A stretch of 64,000 nucleotides of DNA from Hyphomicrobiales bacterium (GTDB lineage: Bacteria; Pseudomonadota; Alphaproteobacteria; Rhizobiales; Rhizobiaceae): assembly GCA_900467685.1 (NCBI GenBank), contig UBQX01000011.1:1-64000 (forward strand), read 5' to 3'. Shown here piece after piece: positions 1 to 64,000 of this stretch. Both the position numbers and the translations under genes were made by a program. Position 1 is the first letter of the stretch; every line of letters starts with the position of its first letter. Below the pieces are notes generated by a model. It was not told the origin of the DNA. It did no database searches and was given only the letters and a program-made list of their open reading frames with translations.

Positions 1-13
1 GGGGGGGGGGGGG
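1..13. repeat. Poly-G homopolymer run at window edge
   Basis: Thirteen consecutive G residues open the window and may extend beyond it. They lie just past the end of the leucine operon, next to a short hairpin (GCACCC/GGGTGC at about 17-30) that follows the HMG-CoA lyase stop codon. On the transcript strand this reads as a hairpin followed by poly-C, which is not a normal intrinsic terminator. A run this long is either a slippage-prone tract or a sequencing/assembly artefact. Confidence 0.6.
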
Positions 14-38
14 CGGCACCCGAAGAGGGTGCGGAATT

Positions 39-905
39 TCACTCCGCAGACAATCGCGCAATCCGCCCGATCATGAAGGCCTCTGCCACCGCCAGCTTCT
101 CGCGGTCTATCCCCGTCTCCAAACCCCTGGCGTGCAGCATATCGACCAGCGGACCAGTCGCAACATTCCCCTTCGCGCCCGGCGCATAGGGACACCCGCC
201 GAGCCCGCCGACCGCGCTGTCAAAGGTCCGCAGCCCCAAATCCAGGCTCGCCTCGACATTCGAAAGCGCCCGGTTGCCGGTGTCATGATAATGGCCGGCC
301 AGTCGCTCTGCTGGCACCGCCCGCAGCACCTCTTGCAGCATCGCAGAAATCGTCTTGGGCGTGCCTGCGCCAATGGTATCCCCGAGCGAAACCTCGTAGC
401 AGCCCTGAGCCATCAGCCGCTCCGCAACGGCACGGACAGAAGACGGCGCAATCGGCCCCTCATAGGGACAGGCGACGACACAGGAAACATACCCCCGCAC
501 CGGAAGACCCGCCGCTTGCGCCGCATCGAGAACCGGCGCGAAACGCGCAAAACTCTCTTCAATCGAGCAATTGATGTTCTTCTGGCTGAACGTCTCGGAC
601 GCCGAGGCGAAGATCGCCACCTCATCCGCACCCGCCGCCAGAGCTGCCTCAAAACCCTTCATGTTCGGCGTCAGCACGCCATAGGTCACGCCCGGCCGTC
701 GCCGAATTCCGGCCATGACCTGACCCGCATCCGCCATCTGCGGCACCCATTTCGGCGACACGAAGCTTGTCGCTTCGATCTTGGAGAATCCGGCTTCGGA
801 CAGGAGATCGATCAGCGCGATCTTGTCGACGGTCGGCACGATCTCCTTCTCGTTCTGCAAGCCGTCGCGCGGGCCGACTTCGTAGATCGTGACGAACTCA
901 GCCAT
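39..905 (-). CDS. mvaB: Hydroxymethylglutaryl-CoA lyase
   Basis: Cleaves 3-hydroxy-3-methylglutaryl-CoA to acetyl-CoA and acetoacetate, the last step of leucine degradation. The 288-residue length is normal for bacterial HMG-CoA lyases and the fold is a DRE-TIM barrel. Visible residues are the N-terminal GPRDGLQNE motif with Asp14, the metal ligands in HYHDT (His205, His207), and the family signature GGLGGCPYAPGAKGN with catalytic Cys238. The start overlaps the end of the biotin subunit gene by 8 bp, so the two are translationally linked. It is the last gene of an operon with tetR, ivd, mccB and mccA. The symbol mvaB is the usual one for the family; some genomes use liuE. Confidence 0.95.
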   Translation of the reverse strand: MAEFVTIYEVGPRDGLQNEKEIVPTVDKIALIDLLSEAGFSKIEATSFVSPKWVPQMADAGQVMAGIRRRPGVTYGVLTPNMKGFEAALAAGADEVAIFASASETFSQKNINCSIEESFARFAPVLDAAQAAGLPVRGYVSCVVACPYEGPIAPSSVRAVAERLMAQGCYEVSLGDTIGAGTPKTISAMLQEVLRAVPAERLAGHYHDTGNRALSNVEASLDLGLRTFDSAVGGLGGCPYAPGAKGNVATGPLVDMLHARGLETGIDREKLAVAEAFMIGRIARLSAE

Positions 906-3027
906 CGGCGGCGTCCTTGAGCTTCACGAGCACCGCGCCGCCTTCCGCCTGACCGCCCTCGCTCGCATAAACGGCCTCGACCACCCCGTCACGCGGCGCT
1001 TTCAGCGTATGCTCCATCTTCATCGCCTCCATGACGAGAAGCCGGTCTCCCGCCTTCACGGTATCGCCAGCCTTCACTTCGACGAGACGCACGACCCCGG
1101 TCATCGGGGCGAGAACGTCGCCGGAGGAGCCATGCGCGGCATCCGCACCGACAAGCGGGTCGGGATGCAGGAAGACGAAAGTTTCGCCGTCGAGAAGGAC
1201 GGAGATGGACTTGCCGGCGCGGGTCGGGTTGACGACGACGCGGGCGGCGAGGTTGGCGGAGGCACCGTTGCGTTCGGAGCGGGCGGAGATGGTAAGCGCA
1301 GCGGGCTTGGCACCCCCCTCTGCCCTGCCGGGCATCTCCCCCTCAAGGGGGGAGATTGGCCGTGCGGCAGCCACTTGCTCCCACTCTCCCCCCTTGAGGG
1401 GGAGATGTCGCGAAGCGACAGAGGGGGGTGCCGCGCACTCCATGTTCACCTGAGAAAACGTCGCCTCCTCCGCACCGCCCACGAGGCGATACTCCTTGCC
1501 ATCCGAGACAAGTCGCCGCTCCAGCCGCTCCCCGTCATGCAAGAAGACCACCCGCTGCGCCGCCTCGCCCCAATGCCGGAAACCGGCATGGGGAGCCGCG
1601 GGGTTGATCTCCAGCGCCGCGAACACCGCCGCGAAAATGGCTTCTTGAGAAAGCTCCGACTTACGCAAAAGCAAATCCAGATGCCGCTCGATCAGTCCCG
1701 TATCCATCCGTCCGGCGCGGAAAATCTCATCCTTCGACAACGCCCGCAGGAAATCACGATTGGTCGCAAGCCCGGCGATATGCGTTCCGCCCAGCGCAGC
1801 GCCCAGCCGGTCCAGCGCCGCATCGCGCGTCTCGCCATGCGCGATCACCTTGGCGATCATCGGATCATAGAAGGGTGACACGGTATCACCACCGACCACG
1901 CCGCCGTCAATGCGCACGCCCTCGCCGGACCCGAACGCCAGATGATCGATCCGCCCCGCCTGCGGCAGGAAACCGCCCGCCGGGTCTTCCGCATAGAGCC
2001 GCGCCTCGACGGCGTGACCATGGATTCGGATATCTTCCTGCGTGACCGGCAGCGGCTCGCCGCTTGCGACGCGCATTTGCCATTCGACGAGATCGAAGCC
2101 GGTGATCGCCTCAGTCACCGGATGCTCGACCTGAAGCCGGGTGTTCATTTCCATGAACCAGAACCCATCCGGCCGCAGCGGCCCCGAACCATCGGCAATG
2201 AACTCGATCGTGCCGGCGCCCTTGTAGTTCACCGCCGCAGCCGCCTTGACGGCAGCGCCCGTCATCGCCGCGCGCACATCCTCGCTCATGCCGGGCGCGG
2301 GTGCTTCCTCGATCACCTTCTGATGCCGTCGCTGCAACGAGCAATCGCGCTCGAAGAGATGGACGATATGGCCGTGGCTGTCGCCGAAGACCTGCACCTC
2401 GATATGGCGCGGCGAGGAAATGTATTTCTCGATCAGCACCTTGTCGTCGCCGAAGGAGGACTTGGCCTCGCGCCGGCAGCTCTCCAGCGCCGCCGAGAAA
2501 TCTTCCGCCCGCTCGACCCGCCGCATGCCCTTGCCGCCACCGCCGGCAGACGCCTTGATCAACACCGGATAGCCGATGCGATCTGCCTCGCCCTCAAGAA
2601 ACGCCGCATCCTGCGTGTCACCATGATAGCCTGGCACGACGGGGACGCCCGCCTCTTCCATCAGACGCTTAGCCGCGTCCTTCAGCCCCATCGCCCGGAT
2701 GGAGGAAGCCGACGGGCCGACGAAAACAAGACCGGCCTTCTCCACCGCATCAACGAAATCCGGGTTTTCCGAAAGAAACCCGTAGCCCGGATGAATGGCT
2801 TCCGCGCCCGTCGCTATTGCGGCGGCGATGATCTTTTCGCCGGATAAGTAACTTTCGCGCGCCGGTGAGGGTCCGATATGCACGGACTCATCGGCTTGAC
2901 GCACATGCTGCGCATGGGTGTCCGCGTCCGAATAGACGGCAACGGCCCGGATACCGAGCTGCCTTGCAGTACGAATGATCCGGCAGGCGATTTCGCCGCG
3001 ATTGGCGATCAGGATCTTGGAAAACAT
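898..3027 (-). CDS. mccA: Methylcrotonyl-CoA carboxylase, biotin-containing alpha subunit
   Basis: Carboxylates biotin with ATP and bicarbonate, for transfer to 3-methylcrotonyl-CoA by the beta subunit. Domain order: biotin carboxylase N-domain from residue 1 (KILIANRGEIACRI), ATP-grasp with the glycine-rich loop GGGGKGM near 160, biotin-carboxylase C-domain to about 445, a linker, then the biotinyl domain ending the protein with VMEAMKMEH, where Lys670 is the biotinylation site. At 709 residues it is longer than usual because about 40 residues (533-573, containing LPLKGGE and SPLEGEM) are encoded by a palindromic repeat inserted in frame at 1311-1430. The RBS GAGGTG precedes the ATG and the gene follows mccB by 9 bp. 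Acyl specificity (methylcrotonyl rather than geranyl) is inferred from ivd and HMG-CoA lyase in the operon. Confidence 0.93.
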   Translation of the reverse strand: MFSKILIANRGEIACRIIRTARQLGIRAVAVYSDADTHAQHVRQADESVHIGPSPARESYLSGEKIIAAAIATGAEAIHPGYGFLSENPDFVDAVEKAGLVFVGPSASSIRAMGLKDAAKRLMEEAGVPVVPGYHGDTQDAAFLEGEADRIGYPVLIKASAGGGGKGMRRVERAEDFSAALESCRREAKSSFGDDKVLIEKYISSPRHIEVQVFGDSHGHIVHLFERDCSLQRRHQKVIEEAPAPGMSEDVRAAMTGAAVKAAAAVNYKGAGTIEFIADGSGPLRPDGFWFMEMNTRLQVEHPVTEAITGFDLVEWQMRVASGEPLPVTQEDIRIHGHAVEARLYAEDPAGGFLPQAGRIDHLAFGSGEGVRIDGGVVGGDTVSPFYDPMIAKVIAHGETRDAALDRLGAALGGTHIAGLATNRDFLRALSKDEIFRAGRMDTGLIERHLDLLLRKSELSQEAIFAAVFAALEINPAAPHAGFRHWGEAAQRVVFLHDGERLERRLVSDGKEYRLVGGAEEATFSQVNMECAAPPSVASRHLPLKGGEWEQVAAARPISPLEGEMPGRAEGGAKPAALTISARSERNGASANLAARVVVNPTRAGKSISVLLDGETFVFLHPDPLVGADAAHGSSGDVLAPMTGVVRLVEVKAGDTVKAGDRLLVMEAMKMEHTLKAPRDGVVEAVYASEGGQAEGGAVLVKLKDAADG
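1311..1430. repeat. 120-bp palindromic repeat inserted in frame within mccA
   Basis: The element is bounded by perfect 12-bp terminal inverted repeats, CACCCCCCTCTG at 1311-1322 and CAGAGGGGGGTG at 1419-1430. Inside are two facing arms, ATCTCCCCCTCAAGGGG at about 1334 and CCCCTTGAGGGGGAGAT at about 1390, separated by a short unique core. The length is 120 bp, exactly 40 codons, so the mccA reading frame is preserved. A related but shorter palindrome lies outside genes at 40062-40098. Peptides like SPLEGEM and LPLKGGE are typical translations of such rhizobial elements (known from experience, not searched). Confidence 0.85.
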
Positions 3028-3036
3028 GTCTTCACC

Positions 3037-4635
3037 TCACATCCTGAACAGGCCGAATTTCGTGTCTTCGACGGGCGCATTGAGCGCGGTGCGCAGCGAC
3101 AAGGCCACCACCTCGCGGGTCTTCTCCGGATCGATGATCCCGTCGTCCCACAGCCGCGCCGAGGCATAGAGCGGGGCCGATTGCCGCTCGAACTGTTCCA
3201 GCGTCGGGCGCTTGAACTCCGCCTCGTCCTCCGCCGACCATGTCCCACCCTTGGCCTCGATCCCGGCGCGGCGAACGCTCGCGAGAACGCCTGCCGCCTG
3301 CGGCCCGCCCATGACGGAAATGCGGGCATTGGGCCACATCCAGAGAAAGCGCGGCCCGTAAGCGCGCCCGCACATTCCGTAATTGCCGGCGCCATAGGAG
3401 CCGCCGATGATGACCGTGACTTTCGGAACCGCAGCGGTGGAGACCGCCGTCACCAGCTTCGCCCCGTCCTTGGCGATCCCGCCGGCCTCATATTTCGAAC
3501 CGACCATGAAGCCGGTGATGTTCTGCAGGAAGAGCAGCGGAATTTTCCGCTGGCAGCAGAGTTCGATGAAATGCGCGCCCTTCTGCGAACTCTCGGAAAA
3601 GAGCACGCCATTGTTGGCGATGATCCCGACCGGCACGCCATCGACATGGGCAAAGCCGGCCACAATCGTGGTGCCATAGCGCGGCTTGAACTCGTCGAAA
3701 TCCGAACCGTCGACGATGCGGGCGATGACCTCGCGGACATCGTAAGGCGTCTTCGCATCCGCCGGCACAAGGCCCATGATGTCGGAAGCCGGGTGAAGCG
3801 GCGCTTGGGGCCGCTGGAGCGCGATATTCGGCTGCGGCGCGGGGCCGAGATGCTTGACGATCTGGCGGGCCAGCGCCAGCGCATGATCGTCATTGTCGGC
3901 GAGATAGTCGGCAACGCCGGAGAGCCGCGTATGCGTATCGCCCCCGCCAAGCGTTTCGGCGTCAATCACTTCGCCCGTCGCCTCCTTCACCAGCGGCGGG
4001 CCGGCGAGGAAGATCGTGCCCTGGTTCTTCACGATGATGGTCTGGTCGCACATGGCCGGCACATAGGCCCCGCCGGCCGTGCAGGAGCCCATGACGACCG
4101 CGATCTGCGCGATGCCGGCAGCACTCATGCGCGCCTGATTGTAGAAGATGCGCCCAAAATGCTCCTTGTCTGGAAACACCTCGTCCTGGTTCGGCAGGTT
4201 CGCGCCGCCCGAATCCACGAGGTAGAGGCAAGGCAGCCGGTTTTCGGAGGCGATTTCCTGCGCCCGCAGATGCTTCTTGACCGTTAGCGGATAGTAAGTC
4301 CCACCTTTCACAGTAGCGTCGTTGCAGACGATCATGCAATCGCGGCCCATGACCTTGCCGATCCCGGCAATGACCCCTGCCGACGGGATATCATCGTCGT
4401 AGACGCCGCTCGCGGCAAAGAGGCCGACTTCCAGAAAGGGCGAGCCCGGATCGAGAAGCCCAGCCACGCGGTCGCGCGGCAGAAGCTTGCCGCGCTTGAC
4501 ATGTCGCGCCCGCGCCGCCTCCGGCCCGCCGGCCATAATCCGCCGCGCCTCGGTTTCGATGGCGGCACGATGAACCTGCATCGCAGCGCGGTTGGTCTCT
4601 GCTTCCGGGGGAAGCGGCGTTCCGATGATCGTCAT
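3037..4635 (-). CDS. mccB: Methylcrotonyl-CoA carboxylase, carboxyltransferase beta subunit
   Basis: Transfers the carboxyl group from carboxybiotin to 3-methylcrotonyl-CoA, giving 3-methylglutaconyl-CoA. The 532-residue protein has the two crotonase-like carboxyltransferase halves of the family. The N-terminal half contains [19 protein letters not shown] and the CoA-site region around [15 protein letters not shown]. The C-terminal half contains [15 protein letters not shown] and [10 protein letters not shown]. The RBS GGGAG lies 7 bases before the ATG. It starts 16 bp after the ivd stop codon and ends 9 bp before mccA. There is no glutaconyl-CoA hydratase gene in the operon within this window, so that step must be encoded elsewhere. 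I am very sure of the family, and the operon makes the substrate clear. Confidence 0.95.
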
Positions 4636-4651
4636 GGCTTCACTCCCGGCT

Positions 4652-5815
4652 TCAGCGCATTGCGCTCATCAATTCGCGACCGATCAGCATCCGCCGGATT
4701 TCCGACGTGCCTGCGCCAATCTCCATCAGCTTGGCATCGCGGAAGATGCGGCTCACCGCGCTGTCATTGAGGAAGCCCGCGCCGCCCATGGCCTGAACGG
4801 CCTGATGCGCGACCTCCATGCCCTTCTCCGACGCATAAAGCACGCAGGCCGCAGCGTCCTGCCGGGTGATCTCGCCGCGATCACAGGCAGCAGCGGCCGC
4901 ATAAACATAGGCGCGGGAAGAGTTCATCGCGGTGTACATGTCGGCGATCTTGCCCTGCATGAGCTGGAAATCGCCGATGGACTGGCCGAACTGCTTGCGC
5001 TCGACCATGTAAGGCATGATTTCGTCCAGGCAAGCCGCCATGATGCCGAGCCCGATGCCGGAGAGCACCACGCGCTCGAAATCCAGGCCGGACATGAGAA
5101 CACGCGCGCCCCTGCCCTCTTCGCCGAGCACGTTCTCGAACGGCACTTCGACATTCTCGAAGATCAGCTCGCCGGTATTGGAACCGCGCATGCCGAGCTT
5201 GTCGAAATGCGGCGAGGTGGAGAAACCCTTCATCGTCTTCTCGATGATAAAGGCCGTCACGCCCTTGGAGCCGCCGTCCGGATCGGTCTTGGCATAGACC
5301 ACCAGCGTATCGGCATCCGGGCCGTTGGTGATCCAGTATTTCGAGCCATTGAGGACATAGCGATCATTGCGCTTGTCGGCCCGCAGTTTCATCGAGATCA
5401 CGTCGGAGCCGGCACTCGTCTCGGACATGGCGAGCGCGCCTATATGCTCGCCGGAAACGAGCTTCGGCAGATATTTCCGCTTCTGCTCGGCGTTGCCGTT
5501 CAGCTTGATCTGGTTGACGCACAGATTGGAATGCGCGCCATAGGACAGCGACACGGAAGCAGAGGCGCGCGCAATCTCCTCGACCACGATGGTGTGCGCC
5601 AGATAGCCCATATCGACGCCGCCGAACTCTTCCGGGACGGTGACGCCCAGGAAGCCCATCGCGCCCATTTCGGGCCAGAGCTCGTTGGGGAAGGCATTGC
5701 AACGGTCGATCTCGGCGGCGTGCGGCTTCAGCTTCTCCTGCGCCCAGCGATGCGCGGCCTCCTGCAGGGCCTCGATCTCTTCGCTGTGCCCAAACCGCAT
5801 CGTATGATGAAACAT
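4652..5815 (-). CDS. ivd: Isovaleryl-CoA dehydrogenase
   Basis: FAD flavoprotein that oxidises isovaleryl-CoA to 3-methylcrotonyl-CoA and passes electrons to ETF. At 387 residues it has the normal acyl-CoA dehydrogenase length. The N-terminal helical domain starts MFHHTMRFG. The middle beta domain holds MSETSAGSD and [11 protein letters not shown]. The catalytic glutamate is expected in [11 protein letters not shown], the position used by isovaleryl-CoA dehydrogenases rather than by short-chain enzymes. The C-terminus carries [16 protein letters not shown]. The start at MFHHTM is preferred over an upstream ATG at 5851 because GGGAGGAAG sits 5-6 bases before it. It follows the TetR gene by about 70 bp on the same strand. 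The gene is also called liuA. Confidence 0.94.
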
Positions 5816-5887
5816 GTCTTCCTCCCGTTGCTGCATGTCGCTGAGGCCCAAGCCGGGGTAAACGTCAGCGACACGCGAATTCCCGTT

Positions 5888-6475
5888 TCAGGTAACGCTC
5901 TTCAGCACCATCTCGACATAGAGTTCTTCGATCTTCTCACGGCTGAGACGTCCCCCGGTGCGATACCAGGTGTTGACACCCGTCAGCATGGCGAGAATGG
6001 CCATGGCGGCGACATGCGGCTCCTCCAGCCGGAATTCGCCCGCCTCGGCTCCCTTGGCCAGGATAGATTTGAGTTCGCCTTCGTAGGTCTTGCGCAGGGT
6101 TTCCACGGCCGCGAAGCCATCCGGCTCCAGAGCCCGCAGCTCCATATAGGAGATGAAGACCGCGTCGGCCCTGCTGATATGATGGCGGATATGGAAGCGG
6201 GCAAAGCGCGTCAGCGCCGCGCGGGGCGTCTCGCCGTCCTGCCGCTCGTCAGCATAAGCGGCCAGCAACTCCTCCATATGCTCCTTCATGAGGGTCACGA
6301 GGATCTGCTGCTTGGTCGGGAAATACTGGTAGAGCGCGCTCGCCTGCACGCCGACGGCGGAGGCAATCTGGCGCATCGAGACGGCGTCATAGCCGTGCCG
6401 CGCGAACAGCTTCAGGCTCTCCTGCCTGATCGCCCGCGCCGTCGTCTCGCCATTCGCTCCCGCCTGCCGCGCCAT
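5888..6475 (-). CDS. TetR family regulator of the leucine degradation operon
   Basis: A 195-residue regulator with an N-terminal TetR helix-turn-helix at about residues 14-60 (RQESLKLFARHGYDAVSMRQI, then VQASALYQYFPTKQQI) and a helical ligand-binding C-terminal domain. It is the first gene of the minus-strand operon and is followed by ivd, mccB, mccA and mvaB, so it probably represses its own operon and senses an acyl-CoA intermediate; that is inference from position. In several proteobacteria leucine/isovalerate genes are controlled by MerR-type LiuR or TetR-type regulators. The RBS TGGAG precedes the ATG. No symbol is assigned because the ligand is not evident. Confidence 0.88.
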   Translation of the reverse strand: MARQAGANGETTARAIRQESLKLFARHGYDAVSMRQIASAVGVQASALYQYFPTKQQILVTLMKEHMEELLAAYADERQDGETPRAALTRFARFHIRHHISRADAVFISYMELRALEPDGFAAVETLRKTYEGELKSILAKGAEAGEFRLEEPHVAAMAILAMLTGVNTWYRTGGRLSREKIEELYVEMVLKSVT

Positions 6476-6508
6476 CTTTTCTCCAGAAAGAAATGAACAT
6501 TCGTTAAA

Positions 6509-6538
6509 TTAATGGAACAGATCCCGCTTCGAGTCAAG
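6509..6538 (-). promoter_or_regulatory. Predicted sigma-70 promoter of the tetR-ivd-mccBA-mvaB operon
   Basis: On the minus strand a -35 box CTTGAC (6533-6538) is followed after 17-18 bases by CCATTA/CATTAA (6509-6515), which matches the alphaproteobacterial CTTGAC-N17-CTATAT pattern reasonably well. The start site would fall 25-30 bases before the TetR start codon. The A+T-rich stretch between (AACGAATGTTC) is only weakly palindromic, so it is a doubtful operator. Confidence 0.5.
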
Positions 6539-6562
6539 ATGGTGAGTCTGAACGCCGCCAAA

Positions 6563-6595
6563 CGAAAAAACCGCCGGGCTCATCACCCGGCGGTT
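6563..6595 (-). terminator. Intrinsic terminator after dnaJ
   Basis: On the minus strand, AACCGCCGGG pairs with CCCGGCGGTT around a short loop and is followed directly by six T residues. It lies about 28 bases beyond the dnaJ stop codon and ends the dnaK-dnaJ unit. Confidence 0.88.
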
Positions 6596-6622
6596 CCCGA
6601 TGTTCAGCCGATCAACCGGCTC

Positions 6623-7762
6623 TTATTCGAAGAATTCCTTCATCTTCGCGAAGAAGCCGGAAGATTCCGGATTGTTCTCCTTCGAGGAAATCTGGTCGAA
6701 TTCCTGCAGCAGTTCACGCTGGCGCTTGGTCAGCTTCTGCGGTGTTTCGATCATGATCTGGATGTAGAGATCGCCGGTCTGGTTGGACCGCATGATCGGC
6801 ATGCCCTTGCCCTTGAGGCGGAACTGCTTGCCGGTCTGCGTGCCTTCCGGGATCGTCACCCGCGATTTCGTGCCATCCAGCGTCGTCACGTCGAATTTGC
6901 CGCCGAGCGCCGCCGTCGTCATCGAGACAGGAACGGAGCAGTAAAGATCAGCCCCTTCCCGCTGGAAGAACTGGTGCGGCTTCACCGACATGAAGATATA
7001 GAGATCGCCCGACGGCCCGCCACGAAGCCCGGCCTCGCCCTCGCCCGTCAGGCGAATGCGCGTACCGTCCTCGATGCCCGCCGGGATGTTGACCGACAGC
7101 GACCGCTCTTCCTGAATCCGGCCATGACCATGGCACTTGGTGCAGGGATCGGTGATCGTCTGGCCACGGCCCTGGCAGGTCGGGCAGGTGCGTTCGATCG
7201 AGAAGAAGCCTTGCGCCGCGCGCACGCGCCCCGCACCCTGGCAGGTCGGGCAGGTCGTGGGCTTCGTTCCGGGCTTGGCACCCGAACCGCTGCAGACGTC
7301 GCAAGAGATCGTGGTCGGAACCCGGATTTGCGCCGTCTTGCCGGCGTAAGCTTCCTCGAGCGAAATCTCCATGTTGTAGCGAAGGTCGGCGCCGCGTTCG
7401 CGACCGCCGGATGAACGACGACCACGGCCGCCACCCATCATTTCGCCAAAGATATCCTCGAAGATATCCGAGAAGCCGCCCTGGCCGAAGCCCTGGCCAC
7501 CGCCCCCGAAAGGACCGCCGCCGCCCATGCCGCCCTGTTCGAAGGCCGCATGGCCGAAACGGTCATAGGCCGCCCGCTTCTGCGGGTCCTTGAGCGTTTC
7601 ATAGGCCTCGTTGATTTCCTTGAACTTCTTCTCGGCTTCCTTGTCATCCGGATTCTTGTCCGGATGATATTTCATCGCCATCTTGCGAAAGGCGCTTTTC
7701 AGCTCCTTTTCGTCGGCCGTCTTGGAGACGCCGAGCAATTCGTAAAAGTCCGCCTTTGCCAT
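6623..7762 (-). CDS. dnaJ: Chaperone protein DnaJ (Hsp40)
   Basis: Co-chaperone that stimulates DnaK ATPase and delivers unfolded clients. The 379-residue protein has the full type I layout: J-domain (residues 4-70) with the HPD tripeptide in KYHPDKNP, a Gly/Phe-rich linker (about 75-115) with repeated [14 protein letters not shown], four zinc-binding CxxCxGxG repeats ([32 protein letters not shown]; about 150-215), and two C-terminal substrate-binding domains. It follows dnaK on the same strand after a 73-bp gap that contains a strong hairpin, so it is probably expressed from the dnaK promoter at a lower level. Confidence 0.97.
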
Positions 7763-7789
7763 CGTCAGTCAGCTCCGCTTCCCGAGTGT

Positions 7790-7828
7790 CCGGCCGGATC
7801 AGGTCCTTGTCAGACCCGATCCGGCCGG
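7790..7828 (-). terminator. Hairpin in the dnaK-dnaJ intergenic gap
   Basis: An 11-bp perfect stem (CCGGCCGGATC with GATCCGGCCGG) and 17-base loop fills the short gap between dnaK and dnaJ. There is no T tract on the transcribed strand, so it is more likely an mRNA-stabilising or processing hairpin, or a leaky terminator that lowers dnaJ relative to dnaK, than a full terminator. Confidence 0.5.
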
Positions 7829-7835
7829 TTTGGCA

Positions 7836-9740
7836 TCAGGCCGACTTTTTCTTGTCGTCGTCGACTTCTTCATATTCGGCATCGACAACCTTGTCGTCGG
7901 CCGAAGCGCCGTGGGCCTCTTCCGAAGCCTGGCTCTGTTCATACATGGCCTGACCCAGCTTCATGGAAACCTCCATGAGCGTCTGCGTGCGGGCCTGCAG
8001 TTCTGCCAGATCCGGCTCTGCCTTTTCGACGGCTTCCTTCAGGCTGGCGATGGCATCCGCGATCGCGGTGCGATCGGCTTCGGAGACCTTGTCGCCGTAG
8101 TCCTTGAGAGACTTTTCCGAGGAGTGAATCAGGCTTTCGGCCTGGTTCTTGGCCTCCACGGTTTCGCGGCGCTTCTTGTCGGCGTCGGCATTGGCCTCGG
8201 CGTCCTTGACCATCTTCTCGATCTCGGCATCAGACAGACCGCCCGAAGCCTGGATACGGATCTGGTGCTCCTTGCCGGTACCCTTGTCCTTGGCCGAAAC
8301 CTGCACGATGCCGTTGGCGTCGATGTCGAACGTGACTTCGATCTGCGGCACGCCGCGCGGTGCCGGCGGGATGCCGACAAGGTCGAACTGGCCGAGCAGC
8401 TTGTTGTCTGCGGCCATTTCACGCTCGCCCTGCGAGACGCGAATGGTCACTGCGTTCTGGTTGTCTTCGGCCGTCGAGAAAGTCTGCGACTTCTTCGTCG
8501 GGATCGTCGTGTTGCGATCGATCAGACGGGTGAAGACGCCACCGAGCGTTTCGATGCCGAGCGACAGCGGGGTCACGTCGAGCAGCAGAACGTCCTTGAC
8601 GTCGCCCTGCAGAACACCGGCCTGGATGGCGGCGCCCATGGCAACCACTTCATCCGGGTTCACGCCCTTGTGCGGCTCCTTGCCGAACAGCTGCTTGACG
8701 ACTTCCTGCACCTTCGGCATGCGGCTCATGCCACCGACGAGAACGACTTCATCGATCTCGGCAGCCGTGACGCCGGCATCCTTGAGAGCTGCCTTGCACG
8801 GCGCGACGGTGCGCTGGACGAGATCGTCGACCAGGGCTTCGAACTTGGCGCGCGTCAGCTTCAGCGTCAGGTGCTTCGGGCCGGAAGCATCCGCCGTGAT
8901 GAACGGCAGGTTGATTTCGGTCTGCTGCGAGGACGACAGTTCGATCTTGGCCTTTTCGGCAGCTTCCTTGAGGCGCTGCAGAGCCAGCTTGTCCTTCTTC
9001 AGGTCGATGCCGTTGTCCTTCTTGAACTCGTCGGCAAGATATTCGACGAGACGCATGTCGAAATCTTCACCGCCGAGGAAGGTGTCGCCGTTGGTCGACT
9101 TCACTTCGAAGACGCCGTCGCCGATTTCGAGAACCGAGATATCGAACGTACCGCCGCCAAGGTCGTAAACGGCAATCGTCTTGCCTTCGCGCTTGTCGAG
9201 GCCATAGGCCAGAGCAGCCGCAGTCGGCTCGTTGATGATGCGGAGCACTTCGAGACCGGCGATCTTGCCGGCATCCTTGGTGGCCTGACGCTGGGCGTCG
9301 TTGAAGTAGGCCGGAACGGTGATGACGGCCTTTTCGACCTTTTCACCAAGGTAGGCTTCCGCCGTTTCCTTCATTTTCTGGAGAACCATGGCGGAGATCT
9401 GCGACGGAGAATAATCCGTGCCGCCGGCCTTTACCCAGGCATCGCCATTGCCGCCGCGAACGATTTCGTAGGGAACGAGACCCTTGTCCTTTTCAACCAG
9501 CTTGTCGTCGAAACGGCGGCCGATGAGGCGCTTGACGGCAAAAAGCGTGTTTTCAGGGTTGGTGACGGCCTGGCGCTTGGCCGGCTGGCCGACAAGACGC
9601 TCGCCATCGTCGTTGAAGGCGACCATCGAAGGCGTCGTACGCGCACCTTCGGCATTCTCGATGACCCGGGCGTCCTTGCCATCCATGACGGAGACGCAGG
9701 AGTTGGTCGTTCCAAGGTCGATACCAATTACTTTAGCCAT
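7836..9740 (-). CDS. dnaK: Chaperone protein DnaK (Hsp70)
   Basis: ATP-dependent chaperone. The protein of 634 residues starts [15 protein letters not shown], the phosphate-binding motif of Hsp70. The nucleotide-binding domain runs to about 385, with [29 protein letters not shown] and [10 protein letters not shown]. The interdomain linker [11 protein letters not shown] follows. The substrate-binding domain begins [11 protein letters not shown] and the lid ends in an acidic tail ([12 protein letters not shown]). An in-frame ATG 45 bases upstream exists, but the start at 9740 has a GGAGA ribosome site and matches the family. Transcription is expected from the RpoH-type promoter directly upstream, with dnaJ downstream. 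Confidence 0.98.
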
Positions 9741-9848
9741 GTTCATTCTCTCCTTGAAGCAAGCTGCCGGGACCCGGTCAGGCATTCCTTGGCAGCCCCT
9801 AACGGGATTACACTTGTCTATCGCAGCCTAAACTGCGGCGATGCGGGG

Positions 9849-9878
9849 TATATAAGGAGCGATTTTTCGCTCTGCAAG
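9849..9878 (-). promoter_or_regulatory. RpoH (sigma-32) type heat-shock promoter of dnaK
   Basis: On the minus strand CTTG (9875-9878) is followed after 18 bases by CTTATATA (9849-9856). This agrees with the alphaproteobacterial RpoH pattern CTTG-N17/18-CYTATNT. It is about 110 bases upstream of the dnaK start codon. The spacer itself is almost entirely a perfect inverted repeat (GAGCGA-N4-TCGCTC). No CIRCE/HrcA box (TTAGCACTC-N9-GAGTGCTAA) is present. Confidence 0.75.
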
Positions 9879-9961
9879 GCGGATTTGCCCTGCAAACCAT
9901 GAGATTTACGGTGATTTTGCATGCGAGCCTTGCGCAGGGATGATCCGAGCAAAGCCCTGCG

Positions 9962-12340
9962 TCAGTTGCCGTTGATGATGTCGAGCAGGGTCTTCTGGCG
10001 CCCGCCCTGCGGACGCGTATTCTGCGCGCCGACATCGCCTGGCGGAACGGGTCCTTCCAGCGTGCCGCCGGGTATGTCGCCGGGCGGTACCGGGCCTTCC
10101 AGCACCGACCCATCGGGACGCGGCCGGACATTGGGTTGCGACCTGTCAATCGGCGCAGGGGGAACGGGCGCAGGCTGCGAATTGACGACCGGTGGGGGCT
10201 GGTTGGCGGCCGGCGGAGGCACGCGGCGCTCGGGCTTGGACGGCGTGCCGTTCAGGAAATCGGAAATGATATCGGTCAGCGTCCTGCCACGTTCGGGCAC
10301 GTCGCGCGCGGCCATCGGTGCGTTCCTCGGCGGCTGTGATGCCACAACCGGCCCGCCGGACATGCCGAAGAGCGGCGCGGGCGTCTTGCCCTTTTCCGCC
10401 AATACCATGAATTGATGCCAGCTTTCCGATGGCAACCCACCCCCGGTCACCTTTTTCATCGGCGTCCCGTCGTCATTGCCGAACCAGACCCCGGTCGTCA
10501 TGTCGGAGGTAAACCCGACGAAGAGCGCATCGCGCGAGGACTGCGTCGTCCCCGTCTTGCCGGCAACCTGCCAGCCGGAAAGTCTGGCTGCACGGCCCGT
10601 ACCTTCGTTGACGACACGCATCATCATGCCGTTCATCATCGCGACGATATTCGGCTCAAGCACGCGCGGCGGCGCGTCATAGGTATTCTCGTAAAGCACC
10701 TTGCCTTTTGCGGTCGTGATCCGGCGCACGACATGCGGCGTCGCCTTGTAGCCGCCGTTCATGAAGGGCGCGTAGGAGGCCGTCAGGTCCATCAGGGTCA
10801 CTTCCGACGTGCCGAGCGCAATGGAGGCATTCGGCTGCAGATCGGCCTCGATGCCCATGCGGTGGGCAACCTTGATCACCTGCTGCGGGCCGGCTTCCAT
10901 GACAAGCTGGGCCGCAATCGTGTTCAGCGAATGCGCCAGCGCATAGGAGAGCGTGACGGGGCCGTTATACTTCTTCTCGTAGTTCTCCGGCGTCCAGTCA
11001 CCGATGCGCACGGGCGCGTCATTGCGAACGGAATCCGGTGTCGCGCCCTGTTCGAGTGCAGCGGCATAGACGAAGGGTTTGAAGGCGGAGCCCGGCTGGC
11101 GCAGGGCCTTGTAGGCGCGGTCATACTGGCTCTCGGCATAATCCTTGCCGCCGACAAGCGCCCGGATTGCGCCCGTACCGTCGATGGCGACCAGTGCGCC
11201 CTGCGTCACATTCAGCCGCTTGCCTTCCTTGTTGATGGCATTGCGGATCACATCGCCGGCTTCGGTTTCGAGCACGGGATCGATGGTCGTATCGACGATC
11301 AGGTCTTCCTTCACGTCACCGACCATATCGTGCAATCTGTCCATCACCATATCGGCGACATACTGCCCGGCGCTGGAGAGATAGGGCCGCGCTGGGTCAG
11401 GCGTCTGGGCGAGCGCGCTCTGCACCTGCTTTTCGTTGATATAGCCGGCGTCGCGCATGGCCCCGAGAACGACTTCGGCGCGGGCCTTGGCGGCCGCCGG
11501 ATCCTTGGCAGGCGAAAGTCGCGAGGGCGCCTTGAGAAGACCGGCAATGGTGGCTGCTTCCATCAGGTTCAGGTCACGAGCCGACTTGTTGTAATAGCGC
11601 CGCGCCGCCGCCTCGACGCCATAGGCATTCGCGCCGAAATAGACGCGATTGAGATACATGGCGAGGATTTCGTCCTTGGTGAACTTGTGCTCGAGCCAGA
11701 TGGCAAGCAGCACTTCCTGCACCTTGCGCTCCATGGTGCGCTCTGGCGTCAAGAAGAGGTTCTTCGCAAGCTGCTGCGTCAGCGTCGACCCGCCCTGCAC
11801 GGTATGGCCGCTGACGATATTGGTGACGACGGCGCGCGCCAAGCCGATCGGGTCGAAGCCGAAATGGTAATAGAAGCGCCGGTCCTCGATCGAGATCACG
11901 GCCTGCGGCAGATAGGGCGACATGCTGTCGAGGCTCAGCGCCTCGCCGCCGGTCGCGCCGCGATTGGCGATGATCGAGCCGTCACTCGCGACAATCTTGA
12001 TATTGGGCGGCCTGTCCGGGATGGCCCAGGACGTCGCATTCGGCATCTGCGCGCCGAAATAGAGGAAGATACCGGCAATTCCGATCGCGCCCCAGATGGC
12101 GAGCACGATACCCCAGTAAATGAGCGAGCGGATCAGTCCGAAGAACCCTCCGCTGGAGCGTTTGCGCGACCGCTTGGAGGATGCTTTGGACTCACGCCGC
12201 GAGCCGCCGCCCCGCGAACCTCCCCGGGAACTTTCACGCGAACCACGCGACGGGCCGCCAACGCGATCGCTTTCGCTCGCGTTCAATCCACCATCGAACG
12301 AGGGCTCGATGCGCCTGTCACTGTCGTCGTGTCTTGCCAT
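9962..12340 (-). CDS. Penicillin-binding protein 1A family (bifunctional class A PBP)
   Basis: Periplasmic peptidoglycan synthase anchored by one membrane helix, with transglycosylase and transpeptidase activities. The 792 residues begin with a basic, Ser/Arg-rich cytoplasmic segment (1-70), then a transmembrane helix (about 70-95, LIYWGIVLAIWGAIGIAGIF). The GT51 domain follows, with catalytic EDRRFYYHFG and GGSTLTQQLAKN. The transpeptidase domain carries SxxK in PGSAFKPF, an SxN motif (SLN) and KTGT in GKTGTTQSSRDALF. The C-terminal tail (about 690-792) is rich in proline with repeated LEGPVPPGD, an unusual low-complexity extension. It is not in an obvious operon with dnaK. Symbols mrcA/pbp1 are used in relatives; I do not choose one. 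Confidence 0.93.
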   Translation of the reverse strand: MARHDDSDRRIEPSFDGGLNASESDRVGGPSRGSRESSRGGSRGGGSRRESKASSKRSRKRSSGGFFGLIRSLIYWGIVLAIWGAIGIAGIFLYFGAQMPNATSWAIPDRPPNIKIVASDGSIIANRGATGGEALSLDSMSPYLPQAVISIEDRRFYYHFGFDPIGLARAVVTNIVSGHTVQGGSTLTQQLAKNLFLTPERTMERKVQEVLLAIWLEHKFTKDEILAMYLNRVYFGANAYGVEAAARRYYNKSARDLNLMEAATIAGLLKAPSRLSPAKDPAAAKARAEVVLGAMRDAGYINEKQVQSALAQTPDPARPYLSSAGQYVADMVMDRLHDMVGDVKEDLIVDTTIDPVLETEAGDVIRNAINKEGKRLNVTQGALVAIDGTGAIRALVGGKDYAESQYDRAYKALRQPGSAFKPFVYAAALEQGATPDSVRNDAPVRIGDWTPENYEKKYNGPVTLSYALAHSLNTIAAQLVMEAGPQQVIKVAHRMGIEADLQPNASIALGTSEVTLMDLTASYAPFMNGGYKATPHVVRRITTAKGKVLYENTYDAPPRVLEPNIVAMMNGMMMRVVNEGTGRAARLSGWQVAGKTGTTQSSRDALFVGFTSDMTTGVWFGNDDGTPMKKVTGGGLPSESWHQFMVLAEKGKTPAPLFGMSGGPVVASQPPRNAPMAARDVPERGRTLTDIISDFLNGTPSKPERRVPPPAANQPPPVVNSQPAPVPPAPIDRSQPNVRPRPDGSVLEGPVPPGDIPGGTLEGPVPPGDVGAQNTRPQGGRQKTLLDIINGN

Positions 12341-12456
12341 TCCGCCGGGTTTTGTCCTTGAGGGCTTCTTGGGCCTATCGAGCCTGTGTCGCCCTGAACT
12401 TTAAATGTGGCGGTTTAAGGGGGCGTTAAACATTCCGGCAGGCCGGGCAGATCCGG

Positions 12457-12485
12457 AAAGAAAAGGGCCAGCGCAACGCCGGCCC
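12457..12485 (-). terminator. Intrinsic terminator after the M20 peptidase gene
   Basis: On the minus strand GGGCCGGCG...CGCTGGCCC folds into a G+C-rich stem with a very short loop, followed by TTTTCTTT. It is about 28 bases beyond the peptidase stop codon. Confidence 0.75.
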
Positions 12486-12513
12486 CGCCTCAAACGCTGG
12501 AAATCCGGGGATT

Positions 12514-13902
12514 TCAGGCGGCAAGCGCATCCATGATGCGGATCCAGGAGCGGATGCCTTTCCGGTAGGATTCCAGATTGTACTTTTCGTTCGGCGAATG
12601 GATGCGGTCGTCCGCCAACGCAAAGCCTGCCAGAAGCGACTGCATGCCGAGCATCGACTGGAAATCGCCCACGATCGGGATCGAGCCGCCCATGCCGATC
12701 ATCAGCGCGGGCTTCGGCCATTCCTGCGAAAGCGCCTCGCGCGCCTTGTTGAGAAGCGGCGAATCGTAAGGCAGCTGGATCGCCGGCGAACCGCCATGCT
12801 CGTGGAACTCGACCGAGCAGTCGGCCGGAATACGCGACTTGACGTAGGCTCGGAAGCTTTCGCGGATCTTCGAAGGCACCTGCTTGCCGACAAGGCGGAA
12901 TGAGATCTTCGCAGACGCCTGCGCTGCAATCACCGTCTTGAAACCACCGCCGGTATAGCCGCCGATAATCCCGTTGACCTCGGCGGTCGGACGCGCCCAG
13001 GTCAGTTCGAGAATGGAACGACCCTTTTCGCCTGAGGGGATCGAGAGACCGATGGACCCGAGGAAATCGTCGCCGGTGCGGCCAAGCTCTTCCCACTTCG
13101 CCTTGATATCGGCCGGCGTTTCCTCCACGCCGTCATAAAAGCCCGGCAGCGTGACGGCGCCGTTTTCGTCATGAAGACCGGCGAGAATGTCGGACAGAAT
13201 ATGGATCGGGTTGGCAGCAGCGCCGCCATAATAGCCGGAATGGAGGTCGCGGCTGGCGGCCTTCACCACGATTTCCTCGCCGACGAGACCGCGAAGACCG
13301 GCAGAGATCGCCGGCGTTTCGGCGTCCCACATGGACGTATCGCAGACGAGCGCGAAGTCGGCCTTCAACTCTTGCTTGTTGGCTTCCAGGAACGGTTTGA
13401 GCGACGGCGAGCCCGATTCTTCCTCACCTTCGAAGAGAATGGTCACACGCACCGGCAGCGAACCCATGACGTCCTTGTAGGCTCGAACGGCTTCGACAAA
13501 GGTCAGCAACTGCCCCTTGTCGTCCGACGTGCCGCGACCGGTGATGATTTTGCGGCCGGAGGCCTCCTCCTTGATCGAAGGCTCGAAGGGGTCGGTCTCC
13601 CAAAGTTCGATCGGATCGACCGGCTGGACGTCGTAATGGCCGTAAAACAGCACATGCGGGCTGTCGGCCTTCTCGCCGGCGTGATGCGCCACCACCATTG
13701 GATGGCCGGCCGTGTCGCGCACCGAGGCCTCAAACCCGAGGCCGGTCAGCACGGTGACGAGATATTCGGCTGCCTTGCGGCAGTCTGCCTTGAAGGCGGG
13801 ATCGGTCGAGATCGACTTGATGCGGACGAGTTCGAAAAGCCGCTCCAGGCTTGAGGGCAGGTTTTCGTCCGCGCGGGACAGCACGTTGTCGATTTGAGCC
13901 AT
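12514..13902 (-). CDS. M20/M25/M40 family metallopeptidase (dipeptidase-like)
   Basis: A cytoplasmic di-zinc hydrolase of the M20 family (462 residues), most like the dipeptidase/ArgE-DapE branch. Visible motifs: FYGHYDVQPVDP with metal-binding His and Asp, GRGTSDDKGQLL with the bridging Asp, and EGEEESGSPSL with the catalytic Glu-Glu. A dimerisation insert in the middle includes IIGGYTGGGFKTVIAAQAS. The frame stays open 234 bases further upstream, but the extension overlaps the MarR gene and looks non-coding; MAQIDNVLSR at 13902 is the natural start. The substrate is probably a small peptide and cannot be specified further. It is not DapE proper or ArgE as far as I can tell. A terminator follows. 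Confidence 0.88.
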   Translation of the reverse strand: MAQIDNVLSRADENLPSSLERLFELVRIKSISTDPAFKADCRKAAEYLVTVLTGLGFEASVRDTAGHPMVVAHHAGEKADSPHVLFYGHYDVQPVDPIELWETDPFEPSIKEEASGRKIITGRGTSDDKGQLLTFVEAVRAYKDVMGSLPVRVTILFEGEEESGSPSLKPFLEANKQELKADFALVCDTSMWDAETPAISAGLRGLVGEEIVVKAASRDLHSGYYGGAAANPIHILSDILAGLHDENGAVTLPGFYDGVEETPADIKAKWEELGRTGDDFLGSIGLSIPSGEKGRSILELTWARPTAEVNGIIGGYTGGGFKTVIAAQASAKISFRLVGKQVPSKIRESFRAYVKSRIPADCSVEFHEHGGSPAIQLPYDSPLLNKAREALSQEWPKPALMIGMGGSIPIVGDFQSMLGMQSLLAGFALADDRIHSPNEKYNLESYRKGIRSWIRIMDALAA

Positions 13903-13960
13903 GACAGGATATCCGAAGTTGTTGTGCGGGAGGTTTGGCGCGACCATAGCCGACAATGGC

Positions 13961-14449
13961 TCAGACCGGAATCCGTTTTCTTTCCAAAATCGGTCCGGGG
14001 AGTGCATGCGGGTCGTCTTCCAGCTTGCGGGCATTCTCGACCAGCCAGCGCATGTATTCGAGAACCAGCTCGCGCTCGAAGCGCCGGAAGCCGGAAAACA
14101 TCGCATCTTCGGCGGCACGGGCCGCCTGCTCGGCATCCGCCTGCAGGGCCTTTGCCCGTTCGGTGAGGAAAAGCAGTTGCGCCCGCTTGTCGCTGGGATG
14201 CGGTCGGCGTTCGACCAGACCGTCGCGCTCCATGCGGGTCAGCGTGTTGGCCATCGTTGCCTGTTCTATATCGAGCCGGTCAACGAGCTGGCGCTGCGTG
14301 AGGCCATCTTCGGCCCAGAGCGCCACGAGGATCGGATACTGGCCGGGAGAAAAACCGAGACTGGCCGCCCGCTCCTGAAACGACCGGGCAAAGCCGCGCG
14401 CCAGCAGGCTGGATAGGTAGGTCGCGGAACTGGTGAGGTCGAAAGCCAT
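13961..14449 (-). CDS. MarR family transcriptional regulator
   Basis: A 162-residue winged helix-turn-helix protein. Its core is typical MarR: GFSPGQYPILVALW, then LTQRQLVDRLDIEQATMANTL as the HTH, then RMERDGLVERRPHPSDKRAQL as the wing, followed by a C-terminal dimerisation helix. An upstream ATG would add 20 hydrophobic residues; I prefer MAFDLTSSATYL because family alignments begin near there. The peptidase gene starts 58 bases downstream on the same strand, so the two may be co-transcribed. The effector and targets are unknown. Confidence 0.85.
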   Translation of the reverse strand: MAFDLTSSATYLSSLLARGFARSFQERAASLGFSPGQYPILVALWAEDGLTQRQLVDRLDIEQATMANTLTRMERDGLVERRPHPSDKRAQLLFLTERAKALQADAEQAARAAEDAMFSGFRRFERELVLEYMRWLVENARKLEDDPHALPGPILERKRIPV

Positions 14450-14540
14450 GGCTGACTTGATAGACGAGGCAGCGATTCGCAGCAATGCGAACGACAGCAG
14501 GCTATGCAACTTGCACCGCGATCAAACTGGGAGAGAAGGC

Positions 14541-14697
14541 AAGAAACGCAAAAGCCGCCATGGCCTGGAGGGGGACGCCATGGCGGCTTGCGATTTGGGG
14601 ACAAAGACCCGGAGAGGGGGGATGAGGTCTTTGTCCACGTCTGACATAGGCGGGGGACAGGCCGTTTGTCAGACAGCGGCGTGATCAATCGCCGACG
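14541..14697 (-). ncRNA. Candidate small RNA 1: three hairpins with C-rich loops
   Basis: On the minus strand three consecutive perfect hairpins occur: stem GTCTGACA (14639-14674), stem ACAAAGACC (14601-14634) and stem AAGCCGCCATGGC (14552-14589). The last is followed by TTTTGCGTTTCTTG and would act as a terminator. Every loop contains an unpaired C-rich stretch (GTCCCCCGCC, ATCCCCCCTCTCC, GTCCCCCTCC) that could pair with Shine-Dalgarno sequences. A good promoter lies just upstream (CTTGAA-N17-CCATTT). The architecture resembles rhizobial trans-acting sRNAs such as the alpha-r7/r9/r14 groups and the CCUCC-loop cuckoo RNAs; membership is inference only. No protein-coding frame fits. Confidence 0.6.
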
Positions 14698-14703
14698 GGT
14701 TCA

Positions 14704-14732
14704 AAATGGCCGTCGGAATGTGGCTTTTCAAG
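14704..14732 (-). promoter_or_regulatory. Predicted promoter of candidate sRNA 1
   Basis: Minus-strand -35 CTTGAA (14727-14732), 17-base spacer, -10 CCATTT (14704-14709). The predicted start is about 14697, roughly 23 bases before the first hairpin. The -35 box abuts the nested palindrome at 14731-14770. Confidence 0.45.
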
Positions 14733-14770
14733 GTCACGGGGATTACAAATTGGTAATCCGAAGGTGACCT
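14731..14770. promoter_or_regulatory. Nested 40-bp palindrome between the two candidate sRNAs
   Basis: Outer arms AGGTCAC (14731-14737) and GTGACCT (14764-14770) enclose inner arms GGATTAC (14740-14746) and GTAATCC (14753-14759). All pairs are perfect. It sits directly upstream of the sRNA 1 promoter, the position of an activator or repressor site. It could instead form an RNA hairpin if transcription reads through from sRNA 2. No regulator can be named. Confidence 0.55.
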
Positions 14771-14813
14771 GGCGCGCGTCGCGGAGAAGGGCACGCGAAC
14801 TACCAAACTATTG

Positions 14814-14974
14814 ATTTGGAAAAGAAATGGCCGCAACGGAGGGGGCATTTTCCGTTGCGGCCGGGGATGTGCGCGGCATCATGGGGCGATGACACCGCAA
14901 GACGGCGCGATTCTTTCAGGGGACGGTCTCGCGCCGGTCGGGCCGCAGGCGGCGGCCTCTGGAAACAAAGGTGC
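14814..14974 (-). ncRNA. Candidate small RNA 2: tandem partner of sRNA 1
   Basis: On the minus strand four hairpins follow one another: GGCCGC/GCGGCC (14941-14957), GGCGCGA/TCGCGCC (14904-14935, loop with GTCCCCTG), an imperfect stem with loop CGCCCC (14872-14898), and a 12-bp terminator stem GGCCGCAACGGA (14828-14861, loop AAAATGCCCCC) followed by TTTCTTTTCC. The size, order and C-rich loops parallel sRNA 1. A weaker promoter (CTGAAA-N17-CATTTT at 14981-15009) overlaps the stop of the lytic transglycosylase gene. The alternative is that this is simply the 3' untranslated region and terminator of that gene. Confidence 0.5.
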
Positions 14975-15005
14975 TCACCGAAAATGGCGATTTGATGATC
15001 CGGTT

Positions 15006-15581
15006 TCAGTTCGGGCAGGTTCTCAGCTGCGCCGCATATCGATAGGCGATCTTGGTGAAGCGCTGCGCCCCGTTCAACGCATCCGCATTGCCCACATAGC
15101 TCTGCCGCGCATAGCCCTGCTGACCGGAATGATAGGCAAGATAGAGATTGTACGGATCGTTGAGCGCGATGCGGTTGGTGTCGTAGCTCTTGCGGTGGAA
15201 CCAGCCGGCGAAATCGACTGCATCGGCGAACCGTGTCCGGCTTGCGGTGAAGCGCCCCGTTTCAGCCATGTAATGCGACCAGGTGCCGTCCAGCGCCTGC
15301 GAGTAGCCATAGGCCGTCGACGGTCGCGACCAGGGAATGAAACCGAGAAGCTTCTTGCGCGGCGGTCGCGCGTTCGAGCGGAAGCCGGATTCGGTATAGA
15401 TCGTGGCCAGCAGGATCGGCGCCGGGACACCCCAACGGGCTTCAGCCTTCTTCGTTGCATCGCGCCAGTTGTTGAAGAAGCCGTCGTTCTCGTCGAAGAG
15501 CGCGCAGGCATTCGTCGTGTGGCGCGGAACTGTGGCGCAGCCGGCCAGGACCAGCACACATGCCAGAAATACCCAACGCAT
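15006..15581 (-). CDS. Lipoprotein with lytic transglycosylase (SLT-like) domain
   Basis: A 191-residue predicted lipoprotein. The N-terminus MRWVFLACVLVLAGC is a lipoprotein signal peptide with the acylated Cys in the lipobox LAGC. The remainder matches the lysozyme-like SLT fold: a candidate catalytic Glu in ATIYTESGFRSNA, then PWSRPSTAYGYSQALDGTW and a tyrosine-rich YNLYLAYHSGQQGY. It would trim peptidoglycan in the periplasm. The start at MRWVF is chosen over an ATG seven codons upstream because GGAG lies 8 bases before it. It is a single gene, divergent from the FYDLN protein gene. Candidate sRNA 2 lies immediately downstream on the same strand. Confidence 0.87.
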   Translation of the reverse strand: MRWVFLACVLVLAGCATVPRHTTNACALFDENDGFFNNWRDATKKAEARWGVPAPILLATIYTESGFRSNARPPRKKLLGFIPWSRPSTAYGYSQALDGTWSHYMAETGRFTASRTRFADAVDFAGWFHRKSYDTNRIALNDPYNLYLAYHSGQQGYARQSYVGNADALNGAQRFTKIAYRYAAQLRTCPN

Positions 15582-15888
15582 CGTCACTACTCCATACAAC
15601 ATGCCGCAAACGCTGAGGGCGGCAGGCCCTCACGGCATGGACTGAAAGCGTTGGCACACCATGCAAACTGTCATGGCGGCGAACGGAACTCAGACCCTTT
15701 ATAAATCGTGAAGCTTAACGTTCGGTTTTTATGCAATCGGCACATATCGCCATACCGTCCCGAGCCTCCGGCAAGTTTCGCTTTGACAGGCGGCGGCAAC
15801 ATGAGTAAGGGACCGGCTTGATTTTATTTCGTCTCAACCACCAGTCCGGCCCGCCCGGACGCCAGATGACGACACACGAGGTTTCACC
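15582..15888. other. Intergenic region between divergent lytic transglycosylase and FYDLN genes
   Basis: No gene is visible in these 307 bases. A small hairpin (GAGGGC/GCCCTC) lies near 15617-15633. A plausible forward promoter for the FYDLN gene is TTGACA (15783-15788), 17 bases, TAAGGG (15806-15811). The 220-residue minus-strand frame spanning here is an antisense shadow of the acidic FYDLN gene. Confidence 0.5.
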
Positions 15889-16281
15889 GTGGCGAAAGCA
15901 GAACTTGGCACGAAGCGTGTCGACCCGGATACGGGCCGCAAATTCTATGACCTGAACCGCGATCCGATCGTCTCGCCCTACACGGGCAAGTCCTATCCCC
16001 TCTCCTTCTTCGAAGAAACGAAGGTCAGCGCGCTGATGGAGAAGGAAGAAGAGGAAGACGTCGCAGAGGTCGATACCGAAAACACGGAAATCGAACTCGT
16101 CTCTCTCGAGGATGCCGACGACGAAGCAGCCGGCGGTTCGGAAGACTTGCCCGATCTCGGCGATGACGATGTCGAACTCGACGACGATGACGACGATACC
16201 TTCCTCGAAGCCGACGAAGATGACGAGGACGACGACATGTCGGGCATCATCAGCGTCAACAGCGACGAAGACGAAGTCTGA
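15889..16281 (+). CDS. FYDLN acid protein (TIGR02300 family)
   Basis: A 130-residue protein conserved in alphaproteobacteria. The first 45 residues (AKAELGTKRVDPDTGRKFYD, then LNRDPIVSPYTGKSYPLSFF) form the diagnostic FYDLN domain. The rest is extremely acidic, with long Asp/Glu runs (DDDDDDTFLEADEDDEDDD), so the protein is probably partly disordered. Its function is not established for the family. It starts at GTG with GAGG 8 bases upstream. tRNA-Ala lies 175 bp downstream, on the same strand. The acidic run gives a spurious Ser-rich frame on the other strand. Confidence 0.9.
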   Translation: MAKAELGTKRVDPDTGRKFYDLNRDPIVSPYTGKSYPLSFFEETKVSALMEKEEEEDVAEVDTENTEIELVSLEDADDEAAGGSEDLPDLGDDDVELDDDDDDTFLEADEDDEDDDMSGIISVNSDEDEV

Positions 16282-16295
16282 TTCTGAAAAGATTT

Positions 16296-16326
16296 CGCCC
16301 CGCAGGACGATTGCGTTCGCGGGGCG
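16296..16326 (+). terminator. Possible hairpin terminator after the FYDLN gene
   Basis: An 8-bp stem CGCCCCGC/GCGGGGCG lies 15 bases after the stop codon. There is no clear T tract after it, so termination strength is uncertain. Confidence 0.35.
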
Positions 16327-16455
16327 GAGACAGGGCCGGAATAAAAATTTCCGACTTTCGAATTTGGGGCTTGCCAACGCGATTAAGCAGCGTTATCAAG
16401 CCGCCACCTTCCGGGGCCCAATCCCGGACACGCCAGCGAAAAGCCTGGCAAGAAT

Positions 16456-16531
<76 letters not shown>

Positions 16532-16604
16532 AACCTTCCCAGAACAGTTACTTCATAGACGCGACAAGCATATTACGCATGTGAAATGAGCGCGTTTGAC
16601 ACGC

Positions 16605-16706
16605 TCACTCGACTGCCACGACCGACAGAAGATCGACGGCCACCATCGATGCCGCCACAAGCGCCAGGATGCCGTAGGTCGTCCATTTCACGAAACTCTT
16701 GTTCAC
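16605..16706 (-). CDS. Small single-pass membrane protein, 33 residues
   Basis: A short frame starts at GTG with an excellent GGAGAG site 6 bases upstream. It begins MNKSFVKWTTYG and continues with a hydrophobic helix (ILALVAASMVAVDLLSVVAV) ending in Glu. The positive N-terminus and single helix suggest an inner-membrane small protein with the N-terminus inside. It lies between tRNA-Ala and the VWA protein gene. I do not recognise a family. Lack of homology data keeps confidence moderate. Confidence 0.45.
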   Translation of the reverse strand: MNKSFVKWTTYGILALVAASMVAVDLLSVVAVE

Positions 16707-16798
16707 GCCGTCTCTCCATGAGGGTTTCTCGATGGAGGTAAACTGGTGGCGAGATATGCGGAAATCAAGGCGGACTGCGCCTTCAATCGATGCTCACA

Positions 16799-18043
16799 TC
16801 AATTCGTCATGCGTGTCGTCTGATTCGCGACCTTGCCGCCGATTTCCGCGAAGGCCTTGTTCAGGCTCTTCACGTCCGTGGCCTTGTAGTAATTGGAGAT
16901 ATCGCCGGCGCAGGACTTCAACAGCGCTTCCCCATTTGATGGGGCCATGTAGGCGACCGTGAAGATGGTTACGCCCGCAGCACGTGCCTTCGCGCAGGTG
17001 CTCAGTGTCTCGGCGTCCAGTGCAGGCTTCCATTGGCTGCTGGCGCCCGTGTTTTCCCCGTCCGTCATGAGGACGATGAACTTCTTGAACGAGGTGTTTC
17101 CTTTTGCCGACTGCGCTTTCGCTTCATCCGTCGAGTTCAGGCTGGTGTTGGAATTGTCCATGGCGTCGGTCATGTCCGTCCCGCCCATGGGCTTCGTCGG
17201 CAGGTCGACGATATATTTTCGCGCAGCGCTTGTACCCCAGGAGAGTGCTGAACCCGTCTGAACCTTGTCATTGAACGAGTTAACTCCGGTTCGCACCAAC
17301 AAGTTGGACGAGTCCGCGGCCTCGATTGCATCCATTTGATCGAACAGACCGGCGGCCGCGCTCTTCAGCGAGGCGATTTTGCTGATGTAGCAAGGCGTTG
17401 AATAGACCCTGTCGTCCCACCTGTCCTTCGGATACTGGTAGCAGCCGTAAGGTCTCGTCTTGTCCTCTGTTTCAGTCGGCCACGACATCGAACCCGATTC
17501 ATCGACGACCAGATAAAGCGAGATCGCCGTCGCGGTCTGAGCCTGGCTTGTCGCCGTGCTGCTTCCGCCCACCGTGCGGTTGCCCGCAGAGTGAAACGCG
17601 GAGAAGGCCAGGAGCTGCGACGTGAATTTACCGTTGACCTTGACCGTGTAGTCCTTCTTGCTGCCGCTTCCCTGGCTGGTCACCGTGGCGACCAACGAAG
17701 CCTTGAGTTCCTTGACCTGCGCCTCCGAAAGCGTCGACGAGATCTGGCCCGAAGCAATGCGCACCGCGAAATCCTGCGCTTCCGACGCCGTAATATCGCC
17801 GTTGGTCAGCGCCGAGGCCGTGGCAAGCGAAGCGGCATCAAGCGCCGAAGACAGCTTGGATTTGTCGGACAGAAGCTTTGAAATATCCATGCTGGTCGCG
17901 ACCGCAGCCAGGATGACGGGGATGAGAACCGCGGCCAGGATTCCGAAATTGCCGTGCTTGTTGCCCACCAACCGGCGAGCCATCGACTTCAGGGAGCTGG
18001 GAATATGCATGACGAGTTCAACTTCCGCGCTGACAGACGCCAT
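16799..18043 (-). CDS. TadE/TadG-like pilus assembly protein with VWA domain
   Basis: A 414-residue protein of the TadG type. After a short basic stretch (ARRLVGNKHGNFGILAAVLI) comes a single transmembrane helix of the kind found in TadE/TadG pseudopilin-like proteins. An extracytoplasmic region rich in Ser/Ala/Thr follows, then a von Willebrand factor A domain with the MIDAS signature in LVVDESGSMSW, a conserved Thr region (GGTDMTDAM) and LMTDGENTGASS. Such proteins are associated with Flp/Tad pili, but no other tad gene is nearby, so this is an orphan copy. The start is uncertain: ATG at 18043 and ATG at 18010 (MHIPSSLKSMARR) both lack a strong ribosome site. Confidence 0.85.
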   Translation of the reverse strand: MASVSAEVELVMHIPSSLKSMARRLVGNKHGNFGILAAVLIPVILAAVATSMDISKLLSDKSKLSSALDAASLATASALTNGDITASEAQDFAVRIASGQISSTLSEAQVKELKASLVATVTSQGSGSKKDYTVKVNGKFTSQLLAFSAFHSAGNRTVGGSSTATSQAQTATAISLYLVVDESGSMSWPTETEDKTRPYGCYQYPKDRWDDRVYSTPCYISKIASLKSAAAGLFDQMDAIEAADSSNLLVRTGVNSFNDKVQTGSALSWGTSAARKYIVDLPTKPMGGTDMTDAMDNSNTSLNSTDEAKAQSAKGNTSFKKFIVLMTDGENTGASSQWKPALDAETLSTCAKARAAGVTIFTVAYMAPSNGEALLKSCAGDISNYYKATDVKSLNKAFAEIGGKVANQTTRMTN

Positions 18044-18154
18044 TTTATATCCGCGGGGGAATTAACATCCCCCTTCCGAGATGCGAAAAATTGTAATGAC
18101 GAACCGATTTTCGACAAAGCGCGGTTTTCGCTTAAGCCTTTGTCAATGATCCCT

Positions 18155-18210
18155 CGAAGCAGTTTCAGCGAAAGTGAAAATCGAATTCGCGTGAAGAATT
18201 GCGCAAAAGG
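18155..18210 (+). repeat. Divergent copy of the CAATTCC palindromic repeat
   Basis: This segment (AGTTTCAGCGAAAGTGAAAA, then GAAGAATTGCGCAAAA) aligns with the better-preserved copies at 27898-27946 and 41983-42039. It lies in the 286-base gap between the VWA gene and the TRIC gene, where I see no other feature. Confidence 0.55.
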
Positions 18211-18329
18211 AAACAGATGGACCGTTTCGCCGTTTCGAAAGGTTGAAACGGCCTGATGCGAGGCCTCAAGCCTCGAGGAAGCCCGATCAGCTAGGCTTGC
18301 ACAAAGAAGACAGAGCCTGGGAGAGCCTG

Positions 18330-18977
18330 ATGGGTTTCGCCGACATCCTGAATTATGCGGGGATTGCCGTTTTCGCGGCGACCGGCGCGCTCTCGGCATC
18401 GCGAAAGCAGATGGATATTATCGGCTTCCTGTTCCTGGCAGTCGTCACGGCCGTCGGCGGCGGAACGTTCAGAGATCTGATCCTTGGCAATGTTCCGGTC
18501 TTCTGGGTCGTCAATCCGATCTACATCATGGTCTGCGCAGGCGTAGCCGTTCTCCTCTTCTTCACCGCGCACCTTCTTGAGTCGCGTTATGTATGGCTAT
18601 TGTGGCTCGATGCCATCGGGCTGGCGGCCTATTGCGTGATCGGAGCCCAGAAGGGCCTCGATGTCTCCGGCTCACCGACTGTCGCAATCGTCACGGGCGT
18701 TCTGACTGCGGCTTTCGGAGGCATCCTTCGGGATATTCTGACGGGCGAGCCTTCAGTCCTGCTCAGGCCCGAGATTTACGTGACGGCCGCCCTCTCTGGC
18801 GCCGGCGCCTATACCGCGCTCGTCCAGTTGGATGTTTCGCACGCGATTGCAGCCGCCATCGCGGCACTCGTTGCCTTCATCGTTCGCGGCGGCGCGTTGA
18901 AATTCGGCTGGCGGCTGAGCGGCTATCGCCAGCGGCCCGGCCGTCATCCGGACGAAATTCCCTCGATCCGGCGCTGA
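18330..18977 (+). CDS. TRIC-type cation channel family membrane protein (UPF0126/YadS)
   Basis: A 215-residue integral membrane protein with seven predicted hydrophobic segments. It contains the duplicated family motif GGGTFRDLILG (about residue 43) and GGILRDILTG (about residue 130), each ending a half of the internal repeat. Bacterial homologues form trimeric, potassium-permeable channels; others are annotated only as UPF0126. The start at MGFADILNYAG is supported by GGGAGAG 5 bases upstream; the longer frame upstream is not supported. It is convergent with irr downstream. Confidence 0.9.
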   Translation: MGFADILNYAGIAVFAATGALSASRKQMDIIGFLFLAVVTAVGGGTFRDLILGNVPVFWVVNPIYIMVCAGVAVLLFFTAHLLESRYVWLLWLDAIGLAAYCVIGAQKGLDVSGSPTVAIVTGVLTAAFGGILRDILTGEPSVLLRPEIYVTAALSGAGAYTALVQLDVSHAIAAAIAALVAFIVRGGALKFGWRLSGYRQRPGRHPDEIPSIRR

Positions 18978-19071
18978 CCAGAGCCCATCTGGGCCCGCCA
19001 ATGCGCCGCGGGACAATATTCGAAAAAGGAAAAGTCAGGCCGACGAAACCGGTTCCGTCAGCCCTGCAGGC

Positions 19072-19491
19072 TCAACGTGCCTTGCGGCGCAAGCGGATGA
19101 CCACGTCAACATGCGCGATTTCCATACCTTCCGGCGGTTCGGGCAGGTTGCTGATCTCGAGATTGCTGACAGGAATATCCACCACATCGCTGTCACCCTC
19201 GACATAGAAATGATGGTGGTCCGAGACATTCGTGTCGAAATAGGTCTTGGCGCTCTCGATGGCGAGAACGCGCAGCAGGCCTGCTTCGGTAAACTGGTGC
19301 AGGGTGTTGTAGACCGTGGCCAAAGACACTGGGACGCCAGCGATGGTCGCCTCTTCGTGCAACTCCTCGGCCGTCAGGTGACGGTCGCCCTTGGCGAACA
19401 GAAGATCGGCGAGCGCGATGCGCTGGCGCGTCGGGCGCAAGCCGGAATCGCGCAGCCTGTTCTCGGTATCGGGAAGCATTCTTTGGTCCAT
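19072..19491 (-). CDS. irr: Iron response regulator Irr (Fur family)
   Basis: Haem-responsive Fur-family regulator used by Rhizobiales in place of Fur. The 139-residue protein has the winged helix (LRPTRQRIALADLLF, LTAEELHEEA, VSLATVYNTLHQFTEAGLLRVL) and the Irr-typical histidine cluster SDHHHFYVEGD. It has no cysteine, so the Cys-Pro haem regulatory motif of Bradyrhizobium Irr is absent, as in other Rhizobiaceae. A longer frame begins at 19551, but that ATG lies inside the predicted -10 box, so MDQRMLPDTE at 19491 (GAGG upstream) is chosen. The divergent fabA-fabB-fabI genes are the usual Rhizobiaceae neighbours. Confidence 0.92.
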   Translation of the reverse strand: MDQRMLPDTENRLRDSGLRPTRQRIALADLLFAKGDRHLTAEELHEEATIAGVPVSLATVYNTLHQFTEAGLLRVLAIESAKTYFDTNVSDHHHFYVEGDSDVVDIPVSNLEISNLPEPPEGMEIAHVDVVIRLRRKAR

Positions 19492-19548
19492 GCGCCTCAA
19501 GCCGTCTCTTGATCCGGCGTAAAAGTGGATGAATTCACTATTGTTTAT

Positions 19549-19577
19549 CATATATCGCGGGGATGAAGCCGTTGCAA
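19549..19577 (-). promoter_or_regulatory. Predicted irr promoter
   Basis: Minus-strand -35 TTGCAA (19572-19577), 17 bases, -10 TATATG (19549-19554). The start would be near 19542, giving a 50-base leader to the chosen irr start. No ICE-type Irr operator or Fur-like palindrome is evident. Confidence 0.55.
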
Positions 19578-19915
19578 CCGCTTCATGACCGCAGATGTCT
19601 GCAAAAACCTGTCGTTAAGGGGCACAAGACGAAAACAGGACTGGCTGGAGGCTTGCAACTCGACTAAGAAACCGCACAATAATGGTCGGCTTGGGCCGGC
19701 AGAGGGCGAAAGCCCGATTGGGGGAATTGCAAGGTCCAACGCAGAGCGCCATATGAGGCAGGGCGCGCCGCATCCAGACTTTGGGAGTTTCCCCCGCGTT
19801 GATTTTTTTGCTAGAGGCTTTTGGAGCGACATTCTCCTGAGCCTTTTGCAAGGTAGGCAATGTCGCGGCTGAACCAGCAAAACGGTTCGCAGACGGAATT
19901 AGGGACCTGCATTTG
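19578..19915. other. Intergenic region between irr and fabA
   Basis: About 340 bases with no convincing gene. It must contain the fabA-fabB-fabI promoter, but I cannot pick a single good forward -35/-10 pair. The T-rich stretch near 19801-19815 is a candidate region. Open frames here on the minus strand are shadows running out of fabA. Confidence 0.4.
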
Positions 19916-20431
19916 ATGACCTCCAGGAAGTCCAGCTTTACATATGAAGAGATTTTGACCTGCTCGCATGGGCAGATGTTCGGCCCCGGCAATGCGCAAT
20001 TGCCGCTGCCGCCGATGCTCATGCTGCACCGGATCACCGAAATCTCCGAAACCGGCGGCCCCAACGACAAGGGCTTTGCGCGGGCCGAATTCGACATCAC
20101 GCCGGACCTCTGGTTCTTCCCGTGCCATTTCGAAGGCGATCCGGTCATGCCGGGCTGCCTCGGCCTCGATGCGCTGTGGCAGCTGACGGGCTTCTATCTC
20201 GGCTGGCTGGGCGAGCCTGGCAAGGGCCGTGCCCTCTCCACAGGTGAAGTGAAGTTCACCGGCCAGATCACGCCCGAAACGAAACTCGTCGAGTTTGGCA
20301 TCGACTTCAAGCGCGTCATGCGCGGCCGCCTCGTTCTCGGAACGGCGGATGGCTGGGTCAAGGCAGACGGCGAAGAAGTGTTCAAGGCAACCGACCTGCG
20401 CGTCGGGCTTTTCAAGGAAAAGGCAGCCTGA
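19916..20431 (+). CDS. fabA: 3-hydroxydecanoyl-ACP dehydratase/isomerase FabA
   Basis: Dehydrates 3-hydroxydecanoyl-ACP and isomerises trans-2- to cis-3-decenoyl-ACP, the entry point of anaerobic unsaturated fatty acid synthesis. The 171-residue hotdog-fold protein has active-site His71 in [11 protein letters not shown] and Asp85 in [11 protein letters not shown], equivalent to His70/Asp84 of E. coli FabA. The ATG at 19916 ([12 protein letters not shown]) matches rhizobial homologues; a TTG one codon earlier is possible. fabB follows after 137 bp. Confidence 0.97.
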
Positions 20432-20568
20432 GCCATCCTCAGGTGCTGAATTAGCCGCATTTCAGCGGCAGTCAATCTCGCGCGCGACGATGCGTTGTGC
20501 GGAAGACACGAGGGAGGAAAGGCCTGGACACGGCCTTTCATGCTTCCGGTTAGAAGAAGGTAGGATAC

Positions 20569-21801
20569 ATGAGACGGGTCGTCATCACGGGTCTCGGAAT
20601 TGTTTCGTCCATCGGCAACAATGCCGACGAGGTCACGCAGTCGCTGAAAGCTGCCCGCTCGGGCATCACGGCATCGCCGGACTTCGCTGAGAACGGCTTC
20701 CGTTGCCAGGTCTGGGGCCGTCCGACGCTGGGCGCCGAGCAGCTGGCCGAGATGGTCGATCGCCGCGCCATGCGCTTCCTGAGCCAAGGCGGCGCGTGGA
20801 ACCACGTCGCCATGAAGCAGGCAGTCGCCGATGCCGGCCTGGCCGAAACCGATTACGCAGAGAACGAGCGCGTCGGCATCATCATGGGCTCCGGCGGCCC
20901 CTCCACCCGTCAGGTCGTGGAAGCTGCCGACATCACCCGCGCCAACAAGAGCCCGAAGCGCATCGGCCCGTTTGCCGTGCCGAAGGCCATGTCGTCGACG
21001 GCATCGGCCACGCTGGCCACATGGTTCAAGATCCACGGCGTCAACTATTCGATCTCGTCCGCCTGCTCGACCTCGGCCCATTGCATCGGCAATGCTGCCG
21101 AGATGATCCAGTGGGGCAAGCAGGACATGATGTTCGCTGGCGGCCACGAAGACCTCGACTGGACCATGTCGAACCTCTTCGACGCCATGGGCGCCATGTC
21201 CTCGAAGTATAACGACACGCCCGCAACCGCCTCGCGCGCCTATGACGTCTCGCGTGACGGCTTCGTCATCGCGGGCGGCGCCGGCGTTCTGGTTCTCGAA
21301 GAGCTGGAACACGCCAAGGCACGCGGCGCCAAGATCTATGCCGAAATCACCGGCTATGGCGCCACCTCCGACGGCTACGACATGGTGGCCCCCTCGGGCG
21401 AAGGCGCCATCCGTTGCATGCGCCAGGCGCTGAAGACGGTTCAGGGCGAAGTCGATTACATCAACACGCACGGCACCTCGACGCCGGTCGGCGACAGCAA
21501 GGAAATCGGTGCGATCCGCGAAGTCTTCGGCGACCACATTCCGCATATCCAGTCGACCAAGTCGCTGACGGGCCATTCGCTCGGTGCTGCCGGCGTGCAG
21601 GAATCCATCTACGGCCTCCTGATGATGCAGAACCGCTTCATCGGCGAAAGCGCCCATATCACAGAGCTCGACCCCGAATTCGACGGCGTTCCGATCGTGC
21701 GCAAGCGCATCGACGACGCCAAGATCGACACCGTCCTGTCCAACTCCTTCGGCTTCGGCGGCACGAATGCCACGCTGGTCTTCCAGCGGTATAACGGGTA
21801 A
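20569..21801 (+). CDS. fabB: 3-oxoacyl-ACP synthase I FabB
   Basis: Condensing enzyme that elongates cis-3-decenoyl-ACP and so acts with FabA. The 410-residue thiolase-fold protein has the Cys-His-His triad: Cys166 in [10 protein letters not shown], a His in [11 protein letters not shown] and a His in [12 protein letters not shown], plus the C-terminal [10 protein letters not shown]. The adjacency to fabA marks it as FabB rather than FabF. fabI begins 6 bases after its stop codon. Confidence 0.96.
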
Positions 21802-21807
21802 CTTTCC

Positions 21808-22614
21808 ATGACGGGTTTCATGCAGGGTAAACGCGGCCTCATCATGGGGGTCGCCAACAATCATTCCATCGCCTGGGGCATCTCCAAGGCGCTTCATGCG
21901 CAAGGTGCCGAGCTTGCCTTCACCTTCCAGGGCGAGGCGCTGGGCAAGCGCGTGAAACCGCTCGCAGCCGAAGTCAATTCCGACATCGTGCTTCCCTGCG
22001 ACGTCGAAGACATCGCTTCGGTAGATGCCATCTTTGCCGCCCTGAAGGAACGCTGGGGCACGATCGATTTCGTCGTGCATGCCATCGGCTTCTCCGACAA
22101 GAACGAGCTGAAGGGGCTTTACGCCGACACGACGCGCGAGAATTTCGTGCGCACCATGGTCATCTCCTGCTTCTCCTTCACGGAAATCGCCAAGCGCGCG
22201 GCCGCGATGATGAACCCCGGCGGCTCGATCCTGACGCTGACCTATAACGGCTCGCAGCGCGTCATCCCCAATTACAACGTGATGGGCGTCGCCAAGGCGG
22301 CATTGGAAGCCTCCATGCGCTACCTCGCCGCCGACTACGGCCCGCGCGATATCCGCGTCAACGCGATCTCCGCAGGCCCGGTCCGCACCCTGGCAGGCGC
22401 AGGCATTTCCGATGCCCGCGCCATGTATTCCTGGAACCAGAAGAACGCGCCGCTCCGCCGCACGGCCTCGATCGAAGATATCGGCGGCTCCGCTCTCTAT
22501 CTGCTGAGCGACCTGTCGCGCGGTGTCACCGGCGAAGTGCATTATGTCGACGCCGGCTACAACATCACGTCCATGCCGGTGCTCGACCAGCTGATGAAGT
22601 CTGATCAGGACTGA
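21808..22614 (+). CDS. fabI: Enoyl-ACP reductase FabI
   Basis: NADH-dependent reductase for the last step of each elongation cycle and the target of triclosan and isoniazid-type inhibitors. The 268-residue Rossmann protein starts with GKRGLIMGVANNHSIAWGI, the divergent FabI nucleotide loop. The catalytic Tyr/Lys lie in NYNVMGVAKAALEAS. It is the last gene of fabA-fabB-fabI and is followed by a strong terminator. Confidence 0.95.
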   Translation: MTGFMQGKRGLIMGVANNHSIAWGISKALHAQGAELAFTFQGEALGKRVKPLAAEVNSDIVLPCDVEDIASVDAIFAALKERWGTIDFVVHAIGFSDKNELKGLYADTTRENFVRTMVISCFSFTEIAKRAAAMMNPGGSILTLTYNGSQRVIPNYNVMGVAKAALEASMRYLAADYGPRDIRVNAISAGPVRTLAGAGISDARAMYSWNQKNAPLRRTASIEDIGGSALYLLSDLSRGVTGEVHYVDAGYNITSMPVLDQLMKSDQD

Positions 22615-22639
22615 TTGCAGCGACGTATTGCGAAATGAC

Positions 22640-22672
22640 AAGGCCCGGTCGTTGGGAGCGACCGAGCCTTTT
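22640..22672 (+). terminator. Intrinsic terminator after fabI
   Basis: AAGGC-CCGGTCG pairs with CGACCG-AGCCTT and runs into TTTT. It lies 26 bases beyond the fabI stop codon. Confidence 0.85.
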
Positions 22673-22784
22673 CCGTAGGATGGGTCCGCCATTGGCGCGA
22701 TGGCAATCAGATCAACGCAAGACTGGCGTCAAGATCGATAGCCGATACGCAGAAACTGGAAATGCGCCAGTCATCATCCCCGGA

Positions 22785-23033
22785 TTAATCGTTGCACTCG
22801 ATCACGTTCATCGACGCAGCAACACAGACCGCATGCATGCGGTTTTGAGCGCCGAGCTTGCGCTCCGCGCAGAACAGCAGTGTCTCGACCTCATGCGTCG
22901 CCAGAGCAAGCTTGCGTGCAATGGATTCCACGCCGTGACCGACCGCGGTCAGGGTAAGACACTTCAGTTCAGAACGGGTCAAGGTTTCGACAAGCGAAAC
23001 GCTCTCGCCGACCATGCGCGAAGGAATGGTCAC
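22785..23033 (-). CDS. Small LuxR-type helix-turn-helix protein
   Basis: An 82-residue protein that consists almost only of a GerE/LuxR-type HTH (LTRSELKCLTLTAVGHGVES, IARKLALATHEVETLLFCAE), without a receiver or autoinducer domain. Proteins like this are common orphans in rhizobia. The start is read as GTG at 23033 with GGAG 6 bases upstream; a TTG four codons earlier would place that ribosome site inside the gene. Target unknown. It is isolated between fabI (convergent) and an AraC regulator. Confidence 0.75.
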   Translation of the reverse strand: MTIPSRMVGESVSLVETLTRSELKCLTLTAVGHGVESIARKLALATHEVETLLFCAERKLGAQNRMHAVCVAASMNVIECND

Positions 23034-23194
23034 GTCAGTCTCCAAAACTCGGTATCAAAGCGCTTTAAATCGCGCGAAAAAAATTATGCGCCCGATCCGG
23101 AAGGATCCGCGCATCACATGAGCGAATATATAAACCGGATTTAGCAATCTGTCTTTGACAGACCATGCCAATCGCTTGACACTGGAACACAATC

Positions 23195-24259
23195 TTACGA
23201 ACGGGAAAGGCTGTCTTTGACCTTTGTCAAATTTTGCGCCCGACTGAGGCTGCGATATTCTCGCGGGGTAATTCCGAACCAACGATGGAAAGACCGGGTG
23301 AAGACGCTCGGAGCGGAATAACCGAGCCTGTAGGACACTTCCGTGGCGCTGAGCGCGGTCTGAGCCATGAGCTGTTCCGCCAGCCGCCGCCGCAAGCCGT
23401 CGCGCAGTTCGTTGAGTGTCGTATCGAGTTCGGACAGGCGGCGCTGCAATGTCCGTTCGGACACGCCGAAAAAGTTGGCCGCCGAGGCAAGCGTGATTTC
23501 ATCTTCCGACATGCGCGAAAGGACGAAACGCTCCATCTCCTCTCGGAAATCTGCTTCATCCGAGAGCTCGGGCCGAAGTTGCCGGCATTGCAGGTCCATC
23601 AACTCGAAAAGCTTGGGGTCGCCATGCGCATTGGGCAGCGATAGAAGCGACGTTGGAATCCACAAGCTGTTGATCCGGCAATCGAATGAAGTGTGCCGCG
23701 CCACATATTCCCGAAAGGGCCGGGGATCGGATGGTGGCTTTCGCTCCAGCTCCACCTCGATCTCGGCGGTCTTCGCCCCGAACAGGCTACGAATGTGTCG
23801 CATCACCAGGGCTACGCCCAGGTCGACGAACTGCTCGCGTTTCAGGATCACCGGGGCGAATGTCCAGCGATAGACGAGATAGTCCCCTTCCGTCTCCAGC
23901 CGGCCATAGCTGGTCTGGGCGCTGTATTGCATGTGTTCTGTCTGGAAACGAAGGAAATGTTCCAGCGTCGGCGCAGCCATCAGTCCGTATCCGAAAGGTC
24001 CGGTGGAACCGGCCTTGTATTGCAGCGCGAACTTGAGCCCGAAGGCCTCGTCCTTCGCCGCTTCGGCGCAATATTCGAGTAGGGCACAGAACCTGCCGAG
24101 GCTTATCCGATCCACCATGGAGCTGAAAAGCGCAGGGTCGATCCCGATCCGCCTGCATTCCGGGCGAATATCCAGACCCTGCGCTTGCGCAAACTCCACC
24201 AGCCCCGCGCCCATTCCGGACACGATGCTATAGCGATCTGAAAATGCCTCCTCCAGCAT
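23195..24259 (-). CDS. AraC family transcriptional regulator
   Basis: A 354-residue regulator of the AraC type with an N-terminal arabinose-operon-regulator-like domain (about 1-190) and a C-terminal double HTH (ITLASAANFFGVSERTLQRR and ALSATEVSYRLGYSAPSVFT, then RSFHRWFGITPREYR). The domain pairing resembles OruR/ArgR-type and ligand-sensing AraC regulators. The start is uncertain: MLEEAFSDRY at 24259 is chosen, but the frame continues to 24304. No target is apparent next to it; the flanking genes belong to other functions. Confidence 0.85.
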   Translation of the reverse strand: MLEEAFSDRYSIVSGMGAGLVEFAQAQGLDIRPECRRIGIDPALFSSMVDRISLGRFCALLEYCAEAAKDEAFGLKFALQYKAGSTGPFGYGLMAAPTLEHFLRFQTEHMQYSAQTSYGRLETEGDYLVYRWTFAPVILKREQFVDLGVALVMRHIRSLFGAKTAEIEVELERKPPSDPRPFREYVARHTSFDCRINSLWIPTSLLSLPNAHGDPKLFELMDLQCRQLRPELSDEADFREEMERFVLSRMSEDEITLASAANFFGVSERTLQRRLSELDTTLNELRDGLRRRLAEQLMAQTALSATEVSYRLGYSAPSVFTRSFHRWFGITPREYRSLSRAQNLTKVKDSLSRS

Positions 24260-24399
24260 GGTGGTCCAGATGTCAAATAAGTGGCGCCTAAAGTCAAAAC
24301 GCACATATATCTAAAGAAGTCTAGATGTCACACTTTCCAAAGCGCTTGCGCTGCCACTGCAGGCTTTCACTCAGCAGAAGGAGACGGTGCCAGACCCGC

Positions 24400-25416
24400 C
24401 TATTTGCGGGCCCAGAGCACCTTGTAGCGGGCGTTGCGGCAGGTCTCGCCATGGGCCTTGAACAAGGTCGCCAGCGTGTCCTCGTAAGGCAGGCCGCGAT
24501 TGGCGACCATGAGCAGATTTCCGCCGATCTTGAGGATGTCCGCCGCCCGCTTCACGAAGGCGCGGCCGAGCGCCGGATCGGCGGCATGGCCTTCATGGAA
24601 GGGCGGATTCATGATGACGAAATCATATTTCGCCTTGATCTCCTCGCCCGCCACGTCATGCCAGTTGGCATGCGAAGCCAGGCCCGGATGCGCAGCCGCC
24701 AGATTGCCCTTCGCCATCTGCAGCGCGGCATAATCAGCCTCGTAGAGATCGATGGACTTCAGCCGCGGCGAAGCATCGGCCAGCATGACCGAGAGATAGC
24801 CCCAGCCGGCACCGAGATCGGCAGCCGCGCCATCGAGATCGTTCGGCAAACGGCCGGCCAGCAGTTCCGAGCCGGCATCGACCTCTCCATAGGAGAACAT
24901 GCCCGGCGCCGTGCGGAAGCGGTCTTCCACCATCGCAGGTTCCGGCGCCAGCGTTGCGGCAAGCGCATCGGCATTGTCCGGGCGGACGAACCACACGGCC
25001 TGACCGTGATATTTCGGCATATGCTCGACGGAAACCCCAAGCTTGGCGATCCGCTTGCGCAGCGCCTCGATCCCGTCTTCCTTGGCACCCGCAAGAACGA
25101 TCATCGCGCCGGGCTTCGTGCGCTTCAGCGCTTGAGAGACCCGAGCTTCATTGCCGCCCTTGAACTTGTCGCAGAGCACCAGCGCCAGATCGTAGTCAGC
25201 GCCCTCCGCCGACGGCGTTGCAACCGCACCAGAGGCGGCGAGCCGGTTGAAGACCGGGCGGAAGCCCTGCACGCAGGCGATCTCCGCCGCAAACCCCTCG
25301 GGCAGCCGGAACCCGGCCTCAGCGCCGAGGAACAGGACGTTCTGCTCGGCGCCGGGCGCATCGAGTGTGCCGGTGTCGAAGGGATGGAAGAGGGTTTTCA
25401 GCGCGTCGCGAGCCAT
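24400..25416 (-). CDS. Class I SAM-dependent methyltransferase, RsmC/RlmG-like
   Basis: A 338-residue protein with duplicated methyltransferase-like halves. The C-terminal catalytic half contains the SAM-binding DLGAGWGYLSVML and the N6/N2-methyltransferase motif IMNPPFHEG, typical of RsmC (16S rRNA G1207) and RlmG. The degenerate N-terminal half resembles the RsmC pseudo-domain. It is probably an rRNA guanine-N2 methyltransferase; exact site specificity cannot be read from sequence. MARDALKTLF at 25416 is taken as start in preference to a TTG at 25440. The pnp terminator lies just upstream. Confidence 0.85.
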   Translation of the reverse strand: MARDALKTLFHPFDTGTLDAPGAEQNVLFLGAEAGFRLPEGFAAEIACVQGFRPVFNRLAASGAVATPSAEGADYDLALVLCDKFKGGNEARVSQALKRTKPGAMIVLAGAKEDGIEALRKRIAKLGVSVEHMPKYHGQAVWFVRPDNADALAATLAPEPAMVEDRFRTAPGMFSYGEVDAGSELLAGRLPNDLDGAAADLGAGWGYLSVMLADASPRLKSIDLYEADYAALQMAKGNLAAAHPGLASHANWHDVAGEEIKAKYDFVIMNPPFHEGHAADPALGRAFVKRAADILKIGGNLLMVANRGLPYEDTLATLFKAHGETCRNARYKVLWARK

Positions 25417-25434
25417 GGCGGTCAATCCGTGTTC

Positions 25435-25468
25435 AAACAAAAAAGGCGCGGGACATGATCCCGCGCCC
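25435..25468 (-). terminator. Intrinsic terminator after pnp
   Basis: On the minus strand GGCGCGGGA pairs with TCCCGCGCC, followed by TTTTTTGTTTG. It is 20 bases beyond the pnp stop codon and separates it from the methyltransferase gene. Confidence 0.9.
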
Positions 25469-25487
25469 GATCATAAAGAGCCTACGC

Positions 25488-27635
<2,148 letters not shown>

Positions 27636-27897
27636 GTCTAGTCCTTCAATAGAAGGCGGATCGGCCGGATGCCCCTTCGGACAACGCGCGCTTTCGCCTT
27701 TTGATGCAGGCAGATCACGGGCAAGACAACAGGAAGCTTTGGTCCCACTGGTGAGGCATTCCCACCAAAAGCATCCGGCAATCCTGCCCCATGACAGGCC
27801 AACGGTTAAGTTGCGGCATTCCGGCCCATCCGGACTGCCAGCGCCCCACCCCGGTTGGAACGGGACGGAGGAATTTCATCACCGCGTTCTTTGTTTT

Positions 27898-27946
27898 GAG
27901 CAATTCCGGTGGCGAAACCGGTTTCCGCTTTCGCTGGAATTGCCCG
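27898..27946 (-). repeat. CAATTCC palindromic repeat, copy in the rpsO-pnp gap
   Basis: The terminal arms CAATTCC and GGAATTG are perfect, and the interior includes AGCGAAAGCGGAAACCGG. On the minus strand it matches the copy at 41983-42039 over almost its full length, including the A-rich tail CAAAAC. It forms a long hairpin in the pnp 5' leader RNA. Confidence 0.75.
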
Positions 27947-27958
27947 AAGCGGTGCAAC

Positions 27959-27991
27959 AAGGCCGGCGGAACCGCTTGGCTCGCCGGCCTT
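27959..27991 (-). terminator. Hairpin after rpsO
   Basis: A 10-bp stem AAGGCCGGCG/CGCCGGCCTT begins 9 bases after the rpsO stop. Only TTG follows, so read-through to pnp is likely; it may be a processing or partial termination site. Confidence 0.55.
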
Positions 27992-27999
27992 GAAACATA

Positions 28000-28269
28000 T
28001 TAGCGGCGGATGCCCAGAGCACCAATCAGCTTGGTGTAACGGGATTCGTCCTTCTTCTTGAGGTAATCAAGAAGCGAGCGGCGGCTGGAAACCATCGTCA
28101 GGAGGCCACGGCGGGAATGGTTATCCTTCTTGTGGTCCTTGAAGTGTTCCGTCAGGTTGTTGATGCGCTCCGTCAGGATGGCAACCTGGACTTCCGGAGA
28201 GCCGGTGTCGCCTTCGAACGTTGCATATTCCTTGATGAGGGCCGTCTTGCGCTCAGCAGTGATCGACAT
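28000..28269 (-). CDS. rpsO: 30S ribosomal protein S15
   Basis: Primary-binding small-subunit protein of 89 residues, the usual S15 length. It starts [16 protein letters not shown] and holds the characteristic [20 protein letters not shown] and [20 protein letters not shown] helices. Upstream is the MFS gene and downstream pnp on the same strand; the conserved order truB-rpsO-pnp is interrupted here by the MFS and DUF1810 genes. Confidence 0.98.
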
Positions 28270-28444
28270 CGTGTGTTCCTTTCATTTTAAGGAGTAATCG
28301 GACGCCACAAGCCGGGATGTCGTCCAGCTTCGGCCATGAGGCTTTCGGGCAAACTGCCCAAAGCTGGGGCCGCTATACAGGAAAGCGTCACGAAAGGGAA
28401 GAGGCGGCGTTTTCACGCAACCTGAGGGACTCTCGAACCCTCAA

Positions 28445-29647
28445 TCAGCCACGCTTCGCGCCGCGCCCGACAAGCGCAAACCCGATCATGCCAAGCGCCC
28501 CAAGCGCGGCATTCAGCAGGAGCGAGACAGGAATGCCCAGCCGCTCCATGCCAAAGGCAAAGACGGCCGGGGCCGCAGCGCTCGCCACCAGCCGCGCCGC
28601 TGTCATTTGCCCGGTAATGGCGCCATAGCCCTCGGAACCGAAGAGATGCAGCGGCACGGAGCCCTGCGCGATGCTGCCAATGCCCGACCCCATGCCGACA
28701 CAGAGCGCAAAGACGACCGCACCGGCGAAATTGCCGTCCGTGATCGCGAGAAGCACACCGCCCAGCGCAATGAGCGCCGTCGAAACCATGGCAAGTCCCG
28801 TTGGCGGCAGGCGCTGGCCGAAGATCATGTTGACGAGGCGGCTCGCCACCTGCGAAGGGCCGAACAGCGCGCTGACCGTGACGGCCGCAGCCCCGAGACC
28901 CAGAGCACCCAGCATCGGCACCATGTGAACGAGCAGCGAGGAGAGTGCGAAGCCCGACAATGCAAAGGCAAGCGAAACCAGGATCATCGCCCGGCGCCGA
29001 TCTTCGGGCGAAATCACACCCGCAACCGGCGGCCGCGGCGCCTCCTCATTGGAGACAAGCGCCGCCCGCCGCGCCCGGCCGCCCATCAGCGCCAGATGCA
29101 CGGGCAGGCAAACGGCAAGGTTCAGCCCGGCAAAGATCAGATAGATCGAGCGCCAGTCGAAATGCGCGGCAAGCGTCGTGGTGATCGGCCAGAAGATGCT
29201 GGAGGCAAAGCCGGCCATCAGCGTGAGATAGGTGATATTGCGCGTCGCGTTGTGCGGCGCATGTTCGACCAGCGCGGCAAAGGCCGCCTGATAGGTCACC
29301 AGACCTGTCGCCACCTGGGCAAGGATCACCGCACCGACGAAAAACCAGAGGCTCGGCGCCCACGCGCACAAGGTCAGCAGCAAGGCGCATAAGACGGACC
29401 CGAGCGCCATCATCCGCGCAGCGCCATAACGGTCCATCCAGCCGCCCGTGAACGGTGCCGCGAGACCGCCGGCCAGAAGCGCAGCGGAGAATGTCCCGAA
29501 CACCGCTTCGCGGCTCGCGCCGAGATCAACTGCCATGCCGGGCGCCAGAATGCTGAAGCTGTAGTAAAGCGTGCCGTAGCCGATGATCTGCGTGACCCCG
29601 AGCGCGACGACGACGGCGAGGGAATGGCGGTTGGGGCGGTGGGACAA
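28445..29647 (-). CDS. MFS transporter
   Basis: A 12-helix major facilitator (about 400 residues). The first loop has GGWMDRYGAARM, matching the MFS loop 2-3 signature. The central basic loop RARRAALVSNEE is followed by the second helical bundle. It resembles monocarboxylate-type or drug-export MFS proteins without an identified substrate. The frame is open to 29851, but the upstream part overlaps the DUF1810 gene and a perfect palindrome at 29713-29743, so a start near TTG 29647 (before SHRPNRHSLAVVVALG) is more likely. The start is weakly supported. Confidence 0.83.
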   Translation of the reverse strand: MSHRPNRHSLAVVVALGVTQIIGYGTLYYSFSILAPGMAVDLGASREAVFGTFSAALLAGGLAAPFTGGWMDRYGAARMMALGSVLCALLLTLCAWAPSLWFFVGAVILAQVATGLVTYQAAFAALVEHAPHNATRNITYLTLMAGFASSIFWPITTTLAAHFDWRSIYLIFAGLNLAVCLPVHLALMGGRARRAALVSNEEAPRPPVAGVISPEDRRRAMILVSLAFALSGFALSSLLVHMVPMLGALGLGAAAVTVSALFGPSQVASRLVNMIFGQRLPPTGLAMVSTALIALGGVLLAITDGNFAGAVVFALCVGMGSGIGSIAQGSVPLHLFGSEGYGAITGQMTAARLVASAAAPAVFAFGMERLGIPVSLLLNAALGALGMIGFALVGRGAKRG

Positions 29648-29712
29648 ATCAGGCTCTAAGCACGCGACAGGATAGCTGCCAGAAGCGATAGCCGAGCCCG
29701 CAATCACTGTCA

Positions 29713-29743
29713 CGCATATTGTTCGGCTCGCGAACAATATGCG
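29713..29743. promoter_or_regulatory. 13-bp perfect inverted repeat upstream of the MFS gene
   Basis: CGCATATTGTTCG and CGAACAATATGCG are separated by 5 bases between the DUF1810 stop codon and the MFS start. This is the form of a dimeric repressor operator. It could also be a terminator-like hairpin for the DUF1810 gene, but no T tract follows. Confidence 0.6.
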
Positions 29744-29750
29744 TTTCCCG

Positions 29751-30188
29751 TCAGCGCCGGAGAATGCGAAGCGTGCGTTCGTCTGCCTGGCCGGCACAAA
29801 AGTGGTCCAGTGCCGTGCGGAATGGCGAGGCATCCTCGGCGGCTTCGGCAAAGAGCGTCATGGACGAACGAAACTTCAGGTCGTCCGGAGTGCCGAAGAT
29901 GTCCAGCGCCGACGTGTCGGCGATGGCATTGACGAGACGGGTGCACGCATCAAGGCGTTTGCCGAGCACCGGATGGCGAAGATAGGCCTTCGCCTCCGCA
30001 AGCGATTCGATCGCATAGGTCCGCGCCGTCGGGCTTGAACCAAGCCCGACGATCTGCGGAAAGATGAACCACATCCAGTGCGACTGCTTTCGGCCTTGCC
30101 GAAGCTCGCGGAGCACGTCTGCGTAGACACGCGCCTGCGCATCGAGGAAGCGTTGCAGGTCAAAATTCTCTGGCACCGACCGGGTCAT
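29751..30188 (-). CDS. DUF1810 domain-containing protein
   Basis: A 145-residue protein that is entirely a DUF1810 domain: NFDLQRFLDAQ, then ELRQGRKQSHWMWFIFPQI, then AYLRHPVLGKRLDAC and IFGTPDDLKFRSSMTLFA. Calpastatin-like homology has been suggested for the family, but function is unknown. It is a stand-alone gene between truB and the MFS gene, 41 bases after the truB stop codon, possibly read with truB. Confidence 0.92.
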   Translation of the reverse strand: MTRSVPENFDLQRFLDAQARVYADVLRELRQGRKQSHWMWFIFPQIVGLGSSPTARTYAIESLAEAKAYLRHPVLGKRLDACTRLVNAIADTSALDIFGTPDDLKFRSSMTLFAEAAEDASPFRTALDHFCAGQADERTLRILRR

Positions 30189-30229
30189 GCCCCAGAATAG
30201 GCCGCTTCGAAGCCAATGGGAACCGCCGA

Positions 30230-31162
30230 TCAGCCGAAGACGCGCTTGGGACGGAACTCGCCCTCTTCCACCGCGCCGATCGCGACCAGCTCGCCCGAAA
30301 TCGAGGTCGCATAGGCTTCCGGCACCGGCAGCGGCGCATCGCGGCCGCGCAGGATCACAGGGTTGCCGGCACGCAGACGACGCACCTGATCGTCGCTGAC
30401 GCGCACATGCGGCAGGCTGGTCAACGCCTCGACCGGCGGGATCAGGAACGCGTCGAGCGCTGCCAGCCGCTCATCCGCATCTTCGATCTCTTCCAACGCG
30501 ACAAGCTTTTCGAGCGGCACAAGACGCTCTTCACCAAACGGCGCAACCAGCGTGCGGCGAAGGCCGGCGATATGACCGAAGCAGCCAAGATCGCGGCCCA
30601 TGTCGCGGGCAAGCGACCGGACATAAGTGCCCTTGCCGCATTCGACCTCGAAATGTGCCTGATCCTTCTCGGCCTTCAGCAGCGTCAGGCGATGGATTTC
30701 GACCTCGCGGGCGGGAATCTCGACCGCCTCCCCCTCGCGCGCCATGTCATAGGCACGCTCGCCGGCAATCTTGATCGCCGAAAACTGCGGCGGCACCTGC
30801 TCGATCACGCCGGTATATTTCGGCAACAGCGCGCGGATCTCTTCCTCTGTCGGGCGCTTGTCGGAGGTCTGTGTCGGCTCGCCTTCCAGATCGTCCGTGT
30901 TGCGCTCCTCGCCCCAGGCGACGGTGAATTCATAAATCTTGCGGCCATCCATGACGTAAGGGACGGTCTTGGTGGCGTCGCCCAGCGCAATCGGCAGCAT
31001 GCCGGAGGCGAGCGGATCGAGCGTGCCGGCGTGGCCCGCCTTCTGCGCCTTGAAGAGCCACTTCACCTTGGAAACGGCTTCCGTGGAGCCAAAATCGAAC
31101 GGCTTGTCGAGGACGAGCCAGCCCGAGACCGGGCGGCCTTTCGGTTTACGCGGTTTGGACAT
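30230..31162 (-). CDS. truB: tRNA pseudouridine(55) synthase TruB
   Basis: Converts U55 of tRNA T-loops to pseudouridine. The 310 residues begin with [17 protein letters not shown]. The catalytic Asp lies in [32 protein letters not shown] is the second conserved motif. The C-terminal 70 residues form a TruB C-terminal/PUA-like domain. It begins 8 bases after rbfA, a conserved pair. Confidence 0.96.
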
Positions 31163-31170
31163 GTCTTTGC

Positions 31171-31572
31171 TTATTCTTCCGTGTCTGCGTCGAGATCGCG
31201 GGCAACTTCCGGCGAGCGGAGAAGCTCGTCGATCTTCTGGTAATTGTCGAAGCTGGTGTCGTCGCGGAAACGCAGCTCCGGCATGTATTTCATTTGCCGG
31301 AGCGCATTGCCCAGCCGGCCGCGGATGAACTTGGCATTGCGGTTCAGCGCTGCAACGGTCTCGTCGTGATCGGTCGCGCCAAGCGGTGTCACGAAGGCGG
31401 TGGCGATCTTGAGATCGGGCGACATGCGCACTTCCGAGATCGAGATCACGGTCTTTTCGATCAGCGGATCGCGGACATCGCCGCGCTGGAGCACCTGGGT
31501 AATGGCGGCGCGAACCTGCTCGCCGACACGCAGCATGCGCTGCGAGGGAGCCGATGAAGTCGGTTTTTTCAT
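31171..31572 (-). CDS. rbfA: 30S ribosome-binding factor RbfA
   Basis: Late 30S maturation factor and cold-shock protein with a type II KH fold. The 133 residues include [19 protein letters not shown], then [20 protein letters not shown] and [20 protein letters not shown], the family core. The start at [11 protein letters not shown] is preferred; the upstream extension to 31641 has no family match. It forms an operon with truB. Confidence 0.95.
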
Positions 31573-31650
31573 CTGTCTTTCTGTCTGTCTGGGCAACCGC
31601 TCAACGCGGCAAATACGGGGTTCGAACCCGGGAAATTTCAAAGAGGCGCC

Positions 31651-32301
31651 TCAATGCCTCGTTTCGCCCCGAAGGTCAAGTGGCGGGGCGGCGCTGGCAG
31701 CGGGCGCCTCGCGTCTGCCACTCTTCGCCAGCTTCCACAGATCGACGACCTCGCGCGCCTGGGCTTCGAACTCCTTGCGATCCTTGAAGGCGCGCGCCGG
31801 AATAGAAAACAGGGCATCGTCGCGGAAGAAGGTTATGGCATTCTTCTCAAGCTTCACATCGTGGAACGCCTGCCAGCTGCAATACGTGAACACGCCCCCG
31901 ATGCTGGTCTCCATGCCCCTCTCATAGATATCGACATCAATCATGACATACTCGGCCAGCGCGGCGATCAGGCGCTTGCGCCGCCCGCGCCGCACGATCT
32001 CGCGCTGGATGACGGCACCGGCGCCGATCGCCAGCATCACCGGCAGCATCTCGAATGCCACGACCTGGATCGTAGGCAGAGCATTGATCCCGAAATAGGG
32101 CGCCAGCACGAATTGCCGAAACGCCTCGATGCCGACACCGCAGACGATGCCGAAAATGACTGCGCCAATGAGATAGGGCACCGGCCTGCGGCGCGACCGC
32201 GATTGCAGAAAGAGCTTGCCCGCGCGCAGCATGACATCCGCATGCTCCTCCGGCAGCCGCTTGAAGCTCAATTGCGTGACGCGTGCACCAAACGGGTTCA
32301 T
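31651..32301 (-). CDS. YcxB-like membrane protein
   Basis: A 216-residue protein. It has a cytoplasmic N-terminal strand (VTQLSFKRLPEEHADVML), two transmembrane helices (about 42-62 and 76-98), then a YcxB-like C-terminal domain (ERGMETSIGGVFTYCSWQAF, then NAITFFRDDALFSIPARAF) and a disordered Ala/Pro tail. Function unknown. It lies between infB and rbfA on the same strand, separated from infB by a terminator. Confidence 0.75.
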   Translation of the reverse strand: MNPFGARVTQLSFKRLPEEHADVMLRAGKLFLQSRSRRRPVPYLIGAVIFGIVCGVGIEAFRQFVLAPYFGINALPTIQVVAFEMLPVMLAIGAGAVIQREIVRRGRRKRLIAALAEYVMIDVDIYERGMETSIGGVFTYCSWQAFHDVKLEKNAITFFRDDALFSIPARAFKDRKEFEAQAREVVDLWKLAKSGRREAPAASAAPPLDLRGETRH

Positions 32302-32377
32302 GTCTTCCTTCCGGTCTTTCGCGAACCGTTATAGCGCGCTCAGTCAAAACGCAGAATCACCATTCCGCGTTAGACAC

Positions 32378-32410
32378 AAAACAAAAATGGCGGCCGAAGC
32401 CGCCATTTTC
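32378..32410 (-). terminator. Intrinsic terminator after infB
   Basis: On the minus strand AAAATGGCGGC pairs with GCCGCCATTTT around a tetraloop-like CGG turn, followed by a T-rich stretch (TTTTTGTTTTG). It ends the rimP-nusA-ylxR-infB operon about 20 bases after the infB stop. Confidence 0.93.
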
Positions 32411-32431
32411 GAGATCAATTGCACGACCCAA

Positions 32432-35095
32432 TCAGAGCGAGCGGGTGATGTGCTCGACGCGGAAGCATTCGATGACGTCGCCGGCACGGATGTCTTCGTA
32501 GTTTTCGAAGGCCATACCGCATTCCTGACCCATCGGCACCTCGGCCACTTCGTCCTTGAAGCGCTTGAGCGTCTTGAGCTTGCCCTCGTGGATGACGACG
32601 TTGTCGCGCAGCAGGCGCACGCCTGCCCCACGCTCGACCTTGCCCTCGACCACACGGCAACCGGCAACCTTGCCGACCTTCGTGATGTTGAAGACTTCGA
32701 GGATCTCGGCATTGCCCAGGAAGGTCTCGCGACGTTCCGGCGACAGAAGGCCGGACATTGCCGCCTTCACGTCATCCGTCAGATCGTAGATGATGTTGTA
32801 GTAGCGGATCTCGATACCGGCCCGTTCGGCCGCATCGCGGGCCTGCGGGTTGGCACGAACGTTGAAGCCGATGATGGCGGCATTCGAAGCCTCTGCCAGC
32901 GAGATATCCGATTCCGTGATGGCACCGGCACCCGAATGAACGATGCGCGCGCGCACTTCGTCGGTTCCGAGCTTTTCGAGCGCGCCGGCAATGGCTTCGA
33001 TCGAGCCCTGCACGTCGCCCTTGATGACCAGCGGGAACTCCTTGAGACCGGAGGTCTGGAGCTGGCTCATCATCTGCTCGAGCGAACCGCGCGAACCGGC
33101 ATGACGTGCCACGGCCTTGTCGCGAGCCAGACGCTGGCGATATTCGGAGATTTCGCGGGCACGGCTTTCGTTCTCGACGACCGCGAAACGGTCACCGGCC
33201 TGCGGCGTGCCCTGAAGGCCGAGGATTTCCACCGGCATGGCGGGACCCGCTTCCTTCACATGTTCACCGCGATCGTTGACGAGCGCGCGGACGCGGCCCC
33301 ACTGATCGCCGGCAACGATGATCTGGCCTGGCTTGAGCGTGCCCTTCTGGACGAGAACGGTCGCAACCGAACCACGACCACGGTCGAGCTGCGCTTCGAT
33401 GACGCTACCTTCAGCAGTGCGTTCCGGATCGGCCTTGAGGTCGAGGATTTCGGCCTGCAGCAGGATCGCCTCGAGCAGCTTGTCGAGGTTGATCTTGTTC
33501 TTGGCCGACACTTCGACGTCGAGCACTTCACCGCCGAGCGATTCCACGAAGACTTCGTGCTGCAGCAGCTGCTGGCGAACCTTTTCGGGCTTTGCCTCGT
33601 GCTTGTCGATCTTGTTGATCGCCACGATGATCGGAACACCGGCCGCCTTGGCGTGATTGATCGATTCGATCGTCTGCGGCATGACGCTGTCGTCAGCGGC
33701 CACCACGAGGATCGCGATATCGGTGGCCTGCGCACCACGGGCACGCATGGCCGTGAAGGCGGCGTGGCCGGGGGTGTCGATGAAGGTGATCTTCTGGCCG
33801 TTATGCTCGACCTGATAGGCACCGATATGCTGCGTGATGCCGCCGGCTTCGCCGCTGACCACGTTGGCATTGCGGATGGCGTCGAGCAGCGAGGTCTTGC
33901 CGTGGTCGACGTGACCCATGATGGTCACGACCGGCGGACGCGGCATCATCGCGGCTTCGTTGTCCTCGACATTGAAGATGCCGGTTTCAACGTCCGATTC
34001 CGAGACGCGCTTGACGGTATGGCCGAATTCCGACGCGATGAGTTCCGCAAGGTCGGCGTCGATGACGTCGCCCGGCTTCATCATCTGGCCTTCCTTCATC
34101 AGGTACTTGATGACGTCGACGGCGCGTTCTGACATGCGCTGCGACAGTTCCTGAATGGTGATGGTTTCCGGCAGGATGACTTCGCGCATGACCTTTTCGC
34201 GCGTTTCCTGCATCTGGCTGCGGCGGAACTTCTCCTGACGGCGGCGCATGGCGGCCATCGAGCGGCCACGCTGCGAACCGTCTTCGTCGAGCGCCGTGTT
34301 CAGCGACAGCTTGCCCTGGCGGCGACCGTCGTCGGCCTTCGGACGGGCCGGAACCTTGGCAGGAGCGGGACCCGCGACCTTGCCGCGCGGCGCGCCGGGG
34401 CGCGCTGCACCACGGTTTTCTTCTTCTTCCTCGTCAGCACCACGGCGACCGCGCGGCGCACCGGCTGCCGGCACGGGTGCGCGGGCATCCGCACGGGGCG
34501 CAACAGCATCAGGCTGCGCCGGACGGCGCGTCTGAACGCCACCTGCCGGACGCGGCGTTGCTGCGACGGGCGCAGGCGCTTCTTCGGCCTCGACAACAGG
34601 CTCTTCGACCTTGGGCTTCAAGGCTTCTTCGCGAGCACGGGCTTCCGCCTCGATGCGTTCGCGCTCAAGACGCTCGGCTTCCTCGACCTTGCGGCGGGCT
34701 TCCAGTTCGGCGCGCTGCTTGGCTTCTTCCGCATCGCGGATCTGCGCTTCGGCAAGAGCGCGGCGACGCGCTTCCATCTCGCCGGCGGAGAGATCGTTGA
34801 GCACGGTGACGGGACGCGGGCGAGCCTGCGGCGGCGGAGCCACCGGCTGCTGGGTGCGCGTCTGCGATTCCGGCTGGCGCGGAGCGGCTGCGGCCGGCTG
34901 CGTCTGCTGTACGGGCGTGATTACTTTTTCGTCTTCGGGGCGGTTGATGCGACGCTTGCGCGTTTCGACCACGACCGCCTTGGTGCGACCCCGACCCATG
35001 TCCTGGCGGACGGTTCCCTGGCTGAAGCCGGAGGGCTTCAGGGTAAGCGTCTTCTTGCCAGCCATGCCGGTCTTGTCGTCGTTGTTGTCTGTCAT
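32432..35095 (-). CDS. infB: Translation initiation factor IF-2
   Basis: GTPase that places fMet-tRNA on the 30S subunit. The 887-residue protein has a long low-complexity N-terminus (about 1-330) rich in Arg, Ala, Pro and Glu with coiled-coil [10 protein letters not shown], then an IF-2N motif ([20 protein letters not shown]). The G domain has G1 GHVDHGKTS near 390, G3 DTPGHAAF and G4 NKID. Domains II, III and IV follow. Typical alphaproteobacterial IF-2 length. It follows ylxR by 102 bases in the rimP operon. Confidence 0.97.
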
Positions 35096-35197
35096 TCCGT
35101 TCCAGTTCCTCAGGGACCGGATACGGAATCGTCTCTACCGATCCGGTCGTTCAATCGTTCAATAATGAGATTTGCAAACCGGCGAGAGCCGGGACTT

Positions 35198-35860
35198 TCA
35201 ACACTTGTTCATCAGGGCACCTGAACCCTTCTCCCTTGCATTGCCGAGGCTTTGGAAGCGCTCAAGCAGTCTTGCGCGCTTCACTACACCCTCTCCGGCC
35301 TTTCCTGCAAGCACGCATGCATGAATAAAGCCATTCTCGCCCATCAGAGTGACCATTTCTTCGGCAGAAAACGGCCGGTAGGCGGGAATCTCCTCATCCG
35401 TCTCGGCAAGCATATGAAATGCCTTACGTGCCTGGCCCACCTTGCGGACGCCATCGTCGGCGGCGTCCTGGGCATGCAGCACGGCAATCGCCTTGCCGGA
35501 GCGCACGGCGCTATCGACCTTGGCGAAGCCCGAAACGAACTCGCCGGCCTTGCGCGCCATGTTGATCATGCCGGCAAGATCGGCAGCCAGAAGGTGGTCA
35601 ACCTGATCGGCAAGGCCTTCCGGCACCGTCACCTTGTTCTTCAGCGCGCGGGCGAAGAGGTTCTTGGCGATCGCCTTTTCCAGGACCGCCCGCTCCGCCT
35701 TCACCCAGCAGCCGCGGCCGGGAAGCTTGCGCTTGATATCCGGCACGACGGTCCCGTCGGGGGCAGCCACGAAGCGGATCAGGTCATCGACCGATCCACT
35801 TTCGCGCGTCACGATGCATTGGCGACCGTTCACGTCAGAAATGTCCTCATCTTCCGTCAT
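35198..35860 (-). CDS. YlxR/DUF448 RNA-binding protein with L7Ae-like domain
   Basis: The 220-residue protein contains an N-terminal YlxR domain (GRQCIVTRESGSVDDLIRF, then RKLPGRGCWVKAERAVLEKA) and a central L7Ae/YlxQ-like domain (AGMINMARKAGEFVSGFAKV, then SGKAIAVLHAQDAADDG). The combination replaces the separate ylxR and ylxQ genes of Firmicutes and is common in alphaproteobacteria. It sits between nusA (32 bases) and infB. It probably binds RNA in ribosome or RNase P context (family data, not shown here). Confidence 0.93.
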   Translation of the reverse strand: MTEDEDISDVNGRQCIVTRESGSVDDLIRFVAAPDGTVVPDIKRKLPGRGCWVKAERAVLEKAIAKNLFARALKNKVTVPEGLADQVDHLLAADLAGMINMARKAGEFVSGFAKVDSAVRSGKAIAVLHAQDAADDGVRKVGQARKAFHMLAETDEEIPAYRPFSAEEMVTLMGENGFIHACVLAGKAGEGVVKRARLLERFQSLGNAREKGSGALMNKC

Positions 35861-35892
35861 GAACGGTCCCTATTCTCCAAGACGCCTTTAAA

Positions 35893-37494
35893 TCAGGCGT
35901 CCTGCTCCTCGTCGCCGGCAACTTCCTCGGCCTCGGCAGCGAGATCGTCTTCCGTGATCCAGCCGGCCGCGAGGCGCGCCTGAACGATCATGGCCTCGGC
36001 TTCGGTGCGCGAGATTTCAACGTCGGAGAAGATGCCCGGGAACTTCTTCGTCTCGCCGTTCTTGCGTTCCGACCAGCCAATGAGGTCGTCTGCCGCGCAG
36101 CCAGCGAAGTCTTCCATCGACTTGATGCCGTCCTTGCCGAGCGCGACCAGCATCTTGCGGGTCATGCCGTCGATCGAGAGTAGCTCGTCGGAAACGCCGA
36201 GCTTCTTGCGCTCTTCGTCGAGTTCGGCATCGAGGCGTTCCAGATAGTCGCGGGCGCGGTTCTGGATTTCCTGGGCCGTTTCTTCGTCGAAGCCGTCGAT
36301 GGAGGCGATTTCGTCGAGATCGACGTAAGCCACTTCCTCGATCTGGGCGAAGCCTTCGGAGGCGAGAACCTGACCGACCATTTCGTCGACGTCGAGGGCA
36401 TCCATGAACAGCTTGGAGCGTTCGTTGAATTCCTTCTGGCGGCGCTCGGACTCTTCCTGCTCCGTCATGATGTCGATGTCCCAGCCCGTCAGCTGCGAAG
36501 CCAGACGCACGTTCTGACCACGACGGCCGATGGCGAGCGACAGGTGCTCGTCCGGAACCACGACTTCGATGCGCTCCGCATCCTCGTCAAGCACGACCTT
36601 GGCGACTTCCGCCGGCTGCAGCGCATTGACGATGAAGGAAGCCGGATCCGGCGACCACGGAATGATGTCGATCTTTTCGCCCTGAAGTTCGCCGACTACG
36701 GCCTGAACGCGCGAGCCGCGCATACCGACGCAGGCGCCGACCGGATCGATCGACGAGTCGTTCGAGATGACGGCGATCTTGGCGCGCGAGCCCGGATCGC
36801 GGGCAACCGACTTGATCTGGATGATGCCGTCGTAGATTTCCGGCACTTCCATGGTGAAGAGCTTGACCATGAACTGCGGATGCGTGCGCGACAGGAAAAT
36901 CTGCGGACCGCGCTGTTCGCGGCGCACGTCATAAACATAGGCGCGGACGCGGTCGCCATAGCGCATGGTTTCGCGCGGGATCATCTCGTCGCGACGGATG
37001 ATGCCTTCGCCACGGCCGAGATCGACGATGACGTTGCCATATTCGACGCGCTTGACCGTGCCGTTGACGATCTCGCCGATGCGATCCTTGAACTCGTCGA
37101 ACTGACGGTCACGCTCGGCTTCGCGCACCTTCTGCACGATGACCTGCTTGGCCGACTGGGCAGCAATGCGGCCGAAATCCATCGGCGGCAGCGGGTCGGC
37201 GATATAGTCGCCGAGCTTGGCATCGACATTGCGGTCGCGGGCGAGTTCCAGAGCGATCTGGGTCGAATAGTCCTCGACCTTCTCGACCACTTCGAGAAGA
37301 CGCTGCAGGCGGATTTCGCCGGTCTTGGGGTTGATGTCGGCCTGGATGTTCGATTCCGTGCCGTAGCGGGAGCGGGCCGCCTTCTGGATCGCATCGGCCA
37401 TGGCGGCCAGAACGATCTCGCGGTCGATGACCTTTTCGCGCGCAACAGCATCCGCAATCTGCAGAAGCTCAAGCCGGTTCGCACTCACTGCCAT
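35893..37494 (-). CDS. nusA: Transcription termination/antitermination protein NusA
   Basis: RNA polymerase-associated elongation factor. The 533 residues run: N-terminal RNAP-binding domain (1-130), S1 domain (about 135-200, IGEIVNGTVKRVEYGNVIVDL), two KH domains (about 210-345, with GACVGMRGSRVQAVVGEL and SLAIGRRGQNVRLASQL) and C-terminal helix-hairpin-helix repeats with an acidic end. MAVSANRLELLQ at 37494 has GGAG 9 bases upstream; the ATG at 37509 does not. Confidence 0.97.
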   Translation of the reverse strand: MAVSANRLELLQIADAVAREKVIDREIVLAAMADAIQKAARSRYGTESNIQADINPKTGEIRLQRLLEVVEKVEDYSTQIALELARDRNVDAKLGDYIADPLPPMDFGRIAAQSAKQVIVQKVREAERDRQFDEFKDRIGEIVNGTVKRVEYGNVIVDLGRGEGIIRRDEMIPRETMRYGDRVRAYVYDVRREQRGPQIFLSRTHPQFMVKLFTMEVPEIYDGIIQIKSVARDPGSRAKIAVISNDSSIDPVGACVGMRGSRVQAVVGELQGEKIDIIPWSPDPASFIVNALQPAEVAKVVLDEDAERIEVVVPDEHLSLAIGRRGQNVRLASQLTGWDIDIMTEQEESERRQKEFNERSKLFMDALDVDEMVGQVLASEGFAQIEEVAYVDLDEIASIDGFDEETAQEIQNRARDYLERLDAELDEERKKLGVSDELLSIDGMTRKMLVALGKDGIKSMEDFAGCAADDLIGWSERKNGETKKFPGIFSDVEISRTEAEAMIVQARLAAGWITEDDLAAEAEEVAGDEEQDA

Positions 37495-37543
37495 TTCATT
37501 CGTCTCCATTTGAGGACCGGGGCATTAAAGATGGGCCCGGCGG

Positions 37544-38149
37544 TCAATCGTCTTGGGGTTCTTCATTCTCGTTGGCGGCCTCGCGGGCGGCAGCCTTTGC
37601 GTCCTTGTCGGCCTTCAGCGCATCGCGGATCAGGTCGTCGGTCAGGATCAGCCGCGCTTCGGACAGCGCCGAATAGGGGATCTCGACCGTCAGCTCCTCG
37701 CCGTAACCCGGCTGGTCGCGCTCGACGATGAAACCCGTCTCGTTTGCCGACACCAGCTTGCCGCGGAAGCGCTTGCGGTTGTCGACGAGAACCGAGGTCT
37801 CGCACTTCAGCAGGTGCCCGACCCACTTCTCGAAATCGGACTTGCGCACCAGCGGCCGGTCGATACCGGGCGATGACACTTCCAGATGATACGCCTTGTC
37901 GATCGGATCTTCCACATCGAGAACCGGCGAAACGGCCATGGAGACCTGTTCGCAATCCTCGACGGTCATCGTGCCGTCGAAACGCTCGGCCATGATCTGC
38001 AGCGTCAGGCCGTTCTGCCCGGACAGACGAACGCGCACCAGATTGTAGCCCATGGATTGAAGAAGCGGCTCGATCATCTGCGCGACGCGCAGGTCAAGAC
38101 CCGTTTCGGTGATCAGACGCGCTTCCGGCGCGAATTCGGTATCGGACAA
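37544..38149 (-). CDS. rimP: Ribosome maturation factor RimP
   Basis: 30S assembly factor, first gene of the rimP-nusA-ylxR-infB operon. The 201 residues include [20 protein letters not shown] and the central [20 protein letters not shown] signature, followed by the SH3-like C-domain and a Lys/Ala/Glu tail. GGGAGG is visible 10-20 bases before the start region. Transcription enters through a leader with a terminator-like hairpin. Confidence 0.95.
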
Positions 38150-38196
38150 GGCCGTTTTCCCAAGGCTTGAAGAATGTGCCTCCCGTCGGCAGGTAA

Positions 38197-38230
38197 CAAA
38201 AAAGAGCGGGACCTCGCGGACCCACTCTTC
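38197..38230 (-). terminator. Leader attenuator hairpin upstream of rimP
   Basis: On the minus strand AAGAGTGGG pairs with CCCGCTCTT and runs into TTTTTTG. The hairpin lies downstream of the predicted promoter and about 50 bases before the rimP start, so transcripts must pass it to reach the operon. This is the layout of a transcription attenuator; terminators upstream of rimP-nusA-infB have been described in bacteria. Confidence 0.7.
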
Positions 38231-38256
38231 ATCTACCGATCAAGAATTTGAGGCTC

Positions 38257-38285
38257 ATATAGGCCGATTTCGGCTAAAAGGCAAG
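38257..38285 (-). promoter_or_regulatory. Predicted promoter of the rimP-nusA-infB operon
   Basis: Minus-strand -35 CTTGCC (38280-38285), exactly 17 bases, -10 CTATAT (38257-38262): an almost consensus alphaproteobacterial housekeeping promoter. The leader would be about 100 nucleotides. Confidence 0.75.
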
Positions 38286-38408
38286 CGAATTGCGAGGCAC
38301 GCACTTTTCGCGCGCTCCGCCCGTTTCTGCCATAGGTCAGCCACGTGTTCTTGCCTATAGTCAACGAAGCAGCAGACGAATCCCCCGCCAGAAAAGCAAT
38401 CCGCAGCC

Positions 38409-40037
38409 ATGCCCGACAGAAAACCGCTCTTCGCGCCGCTTTCCAACACCACCTATAGGGATCTGTGGATCGCCAACAACATCTCCAATCTCGGCGGGCT
38501 GATTCAGGGCGTGGGCGCGGCCTGGATGATGACGTCGATTTCGGCGTCGGAAAACATGGTGGCGCTAGTGCAGGCCTCCACCACGCTGCCGATCATGCTC
38601 TTCTCGATCCTGTCCGGCGCGCTTGCCGACAATTTCCAGCGGCGGCAGGTCATCCTCTGGGCGCAGACCTTCATGTTCATCGTGTCGGTCCTGCTGGCGG
38701 CATTCGCCTATCTCGGCTGGATAACGCCTTGGACGCTGCTTGCCTTCACCTTCCTCATCGGGTGCGGGACGGCGCTGAACAATCCGGCCTGGCAGGCCTC
38801 TGTCGGCGACATGGTGCCACGGCAGGACGTGGCAGGCGCGGTCTCGCTCAATTCCGTGGGCTTCAACATGACCCGCAGCGTCGGCCCGGCACTGGGCGGC
38901 GCCATCGTCGCCTTCGGCGGTGGCGCTGCCGCCTTCGCGGCCAATGCAGCGAGCTATCTGGCGCTCATCTATGCGCTCTTCCGCTGGAAGAATTCGGAAA
39001 AGGCCCGCACCCTTCCGCGCGAGGACATCGGCCCCGCCGTCGCCGCCGGCCTGCGATATGTCGCCATGTCGCCCAAGCTGCTCAAGGTCTTCTTCCGCAG
39101 CTTCGTCTTCGGCCTCTCCTCCATCGCGATACTCGCCCTCATGCCCATCGTGGCGCGCGACCTGATCCAGGGCGGGCCGCTGACCTATGGTCTGCTGCTG
39201 GGCGCCTTCGGCATCGGCGCGATCGGCGGAGCCTTCGCCAATGGCTGGCTGCGCGAGAAGCTGACCAGTGAAAACATCGTGCGCCTCTCCTTCGCCGGCT
39301 TCGCGCTGTCGGAAGCCGCCATGGGCGCGACCGGCAACGGCATCATTTCCGGCGTCGCCGCCGTGGTGGCCGGCGGATGCTGGGTGATTGCGCTGTCGCT
39401 CTTCAACACCATCGTGCAGCTTTCGACGCCGCGCTGGGTGGTCGGCCGCGCCGTCTCCTTCTACCAGACCGCCTCCTTCGGCGGCATGGCGGCCGGCAGC
39501 TGGCTCTGGGGCGCGGTGGCCGAAAGCGCGGATGCGGGCATGGCGCTTTCCATCGCCGCAATCGTCACCGCTGTGGGTGTGGTCATCGGCTTCTTCCTGC
39601 CCATGCCCGTCTTCGAGGAACTGGATCTCGACCCGCTCGACCGCTTCCGCGAACCGGACCTCAACCTCGAAATCCTGCCCCGCAGCGGTCCGATCGCCAT
39701 CAATATCGATTATGAAATAGCAGACGGTGACGTCAGCGAATTCCTCAAGCTGATGGTCGAGCGCCGGAGGATCAGAATCAGGGACGGCGCGAAGGCCTGG
39801 GCGCTGATGCGCGATCTGGAAAACCCGCATATCTGGACCGAGACCTATCACACCCCAACCTGGGTCGATTATGTCCGCCACAACCACCGCCGCACCAAGG
39901 CGGATGCGATGAACTTCGACCAGATCCGCGCGCTCCATCGCGGCGAAGGTCCGCCCAAGGTCCATCGCATGATCGAACGGCAGGTCATCCCGCCGTCCGA
40001 CGATGTCTTCCACAAGTCGCATATCGTGCCGCACTGA
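38409..40037 (+). CDS. MFS_3 (EntS-like) transporter with C-terminal extra domain
   Basis: A 542-residue protein. The first 400 or so residues are a 12-helix exporter of the MFS_3/DUF894 group, starting FAPLSNTTYRDLWIANNISN. The last 110-130 residues leave the membrane and contain a sequence with an ABM-like (dimeric alpha-beta barrel) look: VSEFLKLMVERRRIRIRDGA, then NPHIWTETYHTPTWVDYVRH. This fused architecture occurs in other proteobacterial MFS_3 proteins. The substrate is unknown. It is divergent from the rimP operon. A repeat fragment follows the stop codon. Confidence 0.88.
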   Translation: MPDRKPLFAPLSNTTYRDLWIANNISNLGGLIQGVGAAWMMTSISASENMVALVQASTTLPIMLFSILSGALADNFQRRQVILWAQTFMFIVSVLLAAFAYLGWITPWTLLAFTFLIGCGTALNNPAWQASVGDMVPRQDVAGAVSLNSVGFNMTRSVGPALGGAIVAFGGGAAAFAANAASYLALIYALFRWKNSEKARTLPREDIGPAVAAGLRYVAMSPKLLKVFFRSFVFGLSSIAILALMPIVARDLIQGGPLTYGLLLGAFGIGAIGGAFANGWLREKLTSENIVRLSFAGFALSEAAMGATGNGIISGVAAVVAGGCWVIALSLFNTIVQLSTPRWVVGRAVSFYQTASFGGMAAGSWLWGAVAESADAGMALSIAAIVTAVGVVIGFFLPMPVFEELDLDPLDRFREPDLNLEILPRSGPIAINIDYEIADGDVSEFLKLMVERRRIRIRDGAKAWALMRDLENPHIWTETYHTPTWVDYVRHNHRRTKADAMNFDQIRALHRGEGPPKVHRMIERQVIPPSDDVFHKSHIVPH

Positions 40038-40061
40038 GCAGTGGCACGACGGTCACTCTCC

Positions 40062-40098
40062 CTCCCCCTTGTGGGGAGGATTGGGGAGGGGTCTTCTA
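40062..40098. repeat. Short G+C-rich palindromic repeat fragment
   Basis: The sequence CCTCCCCCTTGTGGGGAGG, followed by ATTGGGGAGGGG, is a compact inverted repeat after the MFS gene. It resembles one arm of the 120-bp element inside mccA. Part of it could act as a bidirectional hairpin between the convergent genes. Confidence 0.6.
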
Positions 40099-40115
40099 TC
40101 CGCTTGTTGCAGACC

Positions 40116-40901
40116 TCACGCCTTCTCGGCAATCACCACGGCCGTATCGAGCATGAAGCTACCATCAGCCTCGAAGGCAAAATGCTTCGCGACTTCCGCC
40201 GGAGCCTGAGCCTGTAACGCCCGGATCGCCGCCGCATTCACCTCCGGCGTCCGGATACGCTTGATCCAGGAGGCAAACTCCAGCCGGATGCGCAGGCGCC
40301 TGACCTCGCGAACCCTGAACCCGGCCGCGGTCACCATGGCCTCCCACTCGCTGACCTTGAAATCACGCACATGCGACGGATCGCGCAGCAATTCGATAGA
40401 TTGCAGCCAAGTATCAATCAGCGGATCCTCGTGCGCCACCGCATCGGCAAACAGCGCCAGCCCACCGGGCTTCGCCGCGCGATACATCTGCGCAATCCCC
40501 GCAGGCACATCGCGCCAGTGGTGTGCGCTGAAACGCGTCGCCACGACGTCGAAAGAGTTATCCGGACAGGGCAGCTGTTCTGCGGCACCGTTCTTGGTCA
40601 CGACATTGGCGAGCCCCCGCTTTGCCGCCTCGCCCGCCACGGTCTCCAGCATATCGGTCGACAGGTCGTAAGCGACGATCTTCTGCACATGCGGCGCAAG
40701 GCGGAAGGTGACATGACCACCCCCACAGCCCATGTCGAGCGCTATGGCCTCCGGGCGCTCGCCAACCGCGCGCTCCATGATGTCGAGATCTTCGCCGGCG
40801 CTGTGAACGGCGCTTTCGAGATAGGCGCGGGCCTGCTGGCCGAACTGTTCGGTGACGAAACTGGCATGGGATTTCTGGGCGTTATCGGAGCTCGCCGACA
40901 T
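40116..40901 (-). CDS. Class I SAM-dependent methyltransferase (UbiE/Methyltransf_11 type)
   Basis: A 261-residue methyltransferase with motif I ALDMGCGGGHVTF, motif II NGAAEQLPCPDNSFDVVATR, and a C-terminal substrate cap. The substrate cannot be inferred. The start MSASSDNAQ at 40901 has AGGAAA 7 bases upstream; the open extension to 41048 runs across the divergent promoter region and is rejected. It is divergent from an XRE regulator, and two operator-like palindromes lie between them, so it is probably the main target of that regulator. Confidence 0.88.
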   Translation of the reverse strand: MSASSDNAQKSHASFVTEQFGQQARAYLESAVHSAGEDLDIMERAVGERPEAIALDMGCGGGHVTFRLAPHVQKIVAYDLSTDMLETVAGEAAKRGLANVVTKNGAAEQLPCPDNSFDVVATRFSAHHWRDVPAGIAQMYRAAKPGGLALFADAVAHEDPLIDTWLQSIELLRDPSHVRDFKVSEWEAMVTAAGFRVREVRRLRIRLEFASWIKRIRTPEVNAAAIRALQAQAPAEVAKHFAFEADGSFMLDTAVVIAEKA

Positions 40902-40952
40902 GGGTCGTTTCCTTGTGCTTTTTTGCATTGACTGCGACACTTTGCCGGGATT

Positions 40953-40990
40953 TTGTACTGGTACAAGATGAGCATTTATCCTGGTATAAA
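40953..40990. promoter_or_regulatory. Two operator-like palindromes between methyltransferase and XRE genes
   Basis: TTGTAC-TG-GTACAA (40953-40966) is a perfect palindrome. TTTATC-CTGG-TATAAA (40975-40990) is a near-palindrome sharing the CTGGTA core. Their centres are 23 bp apart, about two helical turns, consistent with a pair of dimer sites for the adjacent XRE regulator. Confidence 0.65.
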
Positions 40991-40997
40991 ATCCACC

Positions 40998-41771
40998 ATG
41001 AACGACGCCTCCACCAACAAGCGCCTCGGCGATTTCATCCGTGCCCATCGCGAACGGCAGGCCCCGCCGCCCAGTGCCGCAAGCCGCAGGCGCACCCCCG
41101 GCCTGCGCCGCGAGGAGCTGGCGGACGCCGCCGGCATCAGCGCGACATGGCTGACCTGGCTTGAACAGGGGCGCGAGGTAAAGGCCTCCGTCCAGGCTCT
41201 GGTTCGACTGTCCGATGCATTGCGGCTGACGCCCGCGGAAAGGGCTTCGCTCTTCGATCTGGCCGGCAAGCGCGACCCGGATGAAACGGTGCCGGACGAG
41301 ACCGAGCTGCCGGCCGAACTGCTCGCCCTGCCGAAAGAGTTTTCAGGCCCGGCCTATCTGCTCGATCATCTGTGGACGGCGCGCGCCTGGAACGATGAGG
41401 CAGCCGATCTCTTCACCGGTTGGCTCGACGGAGACACCAGCGAGCGCAATCTGCTCGCCTTCGTGTTCCTGTCTCCCACCGCCCGCACGCTCATCGGCAA
41501 TTGGCAGGACCGGGCAAGCCGCCTTGCAGCTGAGTTCCGCGCCGATTTCAATCGCCATCCCGACGATGCCGCCATGGGCAATCTGGTCGACGAACTCAAG
41601 GAGAAAAGCTCCGATTTCGCGCGGCTCTGGAAAGCTCAAAGCGTGCTCGGCCGCGAAGGCGGCGAGCGGCATTTCAGCCATCCGGCACGCGGCGAACTCG
41701 CCTTTCACCAGACGACACTACTGGTTGCAGCGCGGCCCGACGTGAAACTCGTCTGCCTTACTGCTCGCTGA
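40998..41771 (+). CDS. XRE family regulator with MmyB-like ligand domain
   Basis: A 257-residue regulator. The N-terminal HTH (LGDFIRAHRERQ, then RRTPGLRREELADAAGISAT, WLTWLEQGREVKASVQALVR) is the standard start of MmyB-type proteins. The C-terminal half (about 100-257) matches the MmyB-like ligand-binding domain with PAYLLDHLWTARAWNDEAADL and GERHFSHPARGELAFHQTTL. Members bind small ligands and often control a divergent oxidoreductase or methyltransferase. MNDASTNKRLGD at 40998 is the chosen start; upstream frame runs through the operators. Confidence 0.9.
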   Translation: MNDASTNKRLGDFIRAHRERQAPPPSAASRRRTPGLRREELADAAGISATWLTWLEQGREVKASVQALVRLSDALRLTPAERASLFDLAGKRDPDETVPDETELPAELLALPKEFSGPAYLLDHLWTARAWNDEAADLFTGWLDGDTSERNLLAFVFLSPTARTLIGNWQDRASRLAAEFRADFNRHPDDAAMGNLVDELKEKSSDFARLWKAQSVLGREGGERHFSHPARGELAFHQTTLLVAARPDVKLVCLTAR

Positions 41772-41964
41772 GCTTCATGTCCGGATGATAGTCCTTGCCC
41801 TTGACCTTCTTCACGACCGCCTGGCCGCATTTCATCGTGCCGGTTGCGGCATCGAAGGCATAGGTCGGCGAGCCATGCAAATCCCAGCCCTTGTTCAGCG
41901 CCGCCGTCACCTTGTGACAGAAGGTGGCGTCATCGGGACCGGTCAGAAAACGATAGAGCTTCAT
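41758..41964 (-). CDS. DUF1737 domain-containing small protein
   Basis: A 68-residue protein starting MKLYRFLTGPDDATFCHKVT, with GWDLHGSPTYAFD, the DUF1737 core. Function is unknown; it occurs as a small stand-alone protein in alphaproteobacteria. GAAGG lies ahead of the ATG. Its 3' end overlaps the end of the convergent XRE gene by about 14 bases. A CAATTCC repeat separates it from the upstream citE-like gene. Confidence 0.85.
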   Translation of the reverse strand: MKLYRFLTGPDDATFCHKVTAALNKGWDLHGSPTYAFDAATGTMKCGQAVVKKVKGKDYHPDMKLSEQ

Positions 41965-41982
41965 GGTTTTTCCTTCCCCTTG

Positions 41983-42039
41983 GAGCAATTCCAGCGAAAC
42001 TGGAGACCGGTTTCGCGTCTGGAATTGCGCAAAAACAAA
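41983..42039 (+). repeat. CAATTCC palindromic repeat between citE-like and DUF1737 genes
   Basis: Well-preserved copy with terminal arms GCAATTCCAG and CTGGAATTGC, an ACCGGTTTCGC centre, and an A-rich tail CAAAAACAAA. It matches the inverted copy at 27898-27946 and the divergent copy at 18155-18210. Confidence 0.8.
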
Positions 42040-42043
42040 CGAT

Positions 42044-42898
42044 CTAGGATGAAACGAGCGCGAGAAGTTTCCGCGCCTCATCGAGATGCAGGCGCTCGAC
42101 CATCTCCCCGTCGATATTGATCGCGCCCTGCCCCACGGCCTCGGGCGCATCAAAGGCCGCAATGATCCTGCGCGCCGCCGCAATCTCTTCATCGGACGGA
42201 CCGAAACGCCGGTTGGCGGGCTCGATCTGCGCCGGATGGATCAGCATCTTGCCGTCGAAGCCCATGGCGCGCCCTTCCGCGCATTCGGCGTCGAACGCGG
42301 CAAGATCGCGGAAATCGTTGGAGACGGCGTCAATGGGCGCAACGCCATAGGCGCGGGCCGCCAGGACGACCTGCATCAGCCAAGGCACCAAATAACGCCG
42401 GTCAGGGCCACGCGGCACCTTCGTATCCTTGCGCAGATCGTTGAGCCCGACGACGAGGGCGGCAAGGCGCGGCGCGTGAGCCTCGGCAATCGCGGCAGCG
42501 TTCAACACACCCTTCGGCGTCTCTATCATCGCCATCAAGCGAGTCTCAGTGAGACCTGCGTGATCGAGCCTCTGGGCAACGGCTGCAAGATCGGTGGCGC
42601 TTTCCACCTTCGGCACGAGCACCGCGTGCGGCTTGCATTGCGCAACCGCCTCAAGATCGGCCTCACCCCAGGGAGACGACAGCGCATTGATGCGGATGAC
42701 ATGCTCGACCCCTGCCTTAGGCCCTGCGGCAAAGTGGCCGATCAGCGCCTCACGCGCCGCCGCCTTCATGTCAGGCGCGACCGCATCCTCGAGATCGTAG
42801 ATTGTTGCATCGCACTCCAGAATCGCAAGCTTTGCCAGAGCCTTGGCATTGGAGGCTGGCAGGCAGAGCATGGATCGGCGAAAGGGAGCGTCAGTCAT
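42044..42898 (-). CDS. CitE-like CoA ester lyase (HpcH/HpaI aldolase superfamily)
   Basis: A 284-residue (beta/alpha)8 protein. It contains RRSMLCLPASNAKALAK, the metal-site motif IYDLEDAVAPDMK, ARE, VRINALSSPWGEAD, LVPKVESATDL and MIETPKGVLNAAAIA. This places it with citrate lyase beta-like proteins such as malyl/citramalyl/beta-methylmalyl-CoA lyases. No citrate lyase alpha or gamma genes are nearby, so it is not a classic citrate lyase subunit; the CoA substrate is unknown. Start chosen at MTDAPFRRSM rather than 42940. Confidence 0.9.
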   Translation of the reverse strand: MTDAPFRRSMLCLPASNAKALAKLAILECDATIYDLEDAVAPDMKAAAREALIGHFAAGPKAGVEHVIRINALSSPWGEADLEAVAQCKPHAVLVPKVESATDLAAVAQRLDHAGLTETRLMAMIETPKGVLNAAAIAEAHAPRLAALVVGLNDLRKDTKVPRGPDRRYLVPWLMQVVLAARAYGVAPIDAVSNDFRDLAAFDAECAEGRAMGFDGKMLIHPAQIEPANRRFGPSDEEIAAARRIIAAFDAPEAVGQGAINIDGEMVERLHLDEARKLLALVSS

Positions 42899-43014
42899 GG
42901 CGCAATATTTGGCGCGGATCGCCTGAGCCCGCAAGAGCAATATCTTGGAGCCCCGCCCTTGTGTGGACGCATTTGCCCTCCCAAATGTGGTTCAAGCTGA
43001 AAGGAAAATTCCAA

Positions 43015-43266
43015 ATGATCATGCTCAGGACCGTTGTTTTCACCGTCATCGGGCTCGCCGTCGCGCTGCTTGCGACGCTGTTCACCGCGTCCCTCGTCGT
43101 GGCCTTTGCGGGTATCGCGACCGTGCTTCTCGCCGGCCGCGCGCTGACGATGCGCATGCAGACGAAAGCGCAGCCGGCCTATGTCTATGCCGACCGCCGT
43201 CAGGCAAACCGCGCCCAGCCGGTCCGCATCTGGAACGACGGCCGCGGCACGATCATCGACATGTAA
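43015..43266 (+). CDS. Small membrane protein, 83 residues
   Basis: The frame starts MIMLRTVVFTVIGLAVALLA with a two-helix hydrophobic hairpin (about 3-45), then a polar C-terminal tail of about 40 residues ending VRIWNDGRGTIIDM. AAGGA lies upstream of the ATG. The codon pattern is like its neighbours. The tail is reminiscent of small rhizobial inner-membrane proteins of unknown function. It is 118 bp before leuD. Confidence 0.72.
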   Translation: MIMLRTVVFTVIGLAVALLATLFTASLVVAFAGIATVLLAGRALTMRMQTKAQPAYVYADRRQANRAQPVRIWNDGRGTIIDM

Positions 43267-43384
43267 TCCGTTTCGGGGTCTTGCGGGCGCTATGGCTTCC
43301 CGCAAGATTCCCCTTCAATTCGCCGCCGGATTGCTCTAAAGGCAGGTCAGTTTCAAAGTTTCTGACACGATTGAAGGCGAGACC

Positions 43385-43990
43385 ATGGACAAGTTTGTCA
43401 AGCTCACCGGCGTTGCAGCGCCCTATCCGGTCGTCAATATCGACACGGACATGATCATCCCCAAGGACTATCTGAAGACGATCAAGCGCACCGGTCTCGG
43501 TGCCGGCCTGTTCGCCGAAGCCCGCTTCAAGGAAGACGGCTCGGAAAACCCGGATTTCGTCCTCAACAAGCCCGCTTATCGCAACGCCTCGATCCTCGTC
43601 GCCGGCGACAATTTCGGCTGCGGCTCATCGCGCGAACATGCGCCGTGGGCGCTTCTCGACTTCGGCATCCGCTGCGTGATCTCCACCAGCTTCGCCGACA
43701 TCTTCTACAACAACTGTTTCAAGAACGGCATCCTGCCGATCACCGTGACGCCGGAAGAGCTGGAAAAGTTGCTCGACGACGCCTCGCGCGGTTCGAATGC
43801 AGTCCTCACCGTCGATCTCGAAGCCCAGGAAATCACCGGTCCTGATGGCGGCAAGATCAACTTCTCGATCGACGAGTTCAAGCGCCACTGCCTGCTGAAC
43901 GGCCTCGACGATATCGGCCTGACGCTGGAAAAGGCTTCGGCCATCGACGCCTACGAAAAGAAGACGGCCAGCTCGCGCCCTTGGGCCTGA
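43385..43990 (+). CDS. leuD: 3-isopropylmalate dehydratase, small subunit
   Basis: Small subunit of isopropylmalate isomerase in leucine biosynthesis. The 201-residue aconitase-swivel protein begins [20 protein letters not shown]. It contains [11 protein letters not shown], the swivel-loop motif [17 protein letters not shown], and [11 protein letters not shown]. The large subunit gene leuC is not in this window; split leuC/leuD is normal in rhizobia. A strong terminator follows. Confidence 0.97.
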
Positions 43991-44029
43991 TACGCCGCTT
44001 GACCTGATGCGTCACTTGATCTGACCAGA

Positions 44030-44065
44030 CCCGGCGGCCGGAATTCCAGCCGCCGGGTTTTGTTT
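44030..44065 (+). terminator. Intrinsic terminator after leuD
   Basis: CCCGGCGGC pairs with GCCGCCGGG and is followed by TTTTGTTT, about 40 bases beyond the leuD stop and just before the next gene. Confidence 0.9.
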
Positions 44066-44089
44066 ATCCTAACCCCGAGGGACTGCCCC

Positions 44090-45076
44090 GTGCATATCGG
44101 TCTGTTTGTCGATGCGAAGCTGCCGCCCGAGCGTTATGGCGGGACGGAACGTGTCGTCCTCTGGCTCGGCCGCGCCCTGATCGAACTCGGCCACAAGGTG
44201 ACCTATTTCGCCCATGCCGGTTCGCGTGTCGATTTCGCCGAAGTGCGGCCGGCTTATTCGCCGGGGCCGGATCGCTCGGTCCTGCCCGCCGATCTCGACA
44301 TCCTGCACTATCATGGTGGCGTGGTTCCCGAGGAACCGGGCCTGCCGGTCTGCCAGACCGTTCATGGGAATTCGCGCCTCGCGCTCACCTATCATCCCAA
44401 TTCGATCTTCGTGTCCGCCAACCACGCCCGCAATCACAACGCCACCGCCTTCGTGCATAACGGCATGGATGCAATCGGATTGCCTGGGCCAGATCTCGGC
44501 GCGGGCAACGGCCCTTTCGTCTTCCTCGCCAAGGCCGCCTGGAAGGCGAAGAACGTCAGGGGCGCCATCGATGTCGCCCGCAAGGCCGGCGGTCGCATCG
44601 AGGTTCTCGGCGGCACGCGGCTCAATCTCAAGATGGGCTTCCGCCTGACGCTCGACCCCCGCGCCCGCTTTCACGGCATGGTGGGCGACGCGGAGAAGTC
44701 AAAATACCTGCTTGGCTCGCGCGGGCTGATCTTCCCTGTTCTCTGGAACGAACCCTTCGGTGTGGCGGTGGCCGAGGCCATGTATTTCGGTGCGCCGGTC
44801 TTTGCGACGCCCTATGGATCGCTACCTGAACTCGTGACGCCGGAAACAGGGCATATCTCGGCCAGCGCCTCGGAACTGGCAGAAGCCGCCCGCGACCCAG
44901 CCCGCTATGATCGCCGAGCCATTCATGCACATTGGCAGAACCATTTTTCTGCGAGAAGGATGGCGCTCAAATATCTCGACTATTACCAGCGCATCCTCGA
45001 CGGGGAGACGCTGCATCCGGGCCCGATCAAGGCGCCCGCGACGCGGACGAGCGAGCTTCTGCCCTGGCTGCCGTAA
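44090..45076 (+). CDS. Glycosyltransferase family 4 protein
   Basis: A 328-residue GT-B fold glycosyltransferase of the group 1 family. The N-terminal domain begins HIGLFVDAKLPPERYGGTER, the usual donor/acceptor start, and the C-terminal domain has FLAKAAWKAKNVRGAIDVA and PVLWNEPFGVAVAEAMYFGA, with the EPFG-x-E nucleotide-sugar motif. The substrate is unknown. It starts at GTG with GAGGGA 8 bases upstream; the ATG further up is not supported. Its 3' end overlaps the convergent flavoprotein gene by 50 bases. Confidence 0.88.
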   Translation: MHIGLFVDAKLPPERYGGTERVVLWLGRALIELGHKVTYFAHAGSRVDFAEVRPAYSPGPDRSVLPADLDILHYHGGVVPEEPGLPVCQTVHGNSRLALTYHPNSIFVSANHARNHNATAFVHNGMDAIGLPGPDLGAGNGPFVFLAKAAWKAKNVRGAIDVARKAGGRIEVLGGTRLNLKMGFRLTLDPRARFHGMVGDAEKSKYLLGSRGLIFPVLWNEPFGVAVAEAMYFGAPVFATPYGSLPELVTPETGHISASASELAEAARDPARYDRRAIHAHWQNHFSARRMALKYLDYYQRILDGETLHPGPIKAPATRTSELLPWLP

Positions 45077-46304
45077 GACGGGCAGCAATGCCCTCTCCAG
45101 CAGCGCGCCCTGTCGCCAGACAGGCCGTCAACAGATAGCCCCCGGTTGGCGCCTCCCAGTCGATCATCTCGCCGGCGACAAAGATGCCAGGCAGGGCCTT
45201 CAGCATGTAGCCATCGTCGATCTCGTCCCAGCGAATGCCGCCGGCAGACGAAATCGCCTCGGCAATCGGCCGCGGCCGCGCCACAGGCAAACGCAGCGCC
45301 TTTATGAAGCCGGCTATCTTTTGCGGCGGCTGGCTGGAAATATCCGGCACGAGTTCGCGCAGAAGCCCGCCCTTCACCCCCTCGATCCCCGCCGCCTTGC
45401 GCAGCCGGTTGGAGAAGCTGACCTTGGCAGGCAGGCGCGAAAGATCGCCGGCTATACGTGTCTCGGTTCGGCCCGGCGCGAGATCGAGAACAAGCGCCGC
45501 GCTGCCCTGATGCTCGAGCGCGTCTCGCAGCGCGGCCGAATGGGCATAGACAAGGCTACCCTCGATGCCGTGGCGGCTGATGACAAATTCGCCCGGAACG
45601 CTGCCCGCCGCCGATGTCGCCGTCACGGATTTCAGCGGGGCACCGGCAAAGCGATCGCGAAAGCTCTCGCTCCAGGCAACATCAAAGCCGCAATTGGCAG
45701 GCCTCAAAGGCGCAATCTCGACCCCGGCAGAACCCAGGATCGCAGTCCATGCGCCATCCGACCCCATGCGCGACCAGCTCGCGCCACCCAGCGCCAGAAG
45801 ACAGGCATCGAAGCTGACAAATATCTCTCCGCCGGACGTCTCGAAGCGCAATTTTCCATCCGAGAACCCGGTCCATCGATGCCGTGTGTGAAATTGCACG
45901 CCGAGATTCGAGAGCCTCCCAAGCCACGCCCGCATCAGCGGCGAAGCTTTCATCGCGCGGGGGAAGACCCGGCCAGATGACCCGGTAAAGCATTCGCTGC
46001 CCAGTTCGTCCGCCCAGGCAATCACGTCCTGCGGCGTGAAGGCATCGAGCGCCTTGCAGAGGTGCGAAGCAGCGGCGCCATAGCGCGAAACGAACGTCTC
46101 GTACGGCTCCGAATGCGTCAGGTTCAGCCCGGTCTTGCCGGCCAGTAACACCTTGCGGCCAAACGACGGCATCGCATCGAAGACATGAACCTGATGGCCC
46201 CCTGCGGCGAGAACTTCTGCCGCGGCGAGGCCCGCAGGTCCGCCGCCGACAATCGCGACGCCCGCCGTCTGAGCGGCACTTGAGCCCTCCGCGACCCTCG
46301 TCAT
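45027..46304 (-). CDS. HI0933/YhiN-type flavoprotein (TIGR03862)
   Basis: A 425-residue FAD-dependent oxidoreductase-like protein. The N-terminal dinucleotide fold is VAIVGGGPAGLAAAEVLAAG, then FGRKVLLAGKTGLNLTHSE and SSGRVFPRAMKASPLMRAWL, which are diagnostic of the HI0933 family. The C-terminus has the second FAD motif GIFVAGEMIDWEAPTGGYLL. The biological reaction is unknown. It overlaps the start/stop of the upstream lipoprotein hydrolase gene (ATGA-type overlap), so they are likely co-transcribed. It converges with the glycosyltransferase. Confidence 0.92.
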   Translation of the reverse strand: MTRVAEGSSAAQTAGVAIVGGGPAGLAAAEVLAAGGHQVHVFDAMPSFGRKVLLAGKTGLNLTHSEPYETFVSRYGAAASHLCKALDAFTPQDVIAWADELGSECFTGSSGRVFPRAMKASPLMRAWLGRLSNLGVQFHTRHRWTGFSDGKLRFETSGGEIFVSFDACLLALGGASWSRMGSDGAWTAILGSAGVEIAPLRPANCGFDVAWSESFRDRFAGAPLKSVTATSAAGSVPGEFVISRHGIEGSLVYAHSAALRDALEHQGSAALVLDLAPGRTETRIAGDLSRLPAKVSFSNRLRKAAGIEGVKGGLLRELVPDISSQPPQKIAGFIKALRLPVARPRPIAEAISSAGGIRWDEIDDGYMLKALPGIFVAGEMIDWEAPTGGYLLTACLATGRAAGEGIAARLTAARAEARSSASRAP

Positions 46305-47470
46305 TGGCGTGCCGCGAGACGGCGGCCGATCGTGAACGGCGCCGTCAATGTGCGTCCCACCGCATCGAACACGAACACGCCCGCCTGGCCGAGCCGCAAC
46401 GCATCGCCACCCTTGTCACTCTGCTTGCGCATCTCGGGGTAGATCGCCGCAAGGGCCGCGAAGCCGTTATGCTTGAACGTATCTTCCGTCTTGACGCTGG
46501 AAATGTCGATGAACTGGATATTGACCTCCTTGGCGCCTGCCTGAACACGCGGATCATTCACGTCGATGCTGCCGATACGCATCTGGTCGAGCGAAATGAA
46601 GCTGGAAACGGAGAGCGCGATGTCATCCTTGGAAACGAGAATGGTCATCGGCTTCTTCATCCGGCCGATCTTCTGCATCTGCGCCAGAAAGACGATGCCG
46701 TCGATATCCGGAGCGGCGAGGATGACCTTCAGCCTGTCGAGAACGGCCTGCTGGCCGGTGAGCTTCAGCTGGCGCAGCGCCTCGCTGGTCAGCCACCCGC
46801 CCATGCTGTGGCCAACAAGCGTGATCTCGCCGGTCGGTCGTGCTTTCACCGCCATGGCGAGCAGATCGGTCAACTGGTCCCGCGATGCCGTGGCCGTCGC
46901 CTTGTCGGCCAGATATCCGGAAATGCTCCCCGAAGACGGCCAGGCGAAGAGAATGGAGACATCATCCAGTTCCGGGTCGTTCGCGTCCGCTGAAAGCTGG
47001 GCCTGCCGGAAGATGGCTTCGGCCAGATTGGTGTTGAAGCCATGCACGAAGATGCCGAGATCGCCCTGCTTGCCTTTGTTTCGTGCACTCACCCGCTGGA
47101 GGAACACTTCCCGGCTGAGCGGCTCCACGCCGACCACCGTGAACGAGATGCGCGGATCGGGCCGATCCCCCGGATATTCGATCATCCCGGGCTTGTGCGT
47201 CGGCGGGATGGACACCTTGTATTCCGCGAAGTTCAGCGTCTCCGAAGGAACATCGTTATAGCTGTTGGGGCCGGGGCCAGCGCGCTCGCGCGACGTTGCA
47301 AGATAGAAGGTGACGATCCTGGCGCCGGGGACATTGGCCGCATGCGGATCAAGCGACTGCAGACCGGGCCGACTGGCGCAGGCCGAAAGCAGCGTCAGCG
47401 AAAAAAGCACGAGCACGAAGCCGGCCACCCGCCCCGATAGTGCATCAATGATCGTCATCGAGAATCGCAT
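46301..47470 (-). CDS. Predicted lipoprotein alpha/beta hydrolase (DUF900 type)
   Basis: A 389-residue protein. The N-terminus has a signal peptide with lipobox-like LLSACASRPG. The mature part is an alpha/beta hydrolase of the DUF900 group: VTFYLATSRERAGPGPNSYN, then IFVHGFNTNLAEAIF and a nucleophile elbow in LVGHSMGGW. The C-terminus includes DDIALSVSSFISLDQMRIG. The enzyme would act in the periplasm or outer membrane; the substrate is not known. MRFSMTII at 47470 is taken as the start; the frame runs to 47590 without support. It is the first gene of a two-gene unit with the flavoprotein. Confidence 0.85.
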   Translation of the reverse strand: MRFSMTIIDALSGRVAGFVLVLFSLTLLSACASRPGLQSLDPHAANVPGARIVTFYLATSRERAGPGPNSYNDVPSETLNFAEYKVSIPPTHKPGMIEYPGDRPDPRISFTVVGVEPLSREVFLQRVSARNKGKQGDLGIFVHGFNTNLAEAIFRQAQLSADANDPELDDVSILFAWPSSGSISGYLADKATATASRDQLTDLLAMAVKARPTGEITLVGHSMGGWLTSEALRQLKLTGQQAVLDRLKVILAAPDIDGIVFLAQMQKIGRMKKPMTILVSKDDIALSVSSFISLDQMRIGSIDVNDPRVQAGAKEVNIQFIDISSVKTEDTFKHNGFAALAAIYPEMRKQSDKGGDALRLGQAGVFVFDAVGRTLTAPFTIGRRLAARQ

Positions 47471-47676
47471 ATCTGCCCGCAGGTTCGAGTCGCTGGAGAC
47501 TGTGATACGAAATACCGTACCCGGAGGAAAGCAGAACGGCCTGACGACAGTCAATTCGGCAAGGTCCGTGCCATGGAAGCCGCACTGCAAAAGCCTGTCA
47601 GCAGCCTGCCCGCCCTGCCCGGTTTTCGCCGATCCGCGATGGACGTTTCTCGCCGCCCGCGCTATTCCATTCGACC

Positions 47677-50676
47677 ATGAAAAAAGGTGATCATCTCTTC
47701 CTCGTCGACGGCTCCGGCTTCATCTTCCGGGCCTTCCACGCCATCCCGCCGCTCAACCGCAAGTCCGACGGCTTGCCGGTCAATGCCGTCTCGGGCTTCT
47801 GCAACATGCTGTGGAAGCTCTTGAACGATGCGCGCGACACCTCGGTCGGCGTCACCCCCACCCATTTCGCGGTCATCTTTGACTATTCGTCAAAGACATT
47901 CCGCAACGAACTCTATGACAAGTACAAGGCCCACCGCCCCCCGCCGCCGGCCGATCTCATCCCGCAATTCGGCCTGATACGCGAGGCGACGAAGGCCTTC
48001 AACCTGCCCTGCATCGAGAAGGAAGGCTACGAGGCCGACGACCTGATCGCGACCTATGCGCGGCAAGCCGAGGCGATCGGCGCCGACGTCACCATCATCT
48101 CCTCCGACAAGGATCTGATGCAGCTCGTCACCGCCAACGTGCACATGTACGACGCCATGAAGGACAAGCAGATCTCGATCCCCGAAGTGATCGAGAAATG
48201 GGGTGTGCCGCCGGAAAAAATGATCGACATGCAGGCCATGACCGGCGATTCGACCGACAACGTGCCGGGCATTCCCGGCATCGGTCCGAAGACGGCGGCC
48301 CAGCTGCTCGAAGAATTCGGCGATCTCGATACGCTTCTCGCCCGCGCCGACGAAATCAAGCAGGTCAAGCGTCGCGAGACCATCATCGCCAACCGCGAGC
48401 TTGCCCTCATCTCGCGCCAGCTGGTGACGCTGAAGACCGACACGCCGGTCGATGTCCCTCTCGAAGACATGGAGCTCCATCCGCAGGACGGCCCGCGTCT
48501 GATCGGCTTTCTGAAGGCAATGGAATTCACCACGCTCACCCGCCGCGTTGCCGAAAAGACCGGCACGGAAGCGGGCGAAATCGAACCCGCAGACGTGCCA
48601 GTGCAATGGGGCGAAGCCGCCCACGGCCCCGATCTCGATCCGGGTGAGGCCGGTGCGACTGGCGCGACCCCGGCATCCACCAAGCCCGCCGTATCAACAT
48701 CTGCCGCCGCGAAAGCCACTTCCGTCGAAGCGCCCGCCGATGGCTTCAAGCCCGCCGATCTGGCCGCCGCCCGCGCCGCCGCCTTTGCCGACAAGCCCAT
48801 CGACACGACCGCCTATGTCGCAATCCGCGATATTGAGACACTGAAGCAATGGATTGCAGACGCCTACGAGACCGGGATTGTCGGCTTCGACACCGAAACG
48901 ACCTCGCTCGACCCGATGCTGGCGGAACTCGTCGGCTTCTCTCTCGCCATTGCCGATAACAGCAAGTCGCCGGATGGCGCGAATATCCGCGCCGCCTACG
49001 TGCCCCTTGGGCATAAGGATGGCGTGGGCGATCTTCTGGGCGGCGGCGGGCTGATCGCCGGCCAGATCCCGATCCGCACCGCGCTGGACCTCATCAAGCC
49101 GCTGATGCAGGACCCGGCGGTTCTGAAGGTCGCGCAGAACATGAAATACGACTGGCTGGTGATGAAGCGCCACGGCGTCACCATCGACGGCTTCGACGAC
49201 ACCATGCTGATGTCCTATGTGCTGGATGCCGGCAAGGGCAATCACGGCATGGACACGCTGTCCGAACGCTGGCTCGGCCATAAGCCCATCGCCTACAAGG
49301 ACGTGACCGGCACCGGCAAGGCCTCCGTCACCTTCGACATGGTGCCGATCGACAAGGCAACCGCCTACGCAGCCGAAGACGCCGACGTGACGCTGCGCCT
49401 CTGGATGGTGCTGAAGCCGCGGCTTGCAGCCGAAGGCGTGATGAGCGTCTATGAGCGGCTCGAACGCCCGCTCGTGCCCGTTCTCGCGCTGATGGAAGAG
49501 CGCGGCATTTCTGTCGACCGCCAGATCCTCTCGCGCCTCTCCGGCGAACTCGCGCAAGGCGCGGCGGCACTGGAAGAGTCGATCCAATCGCTCGCCGGCG
49601 AACCCTTCAACCCCGGTTCTCCAAAACAGCTCGGCGATATCCTCTTCGGCAAGATGGGCCTGCCTGGCGGGTCGAAGACCAAGACCGGCCAATGGTCCAC
49701 CTCCGCGCAGGTTCTCGAAGACCTGGCAGCGGAAGGCCATGAACTCCCCCGCCGCATTGTCGACTGGCGTCAGCTCACCAAGCTGAAATCGACCTATACC
49801 GACGCGCTGCCCGGCTATATCCATCCGGACACCAAGCGCGTCCACACCTCCTACGCGCTCGCCGCAACGACCACGGGCCGTCTCTCCTCCTCGGAGCCCA
49901 ACCTTCAGAACATCCCGGTCCGCACGGCGGAAGGCCGCAAGATCCGCACCGCCTTCATTGCCTCGCCCGGCAACGTGCTGGTCTCCGCCGACTACAGCCA
50001 GATCGAGTTGCGCGTTCTCGCCCATGTCGCCGAGATCCCGCAGCTCCGCCGCGCCTTCGAGGATGGCGTCGACATTCATGCCATGACCGCGTCCGAAATG
50101 TTCGGCGTTCCGGTCGAGGGCATGCCGTCAGAAGTGCGCCGCCGCGCCAAGGCGATCAATTTCGGCATCATCTATGGCATTTCCGCCTTCGGTCTTGCCA
50201 ATCAGCTGAGCATCGCGCGCGGCGAGGCGGGCGACTACATCAAGAAATATTTCGAACGCTTCCCCGGTATTCGCGATTACATGGAAAGCACGAAAGCGTT
50301 TGCCCGTGAGCATGGCTATGTCGAAACCATCTTCGGCCGCCGCGCCTGGTATCCGGAAATCCGCTCGTCCAACCCGTCGCTGAAAGCCTTCAACGAACGC
50401 GCCGCCATCAACGCGCCGATCCAAGGCTCCGCCGCCGACGTCATCCGCCGGGCGATGGTCCGCATGGATGGTGTGCTGGAAGAAGCCAAGCTCTCTGCCC
50501 GCATGCTCCTTCAGGTCCACGACGAACTGATTTTCGAAGTCCCGGAAGCCGAAGCGGACAAGACGATCGCCGTCGTCACCAGAGCCATGGAAAACGCCGC
50601 CTTCCCGGCCATCGACATGAAGGTGCCGCTGAAGGTGGATGCCAGAGCCGCGCATAACTGGGACGAGGCGCATTGA
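47677..50676 (+). CDS. polA: DNA polymerase I
   Basis: Repair and Okazaki-fragment polymerase. The 999 residues comprise a 5'-nuclease domain (about 1-290, with EKEGYEADDLIATYAR and GDSTDNVPGIPGIGPKTA), an Ala/Pro/Thr-rich linker (about 305-370), a 3'-5' exonuclease domain (about 385-585) with the first acidic pair in GFDTETTSLDP, and the polymerase domain. The last has motif A ADYSQIELRVLAHV, motif B RRRAKAINFGIIYGISAFG and motif C QVHDELIFEV. The exonuclease pair is intact, so proofreading is likely, as in most rhizobia. A mosaic palindromic element follows the stop codon. Confidence 0.98.
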   Translation: MKKGDHLFLVDGSGFIFRAFHAIPPLNRKSDGLPVNAVSGFCNMLWKLLNDARDTSVGVTPTHFAVIFDYSSKTFRNELYDKYKAHRPPPPADLIPQFGLIREATKAFNLPCIEKEGYEADDLIATYARQAEAIGADVTIISSDKDLMQLVTANVHMYDAMKDKQISIPEVIEKWGVPPEKMIDMQAMTGDSTDNVPGIPGIGPKTAAQLLEEFGDLDTLLARADEIKQVKRRETIIANRELALISRQLVTLKTDTPVDVPLEDMELHPQDGPRLIGFLKAMEFTTLTRRVAEKTGTEAGEIEPADVPVQWGEAAHGPDLDPGEAGATGATPASTKPAVSTSAAAKATSVEAPADGFKPADLAAARAAAFADKPIDTTAYVAIRDIETLKQWIADAYETGIVGFDTETTSLDPMLAELVGFSLAIADNSKSPDGANIRAAYVPLGHKDGVGDLLGGGGLIAGQIPIRTALDLIKPLMQDPAVLKVAQNMKYDWLVMKRHGVTIDGFDDTMLMSYVLDAGKGNHGMDTLSERWLGHKPIAYKDVTGTGKASVTFDMVPIDKATAYAAEDADVTLRLWMVLKPRLAAEGVMSVYERLERPLVPVLALMEERGISVDRQILSRLSGELAQGAAALEESIQSLAGEPFNPGSPKQLGDILFGKMGLPGGSKTKTGQWSTSAQVLEDLAAEGHELPRRIVDWRQLTKLKSTYTDALPGYIHPDTKRVHTSYALAATTTGRLSSSEPNLQNIPVRTAEGRKIRTAFIASPGNVLVSADYSQIELRVLAHVAEIPQLRRAFEDGVDIHAMTASEMFGVPVEGMPSEVRRRAKAINFGIIYGISAFGLANQLSIARGEAGDYIKKYFERFPGIRDYMESTKAFAREHGYVETIFGRRAWYPEIRSSNPSLKAFNERAAINAPIQGSAADVIRRAMVRMDGVLEEAKLSARMLLQVHDELIFEVPEAEADKTIAVVTRAMENAAFPAIDMKVPLKVDARAAHNWDEAH

Positions 50677-50978
50677 GGTTCTAAAGGACGGCTAAGCTCT
50701 TCTGTTCTCCGTCATCCCGGCCCTGAGCCGGGATCGAGCCGCGCGATGTCTATCGCGCGAAAGGACTCAGTTAGCAAAGAGTCTACTCAGCCCGCAGACG
50801 CAGGCTGGCTGGATGCCGGATCAAGTCCGGCATGACGACAAACAATGAAGCGCCGCTCTCCGGATGCCCTGACCATGACCAATCGGTAATCTTCCTTTCC
50901 TGTCTTTAATTCGGAAAAGCCACAATCTGTCTCTATCTCTCTTCCTGCGCGGGCATAACTTGAACAGAGGAAGACACC
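50677..50978. other. Intergenic region between polA and the EF-hand gene
   Basis: About 300 bases; the first 160 hold the mosaic palindromic element and the rest contains the promoter region of the EF-hand gene, where I see no strong promoter match. No gene is evident. Confidence 0.5.
50707..50837. repeat. Mosaic palindromic element (RIME-like), copy 1
   Basis: Ends are GTCATCCCGG and its near-complement CCGGCATGAC. Internally there are four hairpins: GTCATCCCGG-family stem, CGCGCGAT/ATCGCGCG, CAGCC-GCAGACG-GGCTGG, and ATGCCGGA/TCCGGCAT. The central 30 bases differ from copy 2 at 62420-62546 whereas the hairpin blocks are nearly identical. This mosaic layout resembles Rhizobium-specific intergenic mosaic elements; the class is inferred. 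Confidence 0.8.
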
Positions 50979-51695
50979 ATGAAATCGGGAAAACTGGTTC
51001 TGGCAGGCATTGCTTCGGTCATGCTGGTCGGCGCGGCCGCAATACCGTCACTGGCCCAACAAACGAGTGGCGAGAAGATGCCGGGGCCGCGTGGGCCGAT
51101 GGCTTTTGCCTTCGCCATGCTGGACACGAATTCGGACGGAAAGATCACACGTGACGAGTTCGACGCCGACAAGGCGAAGATCTTCGCGGAGATCGACAAG
51201 AATGGCGACAAGAAGCTTTCCTACGACGAGGTGAAGGCCTGGGCGAAGGACGTCATGGCGAAGATGCCGGAGCGCGGACCGGGCATGGGTCCGGACGGCG
51301 GCCCCGACGCGCCTCCGCCACCCCCGCCACCGGCTGATGGCAAGGCTCCGCCGCCGCCGCCGGGTGCCGACAAGGCAGACGCCGGCCCGATGAGTGGTCC
51401 CGGTGGCATGGACGGTCCGCGCGGAGAATGGCGCCATGGTCCGAACGGCCATCATGGCAAGCATCACCACGGTCCCCGTCACATGGACCCGCGTGAGCGC
51501 CTGGCTCAGATGTTCCTGCGCGCCGACGCCAACGACGATGGCTTCATCAGCCAGGAAGAGTTCAACGTGATGGCCGACCGCATGTTCACGCGGATGGACC
51601 GCAACGGCGACGGCGTGATCGACATGAAGGACATGCCGCGCATGATGCGCGATCGTGGTCCGGGCGCACCGCCGCCACCGCCGAAGAAGGGCTAA
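50979..51695 (+). CDS. Secreted EF-hand protein with proline- and histidine-rich linker
   Basis: A 238-residue exported protein. Residues 1-27 form a signal peptide ending at AIPSLAQQ. Four EF-hand calcium loops are visible: DTNSDGKITRDE and DKNGDKKLSYDE in the first half, DANDDGFISQEE and DRNGDGVIDMKD in the second. A linker between the pairs is rich in Pro, Gly and His (PDAPPPPPPPADG, HGPNGHHGKHHHGPRH). The C-terminus repeats a poly-proline stretch. It is likely a periplasmic calcium-binding or metal-buffering protein. GAGGAAG precedes the ATG. It is convergent with pcaQ. Confidence 0.85.
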   Translation: MKSGKLVLAGIASVMLVGAAAIPSLAQQTSGEKMPGPRGPMAFAFAMLDTNSDGKITRDEFDADKAKIFAEIDKNGDKKLSYDEVKAWAKDVMAKMPERGPGMGPDGGPDAPPPPPPPADGKAPPPPPGADKADAGPMSGPGGMDGPRGEWRHGPNGHHGKHHHGPRHMDPRERLAQMFLRADANDDGFISQEEFNVMADRMFTRMDRNGDGVIDMKDMPRMMRDRGPGAPPPPPKKG

Positions 51696-51700
51696 TGCTA

Positions 51701-51721
51701 TTCAGGTCTCGGACCTGATAG
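51701..51721. terminator. Bidirectional hairpin between EF-hand gene and pcaQ
   Basis: ATTCAGGTC and GACCTGATA form a 9-bp stem in the 32-base convergent gap. There is no strong T tract on either side; it may serve both genes weakly. Confidence 0.4.
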
Positions 51722-51727
51722 ATCGCC

Positions 51728-52657
51728 CTATTGATCAAATGACGATCCGCGACGGGAAACCCTGTCGCGGATCGTTTGCATGAGAAGGGTCAGAGCCGAC
51801 GAAGGCTCGACGCCTGCAAGCCGTGTCAGGCCGACCGCCCCCCGCGTTTCCGCCATATCCATTTCCAAGGCCCGGAAGCGCCCCGCCGCAAGCTCGGACG
51901 CCACCACGCCGCGAGAAATGATCCAGACGGCCTCGTGCTCGGCCACGAAGGCGCGGCCGAAACTGTCCGACACGGTTTCGATCGTCGCCGGAAAGGCCGC
52001 AAGTCCGTTTGTCAGCAGCAACCGCTCGACATAGGGCCGGATGACCGAGCCGCGCGTCGGCATCAGCACCGGATAATTCGCCAGTTCGCTCAGCGAGAAA
52101 TTCCGACCCGCCGCCAGCGGATGATCGGCGGACACGACAAAGACCACCTCCTCGTTGTAAAGCGGTTCGAAGGTCAGCCCTGCCATCCTTTCGGGCGCCG
52201 CCATGCGGCCGACGACGAGATCGAGCCCGCCGACCCGCAGCTCTTCCAGCAGCCAGCGATTTTCGCCTGTCACCACGGTCAGCCGGCTTCCGGTCTTCAA
52301 CTTCAGAAAATCCGCCGCCACGTCCGGCATCACGGTTGCCGACACGGTCGGCAGCGCCCCGATGCGCACCGGCGGCCCCTCTTCCCTCAACGCCTGCGAA
52401 ATGGAATCTAAACCGCGCCGCACGGACGCGACGCTCTCCCCCGCATGGCGCAGGAATATCTCGCCCGCATGAGACAAGCGGATGCCGCGCCCGTCCTTTT
52501 CCACAAGCGCCGTCTCCAGAATGTCTTCCAGCTCGCGCATCGTGCGGGTGACGGCCGGTTGGGTGACATGAAGCGCCTCGGCTGCCTTGCCCACGCTTTT
52601 GTGACGTGCGACTTCTATCAGCACCTGCAAATGGCGGAACTTGATGCGGCTGTCCAA
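51728..52657 (-). CDS. pcaQ: LysR family activator PcaQ
   Basis: Activator of the protocatechuate genes; family work in Agrobacterium and Sinorhizobium shows response to beta-carboxy-cis,cis-muconate/gamma-carboxymuconolactone. The 309 residues have an N-terminal LysR HTH (KFRHLQVLIEVARHKSVGKA, then AEALHVTQPAVTRTMRELED) and a periplasmic-binding-like effector domain. The only in-frame start is TTG at 52657, four bases from the operator half-site, because a TAA is just upstream. It is divergent from pcaD-pcaC-pcaH-pcaG. The identification rests on this context. Confidence 0.93.
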   Translation of the reverse strand: MDSRIKFRHLQVLIEVARHKSVGKAAEALHVTQPAVTRTMRELEDILETALVEKDGRGIRLSHAGEIFLRHAGESVASVRRGLDSISQALREEGPPVRIGALPTVSATVMPDVAADFLKLKTGSRLTVVTGENRWLLEELRVGGLDLVVGRMAAPERMAGLTFEPLYNEEVVFVVSADHPLAAGRNFSLSELANYPVLMPTRGSVIRPYVERLLLTNGLAAFPATIETVSDSFGRAFVAEHEAVWIISRGVVASELAAGRFRALEMDMAETRGAVGLTRLAGVEPSSALTLLMQTIRDRVSRRGSSFDQ

Positions 52658-52660
52658 TTC

Positions 52661-52676
52661 ATAACCATCCCGTTAT
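52661..52676. promoter_or_regulatory. PcaQ-box in the pcaQ-pcaD intergenic region
   Basis: ATAACC-ATCC-CGTTAT matches the published PcaQ-type site (ATAACC-N4-GGTTA) in all but one position of the right half. It ends 68 bases before pcaD, consistent with activation of the pca genes, and it borders the pcaQ start codon, consistent with autorepression. Confidence 0.75.
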
Positions 52677-52744
52677 CGATTGAGCCAGAGATATCATTTT
52701 ACCAAACAAAATACAGCGATTATCACACCCTTACGGAGGACATC

Positions 52745-53539
52745 ATGGCTTTTGCTGAAATCGGCGGAACGGTACTGCATTACGAACTTCTGGGCGATCC
52801 GGAAGCCGACCGCACGATTGTCTTCGCCAACTCCCTCGGCACCGACTTCCGCATCTGGCTGCCTGTCTTCGATGAACTCGACGACGACATCGCCATCCTG
52901 CTCTATGACAAGCGCGGCCACGGCCTTTCGGGGCTCGGCAAGCAGCCTTCCTCAATCGAGGATCATGCTCAGGACGTCATCGACCTTTGCGCCATGCTCG
53001 GCATCGACAAGGCCGTGTTCTGCGGCCTCTCCGTCGGCGGGCTCATTGCGCAGGGTATCTGGAAGCTCAAGCCGTCGCTGGTCGAGGCCATCATCCTCTG
53101 CGACACCGCCGCGAAGATCGGCACCGCGGACATGTGGAACGGCCGTATCGCGGCCATCGAGGCAAATGGCATCGCCTCGCTCTCGACGCCTGTGCTGGAG
53201 CGCTGGTTCACGCCAAACTTCTTCAAGGAACGCGCGACCGATCTCGAAGGCTATCGCCAGATGCTCGAGCGCCAACCGGTCGCCGGCTACAACGGCGTTT
53301 GCGCTGCAATCCGTGACGCGGATTTCACCGCATCGACCGCGACCATCAAGGTTCCGGCCCTCGTGGTCGTCGGCGATCAGGACGGCTCGACGCCGCCGGA
53401 TCTGGTGCGCGCCACCGCCGATCTCATTGAAGGCGCCGCCTTCGAAATCATCAAGGGCTGCGGCCATATTCCTTGCGTGGAACAACCAGAGGCGCTCGCC
53501 CGGCTGATCTCGCGCTTCCTGTCCAGACTCGGAGACTAA
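52745..53539 (+). CDS. pcaD: 3-oxoadipate enol-lactonase PcaD
   Basis: Hydrolyses beta-ketoadipate enol-lactone to beta-ketoadipate. The 264-residue alpha/beta hydrolase has the oxyanion segment TIVFANSLGTD, nucleophile in FCGLSVGGLIAQG (Ser, GLSVGG) and His in KGCGHIPCVEQPE. CGGAGGAC precedes the ATG. First gene of pcaD-pcaC-pcaH-pcaG; pcaC starts 4 bases after its stop. Confidence 0.96.
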   Translation: MAFAEIGGTVLHYELLGDPEADRTIVFANSLGTDFRIWLPVFDELDDDIAILLYDKRGHGLSGLGKQPSSIEDHAQDVIDLCAMLGIDKAVFCGLSVGGLIAQGIWKLKPSLVEAIILCDTAAKIGTADMWNGRIAAIEANGIASLSTPVLERWFTPNFFKERATDLEGYRQMLERQPVAGYNGVCAAIRDADFTASTATIKVPALVVVGDQDGSTPPDLVRATADLIEGAAFEIIKGCGHIPCVEQPEALARLISRFLSRLGD

Positions 53540-53543
53540 GACC

Positions 53544-54694
<1,151 letters not shown>

Positions 54695-54696
54695 TC

Positions 54697-55314
54697 ATGG
54701 TCCAGCCGCTCGGTTACCTGAAGGAATCCGCCTCGCAGACGGCAGGTCCTTACGTTCACATCGGCTGCACGCCGAATTTCTCCGGCATCGAAGGTGTCTT
54801 CGAGACCGATCTCGGTTCCGGCCCGCTCTATAACGACAAGACCAAGGGTGAGCGGATTACCGTTCGCGGCTTCGTCATCGACGGCTCCGGCACGCCGCTG
54901 AAAGACGCGCTCATCGAGATCTGGCAGGCAGATGCCGAAGGGCTCTACAACAGCCCCTCGGAAACACGAGGCTCGGCCGATCCGAACTTCCTCGGCTGGG
55001 GCCGCACGCCCGGCGACATGTCGACCGGCGAATTCGTCTTCGAGACGGTCAAGCCCGGCAAGGTGCCCTTCAAGGGCGGTCGCTGGATGGCCCCGCACAT
55101 CACCTTCTGGGTCGTGGCCCGCGGCATCAATATCGGCCTGCAGACCCGCATGTACTTCCCCGAAGAAGAGGAAGCCAATGCCGCCGACCCGATCCTTGGC
55201 CGCATCGAACACCGCGTCCGCGTCCCCACGCTGATCGCCAAGAAGGATGGCAATACCTACACGTTCAACATCCATCTCCAGGGTGAGAACGAAACGGTGT
55301 TCTTCGACATCTGA
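54697..55314 (+). CDS. pcaG: Protocatechuate 3,4-dioxygenase alpha subunit
   Basis: Partner subunit, 205 residues. It contains ESASQTAGPYVHIGCTPNFS, EIWQADAEGLYNSP, and FETVKPGKVPFKGGRWMAPH, then ITFWVVARGINIGLQTRMYF. The iron ligands are replaced as expected in the alpha subunit. GGAGGGG precedes the ATG. A terminator follows its stop codon. Confidence 0.96.
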   Translation: MVQPLGYLKESASQTAGPYVHIGCTPNFSGIEGVFETDLGSGPLYNDKTKGERITVRGFVIDGSGTPLKDALIEIWQADAEGLYNSPSETRGSADPNFLGWGRTPGDMSTGEFVFETVKPGKVPFKGGRWMAPHITFWVVARGINIGLQTRMYFPEEEEANAADPILGRIEHRVRVPTLIAKKDGNTYTFNIHLQGENETVFFDI

Positions 55315-55340
55315 CGGGATTTGCCGTTATTACAAGATCG

Positions 55341-55378
55341 GGCCGCCGCTTCCCAACCGAAGCGGCGGCCTTCTCGTT
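55341..55378 (+). terminator. Terminator after pcaG
   Basis: GGCCGCCGCTT pairs with AAGCGGCGGCC around a 8-base loop, then TTCTCGTT. It ends the pcaD-pcaC-pcaH-pcaG unit about 25 bases after the stop. Confidence 0.8.
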
Positions 55379-55496
55379 GCCCCGGACGCGCCGAGGGCGA
55401 GGGCGAAAACATTTGGCGGGAACGCCTTAACCCTTCCAACCGTTCTCCACTTTCTGCAGCAAGAGAGCGATAGGAAGCGCGAAGGAGACTCCATCC

Positions 55497-56039
55497 GTGT
55501 CAGACCCCGCCAGCCCCATTTTCCGCCTGATCAGCGGCCGCTTCTATCGTTCGGTCCTTGCCGAGCGTGTCGACAACGTCCTCGATCCGCCCTCGCCCCA
55601 AAGCGCGGGGCGCTATCACCGTTACGGGCAGCCGGCGCTGTACATGAGCCCGGAGCCCGGCTGGGCAATTCGGGCGATTTCCGGCTACATGCGCGAGGAT
55701 GGCAAGGCGCGAATGCTGGTCCCGCTTCTGGTCACTGAAGCGATGGTGCTCGATCAGCATGACGAAGCGCTCTGCGAAGGGCTGGGAATCGACCGGACGC
55801 AGTCGAATGTGTCATGGCGCACAGTACTGGAGCAAGGCGGTGAACCGCCATCGTGGAAAACGTCCGATATCGCAAGGGCGTCAGGTGCAGACGGGTTGAT
55901 CGATCCGTCCCGCAACATTCCGGGTGGCTGGCATCTGGATCTGTTTCGCTGGAACGATCTCGGTGGCCCGAAGGTCGAGGTAGCGGGCGAACCCGTGGAG
56001 ATTCGCCTCTCGGCGACCGGAGGCAAGTGGGATCTGTAG
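55497..56039 (+). CDS. RES domain protein, possible stand-alone NAD-degrading domain
   Basis: A 180-residue protein matching the RES fold: FRLISGRFYRSV with the conserved Arg, HRYGQPALYMSPEPGWAI with the conserved Glu region, and DGLIDPSRNIPGGWH with the conserved Ser. Toxin members of this family (for example in RES-Xre modules) degrade NAD+. No Xre-type antitoxin gene lies upstream or downstream, so this could be a non-toxic relative or a stand-alone enzyme. It starts at GTG with AAGGAG upstream. It sits between the pca terminator and the chemoreceptor gene, with no visible link to catabolism. Confidence 0.78.
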   Translation: MSDPASPIFRLISGRFYRSVLAERVDNVLDPPSPQSAGRYHRYGQPALYMSPEPGWAIRAISGYMREDGKARMLVPLLVTEAMVLDQHDEALCEGLGIDRTQSNVSWRTVLEQGGEPPSWKTSDIARASGADGLIDPSRNIPGGWHLDLFRWNDLGGPKVEVAGEPVEIRLSATGGKWDL

Positions 56040-56133
56040 GTTCCCCCGGAAGTTTGACCGGCGCGCCTTGGAGAGGGGCGGCGCGCCGGCCGTTCAGATC
56101 CCCGGAGGGGTTGGGGGCCTGAAATGCGATGGA

Positions 56134-58545
56134 TCAGAACTCGGTCCATTCATTGGTGACGCGACCGCCATTGGCTGCAAGCTTCGGGCGGGCAGCCGGT
56201 GCTGCGACCTTGGGCCCCATGGCGCGGGCGGTCTGGCGCAGAGCCTCCGCCTGCATGCCGGCGGAATGGTCCAGCTTGAAGCGCGCGATCAACTCCTTCA
56301 GCGTATGGGATTCATCAGCCAGCGCGCCGCTGGCGGCATTGGCTTCTTCCACCATGGCGGCGTTCTGCTGGGTCACCTGATCCATCTGGTTGACCGCCGT
56401 GTTGACTTCCGAGAGCCCGACAGCCTGTTCGCGCGCCGAGGTGGCGATGGCTTCCATGTGCTGGTTGATGTTGATGACATAGTCGGCAATCGTCTTCAGC
56501 GCCTCGCCGGTCTCGCTGACCAGCTTCACGCCGTGCCCGACCTCCTCGGCCGAAGACTGGATCAGCGCCTTGATCTCGCGGGCGGCCTGCGCGGACCGCT
56601 GCGCCAGTTCGCGAACCTCCTGTGCGACGACAGCGAAGCCCTTGCCGGCATCTCCGGCGCGTGCTGCCTCAACACCCGCATTCAAAGCCAGCAGGTTGGT
56701 CTGGAATGCGATCTCGTCGATCACGCCGATGATATTGGCGATCTGCGACGAGGACTGCTCGATGCGATGGATGGCATCCACCGCGCCGGCCACGACCCGT
56801 CCGGACTCAGTGGCGCTCACATTGGCGCGGGCAGCAATCTTGCGGGCCTCGTCGGCGCGCTGCGAGGAGTTGTTGACGTTGGCGGTGATCTCGTCCAGCG
56901 CAGCCGCCGTTTCCTCAAGCGAGGCAGCCTGCTGTTCGGTGCGCCGCGACAGATCGTCGGCGCTGCGGCTGATTTCGCGTGAACCGCTGTCGATCGATTC
57001 GGCCGAATTTGCGACCGCCGACATGGCCTGGGCGAGCTGCGAGAGCGAGCGGTTGAAGTCCTGCCGCAGCTGTTCGAAGTCGGACGCAAAGGGTTCAGTC
57101 AGACGGAAGCCGAGATCGCCATCGGCCAGATGCTGCAGGCCAAGGCCGATCTGCATCGTGGCATGCGTCGTCTCCGTAGCCTTGCGGTGTTCGGCGTCGG
57201 CGACGCGCTGCCGCTCTGCCTCGGACATCTGGCGCTGGCTGCTGGCATCTGCTTCCAGCTGACGTGCGGCAATGGCGTTTTCGCGGAAGACGACGACGGC
57301 ATCTGCCATGGCGCCGATCTCGTCCGCGCGACCTTCGCCGGGGACTTCAGTCTGCAGATCCCCGCCGGCGAGACGGCGCATCGCGCCTGTCATCGCGCCA
57401 ATGGGTCCGGCTATGCCTCCGGCGACAAACCACATAGCGACAATACCTGCCAGACCCATCACGGCCGAAACGACAAGCTGCAGGGTCGTATCCTGCTGAT
57501 TGCGGCTGGAGAGCGCATCGCGCAGGCTGTCTGCCTTGGCGAGCGCCACGGACCGGGGTACATCGACGACGACCGACCATGTTGCCTGCGTCCGGCCATT
57601 GACGATGGACGACAGCGCAGTGAAGGCCTTGTCGTCCGCAACAACGGAATCGACGCCCTTTGCGATATCCGAAAGGATTTTCGAGGCATCGCTGCGGACC
57701 GCGGAATAGCTGCCGCCGATTTTCTCGGGATGCTCGCTGGAGGCGACGACAAGGCCGGCCGAGGTCACGATATCGACGGACGCCTTCCCGTCATAGATCG
57801 ACGCCTTGACGCTTGCGGCAAGTTTCTGGACGAAGGCCAGATCGAAGTCTGCGCCGGCAACGCCCGCAAACTTTCCATCAATCATGATAGGCACCGACAT
57901 GGTAGCCAGAAACACGCTCTTGCCCTGAACAATATAGGGGAGCGGTGCCAGCAGGCTTTCCTTGCCCGTGGTTGCCGGTCCGATATACCAGCCGCCCTTG
58001 ACAAGACCGTTCTGATGCGTGGCGCTGCTATCATATTCGACAAGCGGCTGGATCGCGATCTTGCCGTCTGCGGCGCGCGTCCAGTAGGGCAGGAAGCGGC
58101 CGGTGGAATCCGAGCCTTGACCAGCATTATTCTTGAAACCCGCGTCATTTCCATCGACCGCGTTCGGCTCCCAGGCACTGTAGGTGCCGTTGAAGCGCGG
58201 GTTATCCTTCAGGACGTTCAGGAGGATCGCGTTGAATTGCGTCCGTCGCACATCTGCATGCGTGCCGTCCTTCTGCGACGCGGCCATTTCGAAGCTTCGC
58301 GCCATGTTGCGCGCAGCCCCGAAGGCTTCGTCGAGCGATGCGCGGATGATGCCCGCCTGCGTGGAGGCGAGCCGCTTCAGCCCGTCCTTTGTCAGGTCTT
58401 CGGTCAGCGAGGACACGTTGTCGGTCACGAATGCCTGCCGGCTTTGCGCGGAGAAGACGCCATAGCCAAGAACGCCGCCGACCGCAGTCAGGACACAGAG
58501 CCCCGACAAGACGGCTATCTTCGATTTGATGGATTTGAACTGCAT
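56134..58545 (-). CDS. Methyl-accepting chemotaxis protein with dCache-like sensor
   Basis: An 803-residue chemoreceptor. The N-terminal transmembrane helix is followed by a long extracytoplasmic sensor (about 35-345) of the double-Cache kind, with [24 protein letters not shown] and a Cache ligand-loop [18 protein letters not shown]. Then come a second transmembrane helix (about 350-370), HAMP domains and a long MCP signalling helix (MCP core [20 protein letters not shown], hairpin [20 protein letters not shown]). The C-terminus ends NEWTEF, a W-x-x-F CheR-docking type pentapeptide. It lies between the two pca operons, so an aromatic acid or related metabolite is a plausible ligand, unproven. 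Start [10 protein letters not shown] is supported by GGGGG 7 bases before. Confidence 0.93.
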
Positions 58546-58862
58546 GTAGGACCCCCAAAGCCCGCTGCGATCTCCCATGGATCGCTTCCGATCGAATCCA
58601 CGGCAGCTGAGGCGGGAACGGCCGAAAACCCCAGGATTCTGAGGGGAATGCTGTCAGGTCTCGTTTTCACAATTCTTAACGAGATCCTGCTGGGAAGGCG
58701 TTACATCCTGCAAAATATACGTATAAAATAGAATATATTTGATTCCATTGAGAAATATTACTTCAGATTGACAATAATCATTTCCCTATATGTCTCAGCC
58801 TTGAAACACTTTGGCAGGGTTTCGAAAAACGAAGCCTGAATTCCCGCTGACGCGACCAGGAT
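58546..58862. other. A+T-rich intergenic region between the chemoreceptor and pcaR-like genes
   Basis: No gene is evident. The stretch near 58706-58796 is strikingly A+T-rich (AATATACGTATAAAATAG and related). It must contain the chemoreceptor promoter (minus strand, toward lower coordinates), and lies downstream of the IclR gene. I do not see a clear terminator. Confidence 0.5.
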
Positions 58863-59624
58863 TTACAGATTCAACCTGTTGAAGTCGCGCCTGACATTCA
58901 GAAGCGAAGGCAGGAAACGCCCGGCAACCGTTTCCGGCGATTCGGCGCTTGCCGCCAGCCCCACATTCAGCGCGGCAACCGTGACACCACGGGCATTGAC
59001 GAGCGGCACGGCGAGCGAGCGGAGACCGATCTCCACCTCCTGGTCGATGAAGGCGAAGCCCCGCGCCCGCGTTTCGGCCAGAATTTCCATCAGCGCATCG
59101 ATGTCGGTCACCGTCTTCTCGGTCCGCACGGGGCGCGGCTGGCTTGCCAGAATGCCCCGCGCTTCGTCCGGAGCGAGAGCCGCCAGCAGCACCCTTCCCA
59201 TCGAAGTGCAGTAGGCCGGCAGGCGCGAGCCCGGCATGAGCGCGATCGACATGACACGGCGCTGCGCCGCGCGCGCGATATAGACGATCTCCGCCCCGTC
59301 GAGGATAGAAACCGACGTGCTCTCCCCGATTTCCTGCGACAACGCATCGAGCAGCGGCTGCACCACCCGCGGCAAGGGCATGGCGGCAAGGCTGCCGGTT
59401 CCAAGACGAAGCACACGCGGCGTCAATGTGAAGAACTTGCCGTCATAATCCGCATAACCGCCATCGGCCAGCGTGAGAAGACAGCGCCGCGTGGTGGCGC
59501 GGTCAAGCCCTGCGATCTCGGCGGCTTCGGCAATTGAAAGTCGGGTCCGCTCGGCGCTGAAGGCCTCAATCACCCTCAGGCCCTTCATCAACCCGCCCAT
59601 CAGATCGCGATCCTGAACTGCCAT
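58863..59624 (-). CDS. pcaR: IclR family regulator of pca genes (PcaR/PcaU-like)
   Basis: A 253-residue IclR regulator with an N-terminal winged HTH (GGLMKGLRVIEAF, then LSIAEAAEIAGLDRATTRRC) and a C-terminal effector domain (VSILDGAEIVYIARA, ALMPGSRLPAYCTSMGRVLL, FIDQEVEIGLRSLAVPLVN). It faces pcaI-pcaJ-pcaF, the classic PcaR arrangement, and nested palindromes similar to the Pseudomonas PcaR site lie between. Effector in known members is beta-ketoadipate. The start at MAVQDRDLMG (59624) has GAGG upstream; the longer frame overlaps the operators. Confidence 0.9.
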   Translation of the reverse strand: MAVQDRDLMGGLMKGLRVIEAFSAERTRLSIAEAAEIAGLDRATTRRCLLTLADGGYADYDGKFFTLTPRVLRLGTGSLAAMPLPRVVQPLLDALSQEIGESTSVSILDGAEIVYIARAAQRRVMSIALMPGSRLPAYCTSMGRVLLAALAPDEARGILASQPRPVRTEKTVTDIDALMEILAETRARGFAFIDQEVEIGLRSLAVPLVNARGVTVAALNVGLAASAESPETVAGRFLPSLLNVRRDFNRLNL

Positions 59625-59636
59625 CACCCGCCTCAT

Positions 59637-59673
59637 TTGTGCGATATTCGAACAAATATCGTATAACGCACAA
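59637..59673. promoter_or_regulatory. Nested palindromes, putative PcaR operator
   Basis: Outer arms TTGTGCG (59637-59643) and CGCACAA (59667-59673) enclose inner arms CGATATT (59642-59648) and AATATCG (59655-59661). On the minus strand the left part reads GTTCGAATATCGCACA, close to the Pseudomonas PcaR site GTTCGATAATCGCAC. It is located between the regulator and pcaI. Confidence 0.75.
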
Positions 59674-59758
59674 AATATTTGCCGTCGAGCGGGATTCGTC
59701 TTATCCATCTCATCACGACAGGTCGGGAATAACGTGGCCCGCCGCGACGGAGGATTTC

Positions 59759-60466
59759 ATGGACAAGACGATTGGAAGTCTGGCGGAGGCGGTGGCCGGT
59801 ATCGGCGACGGCGCAACCGTCATGATCGGCGGTTTCGGCGGCTCCGGCGCGCCGATCGAGCTTATTCACGCGCTCATAGACAAGGGGCCGAAGAACCTGA
59901 CCGTCATCAACAACAATGCCGGCAACGGTCGCATCGGCATTGCCGCGATGATCGACGCGGGCATGGTCAAGAAGATGATCTGCTCCTTCCCGCGTTCTTC
60001 CGACCCGCGCGCCTTCACCGACCGCTATCTCGCTGGCGAAATCGAGCTGGAACTGGTGCCGCAGGGCACGCTCGCAGAGCGTATCCGCGCCGGCGGGTCC
60101 GGCATCCCGGCTTTCTACACGCCGACAAGCTTCGGCACCGAGCTTGCAGACGGCAAGGTCATCGCCGAGTTCGACGGCCGCAAATATGTGCAGGAGCGCT
60201 GGCTGAAGGCCGATTTCGCCATCGTCAAGGCGCATATCGGCGACACGATGGGCAACCTGACCTACCGCATGGCCGGCCGCAACTTCAATCCGCTGATGTG
60301 CATGGCCGCCGCCAAGACGATCGCCCAGGTGTCGAAGATCGTGAAGCCCGGCGAGATCGATCCCGAACAGGTGATCACCCCCGGCATTTTCGTCGATGGC
60401 GTCGTCGAAGTCGCCAATCCGCAACAGGAAGAAGAGCTCATCCGAGCCGGAGTGGCCTACGCATGA
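59759..60466 (+). CDS. pcaI: 3-oxoadipate:succinyl-CoA transferase subunit A
   Basis: Alpha subunit that activates beta-ketoadipate to the CoA ester. The 235-residue protein shows GATVMIGGFGGSGAPIELIH, then NNNAGNGRIGIAAMI and PAFYTPTSFGTELADGK, the type I CoA-transferase subunit A pattern. CGGAGG is 5-6 bases before the ATG; the upstream extension is not used. It overlaps pcaJ by 4 bases. Confidence 0.96.
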   Translation: MDKTIGSLAEAVAGIGDGATVMIGGFGGSGAPIELIHALIDKGPKNLTVINNNAGNGRIGIAAMIDAGMVKKMICSFPRSSDPRAFTDRYLAGEIELELVPQGTLAERIRAGGSGIPAFYTPTSFGTELADGKVIAEFDGRKYVQERWLKADFAIVKAHIGDTMGNLTYRMAGRNFNPLMCMAAAKTIAQVSKIVKPGEIDPEQVITPGIFVDGVVEVANPQQEEELIRAGVAYA

Positions 60467-61164
60467 CCGACGCACCCACGATCAACACCCGCGAGGACAT
60501 CAAGCTCTCCAACGCCCAGATCGCATGGCGCGCGGCACAAGACATTGCCGACGGCGCCTATGTCAACCTCGGCATCGGCTTCCCCGAAATGGTCGCCAAG
60601 TTCCAGCCGCCCGGCCGCGAAGCGATCTTCCACACCGAAAACGGCGTGCTGAACTTCGGTGAATCGCCGGCCGCCGGCGAGGAAGACTGGGATCTCATCA
60701 ATGCCGGCAAGAAGGCGATCACGCTGAAGCCGGGCGCTGCCTTCTTCCACCATGCCGACAGCTTCGCCATGGTGCGCGGCGGCCATCTCGATGTCGCGAT
60801 CCTGGGCGCCTATCAGGTCGCCGAAAACGGCGATCTCGCCAACTGGCGCGTCGGCTCCAAGGGCGTCCCCGCCGTCGGCGGCGCGATGGATCTCGTCCAC
60901 GGCGCCAAGCAGGTCGTTGTCATCACCGAGCATGTCACCAAGGACGGCAAGCCGAAACTGGTGGAACGCTGCACCTTCCCGCTGACCGGCGTCGGCTGCA
61001 TCACCCGTGTCTACACGAGCCATGCCGTGATCGATATCAAGGACGGCAAGTTCGTGGTGCGCGAAAAGCTCGCCGCCATGACCATGGACGAGCTGCAGGC
61101 CATGACCGGCGGCAAACTCCACACGGACGGCCCCGTCGCCGACCTCGTCGTGCCGGCCCTGTAA
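60463..61164 (+). CDS. pcaJ: 3-oxoadipate:succinyl-CoA transferase subunit B
   Basis: Beta subunit (233 residues). The catalytic Glu is in HTENGVLNFG (Glu59); DGAYVNLGIGFPEMVA and PAVGGAMDLVHGAKQVVV are further signature parts. Translation is coupled to pcaI through the ATGA overlap. pcaF begins 12 bases after its stop codon. Confidence 0.96.
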   Translation: MTDAPTINTREDIKLSNAQIAWRAAQDIADGAYVNLGIGFPEMVAKFQPPGREAIFHTENGVLNFGESPAAGEEDWDLINAGKKAITLKPGAAFFHHADSFAMVRGGHLDVAILGAYQVAENGDLANWRVGSKGVPAVGGAMDLVHGAKQVVVITEHVTKDGKPKLVERCTFPLTGVGCITRVYTSHAVIDIKDGKFVVREKLAAMTMDELQAMTGGKLHTDGPVADLVVPAL

Positions 61165-61176
61165 GGAGTTGAAATC

Positions 61177-62382
<1,206 letters not shown>

Positions 62383-62419
62383 TCGCTGCGTCTCCCTTCT
62401 GGGGAGGCCAAACCATACT

Positions 62420-62546
62420 CTCCGTCATCCCGGAGCTGATCCGGGATCCAGCGCGCGATGTCCATCGCGCAAAAGGCTCTTCTTCAAGGGTGCCCTTCAG
62501 CCCGCAGACGCGGGCTGGCTGGATGCCGGATCAAATCCGGCATGAC
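62420..62546. repeat. Mosaic palindromic element (RIME-like), copy 2
   Basis: Same orientation and block order as copy 1 at 50707-50837: CGTCATCCCGG start, CGCGCGATGTCCATCGCGC hairpin, CAGCCCGCAGACG-GGCTGG hairpin and GATGCCGGATC-GATCCGGCAT-type end (ATGCCGGA/TCCGGCAT). The central block (AGGGTGCCCTTCAGC) differs from copy 1. It lies between pcaF and pcaB. A remnant of a different G+C-rich repeat (TCCCTTCTGGGGAGG) precedes it at about 62392. Confidence 0.8.
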
Positions 62547-62635
62547 TGAAGTCTAGGTACCGCGCATTGCGGCCCCTCATGCTTCGTGACATCCTCGACT
62601 ACAGTATCAAACGCACGGCCCGTTCAGGACCCCCC

Positions 62636-63694
62636 ATGACCGAACTCTCGCCCACCTTCCTAAACGACCTGCTCCTCGACACCGACGTGGCCGCCCTCAT
62701 CGGCACTGAAGCCGACCTGAAGGCCATGCTCACTTTCGAGGTGGCGCTGGGCGAGGCTGCGGCGAAGAACGGCTTCATCCCGCAGGAGCACGCCCGCGCG
62801 CTGGCCGAAAAGGCCGCGACCTTCACCCCCGACCGTCTCTCGCTTCAAGCCTCGACGCTCAAGGACGGCGTCGTCATCCCCGACTATGTCCGCCAGCTGC
62901 GCGACCATGTCGGCGGAGAAGCAGCGAAATCCGTCCACTTCGGCGCGACCAGCCAGGATGTCATCGACACTGCACTGGCGTTGAAGCTTCGCGACGTCTT
63001 CGATCTCTTCGAAGCCCGCCTGACCGGCATCGCCGCCCTGCTGGAAGGCCTGATCGAAACGTTTGGCGCAGTCGAAATCCCCGGCCGCACCCGCATGCAG
63101 TCGGCCATCCCGATCACCGCTGGCGACCGCATGCGTGTCTGGCTTGCCGGCGTCATGCAGGCGCTGGAGGCCTTGGAGGCCGTGCGCCGCGAAAATCTCA
63201 TCCTCTCGCTCGCCGGCGCTGCCGGCACGGCGGAGAAATATGGCGAAAAAATCGGCGCTGTTCGCGATGACCTCGCCCACGCCCTTGGCCTTGCGGTTCC
63301 CGCTTACGTTCCCCACGCCGCCCGCGGTCGCATTGCCGATCTCGGCAACTGGCAGTCGCGTGTCACGGGCGCACTCGGCAAGATCGGCCAGGACGTGGCG
63401 CTGATGGCGCAGAACGAAATGGCCGAAATCGCCCTCTCCGGCGGCGGCGCATCGTCGGCCATGCCTCACAAGCAGAACCCGGTGCGCGCCGAAGTGCTCG
63501 TCAGCCTCGCCCGCTTCAACGCAACGCAGGTCGCGGCCCTCCATCAGTCGCTTGTCCACGAACAGGAACGGTCGGGTGCGGCCTGGACGCTGGAATGGCT
63601 GGTCCTGCCGCCGATGCTGAATGCCACCGGCGTGTCGCTGAAACACGCCGTTGAGCTTCTGTCCGGCATCCGGCGCATCGGCAAGACGGGCTGA
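62636..63694 (+). CDS. pcaB: 3-carboxy-cis,cis-muconate cycloisomerase
   Basis: Converts beta-carboxy-cis,cis-muconate to gamma-carboxymuconolactone. The 352-residue protein of the fumarase/aspartase superfamily has KSVHFGATSQDVIDTALALK, the family signature SSAMPHKQNPVRAE and a central helical bundle. Length matches bacterial PcaB. The ATG has AGGA 6 bases upstream. It lies about 250 bp after pcaF, outside the pcaD-pcaC-pcaH-pcaG operon in which other Rhizobiaceae usually carry it. Confidence 0.95.
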   Translation: MTELSPTFLNDLLLDTDVAALIGTEADLKAMLTFEVALGEAAAKNGFIPQEHARALAEKAATFTPDRLSLQASTLKDGVVIPDYVRQLRDHVGGEAAKSVHFGATSQDVIDTALALKLRDVFDLFEARLTGIAALLEGLIETFGAVEIPGRTRMQSAIPITAGDRMRVWLAGVMQALEALEAVRRENLILSLAGAAGTAEKYGEKIGAVRDDLAHALGLAVPAYVPHAARGRIADLGNWQSRVTGALGKIGQDVALMAQNEMAEIALSGGGASSAMPHKQNPVRAEVLVSLARFNATQVAALHQSLVHEQERSGAAWTLEWLVLPPMLNATGVSLKHAVELLSGIRRIGKTG

Positions 63695-63728
63695 GGGCCC
63701 GACCTGCCGCGAGGCGGTTGAATGTCGC

Positions 63729-64000
63729 CTATTTCATTGCATCGAGCAGATGATTGGCCACAATGTCCTGGATGTGGCTGTTTTCCCAATAGGTCGTATG
63801 GCTCATGGGATTCCAGCCGGAGAAAAGATTGCCGACCGAAACCGGCACATCCTTGACCAACGACTTGTAGCCCTCGGAGAGCTGCTGCAGCGGATATCCG
63901 AGCACATCGTCCTTGTCATAATAGTTTTCCCAGACGAACTTGTCGTTCGGCCGTTTGATCGGATAGCGCTCCTTATAGGCGAGGCCGGTGGTGAATACCG
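63729..64000 (-). CDS. Partial CDS of unidentified function, C-terminal end only
   Basis: The last 90 or so codons of a minus-strand gene run off the window edge. The readable part includes YKERYPIKRPNDKFVWENYY, DKDDVLGYPLQQLSEGY, VGNLFSGWNPMSHTTYW, and ends NSHIQDIVANHLLDAMK. The DKDD-LGYPL and GWNPMSHTTYW segments resemble the C-terminal part of an alpha/beta hydrolase or lipase-like protein, where the His of SHTTYW could be catalytic; this is a weak family guess. The gene converges with pcaB. Confidence 0.7.
   Translation of the reverse strand, partial: VFTTGLAYKERYPIKRPNDKFVWENYYDKDDVLGYPLQQLSEGYKSLVKDVPVSVGNLFSGWNPMSHTTYWENSHIQDIVANHLLDAMK

Follow-up and report, generated by a model that had tools for sequence, protein, structure and literature searches.

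The minus strand between positions 14541 and 14974 of the window, by which we mean the whole stretch of 64,000 nucleotides analysed here, carries two consecutive hairpin arrays with C-rich loops (Table 1). These are probably a tandem pair of related genes for trans-acting small RNAs (sRNAs), in which the first element is ar7, predicted to be driven by RpoH and to have loops that block ribosome-binding sites (RBS), and the second is a diverged duplicate of ar7 with a separate role. ar7 is already known; the diverged tandem paralogue is new, and the promoter module found upstream of ar7 is the most interesting by-product of the analysis. An earlier first-pass annotation of this DNA, made from the letters alone, had interpreted the locus as tandem sRNA genes, and this interpretation is partly supported.

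Structure of the locus

Both elements are structured RNAs. The paired minus-strand arrays and the C-rich loops quoted in the first-pass annotation are present in the sequence, and both arrays fold far below dinucleotide shuffles: element 1 with −68.2 kcal/mol (z = −7.0) and element 2 with −73.6 kcal/mol (z = −5.2), in each case with 0 of 200 shuffles as low. The 64 kb of the window have a single place where three CCCC-loop hairpins lie within 180 nt of one strand, namely element 2; element 1 falls just short of this strict definition, and both strands of 986 kb of comparison DNA contained no site with three CCCC-loop hairpins in 180 nt. The annotation had given each element a terminal hairpin with a T tract plus two or three further hairpins. 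For element 1 the terminal hairpin and its U tract are as described. In element 2, however, the T tract (ATTTCTTTT) is weak and no terminator was called, a fourth hairpin stands at the 5' end, and of the loop CCCCUCC quoted for the last hairpin only AAAUGCCCCC is unpaired, the UCC being part of the stem.

Table 1. Features of the tandem sRNA locus and its flanks (window positions)
Feature	Positions	Strand	Basis
MarR-family regulator gene, downstream of ar7	13961..14449	-	PF01047 1.9e-15
ar7 sRNA, element 1	14549..14697	-	Rfam match, 118.9 bits
ar7 hairpin 3 = terminator, loop CGUCCCCCUCCAGG + U tract	14550..14587	-	fold, covariation; shorter form called terminator-like
ar7 hairpin 2, loop UCAUCCCCCCUCUCCG, sole loop with measurable RBS preference	14599..14636	-	fold, covariation, duplex energies
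ar7 hairpin 1, loop ..CUGUCCCCCGCC..	14639..14674	-	fold; covarying stem in 14 sequences
ar7 RpoH-type promoter, CTTGAA (14732-14727)-N17-CCATTT (14709-14704)	14704..14732	-	read from sequence; start ~14697
Palindrome ATTACCAATTTGTAAT, putative activator operator, ends 9 nt before -35 box	14742..14757	-	RTTAC-N6-GTAAY conserved
Element 2, putative diverged tandem ar7 paralogue	about 14817..14962	-	model R1 150.5 bits; pairing counted over 5 species
Element 2 hairpin 3, terminator-like, loop AAAUGCCCCC	14829..14862; weak T tract 14828-14820	-	fold; alignment
Element 2 hairpin 2, loop CGCCCC	14873..14898	-	two compensatory pairs
Element 2 hairpin 1, loop GACCGUCCCCUGAAAGAA	14904..14935	-	fold; alignment A2
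Element 2 hairpin 0, GGCCGC-CGCCT-GCGGCC	14941..14957	-	invariant, 5 species
Conserved 23-nt block GATCATCAAATCGCCATTTTCGG, upstream of element 2	14978..15000	-	near-invariant, 5 species
SLT-domain (SLT_4) lytic transglycosylase gene	15006..15602	-	PF19489 7.6e-65

The lytic transglycosylase gene adjoins ar7 only in the clade of the window, and polA borders ar7 in most other genera; polA is absent from the window and lies upstream of ar7 in G004, a more distant species of the same genus. Two mechanically called open reading frames that overlap the sRNA pair (14669-14848, minus; 14811-15704, plus) have no sign of being real genes.

The first element is ar7

Element 1 is the known sRNA ar7 (RF02342; S. 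meliloti SmelC023/sra03/SmrC7 type). The Rfam model matches 14697-14549 of the minus strand over its full length with 118.9 bits (E = 9.8e-23; gathering score 60), and this is the single ar7 copy in the genome of 5.05 Mb. The likeness to rhizobial alpha-r-type trans-acting sRNAs seen in the first-pass annotation was well chosen, since the first element proved to be ar7 and the second is its relative in structure and in position, and the annotation's expression "two copies" holds in a stronger sense than was intended.

For S. meliloti and R. etli only, ar7 has been published as a stress-induced RNA of about 147 nt (PMC2873474, PMC4167512). The SmelC023 family has been described as having loops that are conserved, stems in which base pairs are exchanged, and the neighbours polA and marR (PMC3927594). 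Fixed loops on covarying stems are also what we find, in agreement with that description. In an alignment of 14 sequences, one of which is the second element of genome G065 (see below), two-sided changes occur at 17 of 28 stem pairs and 93.9% of the cells are paired, a result that 0 of 500 shuffles equalled. The loops are nearly frozen: of 110 loci, 95 have TCCCCCGCC and 93 have CCCCCTCTCC. Among 151 Rhizobiaceae genomes, ar7 was found in 125 at E <= 0.001 and in 100 over the gathering cut-off. Five genomes (G036, G062, G063, G088, and G126) have a second, distant, weak ar7 match of 31-53 bits; these may be dispersed paralogues.

The ar7 promoter and its palindrome

The first element had been credited with a good promoter. 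A promoter is indeed present, but it is of the RpoH type; a scan of the locus for sigma70 promoters found none. CTTGAA stands at −60 to −20 of ar7 in 89 of 110 family loci. The ar7 promoter is close to the rhizobial RpoH consensus CTTGAA-N16-CCTATAT (PMC8844928), and the 110 aligned loci led us to replace the sigma70 reading by an RpoH-type one. SmelC023 has been listed with RpoD and RpoH1/2 promoters (PMC7143759), and its R. etli relative ReC06 (PMC3927594) goes up after heat shock and has an RpoH-like promoter (PMC4167512). Apparently, therefore, ar7 is switched on by the heat-shock sigma factor RpoH; both the sequence and the expression data published for relatives speak for its transcription under stress.

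The palindrome RTTAC-N6-GTAAY is conserved upstream of ar7, being present at 81 of the 110 loci. Its end is separated from CTTGA by 9-11 nt at 61 loci and by 19-21 nt at a further 19, which accounts for 80 of 80, no other spacing being found. The two classes are one helical turn apart, as is expected for a protein that needs to face RNA polymerase. The product of marR was considered as a possible palindrome-binding protein; only 27 of the 110 loci, many with just 500 nt of downstream sequence, have a close homologue of its gene immediately after ar7, as against the 81 with the palindrome.

The stricter palindrome RTTACNNANNTGTAAY has two perfect sites in the genome of the window, one at ar7 and the other upstream of rpoH1, where it lies 9 nt before CTTGAA-N17-TTATTT (L221, about 1475-1516, minus). 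Searching 111 genomes for the palindrome with CTTGA at 9-11 nt yielded 56 matches, nearly all at ar7; among the few others are three upstream of rpoH1 (G000, G005, and G007). The palindrome was rejected as a family-wide feature of rpoH1, being seen in just 4 of 23 upstream regions. A palindrome-promoter module common to ar7 and rpoH1 is, by its sequence, well supported as real, although it is not universal.

The second element

The first-pass annotation had proposed to search both segments with Rfam covariance models. Such a search identified element 1 as ar7, whereas element 2 matched no Rfam family; the ar7 model gave no match to it even at E = 10. We do not assign element 2 to the Rfam ar7 family, since it is below the score threshold and without the exact loop motifs: its loops are CCGUCCCC(C), CGCCCC, and GCCCCC, and the ar7 loops UCCCCCGCC and CCCCCUCUCC are not present. 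Element 2 is conserved, structure included, in five species of this genus, where 98.9% of the stem cells pair and CCCC is kept in every loop of hairpins 1 to 3. Mean identity within the genus is 97.5% for ar7, 79.7% for element 2, and 44% for the spacer to ar7, which indicates that element 2 is changing yet constrained. The covariation of its stems across the five species is modest overall, with 2 compensatory pairs, both in hairpin 2, a value that 57 of 500 shuffles reach; the covarying stems that the annotation had suggested looking for in Rhizobiaceae are thus strong in ar7 and thin in element 2. A small protein encoded in element 2 was considered and rejected, the short frames being disrupted by indels of 1-2 nt between species.

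The conserved block upstream of element 2 aligns with the ar7 promoter and resembles a degenerate version of it (CTTGAATCGCCACxTTC); in G001 and G003 it is a weak match to the ar7-promoter profile. This block may be the promoter of element 2, which we infer to be transcribed as a separate RNA. The −35 box would be ATCAAA, which shares only three of its six bases with CTTGAA, and there is no palindrome upstream.

Relationship of the second element to ar7

A nucleotide search with element 2 gave true matches in the genus alone; the other matches in the family are stretches of 25-49 nt. With nucleotide similarity limited to the genus, a covariance model was needed. Model R1 was built from the five element 2 sequences of the genus, with no ar7 in training. 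On 86 ar7-bearing loci from other Rhizobiaceae genera it gave 72 matches at E <= 0.1, reaching 40.3 bits, and 72 of 72 lie on ar7; the best score in 472 kb of family DNA without ar7 was 16.8 bits. Across 200 whole genomes R1 had five matches outside the genus, four of which are ar7, two of them identified by their coordinates. The specific profile similarity of element 2 to ar7 therefore exceeds background. It should be noted that a covariance model can reward a common architecture without common descent.

Second elements are also found in the polA-ar7 gap of G004 and of G065, which belongs to another genus. Both have three hairpins with C-rich loops and are flanked by the divergent genes polA and ar7; neither has a transglycosylase gene upstream. 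The Rfam ar7 model gives 34.8 bits (E = 0.0012) for the one in G065 and 32.2 bits (E = 0.0048) for the one in G004, both below 60. With an ar7-plus-promoter profile, which included the ar7 of G065 and left out its second element, they score 41.2 and 20.3 bits, respectively, values that 0 of 1000 shuffles reached. Of all the flanks searched at the 110 ar7 loci, these two gave the highest and the second highest score. The element 2 of the window, in contrast, has 2.1 bits with the ar7 profile and no alignment over its length; being below detection there, it is linked to ar7 by R1 and by the intermediates in G065 and G004. The second element of G065, the only species of its genus sampled (L191, 2226-2380), has C-loop hairpins and a near-consensus RpoH-type −35 box, ATTGAA. 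It may have come from one duplication together with the element 2 of the window's genus.

Given its ar7-specific structural likeness and the same position as the intermediates in G004 and G065, element 2 is best read as a diverged tandem paralogue of ar7. The simplest account of these comparisons would be a tandem duplication of ar7, followed by strong divergence in the clade of the window, where a rearrangement would have placed the lytic transglycosylase gene at the former polA site.

Element 2 could instead be the 3' UTR and terminator of the transglycosylase mRNA, possibly a 3'-UTR-derived sRNA, with no promoter of its own. Only about 5 nt separate the stop codon of that gene from the conserved block that follows it, a terminator-like site was not found between the gene and element 2, so that read-through is possible, and the −35 box of element 2 is poor. 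We nevertheless regard a 3' UTR without its own promoter as unlikely, since the second elements of G004 and G065 have no transglycosylase gene upstream, the 23-nt block that separates the stop codon from element 2 is conserved and looks like a promoter, and element 2 resembles ar7. The 3'-UTR and paralogue readings are not exclusive: our preference is for element 2 as an sRNA in its own right, whose targets have changed and which is possibly also released from the transglycosylase mRNA.

Less probable again is that an unrelated C-loop sRNA, like ar14/NfeR1 or PmaR, has arisen beside ar7 by convergence. C-rich loops on variable stems do recur in rhizobia (PMC3927594; also PmaR), and the element 2 of the window is under Rfam detection for ar7, but the specificity of R1, all of whose matches in ar7 loci fall on ar7, and the graded intermediates that G065 and G004 have at this position speak for descent. 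That element 2 is a decaying, non-functional ar7 duplicate would fit its much faster divergence and its degenerate promoter; we think this the least likely of the three, in view of the nearly complete stem pairing in 5 species with two compensatory changes and of the CCCC retained in the loops of hairpins 1 to 3, while the adjoining spacer has drifted to less than half identity.

Loop pairing and possible targets

Occlusion of ribosome-binding sites had been proposed for the loops of both elements. Of six loops, one fits this idea: CCCCCUCUCC of ar7 hairpin 2 pairs with ribosome-binding regions at a mean of −11.5 kcal/mol, as against −10.6 kcal/mol for reversed-sequence controls, a small preference in a test that was crude in that start codons were predicted crudely. 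The remaining ar7 loops and all element 2 loops had no preference over reversed sequences, and general anti-Shine-Dalgarno pairing of all loops was rejected on this test, as only ar7 hairpin 2 beat the controls. The loops of ar7 may pair with G-rich ribosome-binding sites.

The RBS region of rpoH1 pairs with ar7 hairpin 2 better than most, with a median rank of about the best 9% in 19 genomes. The rpoH1 RBS AAAAGAGAGGGGUGC contains GAGAGGGG, the exact complement of CCCCUCUC in the loop of ar7 hairpin 2 (L221, 1367-1400, minus), and is G-rich in most of the family rpoH1 genes examined. By its sequence, rpoH1 is a candidate target of ar7, and only a candidate. One may go further and join ar7 and rpoH1 in one circuit, in which a putative activator on the helix-phased palindrome would act at both RpoH-type promoters, hairpin 2 of ar7 (CCCCUCUC) would feed back on the rpoH1 RBS (GAGAGGGG), and the duplicate, which has no palindrome, would have a separate input. 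We put this forward as a tentative and rather doubtful proposal.

Comparison with known systems

Element 1 is a full member of the ar7 family (RF02342; SmelC023, sra03, SmrC7; ReC06) in score, three hairpins, fixed loops, terminator, MarR neighbour, and RpoH-type promoter; unlike in most other genera, polA is no longer beside it. Element 2 has the same architecture, strand, and position, and differs from ar7 in being under Rfam detection, in its altered loops, and in its extra 5' hairpin. The ar7 gene is listed as single-copy in S. meliloti (PMC7143759), and a tandem ar7 pair is not described in the ar7 literature cited here.

Tandem sibling sRNAs in one intergenic region are known as AbcR1/AbcR2 (ar15), one of which is under RpoH1 (PMC8844928). 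The AbcR siblings, however, are close homologues with CU-rich motifs, whereas in the present pair one twin has stayed conserved and the other has diverged strongly, and an Rfam ar15 search with both elements gave no match. ar14/NfeR1 (SmelA075 type) resembles the pair in having hairpins with variable stems and repeated C-rich loops. In RNAs of the SmelA075 type every loop shows CCUCCUCCC, and a genome carries several copies (PMC3927594); both elements are without CCUCCUCCC loops and without an Rfam ar14 match. The interacting sequence of PmaR of Agrobacterium is mainly cytosines and not anti-Shine-Dalgarno (PMC6234868), which is like the loops of element 2, a likeness by description of the loops only; according to its authors, PmaR is found in Agrobacterium and a close Rhizobium only, and it mostly activates its targets. 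CcsR1 of Rhodobacter (RF02791) is likewise a C-rich stress RNA family. It gave a sub-threshold match on one ar7 gene (L218; 25.4 bits, gathering score 65.3), and no match to either element of the window was reported in the Rfam search.

Proposed mechanism and significance

Under heat, stationary-phase, or similar stress, RpoH would transcribe ar7, probably assisted at the promoter by a putative activator bound to the palindrome. The fixed C-rich loops of ar7, above all CCCCCUCUCC, would then base-pair with G-rich ribosome-binding sites, so that translation is blocked. Element 2, for its part, would come from a weaker promoter of its own, from processing of the transglycosylase mRNA at its 3' end, or from both. 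Its C-rich loops, which are shorter, would act on a different set of targets, and the two RNAs would divide their work much as AbcR1 and AbcR2 do.

Few rhizobial sRNAs are conserved as widely as ar7, and its target is not given in the ar7 literature cited here. A tandem of one frozen and one fast-evolving copy is of value in this regard, as changes in the loops can be tied to changes in targets. The upstream enhancers of S. meliloti RpoH promoters have been called uncharacterised (PMC8844928), and the conserved, phased palindrome is a concrete candidate for them. The palindrome module moreover connects ar7 with the gene that encodes its presumed sigma factor. If the circuit with rpoH1 is true, the tandem duplicate would give the same kind of RNA a separate input via loss of the palindrome.
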